A stretch of 29,170 bases of DNA from positions 1 to 29,170 of the IMG/VR virus record IMGVR_UViG_3300032223_001156; one strand, given 5' to 3'. The DNA is from a virus. The position numbers and the translations under genes were made by a program. Positions 1-29,170 of the stretch are shown piece after piece. Below the pieces are notes generated by a model. It saw only the letters and a program-made list of their open reading frames with translations. It searched no databases and was not told the origin of the DNA. Positions within the stretch are counted from its first letter, which is position 1. Each line of letters opens with the position of its first letter.

Positions 1-110
1 ATGAAACTAAACTTAAAATGATTGAAGAATTTATCAAGGCTTTGAATAACAGAAACTTTGTTATCAAGTCTGCCATCGATTGGTTCAAGATGAGTCAGGG
101 TATCGTATAA
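1..110 (+). CDS. uvsY: UvsY recombination mediator, C-terminal fragment
   Basis: Partial gene entering from the left edge; the open frame begins at base 3 and ends at TAA 108-110, leaving 35 residues. In T4, UvsY loads the UvsX recombinase onto gp32-covered single-stranded DNA. The visible tail has the pattern F-I-K-A-L followed by R-N-F-V-I-K and a final I-D-W-F, which lines up with the T4 UvsY C-terminus (A-L-D-A-I-K-S-R-G-F-A-I-K). It lies 15 bases before uvsW, a neighbour pairing seen in many T4-like phages. The ATG at base 1 is in another frame and stops after six codons, so it is not the start of this gene. The call rests on a short match plus context. Confidence 0.72.
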   Translation, partial: ETKLKMIEEFIKALNNRNFVIKSAIDWFKMSQGIV

Positions 111-129
111 CCGCCTAAATATTAGGTGG
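111..129 (+). promoter_or_regulatory. Hairpin with embedded late-promoter octamer over the uvsW start
   Basis: CCGCCTAA (111-118) pairs with TTAGGTGG (122-129), with one G-U pair and a 3-nt loop, giving an 8-bp stem that buries the GTG start codon (126-128). The 5' arm and loop contain CCTAAATA (114-121), a late-promoter-like octamer ending 4 nt before GTG. A read-through message from uvsY would hide the start, whereas a message begun at this promoter would lack the 5' arm. The hairpin is read directly; the regulation is inferred from T4 late genes such as e. Confidence 0.55.
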
Positions 130-1634
130 ATATAGAAGTTGAATCTGTAGATGAAGTTCGTTACTACATCAAAGCAGAAAAAGGAATAAAGCAAGAGTTA
201 CGAGAGTATTTCTCGTTCATGGTTCCAGGAGCCCAGTATATGCCTATGTTTAAACGGCGTATATGGGATGGAAAAATTCGTCTATTTGATATTCTTTCTT
301 CAACTCTTCCAAGAGGATTGAAATCATATCTTCAAAAATTTGCATCAGATAGAAAATATGCTTTAAATTTTAAAGAAAGCACTAATCCATTATGCATTAC
401 CGAGGAACAACTTCAGGATTTTTACAACAGTCTGAATGTTTCTGTAAAAAAGAATCCTGTAAAAATGCATCAGCATCAACAACAGGCTATTCTTCATGGA
501 TTAAACAAGCATCGTTGCGTGATAATATCACCGACCGGATCTGGAAAAAGTTTAATAATATACGTATTGCTCCGTTATCTTCTCTCAATATTAAAACAAG
601 ATAGAAAAATTTTAATACTGGTTCCTACTGTTGGCCTTGTTAATCAGATGGAATCTGATTTTTTTGATTATTCCAAATCTGATAAATCTTGGTCTTGTAA
701 TAAATTTATTCATAAAATATCTGCAGGAAAAAATAAAGATTCCAATAAACAAGTAATAATTTCTACATGGCAATCAATATATAAATTACCAAGAGAATGG
801 TTTGATCAATTTGATGCTATATTTTTTGATGAATGTCATCAAGCAAAAGCAGAATCAATCAACATGATAGGCCAAAAACTTACAAAAGCTTGGTTTAGGA
901 TAGGGACAACTGGAACATTAGATCAAACACAGGCACACAGATTAAGTATAGAAGGAATCCTAGGTCCTGCTATACAGTTCATACAAACAAAAAACTTAAT
1001 GAACAAGGGATTGCTTGCTAAACTGGGAATAGACTGTATATTGTTGAAGTATACGGAAGAAGAAAAGCAATCAATAAAGAAATTAAAATATCCAGAAGAA
1101 ATACGATGGATTATAAGTAATACAGAGCGTAATGAATTCCTCAAACGACTCATCTTCAGCACCAAAGGAAACACGCTTGTCCTCTTCAACTATGTCGAAT
1201 TACAGGGAAAACCCCTCGCGGCTCTCCTTGAAGCAGCATCAGAGAATAGACCAATATATTTCATCGATGGAAAAACGGAAGCAGAAGCAAGAGAATACAT
1301 CCGTAAAATCATTGATACAGAAACTAACGCCATATTGGTTGCGAGTTACGGCACTACTTCTGCTGGCATCAATATTGTCAATCTTGATAATATCGTCTTT
1401 GCGTCTCCTACGAAATCTGTAATAAGATTACTTCAAAGCATTGGTCGTGGTTTAAGAGTTTCTCCTAAAAAGAAAACTCTTAAAGTTTATGACGTTGTTG
1501 ATGATCTTTCTTTGAATGCTCATAAAAATCACGTATATAGACATTTTGAAGAAAGATTAAAAATATACAAAAAAGAAAAGTTTGATTATAAGATTTATTC
1601 GATGGGGATGATGCCACCCTCAAAAGATAAATAG
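126..1634 (+). CDS. uvsW: UvsW-type recombination/repair helicase
   Basis: 502 aa, the same length class as T4 UvsW. This superfamily 2 helicase unwinds branched DNA (R-loops, Holliday junctions, stalled forks) and shifts T4 from origin-dependent to recombination-dependent replication. The N-terminal domain carries the W-D-G-K-I-R-L motif (47-53) typical of UvsW. Walker A is SPTGSGKS (135-142), the DEAD-box variant is DECH (235-238), motif III-like T-T-G-T is at 261-264, and motif VI is QSIGRGLR (437-444). The GTG start is supported because the following D-I-E-V matches the T4 start MDIKV and the next internal ATG would delete the N-terminal domain. The start lies in a hairpin with a late-type octamer. 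The stop codon TAG overlaps the promoter of the next gene. Codons between about 1137 and 1340 look less AT-rich than the rest. Confidence 0.96.
   Translation: MDIEVESVDEVRYYIKAEKGIKQELREYFSFMVPGAQYMPMFKRRIWDGKIRLFDILSSTLPRGLKSYLQKFASDRKYALNFKESTNPLCITEEQLQDFYNSLNVSVKKNPVKMHQHQQQAILHGLNKHRCVIISPTGSGKSLIIYVLLRYLLSILKQDRKILILVPTVGLVNQMESDFFDYSKSDKSWSCNKFIHKISAGKNKDSNKQVIISTWQSIYKLPREWFDQFDAIFFDECHQAKAESINMIGQKLTKAWFRIGTTGTLDQTQAHRLSIEGILGPAIQFIQTKNLMNKGLLAKLGIDCILLKYTEEEKQSIKKLKYPEEIRWIISNTERNEFLKRLIFSTKGNTLVLFNYVELQGKPLAALLEAASENRPIYFIDGKTEAEAREYIRKIIDTETNAILVASYGTTSAGINIVNLDNIVFASPTKSVIRLLQSIGRGLRVSPKKKTLKVYDVVDDLSLNAHKNHVYRHFEERLKIYKKEKFDYKIYSMGMMPPSKDK
1626..1633 (+). promoter_or_regulatory. 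Late-type promoter GATAAATA for the 213-aa gene
   Basis: GATAAATA overlaps the uvsW stop codon. By T4 late-promoter spacing the transcript would start near 1639 and carry a 17-nt leader containing the strong ribosome binding site AGGGAGGA before ATG 1656. Confidence 0.6.
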
Positions 1635-1655
1635 TATTGAAGGGAGGACATTCCT

Positions 1656-2297
1656 ATGTCCGATTCACTTCCTGAGAATTCACTCTCAGGCATCTTAAGA
1701 GTTGTAAAGCTTTCAACAGGTGAAGAAATTATTGGCCTGATAAATGAAGCTTCTCCCGATAAATATTCAATAAAATTACCTGCAAGACTTGATTGCTATT
1801 TGGCAAAAGATGAAACGGGTACTTTAGTTGAATATGTAAAATTAACAAATTATTTGGCAAATATAAAAGGCTTTGAGGTTTCTTTGCCAAGACATGCAGT
1901 AATATACATTGGATCCCCTGCAATAGAATTAGAAAAAATGTATGAGACATATTTCATGACTATGCAAACAGATCCAAAATCTGTAGTTACTTCTGGTAAT
2001 ATAGACGATCTTGGAAATGCTGAACCTGGATTGCAATTATTGAATGATCTATTCAACAATGAAGATTTTATAAATTTTGTAAATGATTTAATGGATAACT
2101 TTGAAGCAGCAGAATTGATAATAGATGAAGAAGATGCAGAAACTTCTATAGAAGAAGTAATTGAAGAACAATTAACTCCGAAAAAGAAGAAAAAGAAGTC
2201 AAAGATCAAACCTGAATCAAAAAAGTTACCTTATAATCCAGAAGCAAATCCAAATACAGCAGAAGGCTGGTCAGATAATCCAGAAGATTATCTTTAA
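1656..2297 (+). CDS. Conserved small acidic/basic-tailed protein, possible LSm-like N-terminal domain
   Basis: 213 aa, function not recognised. Residues about 12-90 are beta-rich and open with V-V-K-L-S-T-G-E-E-I-I-G, which resembles the first strands of Sm/LSm folds; this is a weak pattern match only. The middle (about 110-165) is acidic and probably helical. Near the C-terminus there is a lysine block (K-K-K-K-K-K-S-K-I-K, about 176-185) followed by a Pro/Asn-rich tail ending S-D-N-P-E-D-Y-L. It has its own strong ribosome binding site and a late-type promoter, and follows uvsW. Its 3' end overlaps that of the convergent tube-like gene by four bases, with no terminator visible between them. 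A nucleic-acid-related role is a guess from the neighbours and the basic patch. Confidence 0.85.
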   Translation: MSDSLPENSLSGILRVVKLSTGEEIIGLINEASPDKYSIKLPARLDCYLAKDETGTLVEYVKLTNYLANIKGFEVSLPRHAVIYIGSPAIELEKMYETYFMTMQTDPKSVVTSGNIDDLGNAEPGLQLLNDLFNNEDFINFVNDLMDNFEAAELIIDEEDAETSIEEVIEEQLTPKKKKKKSKIKPESKKLPYNPEANPNTAEGWSDNPEDYL

Positions 2298-2845
2298 TTT
2301 GGACTTCCATATAGATTTGAATCTCCCGCTGGAGTCAACTCATAATATGAATATTTAAACATACATGTTGCTTTAAGTATGTTTACATCAGATGTATCTG
2401 ATTGAAATATCAAACCAGATAATTTGGTTGGAACTATATGTACAAAACTTACTGATAATACATTTGAAGTGCAACCACCATATCTAAAATTTGTATTTGG
2501 TATTGTTAATGTTGCACTTCCATGCCATTGACCATAAACAGCATTATCTGAATTTGCATCTTTAATATTTGTAATATTTCTTATCCAAGAATATATACTT
2601 TTCCAGTTTTCTAAATTTTCATCAACTATGAATTCTATTGATAGTGGTTCATAATTTGCTGCCAATGTTGGTACGGGAACAGTAGTACCAAAAATTGTAC
2701 CTTGTGGATGATCTGGTACAGTCAGTCCTGGCAAATTAACTCTTTGCGTCATTAATTCTAATTTTTTAGTTCCACGTTTAACAGTAAATTGAAAATAATT
2801 AGAATATAATGGATTTGTATTGTCAAAACAATTTGTATCTGCCAT
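2294..2845 (-). CDS. Tail-tube-fold virion protein (gp19-like)
   Basis: 183 aa. It has the layout of contractile-tail tube proteins: an N-terminal strand (Y-F-Q-F-T-V), a V-N-L-P-G-L-T-V-P segment, a P-L-S-I-E-F-I-V-D-E core strand followed by the N-W-x-x-I-Y-x-W-I helix, and a final F-K-Y-S-Y-Y-E-L strand. T4 gp19 shows the same order (a P-A-G-I segment, F-D-D-W-T-V-T-V, a helix, then L-A-L-D-Y-W-E). It stands alone next to gp23, away from the main tube genes, and has its own promoter right after the gp23 terminator. It could be a tube paralogue, a baseplate-tube adaptor or a tail-terminus protein. The late promoter lies five bases before ATG and no Shine-Dalgarno sequence is present. Confidence 0.7.
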   Translation of the reverse strand: MADTNCFDNTNPLYSNYFQFTVKRGTKKLELMTQRVNLPGLTVPDHPQGTIFGTTVPVPTLAANYEPLSIEFIVDENLENWKSIYSWIRNITNIKDANSDNAVYGQWHGSATLTIPNTNFRYGGCTSNVLSVSFVHIVPTKLSGLIFQSDTSDVNILKATCMFKYSYYELTPAGDSNLYGSPN

Positions 2846-2850
2846 AGAAA

Positions 2851-2858
2851 TATTTATG
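2851..2858 (-). promoter_or_regulatory. Late promoter CATAAATA placed 5 nt before ATG (leaderless design)
   Basis: On the minus strand CATAAATA (2858 to 2851) is followed by TTTCT and then ATG at 2845. If the octamer spans -13 to -6 as in T4, +1 is the A of ATG. CCATA (2859-2855) can also pair with TATGG (2846-2842) over the start codon. Confidence 0.65.
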
Positions 2859-2859
2859 G

Positions 2860-2890
2860 AAAAAGAAAAACCTCCCCATTTCTGGGGAGG
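2860..2890 (-). terminator. Rho-independent terminator after gp23
   Basis: CCTCCCCA (2871-2878) pairs perfectly with TGGGGAGG (2883-2890) around a TTTC loop. On the minus strand the stem is followed by a T-rich run (complement of 2860-2870). A T run also follows on the plus strand (2892-2897), so it may act in both directions. Confidence 0.9.
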
Positions 2891-2921
2891 CTTTTTTGTG
2901 ACCTGCTAACTTTACCGTTTA

Positions 2922-4343
2922 TCAGTTGCACATACCGTGGAGGTTTGTGATTGTGGTTAGACGGTAGTATTGGTTCAAGCCCTGTGTGAGGTTGTCAGCA
3001 TCAGGTGTTGTGCCGTTTAGGACGTAGGGGTTGGCTACGACGCCGTAACGGGTCTTGAATGCAATCTTTGGTTGGAAGGTGTTTGGATCTACTGCACGGA
3101 CCATTTGGAGAGGAACGTATGGGCAGTAGAAGAGACCAGCGTCATATGGTGACTCGCCCTTATAACCAGCGCAGAAGAAGTTTACACCGAGTGGGGTGTA
3201 GGGGTCAATGTAGACGCGAATCTTACCATTGAGTACGCCTGCGAAGGTGCTTTGTGTGTCATCAACGTTTAGTTGAGGAGCAATTGCTGGGCTGAGGCTC
3301 ATGAAGCCAGACATGGCTAGGGCTGCTGCGGTATCGCTATCGCAGATGATGAAGTTGCCCTTACCACGACGGGTTTCCTTGGCGATTGCGTTGCACTCAC
3401 GCTCGATTTGGAAGGTGAGGCCACGGAAGCGCTCTGCTGACCAACGACCGTCTGAGTCGTTGTTTAGGTCGTATGTACCACCACCAGAGGTGTATAGATC
3501 GCCTTGGGTTGAACCCTTACGAGCTACGAAGTAGATGGTGCGGACGATCTCGCGGTTGATTTCAGCAAGAATTTCTGTGCTGAGGAGGTTTGCGAGTTCG
3601 GCTTCAGCATCTAGACCGTGGACGGCCTTGAGGTCTTGTGCCAATTCAATTGTGTAGTTGCTGCTTAGAGCGCGTGTACGGGCTTGTACGGCAACACGGT
3701 CAATTGAGAAGGCCATTTGGTTCCATGCAGTTGCTGGACCACCTGAAGCGCTACCGATACCTTCACCGTAGTTGGTGAGTAGGCCACGGAAGGCGCTGAA
3801 TTGAGCGTTTGTAAAGCTACGGATTAGATTTGGGTTGCCTGCTGTTGGACCGCAAGAACCGCATAGACCGTAACCTGCTGTAGCACCCTTATAGTCTGTA
3901 CCGATAGACCATGCAGAACCACCGAAGCTTGGTTGAGCTTCTTGGAACATGGCTTCAGCGTAGGCTTGGGTTGAACCATAGGCGCAACCACCGTAGTTAG
4001 CACGCATTGCGAAGATCAAACCTGTTGGAGCGGTCATTGGTTGAACGCCACAGATGTCATATGCCATTAGATTTGGCATTGCGCGACGAACTAGGGAGAT
4101 AAGAACTGGGTCATAACCGGCGACGCCACCACTGTTGGTGAAGCTTGCAGGCATGCCTAGGTTGTTTGAGGTCATATCTTCTGTGAGGTGTTGAGCGCGA
4201 ATTGCTTGCTCTTGGTTCTCTAGAAGAACTGCGGTGACCTTCTTACGGTAATCATCAGCGATTGATGGGAGTGCCTCGTGGCTTAGAACGGGGCTCCACT
4301 TTTCTGTTAAAATATCATATGGTGTGTTGTCTTGAAAATTCAT
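2922..4343 (-). CDS. 23: Major capsid protein gp23
   Basis: 473 aa (T4 gp23 is 521). It forms the hexamers of the head shell. Signatures are the N-terminal K-W-S-P-V-L helix, L-L-E-N-Q-E (40-45), and V-R-R-A-M-P-N-L-M-A-Y-D followed by I-C-G-V-Q-P-M and A-P-T-G, all close to T4 gp23. The sequence H-L-T-E55-D aligns with the T4 maturation site F-L-T-E65-A, so gp21 probably removes the first 55 residues. The gene has a late-type promoter (4381-4374), a 25-nt leader with AGGAG, and a strong terminator, consistent with heavy late expression. Codons are much richer in G and C (CGT/CGC Arg, GGT, ACC) than in the flanking structural genes, as expected for translational selection. Confidence 0.97.
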   Translation of the reverse strand: MNFQDNTPYDILTEKWSPVLSHEALPSIADDYRKKVTAVLLENQEQAIRAQHLTEDMTSNNLGMPASFTNSGGVAGYDPVLISLVRRAMPNLMAYDICGVQPMTAPTGLIFAMRANYGGCAYGSTQAYAEAMFQEAQPSFGGSAWSIGTDYKGATAGYGLCGSCGPTAGNPNLIRSFTNAQFSAFRGLLTNYGEGIGSASGGPATAWNQMAFSIDRVAVQARTRALSSNYTIELAQDLKAVHGLDAEAELANLLSTEILAEINREIVRTIYFVARKGSTQGDLYTSGGGTYDLNNDSDGRWSAERFRGLTFQIERECNAIAKETRRGKGNFIICDSDTAAALAMSGFMSLSPAIAPQLNVDDTQSTFAGVLNGKIRVYIDPYTPLGVNFFCAGYKGESPYDAGLFYCPYVPLQMVRAVDPNTFQPKIAFKTRYGVVANPYVLNGTTPDADNLTQGLNQYYRLTTITNLHGMCN

Positions 4344-4373
4344 TTTAGTATTACTCTCCTATTGAGTTAAAAT

Positions 4374-4381
4374 TATTTAGA
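4374..4381 (-). promoter_or_regulatory. Late-type promoter TCTAAATA for gp23
   Basis: TCTAAATA on the minus strand, with predicted +1 near 4368 and a 25-nt leader carrying AGGAG about ten bases before ATG 4343. The CTAAATA variant recurs before gp22 and before the 315-aa gene. Confidence 0.6.
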
Positions 4382-4392
4382 ATCTGAAAAAA

Positions 4393-5436
4393 TTAAAGCT
4401 TTCTATTCAATTTACCAATTACATTTGCGTAATTTTCAACTGTATTGTTTTCGATTGGTTGTACGGCTGAAAAAGTTACTTCTTCTGTAATTTGTTGTGG
4501 TTGGGGACGAACGTAATTTTGGTTCAAGAGGTAATTATTCTTGATGGCCAATAATTTTTCACGATACTCTTCTGGTCCACCAAAAGCTACATTTTCCATT
4601 AGGGATTGTAGTTTGGCAACTTGTGTATCGGCTAGGTCTCTTGTCTCAGCAACAAATACTGTTGCGCATTCTGTTAGAGACATTTCCTTGCGAAGATTGA
4701 TGTTTTCATTGATTGCACTGTTTAGATTTTGTTCTAGTTGTCTATTTTGAGCATAGATCTCATCTAGAGCATTGTACTTCTCTGCAGGAACATCAATGTA
4801 GTGGTTCTCAAAGAGGTTCTTTAGACCACTGATGAAGTTTTCTGCGATTTGTGTCTTGATACCTTGTTCGACAGCGATTGTATTTTCTGTCATCCATTCT
4901 TCTACAACGTAATCTAGGTAATCATCAACTTTTTCAACTAGTGTTGTTGTTACATTGTCGAGATAGACCTTGACATTTTCATCTAGTTGTGCAACAGTTT
5001 GTTCAACATGATAATTAACTCTATCTTGAACTGCTGCTTCAAAAATTCCTTCTAGTTGATTGAGAAGTTCTTCTGTGGCATTATCTTCGCCTAGTAGGGA
5101 AACCAAGGCATTTTTAAATTGTTCCTTGGCAGCTTCATCTACTTCTTGTGCATTTGTGTGTGTAGCAACATCTACATCTTCATCTGAAGAACTGTCCATG
5201 TATTCTTGAGTCAATGGACCTGTAACTTGGGTTCTTTTGACTACGGGCATACCTGGTTGTGCCTGTGATATTTGTGTTACTGCTCCTCCACCTACGACTG
5301 GTTGGGGGAATGTTTCTGGTTTACCGTCTTGGGTGTATGCATATCCATTAATTGGTGGAATGCCTACTGATCCCATTTGGGTCATTGGCATTTGTTGTGC
5401 ATTTGCTGTGTTATTTGTTTGATTTGTTTTTTTCAT
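4393..5436 (-). CDS. 22: Prohead core scaffold gp22
   Basis: 347 aa (T4 gp22 is 269). It is the main internal scaffold on which gp23 assembles, later chopped up by gp21. Residues 1-90 are low-complexity, rich in Gln, Pro, Gly and Thr. From about 100 onward it is strongly acidic and helical, with the gp22 hallmark segments V-E-E-W-M-T-E-N (about 179-186) and F-E-N-H-Y-I-D-V-P-A-E-K (about 209-220), followed by a coiled-coil-like stretch. It lies directly upstream of gp23 as in T4, and has its own late-type promoter and an AAGGA ribosome binding site. The long Gln/Pro-rich N-terminal extension is not part of the T4 protein. Confidence 0.93.
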   Translation of the reverse strand: MKKTNQTNNTANAQQMPMTQMGSVGIPPINGYAYTQDGKPETFPQPVVGGGAVTQISQAQPGMPVVKRTQVTGPLTQEYMDSSSDEDVDVATHTNAQEVDEAAKEQFKNALVSLLGEDNATEELLNQLEGIFEAAVQDRVNYHVEQTVAQLDENVKVYLDNVTTTLVEKVDDYLDYVVEEWMTENTIAVEQGIKTQIAENFISGLKNLFENHYIDVPAEKYNALDEIYAQNRQLEQNLNSAINENINLRKEMSLTECATVFVAETRDLADTQVAKLQSLMENVAFGGPEEYREKLLAIKNNYLLNQNYVRPQPQQITEEVTFSAVQPIENNTVENYANVIGKLNRKL

Positions 5437-5458
5437 TTCAATTATCCTTGAACTTTAA

Positions 5459-5466
5459 TATTTAGT
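5459..5466 (-). promoter_or_regulatory. Late-type promoter ACTAAATA for gp22
   Basis: ACTAAATA on the minus strand, with predicted +1 near 5453 and a 17-nt leader containing AAGGA before ATG 5436. It lies just beyond the stop codon of the 252-aa gene. Confidence 0.58.
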
Positions 5467-5471
5467 AAAAA

Positions 5472-6230
5472 TTAATATATTCCTTTTCTCATTCCTGATG
5501 ATAAATATCCACCTGCTCCGAGTGCTGATTTTCTTGGGTTATAAGCGAGATCTTCAAATGCTCTGGCAGCACTATCTGCTCCCATCATTTTTGTTGCAAA
5601 ATCTAATGGGTCATATCCCATTGCAGCTAATTCTGGCATCTTTTCTGCTAGCTTTTGTCCAAACCAACCAAATCTACCTGGGGTTGAATTTTCTTTAAAA
5701 TTGTTTAATTTGCTTTTAACATTATCATCAACCCATTTTTTTATATCATCTGGTGTATATTTGGAATTCTCTGGCATTATTTTATGTATTTCTGCATAAC
5801 CTTTTCCAGCACTTGAAGGTGCACCAAGATATCGTTGTGCCAATTCTAATTTTATTAATTGTTTTAATCCACGCATTGGTGCAGCTAAAAGTGCTCCAGG
5901 TTGTAGCACTACTGGACCAATTTGAATGTTTGCTCCAGAAAATCCAAGAGAATCAATTGTAGAATCTACTATACCTTTATAGTTTGACCAAGTTGCTTGG
6001 GAGTAGATATTAGTGCCAGATGGAGTTTCATCATGTGCACCAAATAAAATTTGTTCAGGTGATGCTTCTAATGGTAGAACATCATCATATGCACCACAAA
6101 CACCAACTCCGGCACCACCAGGACCATAATTTTTAGTTGATGGGGCCCAAGTAGAACTGTCCTCTTCAAAAAGAGGACTTTCTAGTGCTTCCATCAATAC
6201 ATTTTTTGTCCAAGGATCGAATAATGGCAT
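5472..6230 (-). CDS. Unrecognised protein of the prohead operon (252 aa)
   Basis: Placed between the gp21 protease and gp22 scaffold genes, where T4 has no gene. It overlaps the gp21 stop codon in a TAATG junction, so it is probably translated by coupling to gp21. Visible features: an N-terminal helix with V-L-M-E14-A, which fits the (L/I)-x-E cleavage pattern of T4 prohead protease and resembles the capsid-targeting sequence of T4 internal proteins; a Gly-rich stretch (about 37-46); a hydrophobic, Pro-containing segment I-G-P-V-V-L-Q-P-G-A-L-L-A-A-P (about 103-117); and a basic C-terminal end. No enzyme motif is visible. It is probably an inner-head or prohead protein, but that is inferred from position. 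Confidence 0.85.
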   Translation of the reverse strand: MPLFDPWTKNVLMEALESPLFEEDSSTWAPSTKNYGPGGAGVGVCGAYDDVLPLEASPEQILFGAHDETPSGTNIYSQATWSNYKGIVDSTIDSLGFSGANIQIGPVVLQPGALLAAPMRGLKQLIKLELAQRYLGAPSSAGKGYAEIHKIMPENSKYTPDDIKKWVDDNVKSKLNNFKENSTPGRFGWFGQKLAEKMPELAAMGYDPLDFATKMMGADSAARAFEDLAYNPRKSALGAGGYLSSGMRKGIY

Positions 6231-6874
6231 TATAGGCTCTTAAAGTAATTTTCAAATACTTTTACAATGTTCTTTTGTAGATTTCTTGAAGAAGAATTTT
6301 TAATCAATTTTCTTGCGGCTTGATGTTGTCTTTCTGACCAAATTCCATTTTCAAAAATCCATTCACGCCCTTCCATGATTCCATTGACGAAAGCATTTGG
6401 TGCTGAAGGATCTGCAACGATATCAATTGCTGCTAACATGAAGTCTTCTTGAACTTCTTGATAACCATTTTTGCTTTTGAGAGAACCCATTCCACGAGTA
6501 GAGACACCAAGTTGTGCGCCTTCATCAATAAGATTTTTGACGATGCGACCCATTGGTGTATCGAGAACTTTAGCTTTTCCATAAATGTTTTTACCATCTT
6601 CGTGAAGTTCCTTTACTATGTGTGAAACACGATCAAGATTAACAGTTGGACCAGTTGGGTGGTTTAGTTCACCCATTGCTCTGCCTTTATTGACGTATTC
6701 GGTAATATATCGATTTGTTTCCTTGGCTAATGTTGGTTGAGGATAAATTCGTCCATTACGGTTCTTCATGTCTGATTGCATGAAAACACCTTCTATGAAG
6801 TAATTTTTATCTCCATTACCAGTATTTTCTTTGATATACTTAACGTCTTCTGTTAGTTCTGTGATTAGTTTCAT
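6230..6874 (-). CDS. 21: Prohead core protease gp21
   Basis: 214 aa (T4 gp21 is 212). This serine protease cleaves gp22, gp23 and other core proteins during head maturation. The family pattern is clear: E-G-V-F-M-Q-S-D near 28-35, N-R-N-G-R-I-Y-P (38-45), catalytic His72 in G-E-L-N-H-P, catalytic Ser125 in L-G-V-S-T-R-G, and an acidic residue in A-A-I-D151-I-V-A-D155-P-S-A-P as probable third member of the triad. The position between the core proteins and gp22 matches T4. The ribosome binding site is a weak TAGGTA, 17 bases after the preceding gene. Confidence 0.96.
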   Translation of the reverse strand: MKLITELTEDVKYIKENTGNGDKNYFIEGVFMQSDMKNRNGRIYPQPTLAKETNRYITEYVNKGRAMGELNHPTGPTVNLDRVSHIVKELHEDGKNIYGKAKVLDTPMGRIVKNLIDEGAQLGVSTRGMGSLKSKNGYQEVQEDFMLAAIDIVADPSAPNAFVNGIMEGREWIFENGIWSERQHQAARKLIKNSSSRNLQKNIVKVFENYFKSL

Positions 6875-6891
6875 TTATTTACCTATTTTTA

Positions 6892-7491
6892 TTATGATTT
6901 ATTACCAGAACCTGGTTTTTGACCTTGCTGTCTGTTATATACATTTTTGTAAAAAATTTGCCATGGAATTGACTTATACTTATCTGATGTTTGGCTAATT
7001 CCTTGGCCTTTTTGCCAATCTCTCCACTTTGATTTTAAATCTTCTAATTGCTGCCAATATTCTTTCAATGCTTTCAACCATTCATCTTCATTTGGATAAT
7101 CTTTTATCTGTGGTATTTTGTGTTCTTGTTGCCATTCATCTGGAGTTTGGTCTGGTTTTGGTTTTGGTTCGGAAGGCTTTGTTGCTCCTGTTCCTGGTTT
7201 GCTACCTGGTTTTCCTGATGGGCCTGCTGGTGGTTTCCCACCACCACTACCAGCTCCACCTTTTCCAAAACTAATTGCTGCAGATTCATCTGGCTTTAAT
7301 GATGAATAACCAGCGGAAACAACATCATCTACATCTTCATTGATTCTTAAAAAGTTCTTTGACACATTAATATATTCTTCACTTAAACGATGATTTAATT
7401 TTTCATAAATTGCATTTGAAGTATTTTGTTTAAATTCTACAGCATTTTCTTCAATTACATTTTTGATCATTTGTTTTACTTTGTTATTCAT
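6892..7491 (-). CDS. Probable prohead core protein in the gp68 position
   Basis: 199 aa. Residues 1-50 form a helical domain (F-K-Q-N-T-S-N-A-I-Y-E-K-L-N near 20-33) that resembles the N-terminus of the protein encoded just upstream. The middle (about 72-115) is a Gly/Pro/Lys-rich linker, and the C-terminal part is highly charged with several Trp residues. V-I-E-E15-N near the start fits the gp21 cleavage pattern. It overlaps the upstream gene by ATGA and precedes gp21, exactly where T4 carries the core protein gp68. The homology to T4 gp68 itself is not demonstrated; the role is inferred from gene order and the shared helical N-terminus. Confidence 0.75.
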   Translation of the reverse strand: MNNKVKQMIKNVIEENAVEFKQNTSNAIYEKLNHRLSEEYINVSKNFLRINEDVDDVVSAGYSSLKPDESAAISFGKGGAGSGGGKPPAGPSGKPGSKPGTGATKPSEPKPKPDQTPDEWQQEHKIPQIKDYPNEDEWLKALKEYWQQLEDLKSKWRDWQKGQGISQTSDKYKSIPWQIFYKNVYNRQQGQKPGSGNKS

Positions 7492-7913
7492 TTTGTGAAA
7501 CCTTTTGTTTTATTAAAAAATTCTATATTCCTTTTAATTTCAGTCGGAGAAGTAAAAATTTCCTCCAACATTATTTCTCTATTTTTTGTATTTAATTGAT
7601 TGAATAGAGATACTAAACTGTCAAAATCATTTTCAGATATATTTATGTAACTCTCATTTTTTAATTTAATTTTATTATTTAATTTTGGATCGTAATTTTC
7701 TACAAAATTAATAAAATTTGATAAATTTTGAGAATTATTTGTATTTTCTTCTTTTACCATCAAAGTCGATGCGGTATCATAATGGGCTTCATTTATTGCA
7801 TCATTCAATTTCAATGAAAGAGAATTTATCACGCTTTTTTTGAAAGACTCTTCACTATCATAAATTAATGATTTTATTCCATTCTCTAAAATTAGAGTAG
7901 AGATATCTTTCAT
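7488..7913 (-). CDS. Probable prohead core protein in the gp67 position
   Basis: 141 aa, Asn/Lys/Ile-rich and mostly helical. The start overlaps the portal stop in ATGA, with AAGGAC upstream. S-T-L-I-L-E10-N near the N-terminus fits the (L/I)-x-E prohead-protease site. F-K-K-S-V-I-N-S-L-S-L-K-L-N (about 24-37) lines up with F-K-Q-N-T-S-N-A-I-Y-E-K-L-N of the next gene, suggesting two related core proteins. T4 has gp67 and gp68 in the same two slots between gp20 and gp21. No direct similarity to T4 gp67 could be seen by eye, so the role is positional. Confidence 0.72.
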   Translation of the reverse strand: MKDISTLILENGIKSLIYDSEESFKKSVINSLSLKLNDAINEAHYDTASTLMVKEENTNNSQNLSNFINFVENYDPKLNNKIKLKNESYINISENDFDSLVSLFNQLNTKNREIMLEEIFTSPTEIKRNIEFFNKTKGFTK

Positions 7914-9496
7914 TGTGGTTGTCCTTGTTCGGGTTGTTGTTCTTGCATTCCTTGTTGTTGTGCTGCCTGTTGCTGTGCCATCAACATCATTTGCTCTCTT
8001 TGCATTCTTTCTTTGTCAACTTTCATCTGATCATCAATTTCTTTGATGTCAGTGTCGGTTTGATGCAATATCTTGGTTCTGATATATTCAGTTGAGAAAT
8101 ACTTTCCAACATATGGTTCTACAATCGAAAGCATCTTGATTCTTTCTGCAAGAATTTCTGCTTCTTTTAGATCCCAGAAGTAATTATCAGTATTATAAAC
8201 AATCTTGAGATCTTGTTTTAATTGTGCCCAATCATCCTCTGTAATGATTCCTTTGAGCAACAATTGAACTCTCAAGAAATCCAAGAACAGTTTTGAAAAG
8301 TGGTGTCTTAATCTGTCTATGAATTTGTAGAACTTTACTTCTTCTCTAGTTATTTCAACGGAACGTCCCATATTGAACCCAGTTTGATCTGATGCCAATC
8401 TGCTCAAAGGAACGTTCAATGAATTGTAAAGTTTCTTCTTGAAATAATCTACGTCTTCAATTTGTGACATTGCGTTGCCACCAGGAAGAGTTGTGATTTG
8501 TGTTCCTTGTGATCCTTCACGACGGGGTAACCAGTAATCTTCCAATACTGAAAGATGATTTCTTTCATCACGAATTTCACCAGTGCTTTGATTGTAGATG
8601 ACGCGATTGCGGAATCTGCTCATCATATCACGCATGTATTGTTCGGCTTTTTGTTTTGGCAATTGTCCAACGTCTACGTAAAATACTCTGCGTTCAGGAG
8701 CACGAGCTACACGGTAAACTAGAAGAGCATCTTCTAGTTGTCTCAACATATTCAAAGATCTTACAGCCTTGTGTAGGTAACCCAATACTCTTTTGCTATT
8801 AAGATCTACTAGACCAGATGGAACATATACTACGCTGTCTAGAGACAGATGAAGTCCTCCAGGTCCTGTTAACATAAAGGATTCTTTATCTGAATCAGTA
8901 TAAAGATAATATTCTTCTATTTCTTTAATAACAGAAACTGAACCTTTTTCTGTTCTTTCTTGTTCTTTCTTTACTTTTCTTATCTTCTTGATTTTAAGTG
9001 GATCAATTGGAAGAATGTCTTTGATGCCATCTTGCGGTCTATCTTTATCGATTATGATGTTATAAAAAACTTTTGAATCAATATACCATCTTCTAAAAAT
9101 TTCATATGATTTATGATTAAAATCCAAAAGATGGATAATTTTATCAAATTCTTTATAAATTTTTACTTTAATTGGATCTGGTATTTGCATCTCACGCAAA
9201 TCCAATTTGACTGGTTTTGTATCTGCGCCCTTTACAATAGCAGCATTTACAATTTCTTCAATTGCATTGTCTACTTCTGGGTAGACAGACATATTTCTAT
9301 ATTGAATTATAGAACTGCTTTCATCCTTAAGCGTTCCAGTATAATCGATAGCAGAACTAAAGTATCCGCCAGCTTCAACAGTTACTGTACCATCAAATGC
9401 TTCAGGAGCAGTAAATTTTTGAAGAGCCTGCTCTTGCTTCTCTTCTTTACCTTGTTTCTTTTTTCCAAATTGGAATCCAAATAAATCAATTTCCAT
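7910..9496 (-). CDS. 20: Portal vertex protein gp20
   Basis: 528 aa (T4 gp20 is 524). The dodecameric portal starts prohead assembly and is the DNA gate. Family signatures include Y-R-x-M-S-x-Y-P-E-V-D-N-A-I-E-E-I-V-N (about 67-85), the central R-A-P-E-R-R-V-F-Y-V-D-V-G motif, L-E-D-Y-W-L-P-R-R-E-G and T-L-P-G-G near 315-340, and F-N-M-G-R with E-I-T-R-E-E-V-K-F near 374-394. The last 30 residues are an unusual Gln/Met-rich tail that probably projects as a disordered end. It is in the same block as gp18, gp19 and gp21, with no promoter of its own visible. Confidence 0.97.
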   Translation of the reverse strand: MEIDLFGFQFGKKKQGKEEKQEQALQKFTAPEAFDGTVTVEAGGYFSSAIDYTGTLKDESSSIIQYRNMSVYPEVDNAIEEIVNAAIVKGADTKPVKLDLREMQIPDPIKVKIYKEFDKIIHLLDFNHKSYEIFRRWYIDSKVFYNIIIDKDRPQDGIKDILPIDPLKIKKIRKVKKEQERTEKGSVSVIKEIEEYYLYTDSDKESFMLTGPGGLHLSLDSVVYVPSGLVDLNSKRVLGYLHKAVRSLNMLRQLEDALLVYRVARAPERRVFYVDVGQLPKQKAEQYMRDMMSRFRNRVIYNQSTGEIRDERNHLSVLEDYWLPRREGSQGTQITTLPGGNAMSQIEDVDYFKKKLYNSLNVPLSRLASDQTGFNMGRSVEITREEVKFYKFIDRLRHHFSKLFLDFLRVQLLLKGIITEDDWAQLKQDLKIVYNTDNYFWDLKEAEILAERIKMLSIVEPYVGKYFSTEYIRTKILHQTDTDIKEIDDQMKVDKERMQREQMMLMAQQQAAQQQGMQEQQPEQGQPQ

Positions 9497-9526
9497 AGTT
9501 ATCTCTATACCTATGTAGGCTAAGTG

Positions 9527-10060
9527 TTAGCTAGTTACATTTACTATTTCAATCCAGTCAAATACAAAATCCACTTTCATTTCTACCAATTTATCTCTAC
9601 TTTGCATACTTAAATTTAAATCACCGACTGTTTTTGGCCAACAACCATGCATTACAAAGGTTTTTAATGGTTTATCTTCTTCGCCATCCAAATTTAATTG
9701 CTTTACTCTCCAATTGTATGCTTTATAATCTGCTTGGCTTCCTATTTCAAATGAGATATTTGTTGTATGGGCGTTTATGGTATTTTGCCAATTTGTAAAT
9801 TTTTTCCAATGGTCTCCAATTAAATTTGTATCATCAACAAATATCATTGACCATATATTATAACTTTTCTCACCAGGATAATATGCTTTTCTACCAAAAT
9901 AATTGTATTCTATTGGTAAAGTTGATATATCAGGAATCTGTGTTCTTTGAACGTGATATCTACTTATTTGACCATTTCCAGGAATAACACCCTCAACAAT
10001 AAATCTATTTTGTCTTGTGCCACCGTAAAATTTTTGTTTAAAATCAATTATACTTGGCAT
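9527..10060 (-). CDS. Tail tube protein gp19 paralogue (second copy)
   Basis: 177 aa, close to the 163 aa of T4 gp19. It shares with the gene just upstream the N-terminal pattern F-x-x-x-F-x-G-G-T-R-x-N-R-F and the C-terminal order H-(G/D)-C-(W/Y)-P followed by V-G-(D/A)-L-N and a final F-D-(W/Y) strand. T4 gp19 has G-L-W-P-T-N-V-G-E-L at the same place. The start is preceded by AAGGA. It is one of two adjacent tube genes between sheath and portal; which of them builds the main tube cannot be told from the sequence. Confidence 0.88.
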   Translation of the reverse strand: MPSIIDFKQKFYGGTRQNRFIVEGVIPGNGQISRYHVQRTQIPDISTLPIEYNYFGRKAYYPGEKSYNIWSMIFVDDTNLIGDHWKKFTNWQNTINAHTTNISFEIGSQADYKAYNWRVKQLNLDGEEDKPLKTFVMHGCWPKTVGDLNLSMQSRDKLVEMKVDFVFDWIEIVNVTS

Positions 10061-10061
10061 T

Positions 10062-10607
10062 TTATAGTCCTTGAGTTATTTCGTAATAATCAAATTGAAG
10101 TGAAACGTTAAAAGTTGCCAAATTTACTTCTTTCATGTCCATATTCAATGCACCTACTGATATGGGATAGCAATCATGCAGTGTTATTGATCTAATTGGT
10201 GCTGTTCCATTTATATCCAGTTGATTAATTATCCAAGTTTTCTTTAAAGTTTTGTAAGCAAAATCTTGACCAGCAACTGTGTGTGTAGTATGACTATCTA
10301 ATAATTCTTTCCATTTTTGAAATGCTTGCCAGATACTATTTGAATTGCAATCATCATATACTTGAATATTCCAAGTCTTATATGCTCTATCACCTGCTAA
10401 ATTTAAATTTCTACCACGGTATCCAACGTTAATAGTTCCTAAGGTAGCTTGTGGTAGAGTAGTTGATATTATTTTAAATTTTGTTTCTACATTATCTACC
10501 TGTACACCATCTGGCCAACCAGAAGTAGAAATTACTTCAAATCTATTGGCCCTTGTTCCGCCATTAAAATTCTCTTTAAATTGTTGAACTGCGTTATAAT
10601 TTGTCAT
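10062..10607 (-). CDS. 19: Tail tube protein gp19
   Basis: 181 aa. It lies directly after the sheath gene, the position of T4 gp19. Tube-fold features are F-N-G-G-T-R-A-N-R-F-E-V at the N-terminus, S-T-T-L-P-Q-A-T-L-G-T-I (about 48-59), A-G-D-R-A-Y-K-T-W-N-I-Q-V-Y-D-D (about 71-86; T4 has A-G-D-R-T-F-D-D-W), and H-D-C-Y-P-I-S-V-G-A-L-N near 143-154. It stops one base before the ATG of the second copy, so the two are co-translated. It carries the gp19 symbol because of order and the A-G-D-R-x-x-x-x-W match; the second copy is more diverged at that motif. Confidence 0.9.
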   Translation of the reverse strand: MTNYNAVQQFKENFNGGTRANRFEVISTSGWPDGVQVDNVETKFKIISTTLPQATLGTINVGYRGRNLNLAGDRAYKTWNIQVYDDCNSNSIWQAFQKWKELLDSHTTHTVAGQDFAYKTLKKTWIINQLDINGTAPIRSITLHDCYPISVGALNMDMKEVNLATFNVSLQFDYYEITQGL

Positions 10608-10608
10608 T

Positions 10609-11904
10609 TTATGCTGTGGCTAGAGCTATATTCAAAGAAAATTCAGTTGTTGCTATTATTGGTTTAGCTACAATTGTTATATACAATACACTTGAATTAT
10701 CTGTATTATTTGTATCATTACATATAATTTGTGTATATGCTGGATCCAAATAACTTTCTAAAGTATTCATAAACAACTTTATTTCTGTTGTGACAGATCC
10801 TCTTGTAATTGCATTATTGATATCAAAGATATATTTTAATGCAATTGTTGTTACATTTGATTCTATTGTATTCTTTAAAACTGCAGGTCCAATTCTTTCG
10901 TCAGATGTATAAGTGGAATCTGTTCCAGCTGTAGATCCAACAACATCAAGACCTAAGAAATAATCTGTTGATTTTGAATAAAAATTTACTCTATTTTTCT
11001 TTAATATGTTCTTAGTTGATTTACTATTCCAATCAACAGGATTTGATATTACACTATTAAGTGGTTTTGAAAACTCTAAACCAGCAACAGTTAAATATTG
11101 ATTTTTTGTATTTTTAGATCTTGTAAATGCACCTGCGGCATCAGATACAGAAGAAAGTGTATATGTAATTGATGAACCTGTCAACAATGTCGATGTTGGC
11201 ATTTGATTCTTCAAACTTTGTCCATATACATTAAAAATTCTATCTGCTACTGTAGCACCGCTTATGTAGGTTACATAAGTTGGATCTGTAAAATAATTGT
11301 CAAATTTTGCTGCTGTGTAACCCAAACCATTGTTAATTGAAGGGAATATTCCAATAACATTTGGTGTAGTTTCAACATATTGTGCCAAACTTGCATTTGC
11401 AGTTTGTCCAATCAAAACATCAATTAGATTTGAACTTGTTGTTTGATAGTCTACAAATCCAGAACAAGTACCAGCTATAATTAATGTTCCACCATATGCT
11501 AGATAATTCAAGGCATACAAGAAATCATAACCTATGGTTGTTCCAGATAAAATTGATCCAGAATATGTGAATAATCCATAAGTTCCACCTTTTTTATCTT
11601 GACTTATTAGTGCATATGTTATTCCACCAAGTGTATTCAGATCGTTTACAAAGTCTTGGACATTTGAATAACTGATGTATGTTGCCCCAGTAGAACCTTT
11701 AATTGGATTGGCTACAACTCCTCTTGAGTGAATTAGCCAGCCAAATAGACCCCCCGGATCTATTGAAGATGCTCCGGATTTACCGTTAAACACGGGCGGA
11801 TTGTATGTACTACCAGCCAAAAAAGCCGCATACAATGGGGCTTGGACTGTTTCGGTCTTGAATACATTTTGTTGTAAGAATGAATTTAAACTTGGGTTTG
11901 GCAT
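10609..11904 (-). CDS. 18: Tail sheath protein gp18, short form
   Basis: 431 aa against 659 in T4. The C-terminal part (about 300-431) is the conserved sheath domain: N-R-V-N-F-Y near 305, R-I-G-P-A-V near 341, a helix-rich segment ending R-G-S-V, then I-C-N-D-T-N-N-T-D (394-402), which matches the C-D-x-x-N-N-T signature of contractile sheaths, and a final beta strand P-I-I-A-T-T-E-F. The N-terminal half is Gly/Ser/Thr-rich. The shortness implies that outward-facing domains of T4 gp18 are missing while the contractile core stays. It is the first gene after a consensus TATAAATA promoter and has TAAGG as ribosome binding site. Confidence 0.92.
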   Translation of the reverse strand: MPNPSLNSFLQQNVFKTETVQAPLYAAFLAGSTYNPPVFNGKSGASSIDPGGLFGWLIHSRGVVANPIKGSTGATYISYSNVQDFVNDLNTLGGITYALISQDKKGGTYGLFTYSGSILSGTTIGYDFLYALNYLAYGGTLIIAGTCSGFVDYQTTSSNLIDVLIGQTANASLAQYVETTPNVIGIFPSINNGLGYTAAKFDNYFTDPTYVTYISGATVADRIFNVYGQSLKNQMPTSTLLTGSSITYTLSSVSDAAGAFTRSKNTKNQYLTVAGLEFSKPLNSVISNPVDWNSKSTKNILKKNRVNFYSKSTDYFLGLDVVGSTAGTDSTYTSDERIGPAVLKNTIESNVTTIALKYIFDINNAITRGSVTTEIKLFMNTLESYLDPAYTQIICNDTNNTDNSSVLYITIVAKPIIATTEFSLNIALATA

Positions 11905-11925
11905 TTTTTACCTTAATTATAAAAA

Positions 11926-11933
11926 TATTTATA
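11926..11933 (-). promoter_or_regulatory. Consensus late promoter TATAAATA for the gp18-gp21 operon
   Basis: Exact T4 late consensus on the minus strand, five bases past the gp17 stop codon. The predicted +1 is near 11920, with a 16-nt leader carrying TAAGG before ATG 11904. The genes downstream (gp18, gp19 pair, portal, cores, gp21, 252-aa protein) follow with almost no gaps. Confidence 0.8.
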
Positions 11934-11937
11934 ATTT

Positions 11938-13587
11938 TTATACAGGATACCAAACTGCGCTTCCATCTGAAAATTTTTCATCGTCATCATCAAAAGTATT
12001 CAACATAAAAAGGGTATTGTCATCTTCTGGTTTTTTTGCATCTTCATAATTCATTTTGGCAGATTCAATCAGATCTGCATAGTATTCTTGACGAGACAAC
12101 CAAGCAAAAAATACCAAAGTCATCACCAAATCATCGTGGTGACCATCATCTGCCTTAAATGTATTTGATCTTGATACAAATGTCATTAATTCTTGAATAA
12201 TTCTATCATCATTCAATATTATTTTATCTTCTTCGACTAATCTTTTTAAAATTGCACATCCTAATTTTTTTGTTTGGGCTGTAGTTCTCAATCCCATCTC
12301 ACTCTTGCCTTGAGCAAATCCTTGAGAAAGTACTTGCCCCTTTCTACCCATTATTCTCGTCATTAATAAATTTTCATAATCCAAATCATTATAGAGTATA
12401 TTTGAAATTTGTCCACCAATATCGTTTGTCTCTACCAAAACGTAAGCATTATTATATTTTTCACCAACTTTTTTTATTACTGTTGGAAATTGAAATGGAC
12501 TCATTGCATTATTTCTAAAAGTTGCAACAATTTTATATGGACTATTTGAACCTTCTATTACAGTGAATGCAGAATAGTCAGAACCTTGACCTCGTGCAAC
12601 ATCTGCCAAAAGAAAATAAATACTGTCTTTTTTTGGTTCTTCATATATTCTAAGACCTTCAGAATCTTCTGATAAAAATTCTTCAGGTGCAAGAACATTT
12701 AATTTTGTAGATGATATCAATGTATTTGAAGAACCTAAAAAACTACAACCATATTCTTGCTGGAACTGTTCTTGACTTGTATTTGCAATCTGTTCAGCTG
12801 CCCAATTATCATCTCTTCTGGGACCTCCAGGGGTTATTGGGACATCTCTCCAACTTACTTCTATTGGGATAAATTTATTTTTAAGTTTATGTCCAAGAGG
12901 TCTATTTGCATCAACCCAAAGTTTATGAAAATGATTCATTCCATTTGGTGTTGAAACTATAATAAGTTTAGTAGTCAAGCCTGCCGAAATTGTTGGATAT
13001 GTGGAGGAATAGAACTCTTCTGCAATATGGGAAGGCAAGAATGCATATTCGTCTAAAAGTAGAAGGTTATAGGAGCCACCACGAATCGCTGAGGACGATG
13101 TTGCATCGCAAACGACTCTAGACCCATTTTCCAGTTTAAAACTCGTCTTATTCCATTCTACCACCCCCTGTTGAAGAAAGTGAGGTAGATTCTCATATGC
13201 CAATTGAAGTTTGGCAAATAATTCATCTTTAGCAGTCTTTAATTTGTTTGCAAGAATGGCACAGCTTACTGATTGATTAAATGTCACATAATGTGTGATA
13301 TATCCAATTACTGAGGTTGATTTGCCAGATTGTCTAGGCCATTTAGAAATAGTAAATCTATTTTCATGAATTGCTTTTACAAATCTTTGCTGATAATCAT
13401 ATAACTCAAAAGGCATTACACCTTTATCCAGAGTTTTAACTTTTACATATTTGCTGCAAAAATATACTGGATCATTTGCACACTTGACATATTCTTCAAG
13501 CTGCTCTTTTGTATATTGAATTTCTACGCCAGGTGGTTTTAATTTTGGATTATTTCTGTAACCTAGCTGATTATTGTTTTGACTCAT
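11938..13587 (-). CDS. 17: Terminase large subunit gp17
   Basis: 549 aa (T4 gp17 is 610). ATPase and nuclease of the packaging motor. ATPase domain: adenine-binding Y-D-Y-Q-Q near 63-67, Walker A R-Q-S-G-K-S (85-90, Lys89), Walker B L-L-L-L-D-E (175-180) with catalytic Glu180, and coupling motif S-T-P-N-G (212-216). Nuclease domain: Asp329 in L-A-D-V, Asp337 in G-S-D, Asp389 in E-T-N-D and Asp485/486 in G-H-H-D-D, matching the RNase H-like acidic cluster of T4 gp17. The start lies inside the end of gp16 (17-bp overlap). There is no intein or intron, unlike some T4-like terminase genes. Confidence 0.98.
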   Translation of the reverse strand: MSQNNNQLGYRNNPKLKPPGVEIQYTKEQLEEYVKCANDPVYFCSKYVKVKTLDKGVMPFELYDYQQRFVKAIHENRFTISKWPRQSGKSTSVIGYITHYVTFNQSVSCAILANKLKTAKDELFAKLQLAYENLPHFLQQGVVEWNKTSFKLENGSRVVCDATSSSAIRGGSYNLLLLDEYAFLPSHIAEEFYSSTYPTISAGLTTKLIIVSTPNGMNHFHKLWVDANRPLGHKLKNKFIPIEVSWRDVPITPGGPRRDDNWAAEQIANTSQEQFQQEYGCSFLGSSNTLISSTKLNVLAPEEFLSEDSEGLRIYEEPKKDSIYFLLADVARGQGSDYSAFTVIEGSNSPYKIVATFRNNAMSPFQFPTVIKKVGEKYNNAYVLVETNDIGGQISNILYNDLDYENLLMTRIMGRKGQVLSQGFAQGKSEMGLRTTAQTKKLGCAILKRLVEEDKIILNDDRIIQELMTFVSRSNTFKADDGHHDDLVMTLVFFAWLSRQEYYADLIESAKMNYEDAKKPEDDNTLFMLNTFDDDDEKFSDGSAVWYPV

Positions 13588-14008
13588 CTTTCACTACCTC
13601 TGCATCAACAACTTTTTCAGTGCTTCTTTCTTTATTCAAGAGGTTTTGTAAATCTTTTGTTGATCCAACAAAAACAGAATTATTTGTTTGTTTTACTTCA
13701 ACTTTTTGTCCTGTAGTATCTTTTGCTTTTTTATGGACATCTAAAACATTATTGTTTAGATCTGCCATTGTTTTTAATAAAATAGCAACTACTTCAAATG
13801 CTCTCGGGCTATCTGATTCAGTTGCAACTTTTAATGCTGCTTCAAGTGCTATATTTCCATTGCCAATTAATTCTTTAAAATTAGATTGAACTGTTTCATA
13901 ATCTTTTTGAAAATTAGCAGAATCAAAAGTTCCACCCGGTGCTGGGATGGCTTTTGGACTTTCATTTGGAACATTAAAAAACGAAGATAAATTTTTATTA
14001 AAACTCAT
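13571..14008 (-). CDS. 16: Terminase small subunit gp16
   Basis: 145 aa from the chosen ATG (T4 gp16 is 164). The ring-forming small terminase regulates gp17 and recognises DNA to be packaged. Residues 15-100 are helical, with the central motif L-I-G-N-G-N-I-A-L-E-A-A-L-K-V-A and P-R-A-F-E-V-V-A-x-L-L-K-T-M-A, typical of gp16 coiled-coil cores; the C-terminal 45 residues are charged and probably flexible. I chose ATG 14008 (M-S-F-N-K-N-L-S-S-F) over the longer frame from 14062 because the extra 18 residues are hydrophobic, unlike the family, and would overlap gp15 deeply; from 14008 the overlap with gp15 is 11 bp. It sits between gp15 and gp17 as in T4. Confidence 0.9.
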   Translation of the reverse strand: MSFNKNLSSFFNVPNESPKAIPAPGGTFDSANFQKDYETVQSNFKELIGNGNIALEAALKVATESDSPRAFEVVAILLKTMADLNNNVLDVHKKAKDTTGQKVEVKQTNNSVFVGSTKDLQNLLNKERSTEKVVDAEVVKDESKQ

Positions 14009-14693
14009 AAGAAAAAGTAAAACCTGCTGTTTGTATAGTAGACAGAGGTTGTACTGGACCATATATGTAGGTCTTTGCAGAAAAACTTATAGAAGAAATG
14101 TTTATTCTTCTTGCATTCAAATCCCCATCATATCTTTCACTAAGATTGCTTCCAGTCATTGTAATTGGTATTTTTACACCTGACTGAACTTCATTCATAT
14201 CCATCTGAATTATGTGATCTGGATTGAAGAATGGAACTATTTGTTCAAATATTTGAAGAGTGTCATCAATATGACGAGTATATATGAACAAATTTATTAC
14301 AGCATTTACAGGAACCTGTTCATATATTTTGCTTCCTGTAGTTCTATCACAATTTCCATCTGTAACAGTTCCACTGGTTACTGGATTTAATTTATTTTTT
14401 CTTCTTGATGGATCTGGCATAATTGAATTGATTATATAACTCATTTTTGGTAATTGAGTTTCAATTCTTGTTCCATCAGTTATTGAAGATGGTTCCAATA
14501 ATCTTCTTATAAATTTTTCTTGTGGTGCATAGGTGATTGGAACTCTTATCTTAAGATTATCAGTGGTTAAAGTAGGGTCACCTTCTAATTGATTTTTTTC
14601 ATGAGAAACATAAATGTTGCTGAATAAAGAACCAAATGCAACTACAAGTTTTCTTAAATTCTTATTATAAAAGTAATCTGTATCGTTAAACAT
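13998..14693 (-). CDS. 15: Tail sheath stabiliser / tail completion protein gp15
   Basis: 231 aa (T4 gp15 is 272). It caps the finished tail and joins it to the head. The N-terminal F-Y-N-K-N-L-R-K-L-V-V-A-F-G-S-L-F-S-N-I parallels T4 gp15 (F-Y-N-S-S-F-R-R, G-D-L-F-S-N-I), and I-R-V-P-I-T-Y-A-P-Q-E-K-F (about 49-61) matches T4 I-R-V-P-I-T-Y-A-S-K-E-H-F. E-T-Q-L-P-K-M-S-Y near 78-86 corresponds to V-E-T-I-L-P-R. The ribosome binding site is AAGAGGA. It lies nine bases after gp14. Confidence 0.96.
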   Translation of the reverse strand: MFNDTDYFYNKNLRKLVVAFGSLFSNIYVSHEKNQLEGDPTLTTDNLKIRVPITYAPQEKFIRRLLEPSSITDGTRIETQLPKMSYIINSIMPDPSRRKNKLNPVTSGTVTDGNCDRTTGSKIYEQVPVNAVINLFIYTRHIDDTLQIFEQIVPFFNPDHIIQMDMNEVQSGVKIPITMTGSNLSERYDGDLNARRINISSISFSAKTYIYGPVQPLSTIQTAGFTFSYEF

Positions 14694-14702
14694 TTAGTCC
14701 TC

Positions 14703-15365
14703 TTAGCAATTCTGGAATGGATTATTTGGGTCAAAGGTGTACCCAACTGCTTCAGTTTGAACAACATCATTAATACCAACTGTAGTTCCTAGAATATTAT
14801 TTGTTGGTATTAGTTTAGTAATGTCGGCAGCAGCACAATTTCCTCTTGTAGTTGTCATGACAGAATCTATTGCTGGGTTGTTTGTTTTCATTCTTTCATA
14901 GCTGTATGTGAACAATTCAGCGGTTATAGCATAAGAATACAACTTTCCTAGTGGATAAAATGGATTCTCGTGTTCTACAAAGTTTATTTCAAATAAAGAT
15001 TTTGATGTTGGAAAGTAAATCAAATCACCTTCTCTTGGCCTTGATATTGTAGAATCTTTTCTTGTAACTTCTTCAGAAAATCTTTTTCTGGCAACAACCA
15101 ACATTACTTTATCTTTTATCTCAAGACCAAATTGGGTTACAATGTCGGTTCCTTCAAATCCTTTGTAAGATTGCAAATACATTTCTATTGGATATGATTT
15201 AGTAAATGCAGTACCAGGATCTTCTCCAAATATGGTATCAATCGTGAAATACTTTCTGGGAACATATATACAATTTGTTCCCATTGCTTGTATTATTTCA
15301 ACAGTGATTCCCTCTACTAGGTTTTGTTCACCTTGATAATTGGAAAAGTAAGGATTGGTTGCCAT
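14703..15365 (-). CDS. 14: Neck protein gp14
   Basis: 220 aa (T4 gp14 is 256). It forms part of the collar that closes the filled head and docks the tail. Recognised by G-T-N-C-I-Y-V-P-R-K-Y near 30-40 followed by D-T-I-F-G-E-D and F-T-K (T4 has V-P-R-E-Y, L-I-F-G-E-D, F-T-K), then Y-K-G-F-E-G, Q-F-G-L-E-I-K-D-K-V, and R-E-G-D-L-I-Y-F-P-T-S-K-S-L-F-E-I-N-F-V-E with N-P-F-Y-x-L-G. The C-terminus is shorter than in T4. Its start overlaps the end of gp13 (GGATAACATG), and GGATA serves as ribosome binding site. Confidence 0.97.
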   Translation of the reverse strand: MATNPYFSNYQGEQNLVEGITVEIIQAMGTNCIYVPRKYFTIDTIFGEDPGTAFTKSYPIEMYLQSYKGFEGTDIVTQFGLEIKDKVMLVVARKRFSEEVTRKDSTISRPREGDLIYFPTSKSLFEINFVEHENPFYPLGKLYSYAITAELFTYSYERMKTNNPAIDSVMTTTRGNCAAADITKLIPTNNILGTTVGINDVVQTEAVGYTFDPNNPFQNC

Positions 15366-15366
15366 G

Positions 15367-16167
15367 TTATCCTATCAATGGATCTGGTGGTAGTTCTTGT
15401 GTCTTGACTAGAGACATTTCTATTTCTTTTAGTTCATTCATTGCTTCGCCCATCATCGCAGCAGAGTTCAATTGAGCTCCACCGGGTAAAGGGACGCCAG
15501 CAAATTTCATTAAATTTTGTGCCCATTGTTTTTTCAATAGTGCTGTGTAGTATTTTTTAAATACTCTGTCACCCCAAACTTTTTCAAATTGTTCTGGATT
15601 GATTTGAACATATGCTTCTACCAATAAATTCGACCCAGGCTGCATTTTTGTATAATCTTGGTCCAAGAATAATCTATTTGTTGTTTTGGAATATGTATAT
15701 GCTGCTGGATAATTGAATACATCATTTACCAATTTTAGATAAGACATGGATTCCATGTAACTTGCCATAGGACCAGTCTGCATACCACCTTGATTGAAAT
15801 ACAATCCAAAGAAGTCGAATAAAGTCAATTGGTATCTTAAATCAAACATGTAATCGCCAGATACATCTGATGGTCTATAAACTTTTGTTATTGTTCTGAT
15901 ATCTGTTGCAAGTGGCCAGGAATCTTTGGCACCAAGAGCAGGTCCAAACTGTGTTGTATCAAAATATTTGTTATTGACATCAGTTTGGGTTATTTTATAT
16001 AGAAATAATGCCCTTTGATTAAAATCAAAGTGACGTTCATACATATATTCCAATGCTTCATCTAAACGATCTTCAGCCTGTTGGGGATCGATATTGACTT
16101 GTACTACAGGAGCTCCAAGAGATCTGAAGCAATAGTCTATAAATTGTTGCCTTGTTGTTACTGCCAT
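15367..16167 (-). CDS. 13: Neck protein gp13
   Basis: 266 aa (T4 gp13 is 309). It forms the portal-proximal neck ring together with gp14. The N-terminal segment R-Q-Q-F-I-D-Y-C-F-R-S-L-G-A-P-V-V-Q-V-N-I followed by D-R-L-D-E-A-L-E-Y is the usual gp13/head-completion pattern, and Y-K-I-T-Q-T-D and A-L-G-A-K-D-S-W fit further on. It is the first gene of the gp13-gp17 block. The start has no Shine-Dalgarno sequence; instead a late promoter octamer lies five bases before ATG, so translation probably works on a leaderless message. Confidence 0.94.
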   Translation of the reverse strand: MAVTTRQQFIDYCFRSLGAPVVQVNIDPQQAEDRLDEALEYMYERHFDFNQRALFLYKITQTDVNNKYFDTTQFGPALGAKDSWPLATDIRTITKVYRPSDVSGDYMFDLRYQLTLFDFFGLYFNQGGMQTGPMASYMESMSYLKLVNDVFNYPAAYTYSKTTNRLFLDQDYTKMQPGSNLLVEAYVQINPEQFEKVWGDRVFKKYYTALLKKQWAQNLMKFAGVPLPGGAQLNSAAMMGEAMNELKEIEMSLVKTQELPPDPLIG

Positions 16168-16172
16168 AAAAT

Positions 16173-16180
16173 TATTTATG
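16173..16180 (-). promoter_or_regulatory. Late promoter CATAAATA placed 5 nt before gp13 ATG (leaderless design)
   Basis: On the minus strand CATAAATA (16180-16173) is followed by ATTTT and ATG at 16167. The octamer also contains the stop codon of the upstream Cys-rich gene. CATAAA can pair with TTTATG around a 4-nt loop, covering the start codon in read-through RNA. Confidence 0.68.
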
Positions 16181-16619
16181 AATTTTTAATAATTTTGGAC
16201 AGCTTTTCAAATAAATCTTCTTTTTCTTTATCTGCAGATATTGTAATATCAATTAATTTTAATTTTTCAATATCATAATTTTCTATTTGTTTTTTTCTTT
16301 CTTGAACCTCTTTTGGGCTATTTGGATCATAATTTGTAAATCCAGGCATCTTTAAAGGACACTTCAAAGAAGGATAATCCAGTTTTGAGTAATCGCCATT
16401 TTCTTTTTGTAACCACGTATGTGAGTGATCGCCACAACCACAACCACCACAATAATAAAATTTTGATTTATTGCTTTTTAATAAATTTTTACAAGGTTTA
16501 ATATCACCATTACCATAACACGACAGATATCGTAACTGTTTTGTTGGTAAATCTATTTTTTTATCTGCCAATCCTCTTGATGCGATTGACATAGCAAACA
16601 TCATAATTTTATTGAACAT
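16176..16619 (-). CDS. Cys/His-rich putative zinc-binding protein of unknown function
   Basis: 147 aa. Cysteines at 34, 43, 57, 60, 62 and 87 and histidines at 65 and 67 surround the motif C-G-G-C-G-C-G-D-H-S-H-T-W, strongly suggesting one or two metal sites. Further conserved-looking pieces are A-S-R-G-L near 13-17, K-Q-L-R-Y-L-S-C, and L-K-C-P-L-K-M-P-G-F-T-N-Y (86-98); I recall similar proteins in marine T4-like phages, without a known role. The C-terminal 45 residues are a charged helix. It sits between the gp7-like baseplate gene and gp13. It could be a virion component, an assembly factor or a host-interacting protein. Confidence 0.85.
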   Translation of the reverse strand: MFNKIMMFAMSIASRGLADKKIDLPTKQLRYLSCYGNGDIKPCKNLLKSNKSKFYYCGGCGCGDHSHTWLQKENGDYSKLDYPSLKCPLKMPGFTNYDPNSPKEVQERKKQIENYDIEKLKLIDITISADKEKEDLFEKLSKIIKNS

Positions 16620-16620
16620 T

Positions 16621-17244
16621 TTATACAGCTTGATATATAACAGTCATTCCTGCTGGGATTACACTTCTACTTAAAAATGGTTTATACTTTTCAGGAACAT
16701 TTGCTCTTATTATTACTATTCCGGGACTTCCAGTATAAACAAAACAACTGCTGATAGGTAAACCCAATAATGTTATCAACAAATATCTTATTGCATTCAT
16801 AGATCCTTTTATATTAAAATAATTTAAATCAGCATGAATTGCAAATTTTTTTAAATTTGGAAGAAGAGCATAAAGATTGGATGTTGATGAAAAATCTTCT
16901 CCTGGAAAATATAAATCAGCCAAACCAGCTAATAATTTTTCATCTATTTCATTTGGGCAGCGTATTGTTTCCCAATTTATATATGCACCATATCCATAAT
17001 CAATACTGAATAACCATCTAAGATATGATTTTACAATTTGAACTATTGTTACATTTGATGGATCATCATTTGCTTCTTGTATTATCCAATTTGGAAACAA
17101 TGCTTCTACAGTTAAATCATCACCCTTCCAATATTTTCCTTGGACATTATAAAATTCAGAACCATATGCTGCCTTTGCCTTTGCAACAATAGCATTTATT
17201 TTTGATTCTTGTGTTACTGGAATTTTATTGAATAATAATATCAT
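16621..17244 (-). CDS. Baseplate wedge protein, gp7 C-terminal / tail protein I-like
   Basis: 207 aa, far shorter than T4 gp7 (1032 aa). Y-L-R-W-L-F-S-I-D-Y-G-Y-G near 74-86 and N-Y-F-N-I-K-G-S-M-N-A-I-R-Y-L-L (141-156) match the T4 gp7 C-terminal region, where Y-I-Q-Y-L-S-D-G-Y-G and D-F-Y-S-T-K-G-I-E-A-S-Y-K-F-L occur in the same order and spacing. This is also the layout of P2-type tail protein I. It directly follows gp6, with an ATGA overlap, as expected for wedge partners that bind each other. The gp7 name is avoided as a symbol because most of T4 gp7 is absent. Confidence 0.7.
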   Translation of the reverse strand: MILLFNKIPVTQESKINAIVAKAKAAYGSEFYNVQGKYWKGDDLTVEALFPNWIIQEANDDPSNVTIVQIVKSYLRWLFSIDYGYGAYINWETIRCPNEIDEKLLAGLADLYFPGEDFSSTSNLYALLPNLKKFAIHADLNYFNIKGSMNAIRYLLITLLGLPISSCFVYTGSPGIVIIRANVPEKYKPFLSRSVIPAGMTVIYQAV

Positions 17245-18314
17245 AGTGAATAAACTACATTTACTCCGGCTACTGCAAGAGTTCCCAAATAAGTTATTAA
17301 TTTATTTTGATTTTCTGTAGATAATCCGGTTACATATACTTTTACAATACCGGGAGCAGAACCATTTGATACAGTAATCAAAGTTTCATCCGTAGTTCCA
17401 CTAATATTTGATGCCAAAATTGCATATTTGTAATCTGATAGTGTTACACATTTATGTTGGGCAGATGCTGCAAATTGTGTTTTTGCTCTAGCTAAATCCA
17501 CACTTAAAGAATTGTATCCACCATCTGGTGTGGAAGTTGTAAGATATGTTACATTGTTTAATGTGTTTATATTTGCACTATTTCCAATTGTTCCATTTGA
17601 TACTACTGCCCTGATATATACAGTATCAGATGTCGTTGGTACTGTTGATTCTGGAAGATTTGCTGTCACCAAATATCCATTTACAGTATTCAAAACTGTA
17701 AAATATGTATTGTTATACGAAGTACCAAGACTAGATTTTGAAACTCTAGTCCACGTGGTTTGAACGCCAGAAGAATTTACAACATACATCTCTATTGTTC
17801 TTGGATCAACCGATAAAGGAACAACTATAGAATTTGTTTTATAATTCCATGTAGTTAATTGCAATACCTGTGTACCACAATACAAGTCTATGCTCGAACT
17901 GGTATTTGCTGTTACCTTTTTTGTATTAAAAAATAAAACACTAGAACCATCAGTAGCAATAGCAGAAAATGGCGTAAATGCTTCCAAATCTGAACTTCCA
18001 ACTGAAACACTTCTAGTAGATTTTGCTGAATTTTTTGTTTCTAGCAATACTGATGAATTTGATGCTATACCAACTATAGATGACAACAGTGTTGAAGTAC
18101 TTAAAAATGATTCATGATATCCAAATTGTGCATATACGCCATTATATGCTGTGGCGGTAGCCAATATGTTTACCAACATATTTACTGCACTTGCTTGATT
18201 ATCGAAGTCGAGATCTGATAATGTGGGCTCTTGTTTAAAGAAATTTATCATGTTCGTGACAATATCTGTATAATCAAGAGACGCCACGTTTAGTTGTTTA
18301 AAATTTAAAGTCAT
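17241..18314 (-). CDS. 6: Baseplate wedge protein gp6 (gpJ family)
   Basis: 357 aa against 660 in T4. gp6 dimers form the inner ring that holds the wedges together. The N-terminal D-I-V-T-N-M-I-N-F-F-K, L-S-D-L-D-F-D-N, A-V-N-M-L-V-N-I-L-A-T-A-T-A-Y-N-G-V-Y and E-S-F-L (about 17-71) are hallmark pieces of T4 gp6 and P2 gpJ. The middle is beta-rich, followed by A-R-A-K-T-Q-F-A near 274 and D-Y-K-Y-A near 291, as in the family's C-terminal domain. The start overlaps the gp25 stop (TAATG), with GAGGT upstream. The small size suggests a baseplate closer to the simple contractile systems than to T4. Confidence 0.9.
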   Translation of the reverse strand: MTLNFKQLNVASLDYTDIVTNMINFFKQEPTLSDLDFDNQASAVNMLVNILATATAYNGVYAQFGYHESFLSTSTLLSSIVGIASNSSVLLETKNSAKSTRSVSVGSSDLEAFTPFSAIATDGSSVLFFNTKKVTANTSSSIDLYCGTQVLQLTTWNYKTNSIVVPLSVDPRTIEMYVVNSSGVQTTWTRVSKSSLGTSYNNTYFTVLNTVNGYLVTANLPESTVPTTSDTVYIRAVVSNGTIGNSANINTLNNVTYLTTSTPDGGYNSLSVDLARAKTQFAASAQHKCVTLSDYKYAILASNISGTTDETLITVSNGSAPGIVKVYVTGLSTENQNKLITYLGTLAVAGVNVVYSL

Positions 18315-18691
18315 TATAGATCTACCTCAATTGTGCATGCTAATTGTTGTTTTGTTAAACCAGTTTTAACAGAAAAAGAAATATTTAAAATAATTTGAGA
18401 AGTTGTAAATGATGCCACTTTTACTACAATATTTGTAAGATCATATATCGCATTTTTTATATAAGCTTCCAAATTTGTTTCAATTATTTGTTTATTTCCG
18501 ACTGGATTGAATATAAAGGTATAATAATCAGAACCAAGATTTATATTTGAAGGCAATTCACCTTTATTTGTTTTGCAGATATTTTCAATTTTTTGGACAT
18601 AAGAGTTATATCCAGTAACTAGAGACAAATCCTTTTTTGAATTTGCTGTAGTTACTTTTAATCCTAGGATATTTAAATCTTTTGTTGACAT
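18314..18691 (-). CDS. 25: Baseplate wedge protein gp25
   Basis: 125 aa (T4 gp25 is 132). gp25 lies at the centre of the wedge and starts sheath assembly. Visible family traits are the N-terminal disordered segment with L-G-L-K-V, N-I-N-L-G-S-D-Y-Y-T-F-I near 49-60 (N-x-x-x-G-x-x), N-L-E-A-Y-I-K-N-A-I-Y-D (73-84, where the family has a conserved helix containing I-x-x-x-L) and the two closing beta strands. It is followed immediately by gp6, the same pairing as in contractile injection systems. The ribosome binding site is TAGGTAAG. Confidence 0.9.
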   Translation of the reverse strand: MSTKDLNILGLKVTTANSKKDLSLVTGYNSYVQKIENICKTNKGELPSNINLGSDYYTFIFNPVGNKQIIETNLEAYIKNAIYDLTNIVVKVASFTTSQIILNISFSVKTGLTKQQLACTIEVDL

Positions 18692-18696
18692 TTAAT

Positions 18697-19449
18697 TTAC
18701 TTACCTACTGTTGTCAAATCTGGACTTTCAAGTATTTTTAGTGCTGATATTGCAGTTTCATGTACTCCAGAATTTGTTAAAGTATGTTTTACTGAAGCCA
18801 CATAATATTTATCCGATATAATTGCAGGCGATATTTCTGTTGAATATCCGCTAATTGCATTTGCTGAAACTTCTACTATATCTCCAGGTCTTACTCCAAA
18901 GTCTCCAGCGATAATAAAATTTATTTTTTTACCATACTTTAGTGAATCTAAAAATTCTCTTCTAACTGGAGGAGTTATAATAGGAGTATTCCAGAATGTG
19001 GCATCATTCAATCTAAATCTTAAATAATCACCATATTTTTCACCTACATCTGGACAGTTGCAACTAAATGCAGCTTCAGGTGATCCCCATAAACATCCCA
19101 ACCATGTATCGTCTAATATATCCAATACTTGATTGCATTCTTCCATAGTAACGCCAGTAAGTAAATCATATGGAACACTATTTTCAATATCTGCACTGGC
19201 ACCTGTTGGACCATACCACAAATAGTCTAAAATTGGATCCACGCCTAATGCCAAACCAATAGCCTCTACGTTAGGAAATCTATTATAACATTCCCATATA
19301 GATGCTGGCTGGTGTGTCAAGCCACGTGTGATTTGTGCATTTGCACAAGTATATGAATCTCTGGAAGACAGTGTATTTTCTGCTGTCTGTATACGAGATG
19401 CACCTACAGTTTTTATGTGATTGTATGGTATTTTACTGCTTTCAGCCAT
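18697..19449 (-). CDS. Baseplate hub-associated protein with gp27/gpD-like C-terminal domain
   Basis: 250 aa. Residues about 172-240 (I-I-A-G-D-F-G-V-R-P-G-D-I-V-E-V, then Y-Y-V-A-S-V-K-H-T-L-T-N-S-G-V-H) carry the G-D-x-x-x-x-P-G-D and x-V-x-H patterns of the last domain of hub proteins such as P2 gpD and Mu gp44. The N-terminal 170 residues are not recognised and are unusually rich in Cys and Trp (C-N-C-P-D, W-E-C-Y, W-L-G-C-L-W). It follows the large hub gene and precedes gp25. One reading is that the hub fold is split across two polypeptides here; another is that this is an extra hub cap. The ribosome binding site is AAGGA. Confidence 0.62.
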   Translation of the reverse strand: MAESSKIPYNHIKTVGASRIQTAENTLSSRDSYTCANAQITRGLTHQPASIWECYNRFPNVEAIGLALGVDPILDYLWYGPTGASADIENSVPYDLLTGVTMEECNQVLDILDDTWLGCLWGSPEAAFSCNCPDVGEKYGDYLRFRLNDATFWNTPIITPPVRREFLDSLKYGKKINFIIAGDFGVRPGDIVEVSANAISGYSTEISPAIISDKYYVASVKHTLTNSGVHETAISALKILESPDLTTVGK

Positions 19450-19461
19450 ATTATATCCTTA

Positions 19462-21438
19462 TTATCCACATGGACCATCAGTAACGTTTTCTGCAGAGAA
19501 ACTATACAAATATGATCCTTCATAGTAATCAAAAACTTCTGGATTTGTTTCTCCTGCTTCTCTTAATATTTTTTTAATAGGTGTTTTATACATTCTCACA
19601 AATAACATAACTGTATCGGTTTTTTCAGTAACTAAATCTCCACCATCGTGGCCAGCTGGCCTATATGTAATATCTGGAGTAATTGAATTTAAATTTTTAG
19701 TATACCATCCAGGTGCATATTCTTGTTCTTGGTCTTCTCCAAAATCAATATTATTGACTCTTTCATTTAAATTTATTGCCCATGTTAAATTATCATCTGG
19801 ATTAGACTTTATAGTATCATCCAATGCCCAAATAAAAGCATTTTCAATTTGATTTATAGACCATTTATTTTCATCTTTTGGATCGTCCCATTTATCACCT
19901 TTATATGTTATTTTTGACCATTCATATAGATATGACAATGGTTCTCCATTTTTTCCTAATGCTGATGTTGGATCTGGTTTATACCCCGTAATTGCAGCAA
20001 AGAATGATTCTTCTTGATCTCCAGCAGTGCAACATAAAACATATGCAACAAAGTTTTGTTTTTCAATTTTTCTTATTAAGTCTAATTGATCGCTTTCATT
20101 ATCTACAGCTCTAAATGCATTCCATCTTATATCCATTACTTTTTGCAAATAAGTATCTTGTGCATCTACATCATCATACTTTTCTGGTGCATTGGGATGT
20201 ATTGGAGTAAAATCAAATATATTTTTCCACATATCTGTGTTATCTACAAATGGAAACAATTCGGTGGTTCCCATAAAATTTTTATCGTAATAATTCATTG
20301 CCAAACCAAATTGTTGGCCAATATGTGAAACATAACTTGTAGAATCAGGAGGATTTAATTTATCATAATATCCCCAATGACCGCTATAATTCATTAAATC
20401 TGCACCAGCAGGTGTGCTATCAACCGTTCCATCGGAAGATACAATTTCAATATCATATTTTTGTCCTTCATCTTGAAATTGATAAGATAAATCCAAATAT
20501 GGTGTATCCGATGGATCGGTTCTATTTAAAATTTTTGGTGTTTTTCTTATATAAAAATATTTTTTAGAAACAAATTGATCTGCAGGTATAGTTGTAAGAG
20601 CATATATTTTTTTATAACTGTTTTCTTGATCTATTTTTTCAGATGGCACATCACTATTATATACAGCATATCTAAAATTAAAATCTTCAAATTTTTTAAT
20701 TGCATCTGTATCTTCTTCCATGAAAACTGGAAAATATTTAAAATACAGTTCATTTTCAAATCCAGTCCAGAACATGAATCTTGGATTTTCTGTTTCTTTT
20801 TCACAGGCAAGGCTACTTAAATAATAAAGATATTGTATTATATTATCATTTGGTGCATCTACTCTATATGTCATACTATTCAATGGTCTGAATAAAACAT
20901 AATTTGAAGTCTCTGCATTTGTTATCAGTTCCGGTAAATGCAGTTCTTCAAAAAAATCAGTTATATTTGGTACTAAAATATTATCTATAATATCACTATA
21001 TACATCTTGTAATTTATATACTTGTGGTTTAGATGTATTTTTTAATCCAGACAATGAATTTTGTTGTGAAAATTCATATAAATGAGAAGTAAAATTTATT
21101 GAAACAAAGTTTTCTTCTGTTTCGGAAGCAGCATTTGATAGATATGATGTTGAAGTGATTCTAAAAATATGTTTAGTATCATCAAGATATAATACAATTA
21201 TTGTATCATATTCATCATTTTTTATTTTTGATATAATGTCTGACTGGTCTCTTACGACTAGTGCTCCGCTTGGAAATAGATCAAAAATACTTTCAGTAAA
21301 TTCAATTTTTTCAAATTGACAATAACCATTTCCTCTTGAAACTATTTTAATTCCATCACCACCATCTTTTTTTATTTCAATTTGAGAAATTTTTGAATAT
21401 AGTGGATTTAAATTAACTGTACGTACATTTGTTGCCAT
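19462..21438 (-). CDS. Large baseplate hub protein (gp27-like N-terminal domain)
   Basis: 658 aa, the longest protein in the window (T4 gp27 is 391 aa). Residues about 20-130 look like the first hub domain: E-K-I-E-F-T-E-S-I-F-D-L-F-P-S-G-A-L-V-V-R-D, then D-T-I-I-V-L-Y-L-D-D and F-R-I-T-S-T-S-Y, the ring-forming barrel pattern of gp27. Residues about 145-230 (Y-K-L-Q-D-V-Y-S-D-I-I-D-N-I, P-N-D-N-I-I-Q-Y-L-Y-Y-L-S) are as in hub domain 2. The rest is acidic, rich in Asp, Tyr and Trp, and not recognised. Its place between gp53-like and gp25 genes fits a hub. No Shine-Dalgarno sequence is seen before ATG, which lies four bases after the previous stop. Confidence 0.68.
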   Translation of the reverse strand: MATNVRTVNLNPLYSKISQIEIKKDGGDGIKIVSRGNGYCQFEKIEFTESIFDLFPSGALVVRDQSDIISKIKNDEYDTIIVLYLDDTKHIFRITSTSYLSNAASETEENFVSINFTSHLYEFSQQNSLSGLKNTSKPQVYKLQDVYSDIIDNILVPNITDFFEELHLPELITNAETSNYVLFRPLNSMTYRVDAPNDNIIQYLYYLSSLACEKETENPRFMFWTGFENELYFKYFPVFMEEDTDAIKKFEDFNFRYAVYNSDVPSEKIDQENSYKKIYALTTIPADQFVSKKYFYIRKTPKILNRTDPSDTPYLDLSYQFQDEGQKYDIEIVSSDGTVDSTPAGADLMNYSGHWGYYDKLNPPDSTSYVSHIGQQFGLAMNYYDKNFMGTTELFPFVDNTDMWKNIFDFTPIHPNAPEKYDDVDAQDTYLQKVMDIRWNAFRAVDNESDQLDLIRKIEKQNFVAYVLCCTAGDQEESFFAAITGYKPDPTSALGKNGEPLSYLYEWSKITYKGDKWDDPKDENKWSINQIENAFIWALDDTIKSNPDDNLTWAINLNERVNNIDFGEDQEQEYAPGWYTKNLNSITPDITYRPAGHDGGDLVTEKTDTVMLFVRMYKTPIKKILREAGETNPEVFDYYEGSYLYSFSAENVTDGPCG

Positions 21439-21442
21439 AATA

Positions 21443-22306
21443 TTAATCGTATTTCTGAATTACTTTATTCAAATTTTTATATCCAAATTTATTAGGTAAA
21501 TATGCAATTATATCTATGTTTTGATTTTGTGCAAAATAACTATGATCTATTGGATCTTCGGTGCCAGCTGGTGCATATGGTTCACTACCTTTTTTTACTG
21601 GTGGAAGATCAGAATCGAGTTGTAAATATGATACATCAGGATCAGAAGCAGCTAAAAATGATTCTCCTGTTGTATTTATTTGAATAGTATATGAAATAGA
21701 TTTTGTTAAATCTGATTGTTTTTGATAATTGTTTGATGTTATTGAATAATAATTTGTAGGTGTATTTAATTGATAATAAGTATCACCATTTATGATGGCT
21801 GTCATATTTGTTGCATCTGCATATATAACCGTACCAATGGGTGTTTTTAAGGTTAATACTTTTGTAAACGAGTTTACTGAATCTACTACAGCATAACTAC
21901 CGTTTAAATCAAAATAGCCAGTGGCACTTGGATTCCATGCAGATCCAGAAGGAATTAAAAAATTTGTAATTATAGATCCGGCTGTTATTTGAGTAACATC
22001 AGATCCACCATATTTTATATTAATTGTATCATTTGAATCATATGTACTTATTTGAGAAGTTGTACTTGTTTTTAACAATGTAAATGGATTGATGGCTTTA
22101 TTTGCAAATAAAAATAACCAAAACCCATTTGTGCTATCATATGTTGATGCCGATTTTTCAATTAATGTTGTATTTTTATCAATTGGAATAATAGTTGTAT
22201 CTATAGGAATATCTGCAAGTTCATAGTAATTTGATATATTTGTTATAGAAATATCACCTATAGTTGTTGTGTAACTTATTTTTGGCAAATTTAAAGACAA
22301 CTTCAT
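21443..22306 (-). CDS. 53: Baseplate wedge protein, gp53-like
   Basis: 287 aa (T4 gp53 is 196). The segment S-T-N-G-F-W-L-F-L-F-A-N-K-A-I-N-P-F (58-75) corresponds to T4 gp53 P-Q-L-Y-W-V-L-L-M-C-N-D-N-Y-D-P-Y, the LysM-like core that clamps the wedge, and Y-Y-E-L-A-D-I-P-I near 27-35 could be the strand before it. The remainder is Ser/Thr/Asn-rich beta sequence, with T-Y-Y-Q-L near 175 and a C-terminal N-I-D-I-I-A-Y-L-P. It follows gp48 and precedes the hub. The match is short, so the symbol is tentative; the baseplate role is better supported. The ribosome binding site is GAGGT. Confidence 0.62.
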   Translation of the reverse strand: MKLSLNLPKISYTTTIGDISITNISNYYELADIPIDTTIIPIDKNTTLIEKSASTYDSTNGFWLFLFANKAINPFTLLKTSTTSQISTYDSNDTINIKYGGSDVTQITAGSIITNFLIPSGSAWNPSATGYFDLNGSYAVVDSVNSFTKVLTLKTPIGTVIYADATNMTAIINGDTYYQLNTPTNYYSITSNNYQKQSDLTKSISYTIQINTTGESFLAASDPDVSYLQLDSDLPPVKKGSEPYAPAGTEDPIDHSYFAQNQNIDIIAYLPNKFGYKNLNKVIQKYD

Positions 22307-22308
22307 TA

Positions 22309-23112
22309 TTATACCTCAGTAGAACCAAAATATTTTGCAGATACTTCTGATTTTGACAAAATTGAATTATCATCAGAATCATATGTTCCTGTTTCAAATT
22401 CGGTGAACACCAATCCAAGTAAAGTTACTGTAGACAATCCATTTGGCAAATATCTTATAATAGGATCGGCTTTAGCATTTCTTTTTACAACAACTTGACG
22501 CAACACACATGGAAGAGGTTCGCCTAACCAATTTGATGTTAATGAATCTGTATCTCCAGGACCATTTACATTTATTGTCCATAGATTTTGTGGATATGTT
22601 CTTTCTGGCAATCCACCAGCCACTTCTGGATATGATGCTTTTCTAAATGATCCTACAATACCTTCTACTTCTTCAGAATCTGCTGAATTTTTTGGAACAA
22701 AAATATATTCAAAGTAATATTGTTTTCTTGCTTCAGATACCATTGTCAATTCTGTAATGTTTGAAAATCTTCTATAAGTTGTGGTGGCAAACATGTATTC
22801 ACTATCAAATGCGCCACCCTGCAATGCTCTTGTTAATAATAAATCATAATTTTCTTTTCCTCCGCTATTTGACAATGCGGCAAGACTCATTACAGGACCG
22901 ACAGGGTTTGTTCCTTCACCAAATTCGTGTGTAGCCGTGTATTGTGGCTCTCTTGGCATAGGTAATCTGATTTGCAAACTACTTCTTGAAATTATTCCAG
23001 ATCGGGTTCTTTCTACATTTTTAAGAGAATACGATGCGCAATAAAAATTTAACCAAAATGGTTGTTCATTGCTATAAACACTTCCAGATGCTGGGTATTG
23101 ATAAAATGCCAT
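22309..23112 (-). CDS. 48: Baseplate tail-tube cap protein gp48
   Basis: 267 aa from the chosen start (T4 gp48 is 364). gp48 caps the hub and joins baseplate to tube. Shared traits are an A-S-Y-S-L-K-N-x-E-R-T-R-S-G motif (T4 A-Y-N-M-S-S-R-D-S-G), I-R-L-P-M-P-R (T4 I-L-L-P-R), the Y-F-E-Y-I-F-V-P-K-N-S-A-D-S-E-E-V-E-G-I segment (T4 F-T-W-D-L-T-P-R-S-T-E-D-L-M-A-I) and a closing V-T-L-L-G-L-V-F-T-E-F. I chose ATG 23112 (M-A-F-Y-Q-Y-P) instead of 23127 because the late promoter lies exactly five bases before it, as at three other genes, and the longer start falls inside the promoter. Confidence 0.82.
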   Translation of the reverse strand: MAFYQYPASGSVYSNEQPFWLNFYCASYSLKNVERTRSGIISRSSLQIRLPMPREPQYTATHEFGEGTNPVGPVMSLAALSNSGGKENYDLLLTRALQGGAFDSEYMFATTTYRRFSNITELTMVSEARKQYYFEYIFVPKNSADSEEVEGIVGSFRKASYPEVAGGLPERTYPQNLWTINVNGPGDTDSLTSNWLGEPLPCVLRQVVVKRNAKADPIIRYLPNGLSTVTLLGLVFTEFETGTYDSDDNSILSKSEVSAKYFGSTEV

Positions 23113-23117
23113 ACAAA

Positions 23118-23125
23118 TATTTATC
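23118..23125 (-). promoter_or_regulatory. Late promoter GATAAATA for the baseplate operon (leaderless design)
   Basis: On the minus strand GATAAATA (23125-23118) is followed by TTTGT and ATG 23112. It serves gp48 and the closely packed genes down to the Cys-rich gene. It is back to back with the plus-strand promoter, their upstream edges being six bases apart. Confidence 0.68.
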
Positions 23126-23131
23126 ATTTTA

Positions 23132-23139
23132 CATAAATA
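23132..23139 (+). promoter_or_regulatory. Late promoter CATAAATA for the gp4 operon (leaderless design)
   Basis: CATAAATA is followed by five T residues and ATG 23145. CATAAA can pair with TTTATG around a TATT loop. No Shine-Dalgarno sequence is present. It drives gp4, the tube-like gene, gp26-like, the 63-aa ORF and the 146-aa gene, ending at the terminator near 25460. Confidence 0.7.
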
Positions 23140-23144
23140 TTTTT

Positions 23145-23564
23145 ATGGCATACAAAACTGTATATAAACCAGTAAATATTAAAAAATACATAGGAGATGC
23201 CACAAAAATAAAATGTAGGTCACTATGGGAAAGAAATGTTTGCAAATTTTGTGATGCTAACCCAAATATATTAAAATGGTCATTTGAGGAGCTAGTAATA
23301 CCATATATAAATCCATTAGATAATAAAATGCACAATTATTATCCAGATTTTTTGATACAATTTGAATCAAATAATGAAATAAAATCTTGGTTAATTGAGG
23401 TCAAGCCAAATAAACAAACATATTTGAAAGAAAATGCTTCTAAAAAAGAAAAAATAACATGGATAACAAATGATGCAAAATGGAAAGCAGCAAAATCTTA
23501 TTGTGATAAAAATGGATTGGAATTTAAAATAATAACAGAAAAAGAATTATTCAATAAAGGTTAA
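23145..23564 (+). CDS. 4: Head completion protein gp4 (putative nuclease)
   Basis: 139 aa (T4 gp4 is 150). Needed for joining filled heads to tails. M-A-Y, P-V-N-I-K-K-Y-I-G-D and R-S-L-W-E-R match T4 M-A-Y, P-K-N-I-S-K-Y-R-G-D and R-S-N-W-E-K; the end W-K-A-A-K-S-Y-C-D-K-N-G-L-E-F-K-I-I-T-E matches T4 W-K-A-A-Q-S and F-R-I-L-T-E. A PD-(D/E)xK nuclease core is visible: Glu30 (W-E-R), Asp68 (Y-P-D-F) and E85-V-K87. I chose ATG 23145 because the promoter lies before it and the T4 protein also begins M-A-Y; the longer frame from 23034 runs antisense through gp48. Confidence 0.95.
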   Translation: MAYKTVYKPVNIKKYIGDATKIKCRSLWERNVCKFCDANPNILKWSFEELVIPYINPLDNKMHNYYPDFLIQFESNNEIKSWLIEVKPNKQTYLKENASKKEKITWITNDAKWKAAKSYCDKNGLEFKIITEKELFNKG

Positions 23565-23569
23565 AAAAT

Positions 23570-24136
23570 ATGAATATTGCAAACGGAAATTCAATACAAA
23601 CAATAAAAACATATGTGGAAGATAGAAAGGGCCTTCAAAGATCTAACAGATTTGATGTTCAAATTTATAACATACCAGCAAATATCGGACGTGTAAATTT
23701 TATGGCACAGCAAGTTGATCTCGGACCAAGAACAATAGAAACGGTAGCAGACAATCTACAAGGTTATGGATTAGGGCGTACAGTTCCCAGAAGTCAAACT
23801 TTAATAAAACAATTTGGTGTTCAATTAACATTTCCCGTAACCAATGATAATCAAATTTTAAAAGTCTTTAATAGTTGGTTTAACTATTTTTATGCAAATA
23901 CAAATGCAGGTGGATTTGGATATTTTTCACAATATTACGATAAAGCAGTATATAATACTCAAATGGTTGTAAGAACATTAGATCCAAATGGCGGTGTTAA
24001 CAATACAATGACTTTTTATGAAGTCTTTCCAGTTGAATCACAACCTATGACTATGAGCATGTTAAAACCCGACATGTATATGTCATATACCGTTGTATTG
24101 GCATATAGATATTATAGACAAGATTTCTATAAGTGA
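23570..24136 (+). CDS. Tail-tube-fold baseplate protein, candidate gp54
   Basis: 188 aa. The N-terminal G-L-Q-R-S-N-R-F-D-V-Q-I resembles the N-R-F start of tube proteins. F-M-A-Q-Q-V-D-L-G-P-R-T, a G-R-T-V-P-R-S segment, F-G-V-Q-L-T-F-P-V with the helix V-F-N-S-W-F-N-Y-F, and closing strands Y-E-V-F-P-V followed by Y-T-V-V-L-A-Y-R-Y-Y follow the tube-fold order. It lies between gp4 and a gp26-like hub chaperone and near gp48, the context for a tube initiator such as gp54, though T4 gp54 is 320 aa and no direct match is visible. It is the fourth tube-fold protein in this window. Confidence 0.68.
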   Translation: MNIANGNSIQTIKTYVEDRKGLQRSNRFDVQIYNIPANIGRVNFMAQQVDLGPRTIETVADNLQGYGLGRTVPRSQTLIKQFGVQLTFPVTNDNQILKVFNSWFNYFYANTNAGGFGYFSQYYDKAVYNTQMVVRTLDPNGGVNNTMTFYEVFPVESQPMTMSMLKPDMYMSYTVVLAYRYYRQDFYK

Positions 24137-24141
24137 TTATT

Positions 24142-24807
24142 ATGGATAATATAACAAATACATTAAAAAATTTACTACCTCAATATGAATGTTTTTTGCC
24201 TTTTGCAAATAAAAAAGTATTTTACACACCATTTAGAGTAAAAGATGCAAAAAATATATCAATCATATTACAAGAAAATAATAAAAATTTAATATTAAAT
24301 AGTTTATATGATATTTTAACATCAAATACAAAAGATGTGAATATAGATGATTTATGTTTAGCAGATGCCGAATATTTGTTTTTGAACATACGATCAAAAA
24401 GCATAGATGAACAAATATCTGTAAAAATAAATGGTGTATCAACTAAAATAAACATACCAGATATAAAATTTAGAAATAAACCAATAGATGAGAATATTGT
24501 TTTAGATTCTGGAGCAGTATTGAGAATAAAATCACCAACACTAAAAGATTTAAAAAATTGTGATTTTAATGATTCTCAAGCCATATTAAAAAAATCTATA
24601 GAATCTATTACAATTCATAATGAAATATATCATTTAAATAAATTTTTAAACAATCAAGCACAACAGATAATAGATAATCTCCCTCTTTCATTTTTATCTG
24701 AAATGAAGAAAATATCAAAAAAAGAACCAGAACTTTATGTAACGATACAATCCGAAGAAGGGGAGAGTGAGGTGTCTGGTATCCTAAATTTTTTTACTTA
24801 TCAATGA
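24142..24807 (+). CDS. 26: gp26-like baseplate hub assembly chaperone
   Basis: 221 aa from ATG 24142 (T4 gp26 is 208). The N-terminus L-P-Q-Y-E-C-F-L-P-F-A-N-K-K-V-F-Y-T-P-F-R-V-K-D, then L-C-L-A-D-A-E-Y-L-F-L-N-I-R-S-K-S, are typical of this family of hub assembly factors; they resemble tail-assembly chaperones of other phages. An in-frame GTG at 24133 overlapping the previous stop (GTGA) would add three residues; neither start has a good ribosome binding site. Codons 216-218 (AAT TTT TTT) form the heptamer T TTT TTT at 24789-24795, and a -1 slip there enters the next ORF without meeting a stop. The gene overlaps that ORF by ATGA. Confidence 0.75.
   Translation: MDNITNTLKNLLPQYECFLPFANKKVFYTPFRVKDAKNISIILQENNKNLILNSLYDILTSNTKDVNIDDLCLADAEYLFLNIRSKSIDEQISVKINGVSTKINIPDIKFRNKPIDENIVLDSGAVLRIKSPTLKDLKNCDFNDSQAILKKSIESITIHNEIYHLNKFLNNQAQQIIDNLPLSFLSEMKKISKKEPELYVTIQSEEGESEVSGILNFFTYQ
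24789..24795 (+). promoter_or_regulatory. Candidate -1 ribosomal frameshift site T TTT TTT
   Basis: Seven T residues are read in frame as AAT TTT TTT ACT, the X XXY YYZ form. A -1 slip continues TAC TTA TCA ATG, joining the 63-aa ORF in frame. The fusion would be 218 + 3 + 63 = 284 residues. No clear downstream stem-loop is seen. Confidence 0.5.
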
Positions 24808-24995
24808 GTTTTTTTGATTTGAAAGATTATTATCAAACAAATTTCAATTTAATAAACTCACATAAATGGTCATTGCAAGATTTGGAAAATATGCTGTTTT
24901 GGGAAAGAGAAATATATGTAAATCTCTTGGCCGATTATAATCAAAAAATGTTAGAGAAAAAACAATCAAACTTCAGGCATCACTCAATGATGTAA
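24804..24995 (+). CDS. 63-aa ORF, possible second domain of a frameshifted chaperone (gp51 slot)
   Basis: Starts in an ATGA overlap with the gp26-like gene. The sequence W-S-L-Q-D-L-E-N-M-L-F-W-E-R-E-I-Y-V-N-L-L resembles the W-x-x-x-E-(I/L)-x-x-(M/L)-x-(F/W)-x-E-R pattern common in the second reading frame of tail-assembly chaperones (the T part of G-GT). It ends in a basic tail. It may be made in two ways: from its own ATG by coupling, or as the C-terminal end of a -1 frameshift product. In T4 the comparable factor would be gp51, but no direct match is claimed. Confidence 0.68.
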   Translation: MSFFDLKDYYQTNFNLINSHKWSLQDLENMLFWEREIYVNLLADYNQKMLEKKQSNFRHHSMM

Positions 24996-24999
24996 TACA

Positions 25000-25440
25000 A
25001 TGAATATAGAAAATAATAATGTTGAATTAGATATTGCTGCAGAAAAATTAGCTCTCAATTCCTTAATTGAAGAAAACATAGATGAAGAGCCAAGAGCAAT
25101 TATTGAATCTATATCAGAAAATTTAAATAATCAGATAGAATTAAATTCTCATGTTGATTCTGCAGATGTTATGGCTGAGGTTATGCAATCACCTCAAGTA
25201 ATATCTCAAGTAATAAACAATGAAGAAACAATCACAAAAAGTGATTTAGAAAATGCAAAAAAAGATATAGAAAACTCATTAAAACCAGTATTCGACCAAA
25301 TGAATGAAAATATTTCATCAATGTCAACCACTGATAGAAATCCAAAAAGATTTACAGAACAAAGACCAACATATTCATTAGATGGATTAATTTTTAGTGA
25401 TAGAATGACGCAAATAACAAATCCACCGGAGTGGTTATGA
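25000..25440 (+). CDS. Unknown acidic helical protein (146 aa)
   Basis: Not recognised. It is strongly acidic, with Asn, Glu and Ser abundant, and residues about 10-100 are predicted by eye to be mostly helical with heptad-like Leu/Ile/Val spacing. The C-terminal 35 residues change character (R-N-P-K-R-F-T-E-Q-R-P, then T-Y-S-L-D-G-L-I-F and T-N-P-P-E-W-L) and look like a peptide that could dock on another protein. It is the last gene of the gp4 operon, starting five bases after the 63-aa ORF, and ends at a strong terminator. A tail or assembly role is inferred only from the operon. Confidence 0.8.
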   Translation: MNIENNNVELDIAAEKLALNSLIEENIDEEPRAIIESISENLNNQIELNSHVDSADVMAEVMQSPQVISQVINNEETITKSDLENAKKDIENSLKPVFDQMNENISSMSTTDRNPKRFTEQRPTYSLDGLIFSDRMTQITNPPEWL

Positions 25441-25465
25441 AAAAAGCCCCTTACGGGGCCTTTTT
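25441..25465. terminator. Bidirectional terminator between convergent operons
   Basis: GCCCC (25446-25450) pairs with GGGGC (25455-25459) around TTAC, flanked by an A run on the left and a T run on the right. It serves both the gp4 operon (+) and gp32 (-), whose coding ends lie directly on each side. Confidence 0.92.
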
Positions 25466-25466
25466 C

Positions 25467-26324
25467 TTAGTCATTCTCCATCTCGGAGAAGTACTTTAGA
25501 GGATCCTTTTCCTCTACCTCTTCACTTGCAACTGGGTCTTCGTTGACATCATCCTCAACAGTCTTCTCAGTAAACTGAGCGCGGATGTCGTCTCCAGTGG
25601 CCTTCTTGAGGCGCTCCTTGAGCTCCTCGTAACTCTTGAACTGGCTCTTCGCAGTAAACTCCTTAAGGGAATACTGTTTCTTCCAGAGTTCCTCAAGCTT
25701 CTTATCATCGCCACCAAGCAGTGGTGTTGGTGCAGCAAACTCTGAACGATCATAGTTTACATAACCACCAACATTACGAATCTTGATCTTGAAGTCTGCA
25801 CCAGTCCAGAAGTTGAATGGATCGACTGCAACCTCATCCTGATACTCTGGATGAGCAAGGCTCTGGATCTTCTGAAAGATCTTGGTACCGTACTGATACA
25901 GAAATACCTTACCCTTGTTTTCAGGATTTGCTGGATCCTCAAGAACAAGAATATTGGAGATATAAGCCAACTTGCGCTTACGATTACGAGCAATATTCTT
26001 GTCGTCCTCAATACCACTGTTCCAAAGTTCCGTATTGGCTTGGCAAACAGGGCACTTCTCGCCTAGAGTCGTTGGGCAGTTCTCAAACAGCCAACCACCC
26101 TTTCCCTTGAAAGCATGGCTATACACAGCCACGAAGGGAGAATCTTCACCTTCAATCTCTGGAAGGAATCGGATAACCGCGTATCCATTGCCAGCCTTAT
26201 CGATACCGGGCTTCCACATTCTATCATCCTTGTAACTCTCCTTTGAGGTGAGCTTATCAAGGCGCTCGGTTAGGGATGCGACTGAGTTCTTACTCTTCTT
26301 TTTAAAATCTGAAAAACTTGCCAT
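25467..26324 (-). CDS. 32: Single-stranded DNA-binding protein gp32
   Basis: 285 aa (T4 gp32 is 301). It coats single-stranded DNA in replication, recombination and repair. The N-terminal basic region (F-K-K-K-S-K near 7-12) corresponds to the cooperativity domain. The zinc site is His70-x12-Cys83-x7-Cys91-x2-Cys94, the T4 arrangement, in H-A-F-K-G-K-G-G-W-L-F-E-N-C-P and C-P-V-C. Core motifs are N-I-L-V-L-E-D-P-A-N-P-E-N-K-G-K-V and F-L-Y-Q-Y-G-T-K-I-F. The C-terminus is acidic (E-E-V-E-E-K-D-P through E-M-E-N-D), the part that recruits partners in T4. GC-rich codons resemble those of gp23, a sign of high expression. It has its own sigma70-type promoter and a structured leader. Confidence 0.97.
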   Translation of the reverse strand: MASFSDFKKKSKNSVASLTERLDKLTSKESYKDDRMWKPGIDKAGNGYAVIRFLPEIEGEDSPFVAVYSHAFKGKGGWLFENCPTTLGEKCPVCQANTELWNSGIEDDKNIARNRKRKLAYISNILVLEDPANPENKGKVFLYQYGTKIFQKIQSLAHPEYQDEVAVDPFNFWTGADFKIKIRNVGGYVNYDRSEFAAPTPLLGGDDKKLEELWKKQYSLKEFTAKSQFKSYEELKERLKKATGDDIRAQFTEKTVEDDVNEDPVASEEVEEKDPLKYFSEMEND

Positions 26325-26332
26325 AATAATTC

Positions 26333-26349
26333 CCGAGGATCTACCTCGG
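26333..26349 (-). promoter_or_regulatory. Leader hairpin of gp32 mRNA
   Basis: CCGAGG and CCTCGG form a perfect 6-bp stem with a 5-nt loop in the leader, ending eight bases before ATG. The weak ribosome binding site (GGGA) starts in the 3' arm. T4 gp32 represses its own translation by binding a structured leader; this hairpin could take that part, by inference. Confidence 0.6.
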
Positions 26350-26362
26350 CCTTTCTGTATTA

Positions 26363-26390
26363 ATTATACCACAACTAAACAATCAGTCAA
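26363..26390 (-). promoter_or_regulatory. Sigma70-type promoter with extended -10 for gp32
   Basis: On the minus strand TTGACT (26390-26385), a 16-bp spacer, and TATAAT (26368-26363) preceded by TGG, an extended -10. It is the best bacterial-type promoter in the window and predicts a start near 26356 with a leader of about 32 nt. Confidence 0.85.
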
Positions 26391-26616
26391 CAGGTAATCT
26401 TTTGGTTTTTCTTTTCTTTATGATATTCAAACTTTGGGCTTCTTGTTCAATTTTTTCAATAATTGGTTTTGTAAGAAGTTTACCAGCAGCCGATGGATCG
26501 ATTCCCATCTCATCAGCTAACTCTAAAATACATTCCATAAATGAAAGTTTTGTAGATGCTACCCTATTTAAAACTTTACTTGAAAATTTTTCTTTTGCTG
26601 ATTCGTCAATATACAT
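26383..26616 (-). CDS. 33: Late transcription co-activator gp33
   Basis: 77 aa (T4 gp33 is 112). In T4, gp33 binds the RNA polymerase beta flap and links the late sigma gp55 to the sliding clamp gp45, activating late promoters. The C-terminal half A-A-G-K-L-L-T-K-P-I-I-E-K-I-E-Q-E-A matches T4 A-K-F-I-P-S-G-I-I-E-K-I-Q-S-E-A; the N-terminal helical part M-E-C-I-L-E-L-A-D-E-M-G-I resembles T4 E-K-M-V-E-E-F-G-M. The C-terminus is basic (K-K-R-K-T-K-R), unlike the hydrophobic clamp-binding end of T4 gp33 (D-F-L-L), so clamp contact may differ. It precedes gp32, and the gp32 -35 box overlaps its last codons. Confidence 0.85.
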   Translation of the reverse strand: MYIDESAKEKFSSKVLNRVASTKLSFMECILELADEMGIDPSAAGKLLTKPIIEKIEQEAQSLNIIKKRKTKRLPVD

Positions 26617-26621
26617 ACTAC

Positions 26622-26649
26622 ATTATAACATATTATATAAAGAAATCAA
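26622..26649 (-). promoter_or_regulatory. Sigma70-type promoter with extended -10 for gp33
   Basis: On the minus strand TTGATT (26649-26644), a 16-bp spacer, and TATAAT (26627-26622) preceded by TGT. TATAAT ends five bases before ATG 26616, so the message would begin at or within a base or two of the start codon. Confidence 0.68.
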
Positions 26650-26661
26650 TATTTAATTCCT

Positions 26662-26669
26662 TCTAAATA
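26662..26669 (+). promoter_or_regulatory. Late-type promoter TCTAAATA for the two-gene virion operon
   Basis: TCTAAATA with predicted +1 near 26675 and a 21-nt leader carrying AGGAA before ATG 26696. Divergent from the gp33 promoter, whose -35 lies 13 bases away. Confidence 0.62.
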
Positions 26670-26695
26670 TTCTAGAACTATTTATAGGAACACAT

Positions 26696-27643
26696 ATGAC
26701 AACAGACGTTGATCCAAACATCATTATTGAAACATCCGGCGTAACTGCATCTATAGCAACTGATGTAATTCAATTTTCTGGTATAACATCACACTTCCAA
26801 TTCATGAAAGTTGTCCATGGAAACTGTGGTATTGCAAATATCGTATCGACCACAAATCCATTTCCTGTAACATTCGGAAATGGGTTGACTGCCACAATCA
26901 GTGGTTTTAATGGTTTGGTAACAGTCCAAGGAACTGCTGGCGGGTATCCACTACCAGTTAGTGGTACTATAGTTGCAACTGGTATCACTGGATCTCCAGT
27001 ATATGTTGCCACCTATACCGGAAGCCAAGTAGAAGTTACTGGTGGAAGAAATCTATCAAAGATCACAGATTCAGTTTCTGTATATGGTCCAAATGGTTCA
27101 ACATACATTTATTCTGCATTGGTTGATGCAAAGGGCAATACCCTTACAATCACAAATGGAGCTTTGAATGTAAATATTACAGGCGCAACAATCAGCGCAA
27201 CAATCCCATCCACTGTAACTGTAACTGGTCTATCTGGTGCAACTGCTGTAAATGTTACCGTCGGAAACACTGCAAATATAAATGATGCAAATATTTTGAC
27301 TGGTATGACTGCAATTTACGGTCAAGTAGTTGGTCTGAGAAGTGATTTGGGTGGATTTGCTGTTGTAAGACCATCTTCATTTAAGAATGGTAGAGTAAGT
27401 GCGACTACAGTTGTATCACAAATGGATTCATCTGGATTTACAGCTTCTGCAGGAATAAACATAAAAGCAGTTTCAACAAATACAGATTTTGTATATCTTG
27501 GGAATACATCTGGATTTGTTGGCTCTTCAAGTGGCTATGCATTAGATCCCGGTGATACAGTATTCCTTGATATTAAAAATACAAATACTGTATGGGTGCA
27601 AGCTGCCTCTGGAACTCAAGCAATAACATACATGGCTTCATGA
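26696..27643 (+). CDS. Beta-rich virion protein (315 aa), unknown role
   Basis: Composition is dominated by Gly, Thr, Val, Ser and Ala with almost no Cys or Trp, and the middle (about 60-190) repeats short strand-turn units such as T-V-T-V-T-G-L-S-G-A and N-V-T-V-G-N-T-A, which suggests a beta-helical or stacked-strand fibre. The C-terminal 110 residues (F-A-V-V-R-P-S-S-F through Y-A-L-D-P-G-D-T-V-F-L-D-I-K-N-T-N-T-V-W-V) look like a compact beta-sandwich of the kind found in capsid decoration or fibre-tip domains. It has a late-type promoter and strong ribosome binding site, consistent with an abundant structural protein. A neck, head or tail fibre role is a guess. Confidence 0.8.
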   Translation: MTTDVDPNIIIETSGVTASIATDVIQFSGITSHFQFMKVVHGNCGIANIVSTTNPFPVTFGNGLTATISGFNGLVTVQGTAGGYPLPVSGTIVATGITGSPVYVATYTGSQVEVTGGRNLSKITDSVSVYGPNGSTYIYSALVDAKGNTLTITNGALNVNITGATISATIPSTVTVTGLSGATAVNVTVGNTANINDANILTGMTAIYGQVVGLRSDLGGFAVVRPSSFKNGRVSATTVVSQMDSSGFTASAGINIKAVSTNTDFVYLGNTSGFVGSSSGYALDPGDTVFLDIKNTNTVWVQAASGTQAITYMAS

Positions 27644-27644
27644 T

Positions 27645-28943
27645 ATGTCATCATTTCCAACTTTAAATCAAGTTAGATCATATAAAAATTATGGCCTTAT
27701 TTTTCAAGGCAATACATATGATCCAATTTTTACAAAAGGTTGGTTAAATTCATCTCCCAGCATTTCTATACAGGGAGTAACATGTTATTTGGATTATTCC
27801 CAATCATTTGATACTTCTGATAGAACATATTTAAATAGAACTTTTGGAAGTTTTTCTGGTGGAGAAACATTTTATATTCAACCAACAAAGTATTATGATC
27901 CAATTACAGAATTAAATACTACTTTGGGTGGAACTTGTTATTTTAAAAATACATTAAATAGTGGAAAAATTATTGTATCAACTGTATCATCTGGAATGAC
28001 ATTTGATTCTACTTATAATTTTTATAAGAAAGAAAACTTTTTATCACCACCACAATATACATTTGGTTTGAGTGGATCTACAGGAAATAAATTTTTATTA
28101 AATAGTTTTCCACAAGCATCATATACTTCATTTAAAAAGATGGGATTTCTCGGAAGTCAATTTGGATTTCAAGAATACATTGATGTGTCTGGTGCAACCG
28201 GATCAAACACAGGTAGATTAACTGTTATCGGAAATGCAACCCTAAAAGACAATCAAGAAATACTTTATATATCCAATGGGATAACATCACAATCTTTATT
28301 AAGTACATCAAGTGATGTTAAAATGTATATTCGTGGTTATTCAACAGTTTCACAAATACAACAACCAGAAAATATTATTGGAATTTACAGAATTCACGAT
28401 AGTGATAATAAATTAGTTGAATGCTATGAAAATCAAAATTATTATCAAACATATTTAAGAAATCAAGCAATAGGTTCAACATATTCTGGTTACTGGGTAC
28501 AATGTGAATCATGTCCAGATAATATTTACAGTACAAATATTTCTTCTGATGGAATCCCATCTAGTCTTTTATTTGATAATAATATATTTTTAACAATAGA
28601 TCAAGTTAGTTCTGTATTTTCTAGTACATTATCACCATCACTTGTATATACAGTATTCACACAAAGAAATTATAGTGGAACAGCACAAAATGCAAGTAGA
28701 TTGACTTTTACAATAAATGTTGGATTAAAAATAGATTTAAGCCATTCATCATTGCAGGGATGGTCATTCCAAGTTTTTATAGATCCAAGTTATACAATAC
28801 CATTAATAAACAACATTTATATATCAGGTCAACCTGGATATGATCAATCATATATTTTAATCAAAAATGCTGTGGACTTACCAAGAACATTGTATTGCCA
28901 ATTTAATGGACCACAAACTATAAAAATGGTAATTAATGTATAA
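27645..28943 (+). CDS. Probable virion structural protein (432 aa), unknown role
   Basis: Starts one base after the stop of the 315-aa gene, with no Shine-Dalgarno sequence, so it depends on coupling. It is rich in Ser, Tyr, Asn, Phe and Gly and nearly free of long helices. Features seen are S-G-A-T-G-S-N-T-G-R-L-T-V near 182-194, the sequence V-Q-C-E-S-C-P-D-N-I-Y near 285-295 with a CxxC pair, and a beta-rich C-terminus ending K-M-V-I-N-V. It may be a partner or adhesin of the preceding protein. No family was recognised. It ends just before a strong terminator. Confidence 0.78.
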   Translation: MSSFPTLNQVRSYKNYGLIFQGNTYDPIFTKGWLNSSPSISIQGVTCYLDYSQSFDTSDRTYLNRTFGSFSGGETFYIQPTKYYDPITELNTTLGGTCYFKNTLNSGKIIVSTVSSGMTFDSTYNFYKKENFLSPPQYTFGLSGSTGNKFLLNSFPQASYTSFKKMGFLGSQFGFQEYIDVSGATGSNTGRLTVIGNATLKDNQEILYISNGITSQSLLSTSSDVKMYIRGYSTVSQIQQPENIIGIYRIHDSDNKLVECYENQNYYQTYLRNQAIGSTYSGYWVQCESCPDNIYSTNISSDGIPSSLLFDNNIFLTIDQVSSVFSSTLSPSLVYTVFTQRNYSGTAQNASRLTFTINVGLKIDLSHSSLQGWSFQVFIDPSYTIPLINNIYISGQPGYDQSYILIKNAVDLPRTLYCQFNGPQTIKMVINV

Positions 28944-28950
28944 AAATAAA

Positions 28951-28984
28951 AAACCCCCAGATAACTGGGGGTCTTTATTTTATT
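28951..28984. terminator. Bidirectional terminator closing the virion operon
   Basis: ACCCCCAG (28953-28960) and CTGGGGGT (28965-28972) form a perfect 8-bp stem with an ATAA loop. A-rich sequence precedes it and T-rich sequence follows, so it can serve both convergent genes. Confidence 0.93.
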
Positions 28985-28995
28985 ATTAAATTTTA

Positions 28996-29170
28996 TTAGC
29001 GAGCGCGGTTGCGAGTGACCTTGTAGTAAGTACGGCCATTTTGCTCCATACGAACTACAGTGTAGTTGCTATCGAGGCGGTCAAAAGCCTCCTTGAGATC
29101 ATGCATGGTTGCGCGCATGTTCTGGACGCGGAAACGCTTGCGGGCCTCTCCAGCCGTTAGAGGACGGCCA
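28996..29170 (-). CDS. Unrecognised gene, C-terminal part only
   Basis: The open frame continues past the right edge; 57 codons and the stop TAA (28998-28996) are visible. The protein end is basic: G-R-P-L-T-A-G-E-A-R-K-R-F-R-V near the edge, an amphipathic helix M-H-D-L-K-E-A-F-D-R-L, then two strands Y-T-V-V-R-M-E and R-T-Y-Y-K-V-T-R, ending N-R-A-R. Arginine is almost always CGN and the GC content is far above that of the neighbouring structural genes, resembling gp32 and gp23 in codon choice. That suggests a highly expressed, possibly nucleic-acid-binding, protein, but no family is recognised. Confidence 0.85.
   Translation of the reverse strand, partial: GRPLTAGEARKRFRVQNMRATMHDLKEAFDRLDSNYTVVRMEQNGRTYYKVTRNRAR

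Follow-up and report, generated by a model that had tools for sequence, protein, structure and literature searches.

A 2016 review describes G-T frameshifting as a feature that long-tailed phages widely share, 'except T4' (PMC5009743). Two later papers (PMC10885494, PMC12846349) credit Vladimirov, Gautam and Davidson (Virology 566:9-15, 2022) with identifying the tail assembly chaperones of T4-like phages, with gp26 as TAC-N and gp51 as TAC-NC, and a two-gene solution in which a short gene is accompanied by a fused long copy in some of these phages; poly-T slippery sequences in the TAC-N genes of T4-like phages are also credited to that work, as cited in PMC12846349. The annotation of Acinetobacter phage Meroveus designates gp26 and gp51 as tape measure protein assembly chaperones. 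In view of this annotation and of the 2022 work as cited, the idea of frameshifting in T4-like chaperones must be regarded as already known, and the arrangement considered here appears to have been described for T4-like phages. The start-less gp51 copies, the stimulators upstream and downstream of the slippery site and the missing annotations may be new.

The window, by which we mean the whole 29,170-nucleotide stretch of the viral record IMGVR_UViG_3300032223_001156, carries the same families (PF12322, phrog_150 and phrog_634) as the T4-like chaperones that the citing papers ascribe to Vladimirov et al. T4 encodes the short and long forms separately, one on each strand and lacking a slippery site, whereas the window has what reads as a single frameshifting unit. 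Lambda gpG/gpGT and P2 E/E' resemble the window both in pairing a short protein with a minor -1 product bearing a C-terminal extension and in their location downstream of the tail tube gene (PMC5009743). The systems differ in that family scans found no sequence similarity between the lambda and P2 chaperones and those of the window, and in that the next gene in the window is a 146-aa ORF rather than an identified tape measure gene. The slippery heptamer of lambda, GGGAAAG, is also different from the T TTT TTT of the window. Phage Adele, compared by description, offers a further parallel at the TAC locus of Vandenendeviridae/Andersonviridae: a poly-T slippery site lies at the 3' end of TAC-N, as in the window, and annotators often treat the -1 open extension as intergenic or as a gene in its own right, although the motif is GTTTTT and the phage family another one (PMC12846349).

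The gp26-like gene and the gp51-like extension

The gp26-like gene, the putative short form (TAC-N), occupies 24142..24807 on the plus strand and encodes 221 aa from ATG 24142, with an in-frame GTG at 24133 as an alternative start. It lies directly downstream of a tail-tube-like gene (23570..24136, plus strand; phrog_45 tail tube, 1.7e-12). In profile searches its product matched PF12322 (T4_baseplate) at 2e-23 over profile positions 2-218 of 219 and phrog_150 (baseplate hub) at 5.5e-23, matches that identify the gene upstream of the junction as a gp26 homologue. Alignments were needed for searching IMG/VR, where a single-sequence query with the window's gp26 gave zero matches. The AlphaFold2 model of this protein (pLDDT 91.8) has the same order of elements as the model of a T4-type gp51 (pLDDT 84.7), which adds helices after approximately residue 205. 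Foldseek returned 49 matches in BFVD at E<=1e-3, many of them named baseplate hub subunit and reaching down to the T4-type gp51 of ZZ1. Against the PDB it gave no significant tail chaperone match, the HK97 gp13 tail chaperone (2ob9_B) appearing at rank 27 with E 2.7, probability 0.16 and TMt 0.36, and sequence searches of solved structures yielded chance matches only.

The 63-aa ORF (24804..24995, plus strand) would form the C-terminal part of the long form (TAC-NC). It matched phrog_634, baseplate hub assembly catalyst, at 1.6e-17 over profile positions 62-115 of 121, and tblastn paired it with cyanophage gp51; by this similarity we identify it as the gp51 of cyanophages. On its 3' side it is adjoined by the 146-aa ORF (25000-25440), for which profile searches gave no significant family match. 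In several relatives, too, gp51 is followed first by a small ORF and then by a large unassigned one, a possible tape measure gene; profile searches did not recognise these large downstream ORFs as tape measure.

Reading frames at the junction and their conservation

In the window the zero frame reads AAT TTT TTT ACT TAT CAA TGA, from AAT at 24787 to the stop codon at 24805, and the -1 frame reads TTT TTT TAC TTA TCA ATG AGT. The candidate slippery heptamer T TTT TTT (24789..24795, plus strand) thus has the phase X XXY YYZ, and the -1 frame, open over 24771..24995 on the plus strand, would be entered by a slipped ribosome at the heptamer and left at the gp51 stop. From these letters an earlier note had read a T run in phase with the gp26-like gene, a -1 slip giving FF-YLS-M into the 63-aa ORF, a fusion of 284 aa and an ATGA overlap of the gp26 stop with ATG 24804 at the start of that ORF; each is borne out by the window sequence, the fusion consisting of 218 plus 66 residues. 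The same note had pointed to a second T7 run at 24809-24815. The run exists but is not conserved (in L097 the corresponding sequence is ATATTTTGAT), and it was rejected as another slip site, a -1 slip there meeting TGA immediately. An overlapping candidate, A AAT TTT (24786..24792, plus strand), would shift ribosomes into the same frame as T TTT TTT, with K replacing N at the first slipped codon; a comparison of the preceding codons indicated that it is not generally kept in relatives.

A heptamer by itself is weak evidence, because in-frame XXXYYYZ heptamers of any type are common in the window's ORFs; in-frame T TTT TTN itself is rare, with 9 instances among their 9,497 codons. It is the comparison with relatives, comprising 11 annotated phage regions and 160 IMG/VR loci, that settles the question. 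The earlier note had proposed asking whether relatives lose the T run or its register, and the outcome favours its reading: relative to gp26, gp51 is in the -1 register at 168 of the 169 loci that yielded both genes, and T TTT TTN stands in phase at 154 of 155 non-identical gp26/gp51 junctions (TTTTTTC 136, TTTTTTT 15, TTTTTTA 2, TTTTTTG 1), as well as in 46 of 47 representatives below 60% identity. The end of the heptamer falls 3 nt before the zero-frame stop in 134 of the junctions. The same arrangement recurs in 15 named phages of several families, with phiM9, 65.2, OLIVR6 and Aeh1 all having T TTT TTN plus a -1 extension.

The junction in which the heptamer is absent, L088, reads TCG TTT TTT TAA (G TTT TTT) at approximately 1470-1484, with no heptamer in phase; its gp51 keeps the -1 frame and has no start codon. 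L055 was considered as an exception to the register and rejected as such, because a frame break disrupts the region of its best gp26 match; the junction there is GAAAGTTTTTTCGGCTAA, and gp51 is shifted by -1 relative to the frame ending ESFFG.

On the combined strength of these sequence comparisons, we regard it as very probable that, in this T4-like phage, the 63-aa ORF belongs to one expression unit with the gp26-like gene, in which -1 slippage by a minority of ribosomes yields the long form. The principal alternative, which we consider highly improbable, is that gp51 is a separate 63-aa protein, initiated at ATG 24804 by translational coupling over the ATGA overlap, and that the T run merely represents two Phe codons. 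The overlap does exist in the window, an ATG is found somewhere in the right frame in 99 of the 155 junctions, and databases annotate gp51 as a gene of its own. However, several of those records (Melnitz, Mosig) put the start within the conserved domain, and 38 of the 155 junctions offer gp51 no ATG, GTG or TTG in its frame upstream of Asn13, a conserved residue of the gp51 domain. In these 38, gp51 is reachable by ordinary decoding only via a -1 shift; without frameshifting, an unusual start codon would be required, and starts such as ATT are possible in the start-less relatives. The start-less copies include L093 and L097, among the closest relatives of the window; in another near relative, L094, the sole usual start is a TTG two codons past the heptamer, and an ATG is available in L013. 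A gp51 in the -1 register with no independent start is consequently a feature of the family and only partly of the window, whose copy has its own ATG and may additionally use a coupled start at 24804.

Two further observations stand against a separate gp51. The residues from the slip to the annotated start align with T4 gp51, in which they are in frame, and codon choice at the heptamer is far off background. All 46 heptamer-bearing representatives below 60% identity use TTT for the first Phe codon (background 69%, P ~4e-8) and end the preceding codon in T (P ~1e-10), P values that ignore residual kinship.

Transcriptional slippage on the T7 run as the source of the long form is more improbable still: there are seven Ts in the window, and TTTTTTT in 15 of the 155 junctions, but 136 have T TTT TTC with just six Ts, fewer than the run lengths known to cause polymerase slippage, and three hallmarks of ribosomal frameshifting are present: a conserved phase, an SD-like motif and downstream structure.

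Under ribosomal frameshifting, the majority of ribosomes would follow the gp26 frame to TGA 24805 and release the 221-aa short form, while a minority would slip into the -1 frame at T TTT TTT and translate the gp51 extension as well, producing the 284-aa long form. If lambda G/GT is a guide, both forms would assemble together on the tape measure protein, with the extension recruiting tube or hub components during tail assembly. The comparison establishes that the heptamer, its phase and the -1 register are conserved, that many relatives have start-less gp51 copies and that the fused product would be homologous to T4 gp51. From these we infer a -1 frameshift site with high confidence; that slippage occurs, at what rate, and with which role in assembly are likewise matters that we infer.

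Candidate stimulators of the shift

An SD-like motif, GAGGTG (24769..24774, plus strand; a 6-nt match), lies 14 nt upstream of the heptamer and is a possible frameshift stimulator. SD-like matches ending 6-13 nt upstream of the heptamer were found in 65% of representatives versus 19% of control sites. The motifs of the relatives are of the GGAGG type and end approximately 10 nt before the heptamer, so that of the window is farther upstream than their commonest spacing. In the LEG motif that carries the SD-like match, GAG is preferred over GAA (p = 1.7e-5).

On the downstream side, the earlier note had seen no obvious stem-loop. A hairpin is in fact predicted at 24805..24860 (plus strand), starting 9 nt past the heptamer with the outer stem TGAGTTT/AAACTCA and a folding energy of -11.0 kcal/mol, but the hairpin is not clearly better than shuffled sequences (z -1.45; 19 of 200 shuffles as good) and alone is not significant. 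In the relatives, RNA just 3' of the heptamer is more stable than its shuffled counterparts, the mean z over offsets 0 to +16 being -1.1 to -1.4 versus approximately -0.3 (mostly -0.1 to -0.4) for flanking RNA. Pairing of the SD-like motif upstream and the hairpin downstream probably assist slippage.

T4 gp26 and gp51 and the two schemes

The plus strand of T4 carries gene 51, the minus strand gene 26. Both products match PF12322, gp26 (208 aa) at 8.8e-64 and gp51 (249 aa) at 3.9e-52; within gp51 the PF12322 domain spans residues 1-201, and residues 147-246 match phrog_634. In the alignment, gp26 ends where the frameshift-type short form ends and gp51 continues into the extension. Since gp51 possesses a gp26-like domain with the extension in frame, T4 gp51 corresponds to the long form and gp26 to the short form. 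The likeness to the G/GT-type architecture that the earlier note had proposed is upheld by the heptamer, register and start-codon counts among the relatives. Its comparison with T4 needs amending: T4 gp26 and gp51 do not correspond to the two parts of the fusion, gp51 having both domains. The link that the note had proposed between the two schemes appears already to be in the literature (Vladimirov et al. 2022, as cited in PMC10885494 and PMC12846349). As read from the sequences, some T4-like phages have two genes, and the window and many others frameshift.

In an unrooted tree of the shared domain, a single branch (99/99) separates frameshift-type from two-gene-type copies, and the long-form copies group together (100/100); the short two-gene copies have long branches and an uncertain placement. 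The tree allows an ancestral-frameshift reading and does not itself give the direction. We assign roughly even chances to the proposal that an SD-like GGAGG some 10 nt upstream, T TTT TTY and a downstream stem were the ancestral and obligatory route to the long chaperone across the T4 supergroup, which T4 would have replaced by gene duplication with the extension fixed in frame.

Other arrangements of these genes were also seen. In Klebsiella phage phiKp_12 (L176, 1501-2795) the long form and a gp26-like short form are in tandem on one strand with a 4-nt overlap, in contrast to the opposite strands of T4. The family profile of gp28, phrog_1140, matches T4 gp26 weakly (9e-4; T4 gene 28 at 7849-8382 of L173), and gp28 may be a third, distant relative. 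In Acinetobacter phage ZZ1 (L174, approximately 1501-2255) the long-form gp51 is broken over two frames near an early poly-T/FFF, and the annotated gp51 starts late; recoding was rejected as the cause, the break being far from the junction and a sequencing error more likely.

In the literature, Aeh1 is the only T4-like phage said to have no gp51, and the gp51 of cyanophages is described as missing approximately 200 N-terminal residues (PMC3037559). Both reports would make sense if what is called gp51 were the -1 portion of a longer product. In Aeromonas phage Aeh1 (L192), whose gp51 the 2010 comparative study counts as missing, an unannotated gp51 is present at 1501-1677, in the -1 frame behind GAT TTT TTC. 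Many records of cyanophages and Aeromonas phages, including Aeh1, 65.2, S-WAM1 and P-RSM3, omit gp51 or give it a wrong start, and annotation as a joined frameshift product is called for in such records. Frameshifting of the G/GT type would be widespread among T4-like phages, in contrast to the 'except T4' of the 2016 review (PMC5009743). The T4 pair, for its part, presents the short and long forms as two separately controllable genes, by which the idea of a stoichiometry between them becomes testable.
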